5,307 bases of DNA from a bacterium. GTDB taxonomy: Bacteria > SAR324 > XYD2-FULL-50-16. The DNA lies in the NCBI GenBank assembly GCA_024275165.1, contig JAJRZQ010000022.1, positions 1 to 5,307 on the forward strand. The letters run 5' to 3'. Position 1 is the first letter of the stretch. Every line of letters starts with the position of its first letter. The notes under the pieces were generated by a model. The model saw only the letters and a list, made by a program, of their open reading frames with translations. It ran no database searches and had not been told where the DNA came from. A program made the translations under genes and the position numbers. This document shows, piece after piece, positions 1 through 5,307 of this stretch.

Positions 1-986
1 AAAAAACCGGGTTCATCGTCCGTACCGTAGCGGCAGGGCGCAGTGAAGACGAATTCAAAAGCGATATCGAATACCTCAATAACACCTGGATCGAGGTCGA
101 ACGCCGCTTAAAAACCTACCGCAGCCCCGCCATTTTGCACGAGGATCACAATCTCACCGCCCGCACCCTGCGCGATATGCTCTCTAAGGATGTAGACTCC
201 TTGATCATTGATGACCCAACCGAATACGAGCGCTTAAAAAAGTACCTTGACCAATATCTACCCAAATACAGCCCGATCCTCAAACTATTCAAGAAAAAAG
301 CCGTGCTTTTTGATTATTACGGGATCAGTTTAGAGATCGACCGCGGATTAAACCGTAAGGTTTGGCTCAAATCCGGGGGATATCTGGTCATTGACCAAAC
401 CGAGGCCTTATGCGCCATTGATGTCAATACCGGTAGCTTTACCGGGGTTTCCAACCATGAAGATACCATCTTGACCACCAACCTCGAATCCGCGGTGGAG
501 ATCGTACATCAATTAAAATTACGCGACTTAGGCGGGATTATCATCATTGATTTTATCGACATGGAGTCGGCTGAAAACCGCGGCAAGGTTTATAACCTCT
601 TAAAAGAAGAACTGCGCAAGGATAAGGCGCGCACCAAATGCCTCCCCATTAGCGAGATGGGCTTAGTCGAAATGACCCGCAAACGAAACCGAGAAAACCT
701 AGACCGCTTTTTACGCCAGTCTTGCCCGTACTGCGAAGGCCGCGCGAGGATTAAATCCCCGGCGACGACCACCTATGATATCTTTCGCGAGGTGCAACGA
801 CTGGTCAACGAACCTAGTTGCCCGGAAAACCTACTCTTAGGGGTGCATCCCGATATTGCCGAATATTTAGAGATCGAAGAAATCGACACCTTTAAAGCCA
901 TGGAACGCCTGATCAAGGGAAATATTTCCCTGCAGACTTCCGAAAAATATCATCATGAGCAATTCGAGCTCTTTGAGATGGGGTAA
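1..986 (+). CDS. rng: Ribonuclease G (RNase E/G family), 5' end missing
   Basis: This is a single-strand-specific, 5'-end-dependent endoribonuclease that acts in the cytoplasm on rRNA precursors and mRNA. The reading frame is open from the left edge (first whole codon at base 3), so 327 residues are visible and the N-terminal S1 domain lies outside. Visible residues 3-12 (GFIVRTVAAG) match the 5'-monophosphate sensor; R7 and T8 correspond to E. coli RNase E R169/T170. The DNase I-like catalytic subdomain is intact: D140 and N142 in AIDVNTG and D183 in IDFIDM correspond to RNase E D303, N305 and D346, which bind Mg. The Zn-link CPYC follows (C241, C244). About 80 residues come after the Zn-link and there is no long disordered RNase E tail, which favours RNase G. 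An internal TTG at 135 is not the start, because conserved family sequence continues upstream of it. It leads the operon with rluD and cheX. Confidence 0.95.
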   Translation, partial: KTGFIVRTVAAGRSEDEFKSDIEYLNNTWIEVERRLKTYRSPAILHEDHNLTARTLRDMLSKDVDSLIIDDPTEYERLKKYLDQYLPKYSPILKLFKKKAVLFDYYGISLEIDRGLNRKVWLKSGGYLVIDQTEALCAIDVNTGSFTGVSNHEDTILTTNLESAVEIVHQLKLRDLGGIIIIDFIDMESAENRGKVYNLLKEELRKDKARTKCLPISEMGLVEMTRKRNRENLDRFLRQSCPYCEGRARIKSPATTTYDIFREVQRLVNEPSCPENLLLGVHPDIAEYLEIEEIDTFKAMERLIKGNISLQTSEKYHHEQFELFEMG

Positions 987-989
987 GGG
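985..989 (+). promoter_or_regulatory. Ribosome binding site supporting the TTG start of rluD
   Basis: AAGGG overlaps the rng stop codon and sits five bases before the TTG at 995. No ATG, GTG or TTG lies between the in-frame stop at 974-976 and 995. The S4 domain (RLDLFLKEV) starts only ten codons later, so this TTG is the most plausible start. Ribosomes finishing rng would arrive at this site, so translational coupling is likely. Confidence 0.55.
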
Positions 990-994
990 CAGCT

Positions 995-1930
995 TTGCGA
1001 CGGATACCCGATCAACCCTGGCCAAGGTTGGATCTGTTTTTAAAAGAGGTGGAGCAAGTTGGAAGTCGTTCTCAGGCGCAACGGCTGATTAAAGAGGGCC
1101 GGGTGCAAGTACAGGGGGTCGAAACCCCCTCAACCAAAACCCCTCTCAGCCCGGGCCAAGAGGTTAGGATTCAGTTGTGGGAGACCGCCTTAAAGTTGGT
1201 TCCCACCTCGGGCAAAGTACCTATCCTCTTTGAAGATCAATATCTTTTAGTTGTCAATAAACCTCGAGGAATGGTAGTACATCCCTCAGCAGGGCATGAA
1301 TCAGATAGCCTCGCCAATATTTTATTGGCCCATTGCCAACTCTCTGACGCATACCCTACCAGGCCCGGTATTGTGCACCGTTTGGATAAGGATACCTCGG
1401 GGTTGATTGTGATTGCCAAAACCAATGCGGCCCACCAAGCCTTGGCAAAGCAGTTTTACGAAAAAACCAATAAAAGGCTTTATCTCGCCTTGTGCTGGGG
1501 CCTGTTGGAGCAGCGTATCGGCAAGGTGAATGCCCCTTTGGGAAGGCACCCCTCGAACCGAAAAAAGAGAGGGATCATCGCCCAAGGCAAAGCCGCGGTA
1601 ACCCACTGGAAAGTGGTCGAGACCTTTCCCGGGTTAAGCCTGATCGAGTGCCGCTTAGAAACCGGGCGCACCCATCAGGTGAGAGCGCATTTAAGTCACC
1701 TCGGTCACTCCTTAATCGGCGACCCGCTTTATGGAAGGCAAAGAGACTTAACCCACTTGCTCGGGGCTGAACTCGCCGGCCGATTAAAAAAATTTTCCGG
1801 GCAGGCATTGCATGCCTCGGTTTTAGGCTTTAGACATCCAGAAACAAATGACTGGATGGAATTTAACATAGATCTACCCCTTGACATGGCCGATCTAATT
1901 TCTAGGTTGAGAAATACAAAAGCACTATGA
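995..1930 (+). CDS. rluD: RluA-family 23S rRNA pseudouridine synthase, RluD type
   Basis: This enzyme isomerises specific uridines in rRNA to pseudouridine; E. coli RluD acts on helix 69 of 23S rRNA (U1911, U1915, U1917). The protein has 311 residues, close to the 326 of E. coli RluD. An N-terminal S4 RNA-binding domain covers roughly residues 11-63. The catalytic domain follows, with the entry motif VVNKPRGMVVHPSAGH (86-101), the active-site motif HRLDKDTSG with the nucleophilic aspartate D131, the RLYLAL tyrosine motif (161-166), and the C-terminal RTHQVRAHL and GDPLYG motifs (225-247). All key residues are present. The start is a TTG eight bases after rng, with AAGGG in front. The RluC and RluA relatives share these motifs, so the exact target uridines are inferred from the overall RluD-like pattern. 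Confidence 0.92.
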   Translation: MRRIPDQPWPRLDLFLKEVEQVGSRSQAQRLIKEGRVQVQGVETPSTKTPLSPGQEVRIQLWETALKLVPTSGKVPILFEDQYLLVVNKPRGMVVHPSAGHESDSLANILLAHCQLSDAYPTRPGIVHRLDKDTSGLIVIAKTNAAHQALAKQFYEKTNKRLYLALCWGLLEQRIGKVNAPLGRHPSNRKKRGIIAQGKAAVTHWKVVETFPGLSLIECRLETGRTHQVRAHLSHLGHSLIGDPLYGRQRDLTHLLGAELAGRLKKFSGQALHASVLGFRHPETNDWMEFNIDLPLDMADLISRLRNTKAL

Positions 1931-2412
1931 AAGTTGAATACATCAACCCCTTCATCCTGGCGACCCGCAAGGTGTTGAGCACCATGGCTTTTGTGGACTC
2001 CAAACCCAGCAAGCCTTATCTGAAACCAGAAGACAACCAACAAGCTTTGGGGGTGATCTCTGCGGTGATTGAGCTCTCTGGCGAATCCAAGGGAAGCATT
2101 GCGGTTAGCTTTTCAAAAAACTGTATTTTAGATGTAGCCAGTCAGATGTTTGGCGATCAATACACCGAATTAAACGAAGAAGTAATTGATATTGTAGGTG
2201 AATTGGTCAACATGATCAGTGGTGAGGCCCGGCGCGAATTGGCCAAGCTGGGGTTTCATTTTTCTGCCGGCATCCCCATTACATTTAAAGGGGAAGGGCA
2301 CGAAATGAAACACTTTGTACAGGCCCGAATCATTGTCATCCCCTTTGAAACCAAAAGCGGCCAATACTTTATCGAAGCCTGCTTCGACTCTAAAAAATTC
2401 TTAGAAGGCTAA
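1927..2412 (+). CDS. cheX: CheX-type chemotaxis phosphatase
   Basis: This is a small cytoplasmic protein of the CheC/CheX/FliY group; CheX dephosphorylates CheY-P and so resets the flagellar motor signal. It has 161 residues, normal for the family. The N-terminal MKVEYINPFILATRKVLSTM is a typical CheX start. The diagnostic active-site helix is DIVGELVNMISGEARREL (88-105), with the catalytic pair E92 and N95 (ExxN). Only one such helix is present, as expected for CheX rather than CheC. The ATG overlaps the rluD stop as ATGA and the site in front has no strong Shine-Dalgarno sequence, so translation probably depends on coupling with rluD. It has no che or fli neighbour inside the window. Some single CheX-domain proteins act on other response regulators, so the partner is inferred. 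Confidence 0.88.
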   Translation: MKVEYINPFILATRKVLSTMAFVDSKPSKPYLKPEDNQQALGVISAVIELSGESKGSIAVSFSKNCILDVASQMFGDQYTELNEEVIDIVGELVNMISGEARRELAKLGFHFSAGIPITFKGEGHEMKHFVQARIIVIPFETKSGQYFIEACFDSKKFLEG

Positions 2413-2419
2413 GCCTTTT
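2403..2419 (+). terminator. Small hairpin spanning the cheX stop codon
   Basis: AGAAGGC (2403-2409) can pair with GCCTTTT (2413-2419), including one G·U pair. The loop is TAA, which is the cheX stop codon itself. The T-run lies inside the stem and is followed by A residues, so it is at best a weak intrinsic terminator on the plus strand. Confidence 0.25.
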
Positions 2420-2437
2420 AAAAATTCGACTCAAGAT

Positions 2438-2453
2438 GCCCCCTGCCGGGGGC
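2438..2453 (+). terminator. GC-rich hairpin downstream of cheX, no T-tract
   Basis: GCCCCC (2438-2443) and GGGGGC (2448-2453) form a perfect 6-bp stem around the loop TGCC. No run of T follows on either strand, so it does not meet the usual form of an intrinsic terminator. It may act as a 3' end protecting structure or assist termination by another route. It lies 26 bases after the cheX stop. Confidence 0.3.
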
Positions 2454-2720
2454 CACTCGCTTCACCATCCCCATACCCACCTTACGCAAATCCAAGTTTT
2501 AACCCTGCAAAGACAGGTTCAGTCTCCAGCCCCAAAAAAATTTATCCTTTTAGGCTATTGTATCTAAAAAACCCAAGAATATGGTTGATTTTACTCTTTT
2601 AGATCCGTTCCTTATCTCTTTTTTCTCGCTCGATTCCCGCCTCAAATTAATTCCCTGAATCACGGACTTCAACCTCCTTAAAGCCTTTCATTTCGCTTTT
2701 AATTCCTCAGAATTTTTGGC

Positions 2721-2759
2721 GTAAATAGTAGTTAAATAAAATTATTAAATAATATTTAC
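2721..2759. repeat. AT-rich inverted repeat
   Basis: GTAAATA (2721-2727) is exactly complementary to TATTTAC (2753-2759). The interior is almost purely A and T and is itself partly self-complementary. It lies about 145 bp upstream of the lipoprotein ATG, in front of the promoter-like hexamers, so it could be a regulator site or an easily melted upstream element. No known operator was recognised. Confidence 0.35.
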
Positions 2760-2765
2760 CCAGCT

Positions 2766-2810
2766 TTGACCCCTGTTTTTTCTAGCTTGGATGAAAAAGA
2801 GAATTATACT
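2766..2810 (+). promoter_or_regulatory. Weak sigma-70-like promoter hexamers for the lipoprotein gene
   Basis: TTGACC at 2766-2771 matches a -35 box well but has only a poor -10 (GATGAA, 2790-2795) at a suitable distance. TATACT at 2805-2810 matches a -10 box well but lacks a good -35. A promoter is expected here because the gene follows a long non-coding stretch, but neither pairing is strong and the real site cannot be fixed by eye. Confidence 0.22.
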
Positions 2811-2845
2811 GAGTTTAAAATTTATAGTGCCTATAGGGCAACGAA

Positions 2846-2878
2846 TTTCAACCTAAGTTGAAAATCAACCTTTTTTTT
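2846..2878 (+). promoter_or_regulatory. Attenuator-like leader: two competing hairpins and a T8 run
   Basis: TTTCAAC (2846-2852) pairs exactly with GTTGAAA (2857-2863) around the loop CTAA. The right arm can instead pair as GTTGA (2857-2861) with TCAAC (2865-2869) around AAA; this second hairpin is followed after one C by eight T residues (2871-2878). The two folds exclude each other, as in a terminator/antiterminator pair. The stems are short (7 and 5 bp) and AT-rich, so the second is a feeble terminator. A simpler reading is an 18-bp operator palindrome at 2846-2863. Confidence 0.25.
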
Positions 2879-2890
2879 AGCCCAAAAATT

Positions 2891-2896
2891 GGAGAA
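2891..2896 (+). promoter_or_regulatory. Ribosome binding site fixing the lipoprotein start
   Basis: GGAGAA lies with eight bases between GGAG and the ATG at 2903, an optimal spacing. The longer frame starting with TTG at 2858 has no comparable site and would put 15 extra residues before the signal peptide, so the ATG is preferred. Confidence 0.8.
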
Positions 2897-2902
2897 TTAC
2901 AG

Positions 2903-4786
2903 ATGAAAACACAAAACAAGATCTATCGGTTTCTTGCCCCAATCGGGCTAACCCTATTATTAATGTTGGGGCTTATATCTTGTAAGCCAGCTACGAATGA
3001 AGACGCAGGAATCACTCCGCTCTCTGTTCAAAGCAGCGAAAAATCCATGCGCAGCTTTCAGTTTACCTCGGCAAAAAATTCAAACTTGAATGAAGATATA
3101 GTCGCGGTCATTGAGGGTTCCCAGATCACCGCAACCCTTCCCGTCAGCGGAGACCCAACAAACCTGATCGCTACCTTTATTGCCAGCGATAAATCCAAGG
3201 TTCAAGTCAATAGTCTGGCCCAAGAAAGCGGGGTGACGGCTCAAGATTTTTCTAAAGCAATAACCTATAGGGTTATCGCTGAAGACGGCAGTATCGCGGA
3301 TTATGAGGTCACCGTTACGGTTGCGTCCGCTACAGCAAAGGAACTGAGTGCTTTTCGTTTCCTTAAAACCGACAATCCGGGTCTGGCCGCCGATGTAACT
3401 GGAGTAATCAGCGGAACCAACATCAGTCTCAACCTGCCCTTTGGCACCACCGTAACCGCCTTGGTGGCCAGCTTCAGCACTACGGGCCAGAAAGTTCAGG
3501 TCGGCACGACAGCCCAAACCAGCCAAAGCACGGCCAACGACTTCACCAACCCCGTGACCTATAGGGTGACAGCGGAAGACGGCACTGTGCAAGATTACCT
3601 GGTAACCGTGACCCTAGCCCTTGCCAGTTCCAAAGAGTTGACCTCCTTTCAGTTTTTGGCGACCACAAATGCCCAGCTTTCCGCCGATGTGACGGGAGTG
3701 ATTGACCAAGCTAAGCTGAAGATTCAACTCAATTCCCATATCCGCACCAACCCCACGGCCTTGATTGCCAGTTTTACCACTACCGGGAGTAATGTACAAA
3801 TCGCCGCCGCCGCCCAAACCAGCGGCAGCACGGCCAATGATTTCACCAGCCCGATCACCTATACGGTTACGGCGGCAGATGGCAGCAGTCAAAATTATAG
3901 CGTTACGGTGGGCTTAACTCTCAACCCCATTCCCGATACGGGGCAGGTAACAGGTTATACGGCTACCTTAGGGGAAGATAACGACTACAACACCAGCAAC
4001 CAGCAGAGCTACACTGTCAATGGTGATGGCACGGTAACCGATAATGTGACCAAGCTGGTCTGGCAACAATGTTCCGCCGGCTTAAGCGGGGCCGGTTGCG
4101 CCACCGGTACGGGCGCGATCTACACCTCTGCAAACGCCTTGACCTATTGCAGTGGAAATACGCCGGGCCTGCCCGGTACAGGTTGGCGACTCCCGACTAA
4201 GACCGAGCTAGCTTGGATTGTAGATAGTGAACCTGCCGCAGGAACTACAATCAATGCCAAGACCTTCCCCTCCACGGTCGCGGGCACATATTGGGCGAGT
4301 ACTACCTATGCGCTAAATACCGCAAACACATGGAGCGTGTACTTTAGCAATGGCATGGTCAACAGCCTCACTCAAGCCGCCAGCCTTTATGTCCGTTGTG
4401 TTCGAGGTTCAGCCGCTCCAACCCCAAACTTGGTGGATAACGGAGACCAAACGATCACCGATACTGCCCGCAGCCTAACCTGGGACAAAAGAGAAACGAC
4501 CATCATGGCCTGGGATGCTGCCTTAACCTATTGCGAGACCTCGGCTCATGCCGGACAAACGGATTGGCGATTGCCCAATCGAAATGAATTGGCATCTCTG
4601 GTGGATAATACGATTACCACCACCCCTTTGATCAATGCCGCCTTCTCCAATGCGGTGGCCAGCTTCTATTGGACGAGCACTACCTATGCGCCGAATACCG
4701 CGAACGCGTGGAGTGTGGGGTTTGGCAACGGCAATATCAGTAACGGCGGTAAGGCCGGCAACTCTTATGTTCGTTGTGTCCGCTGA
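2903..4786 (+). CDS. Surface lipoprotein: three Ig-like repeats plus two DUF1566/Lcl lectin-like domains
   Basis: The product has 627 residues. Residues 1-27 form a lipoprotein signal peptide: basic start, hydrophobic LAPIGLTLLLMLGLI, lipobox LISC with lipidated C27. Three tandem beta-rich repeats follow at about 49-140, 147-239 and 244-337. Each has the pattern F-x-F ... L ... V-x-G-V-I ... L-I-A-x-F ... A-Q-x-S-x-x-T-A-x-D-F ... T-Y-x-V-x-A-x-D-G ... Y-x-V-T-V, resembling DUF5018-type Ig-like domains (name from memory). Two DUF1566 (Lcl C-terminal) domains span about 367-502 and 509-627, each with D-x-x-x-x-L-x-W, W-R-L-P and a terminal Y-V-R-C-V-R; the second ends exactly at the stop. The fold group is C-type-lectin-like and often serves as the display scaffold of diversity-generating retroelements. 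Likely role: anchored stalk presenting ligand-binding heads at the cell surface. Ligand unknown. Confidence 0.85.
   Translation: MKTQNKIYRFLAPIGLTLLLMLGLISCKPATNEDAGITPLSVQSSEKSMRSFQFTSAKNSNLNEDIVAVIEGSQITATLPVSGDPTNLIATFIASDKSKVQVNSLAQESGVTAQDFSKAITYRVIAEDGSIADYEVTVTVASATAKELSAFRFLKTDNPGLAADVTGVISGTNISLNLPFGTTVTALVASFSTTGQKVQVGTTAQTSQSTANDFTNPVTYRVTAEDGTVQDYLVTVTLALASSKELTSFQFLATTNAQLSADVTGVIDQAKLKIQLNSHIRTNPTALIASFTTTGSNVQIAAAAQTSGSTANDFTSPITYTVTAADGSSQNYSVTVGLTLNPIPDTGQVTGYTATLGEDNDYNTSNQQSYTVNGDGTVTDNVTKLVWQQCSAGLSGAGCATGTGAIYTSANALTYCSGNTPGLPGTGWRLPTKTELAWIVDSEPAAGTTINAKTFPSTVAGTYWASTTYALNTANTWSVYFSNGMVNSLTQAASLYVRCVRGSAAPTPNLVDNGDQTITDTARSLTWDKRETTIMAWDAALTYCETSAHAGQTDWRLPNRNELASLVDNTITTTPLINAAFSNAVASFYWTSTTYAPNTANAWSVGFGNGNISNGGKAGNSYVRCVR
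3047..3913 (+). repeat. Three tandem Ig-like repeat units inside the lipoprotein gene
   Basis: The units cover about 3047-3322, 3341-3619 and 3632-3913, each near 92 codons. Units 2 and 3 are the most alike, including at DNA level: both carry GCCCAAACCAGC followed by AGCACGGCCAA and then an ACCTATA segment near the unit end. Unit 1 is more diverged. This points to a recent duplication of unit 2 or 3. The array probably makes a rigid stalk between the lipid anchor and the two DUF1566 heads. Confidence 0.75.
4286..4405 (+). repeat. First copy of the 40-codon DUF1566 terminal segment (possible old VR)
   Basis: This segment encodes residues 462-501 and aligns without gaps to 4664-4783; 24 of 40 residues are identical. 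The anchors Y-W, S-T-T-Y-A, N-T-A-N, W-S-V, N-G and Y-V-R-C-V-R are shared, while the stretch between N-G and Y-V differs strongly. Silent third-base changes in the anchors show that the two copies were not both written recently from one template. It may be an older, fixed copy of the variable segment. Confidence 0.6.
4664..4786 (+). other. Candidate DGR variable region (VR) at the lipoprotein C-terminus
   Basis: The last 40 codons plus stop have the layout of known DGR targets: a C-type-lectin-like domain whose final segment carries scattered variable residues between fixed anchors and ends at the stop codon. Conserved W-S-V-x-F-x-N-G (603-610) and Y-V-R-C-V-R (622-627) frame the codons GGC AAC GGC AAT ATC AGT AAC GGC GGT AAG GCC (608 on) and then GGC AAC. 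Most read as AAC or AAT codons with A replaced at positions 1 and 2, which is what adenine-specific mutagenic retrohoming produces from an Asn-rich template. The lipoprotein setting matches Legionella LdtA and Treponema TvpA. No reverse transcriptase or template repeat is in the window, so the element that would supply it is not seen. Confidence 0.5.
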
Positions 4787-4801
4787 AAAGACATAGCCCT
4801 T

Positions 4802-4819
4802 CGATGATTTGAATCTTCG
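4802..4819 (+). other. Imperfect hairpin just downstream of the candidate VR
   Basis: CGATGAT (4802-4808) can pair with ATCTTCG (4813-4819), with one T-T mismatch and the loop TTGA. It begins 16 bases after the stop. In characterised DGRs a short hairpin with a four-base loop just 3' of the VR promotes retrohoming. This one is weaker because of the mismatch, and it also overlaps the edge of the FG-GAP remnant. Confidence 0.25.
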
Positions 4820-5127
4820 GCACTTGCGTTGCCATTGAGGGAAATAAGATTGTTGTGGGCGCCTCAGGGGAACACGGAGGAGTCGGGACCAATGCCGGAG
4901 CAGCCTACCTCTTTCAACGCTCCAGCGCAAGCTGGAGCCAACAGGGCAAGCTGCTCCCCGCGGGAAATATGGACTCCAATGATCTCTTTGGGTTCTCTGC
5001 GGGAATCAGCGGCAAAACCATCTTGATCGGAGCGGTATATGAAGCGTCCAATCAAACAACCATCACCACTACGACCAACGCCAACAATTTTGCTTCCAGT
5101 TCTGGTGCCGCTTATGTCTTTCATTAA
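4813..5127 (+). pseudogene. 3' remnant of an FG-GAP beta-propeller protein gene
   Basis: From 4813 the frame reads I-F-G-T-C-V-A-I-E-G-N-K-I-V-V-G-A-S, then G-T-N-A-G-A-A-Y-L-F-Q and, one blade later, L-F-G-F-S-A-G-I-S-G-K-T-I-L-I-G-A and S-G-A-A-Y-V-F-H before TAA. These are two FG-GAP blades, the integrin-alpha type propeller repeat seen in bacterial surface lipoproteins. A TGA at 4810-4812 closes the frame just upstream, and the only start-like codon (GTG 4855) falls inside the blade motif, so no complete protein is made. The adjacent frame holds D-D-L-N at 4803-4814 and could be the continuation across a one-base frameshift. The frame differs from that of the preceding lipoprotein. It looks like the natural C-terminus of a lost gene. 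Confidence 0.75.
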
Positions 5128-5147
5128 CCCCAGCCACCATGGCTTAA

Positions 5148-5174
5148 GGAAACTCTGAAAAACGCGGAGTTTCC
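5148..5174 (+). terminator. 10-bp hairpin after the FG-GAP remnant, no T-tract
   Basis: GGAAACTCTG (5148-5157) pairs with CGGAGTTTCC (5165-5174) with one T·G wobble, around an A-rich seven-base loop. It lies about 20 bases after the stop of the FG-GAP frame, where a terminator would be expected. The absence of a following T-run leaves its role open. Confidence 0.35.
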
Positions 5175-5176
5175 CA

Positions 5177-5196
5177 GCAAGGCAGAGATGCCTTGC
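5177..5196. other. Perfect 8-bp hairpin with GAGA tetraloop
   Basis: GCAAGGCA (5177-5184) and TGCCTTGC (5189-5196) are exact reverse complements around the loop GAGA, a GNRA-type tetraloop if transcribed. It lies two bases after the preceding 10-bp hairpin. An 8-bp stem with a four-base loop is also the form of the DGR retrohoming hairpin, but it sits about 390 bp from the candidate VR, too far for that role as known. Confidence 0.4.
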
Positions 5197-5284
5197 CCAA
5201 TCAAAAAGCGCGACTTATTGATTCGCGTTGGGATTGTGGATTTCATTCCCAACCGAAAAGACTAAAAAACTCGATGCGCCCCAA

Positions 5285-5300
5285 GGGCTGTAATCAGCCC
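5285..5300. other. GC-rich 6-bp hairpin at the right edge
   Basis: GGGCTG (5285-5290) pairs with CAGCCC (5295-5300) around TAAT. It is flanked by GCCCCAAGGGC on the left and GCCCGAAGGGC on the right, two nearly identical 11-base motifs that are each self-complementary at their ends. The structure may continue past the window. Confidence 0.3.
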
Positions 5301-5307
5301 GAAGGGC

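Follow-up and report, generated by a model that had tools for sequence, protein, structure and literature searches.

The C-terminal segment at positions 4667-4783 of the window, a DNA stretch of 5307 bp that makes up the entire contig C10, appears to be a relic of a diversity-generating retroelement (DGR). We give a probability of about 0.78 to the reading that it is the decayed, orphaned variable region (VR) of two fused DGR target types, and that the gene now encodes a fixed surface protein with a lectin fold. The original prediction had taken the segment for a DGR variable region whose binding face is actively diversified. Homology to genuine VRs in sister genera upholds the assignment to the VR class, but the site does not look live here. 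Active diversification is not supported, in view of the lack of a reverse transcriptase (RT) and of a template (TR) in the genome searches, of drift at non-adenine sites, and of the absence of a 3' element. With neither copying machinery nor template nor landing signal found in this genome, the segment is most likely a frozen leftover and not a live site.

The genome around the window is a draft of 2.69 Mb in 47 contigs that is 98.35% complete. Among named relatives, Candidatus Lambdaproteobacteria RIFOXYD2_FULL_50_16 was the nearest one found. The window carries, in order, the 3' part of an RNase E/G gene, genes for an RNA pseudouridine synthase and CheX, the lipoprotein gene and a truncated FG-GAP gene. 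The lipoprotein gene was found next to cheX in none of the examined stretches of five genomes of the same family. At its left end the contig has 141 exact bases in common with contig C43, with synteny kept, and its right end overlaps contig C20 (318 bp, 99.4%). Beyond this overlap, C20 contains ORFs that were named by inspection as HflC/HflK, MltG and AccA. The overlaps lead into ordinary chromosome on both sides, and therefore no cassette appears to be cut off at an edge; with C43 synteny on the left and C20 housekeeping genes on the right, the idea of a DGR cassette just past the contig edge was rejected. A viral origin was also considered and rejected, no related viral contig having been found. 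An Rfam search of the window returned zero matches.

A complete DGR is present in G002, a sister genus of the same family (contig C42, locus L048, 7911-13616). Its parts lie on one strand in the order 870-aa lipoprotein target, MutS_I protein, bAvd, TR, RT and second Lcl_C target. The RT bears a C-terminal MutS_I domain, the separate MutS_I protein adjoins bAvd, and bAvd is the PHROG 'Avd protein of DGR'. All differences between the TR and the two in-cassette VRs are at TR adenines (21/21 and 19/19), and VR-like copies also occur off the cassette contig, on C61. The VRs of a further relative, G004, differ among themselves at TR-adenine sites in 22/22, 18/19 and 19/20 cases despite diverged flanks, which is a mark of template homogenization. 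Despite these clean VRs (L040 and L058, on contigs C39 and C2), no RT, bAvd or TR was found in G004, whose VR locus on C2 contains assembly gaps. The targets in these genomes include two types, which often stand as separate tandem genes, as in G002 (C61) and G004 (C39, C44 and C8), and in a single frame on G002 contigs C62 and C24.

The lipoprotein of the window combines both target types (Table 1). The flanks of its first domain are identical to the target-1 type at 53/73 positions and to the target-2 type at 29/73, and the flanks of the second domain assign it to the second type; the gene therefore looks like a fused target pair. The first VR-like segment reads through into the second Lcl_C domain; the DNA of the two segments is 73% identical. 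Inspection of the ORF translation places a lipobox cysteine near the N-terminus (MKTQNKIYRFLAPIGLTLLLMLGLISC). The two domains score 99.9 and 92.6 bits against the Lcl_C profile (PF07603), above its curated cut-off of 34.9, and belong to this family. As originally proposed, the second DUF1566 domain runs to the stop codon. Its AlphaFold2 model (pLDDT 81.6) matches the Legionella Lcl-CTD structure 8q4e with a Z of 13.3 over 108 residues (rmsd 2.2), and C-type-lectin-like domains and intimin with a Z of about 9-10. A C-type-lectin fold is predicted from this model, and the domain may serve as the ligand-binding tip of the surface lipoprotein. The suggestion of a C-type-lectin domain on a lipoprotein is thus supported by family, predicted fold and lipoprotein setting.

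Table 1. Features of the lipoprotein gene and its 3' flank, in window coordinates
Feature	Positions	Strand	Basis
Two-domain Lcl_C (DUF1566) lipoprotein, 627 aa	2903..4786	+	ORF; Pfam Lcl_C x2; DUF5018-type repeats; lipobox
Signal peptide with lipobox L-I-S-C, Cys27	2903..2983	+	Translation read by eye
Tandem DUF5018/cadherin-like beta-sandwich repeats (stalk)	3035..3950 (approximate bounds)	+	Pfam PF16410/PF22243
First Lcl_C domain, G002 target-1 type	4028..4405	+	Pfam 2.2e-26; flank identity
First VR-like segment, internal	4289..4405	+	Aligned to G002 TR
Second Lcl_C domain, G002 target-2 type	4448..4783	+	Pfam 1.2e-28; flank identity 52/85 to target-2 type
Second VR-like segment, homologous to live DGR VRs but drifted	4667..4783	+	Alignment to G002 TR
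3' flank without the GAGAG/CTTTGG element and GC hairpin conserved after the VRs of relatives	4787..4870	+	Flank comparison

From 4667 the codons read YWTSTTYAPNTANAWSVGFGNGNISNGGKAGNSYVRCVR, followed by the stop codon, and this segment aligns without gaps to the G002 TR, which reads YWSSTTYALNSTNAWNVNFNNGNVNNNNKTNNNYVRCVR. All 14 AAY (Asn) codons of the TR are in register with the codons flagged in the original prediction, of which six are now Asn and eight Ser or Gly. The AAY-like pattern described there is present (AGT GGG GGC AAC AAT AGT AAC GGC GGT AAG GCC GGC AAC TCT). Counted over a 117-nt core against the TR of the sister genus G002, which is not the window genome's own, 16/38 adenine and 18/79 non-adenine sites are changed. 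A slightly longer stretch gives 19/42 adenine and 18/81 other sites (Fisher p 0.012), so that changes are enriched at TR adenines and the pattern exceeds chance. This enrichment is far below the near-complete confinement of a live VR. Against the same TR, non-adenine changes number 0/79 in the in-cassette G002 VRs, 5-6/79 in two other G002 copies and 3-4/79 in the G004 VRs. Confinement of VR differences to template adenines is thus not seen when the segment is compared with the sister TR. The non-adenine changes are mostly at third codon positions, the kind of drift that had been named at the outset as evidence against a DGR target. The adenine sites also have a character of their own. The changes there are A to G in 14 of 16 cases, and the AAY positions are Asn, Ser or Gly throughout (14/14), whereas the VRs of relatives contain many A-to-T changes and encode Tyr, Phe, Asp and Val. 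Finally, the two VR-like copies of the lipoprotein mutually differ at 17 non-adenine sites, and so no shared template homogenizes them.

Searches for the other parts of a DGR were negative in this genome. No RVT_1 match exists in the 98.35%-complete assembly, and a search with the G002 RT gave no match to its RT domain either; one weak match to this sister RT covers its C-terminal MutS_I part only (residues 395-503). bAvd, which scores above the cut-off in G002, G005, G006 and G009, has no match in the window's genome. Avd is not present in all DGRs. A search of the genome for a TR by DNA similarity returned a single copy, the lipoprotein's own first domain. A degenerate anchor search of the assembly found two YVRCVR-coding anchors, both in the lipoprotein gene, and no third site, and a scan for A-biased repeats within the window gave no TR-VR pair. 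The adenine-differing template copy and the DGR-type RT that the original prediction led one to look for are both missing from this 98%-complete draft assembly.

The 3' flank also lacks the features of a landing site. Efficient retrohoming in phage BPP-1 requires a sequence immediately 3' of the VR that can form a hairpin (PMC3240598). The VRs of G001, G002 and G004 are followed by a common stretch of the GAGAG..TTGG..CTTTGG type, which is not always complete. Within 85 nt, 10/10 complete VR flanks examined in these genomes also contain a hairpin whose stem pairs perfectly over 6-10 bp, a count that leaves out G004_C2a, which runs into an assembly gap, and the divergent, unscored G004 C8 copy. 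Downstream of 4786, the window has no such shared element and no perfect stem of at least 5 bp within 85 nt.

Silent sites give a further view of the history of the segment. Between G002 and G004, about 1 in 22 silent sites differ in the VR, compared with 0.54 in three chromosomal genes. Between the window and G002, the chromosomal genes differ at 0.57 of silent sites and the VR at about 0.35-0.39. The latter value corresponds to 6-7 of 16-18 silent sites in comparisons with the G002 and G004 VRs; flanks of the same type differ at 0.60-0.69. The VR-versus-flank difference is borderline (p 0.04-0.09). The lower divergence of the VR is consistent with a weak trace of past, not present, template-driven homogenization. 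Against class relatives in G013, the silent differences amount to 9/17 and 8/14.

G013 also bears on a different account, in which this Lcl_C domain is an ordinary one without any past as a DGR target in the lineage, its Asn/Ser/Gly loops being a family habit and its likeness to VRs a product of shared domain ancestry. Lcl_C domains do occur in genomes in which no DGR was seen, and G013, with no RVT_1 match, shows similar change from the G002 TR, e.g. at 15/38 adenine and 23/79 non-adenine sites. We nevertheless consider such an origin unlikely. It does not sit well with silent sites that are closer to the G002 and G004 VRs than the flanks are, and closer than to G013, nor with the match of the two domains to two target types that adjoin each other in DGR-bearing relatives. 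Less probable still is a live site, in which an active DGR elsewhere in the species, absent from the draft, rewrites 4667-4783 in trans. Sister genomes have DGRs with VR-like copies off the cassette contig (G002 C61), G004 has clean VRs without an assembled RT, and at 5.3 kb the window is only a short contig, all of which would suit this account. In one form of it, the trans-acting DGR would still rewrite the lipoprotein from a template that has itself diverged, at a target site without the 3' hairpin element. Against a live site stand the failure to find an RT, a bAvd, a TR or a further anchor in an assembly that is 98% complete, non-adenine drift at 18/79 sites, the absence of the 3' element and hairpin, and two VR-like copies that are not homogenized.

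The orphaned and decayed target most probably arose as follows. An ancestor or donor would have carried a bAvd-type DGR like that of G002, in which two Lcl_C lipoprotein targets of differing types lay side by side. The two types would have been fused into a single gene, and the RT, Avd, TR and 3' landing element would have been lost. The gene would have been kept as an ordinary surface lipoprotein with two lectin-fold domains whose binding faces are now fixed, that of the second domain being rich in Asn, Ser and Gly. We infer past diversification in the window's lineage, the order of the losses and the ligand-binding role. Several points count against this reading. The assembly is a 98.35%-complete draft of 47 contigs, so a cassette could be missing, and the clean VRs of G004 without an RT or bAvd show that drafts can lose DGR cassettes. 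The silent-site contrast between VR and flanks is borderline, and the domain could also have been acquired already diversified.

The closest known system is the G002 DGR itself. As in the window, its Lcl_C lipoprotein target ends in an ungapped homologue of the segment with the same AAY positions, and two domain types are present. Unlike the window, it has the RT, bAvd, MutS_I protein, TR and 3' hairpin, and its in-cassette VRs differ at adenines only. In human microbiomes, DUF1566 (Lcl_C) proteins are DGR targets with the VR at the C-terminus (PMC4159848). Those targets were called from TR-VR pairs, and the window's assembly has none. A parallel for the loss of machinery is found in Treponema denticola isolates, in which target genes kept without RT and TR were read as remnants (PMC4891356). 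The target there is of the TvpA type, unlike Lcl_C, and the loss is demonstrable between strains of one species. The C-terminal domain of Legionella Lcl (8q4e, 8qk8) is the same Pfam domain, with the C-type-lectin fold predicted for the second domain of the lipoprotein (PMC11162425). Lcl is a trimeric glycosaminoglycan-binding adhesin with a collagen-like stalk, and the paper describing it makes no mention of DGRs (PMC11162425). Our literature search found no paper linking DGRs with Lambdaproteobacteria.

The window shows that a DGR variable-region signature can persist where no machinery is found, and target calling from the signature alone would thus give false positives. The family, whose nearest named genome is Candidatus Lambdaproteobacteria, contains homologous targets with and without a detectable DGR. 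Such a family is a good setting in which to study the loss of DGRs and the fate of their targets. TR-VR pairs of a sequence type other than Lcl_C were also observed, in G006 (C101, L166:7823-10052) with 93% and in G009 (C132, L167:103-2687) with 100% of differences at template adenines, and the same contigs match RT and bAvd.

The FG-GAP gene at 4855-5127 lies directly after the lipoprotein gene, and its N-terminal part is apparently missing. It is possibly the scar of a rearrangement that took away the original 3' flank of the lipoprotein gene. The last part of the window, 5140-5307, belongs to a repeat, about 205 bp long and cut short here by the contig end, of which about 40 copies are dispersed in the genome, mostly at 90-95% identity. 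The repeat folds strongly (z -6.0), its ends are inverted (GGAA.CTCTGAAAAAC and GTTTTTCAGAG.TTCC), and it is a MITE-like or REP-like element without an Rfam match.
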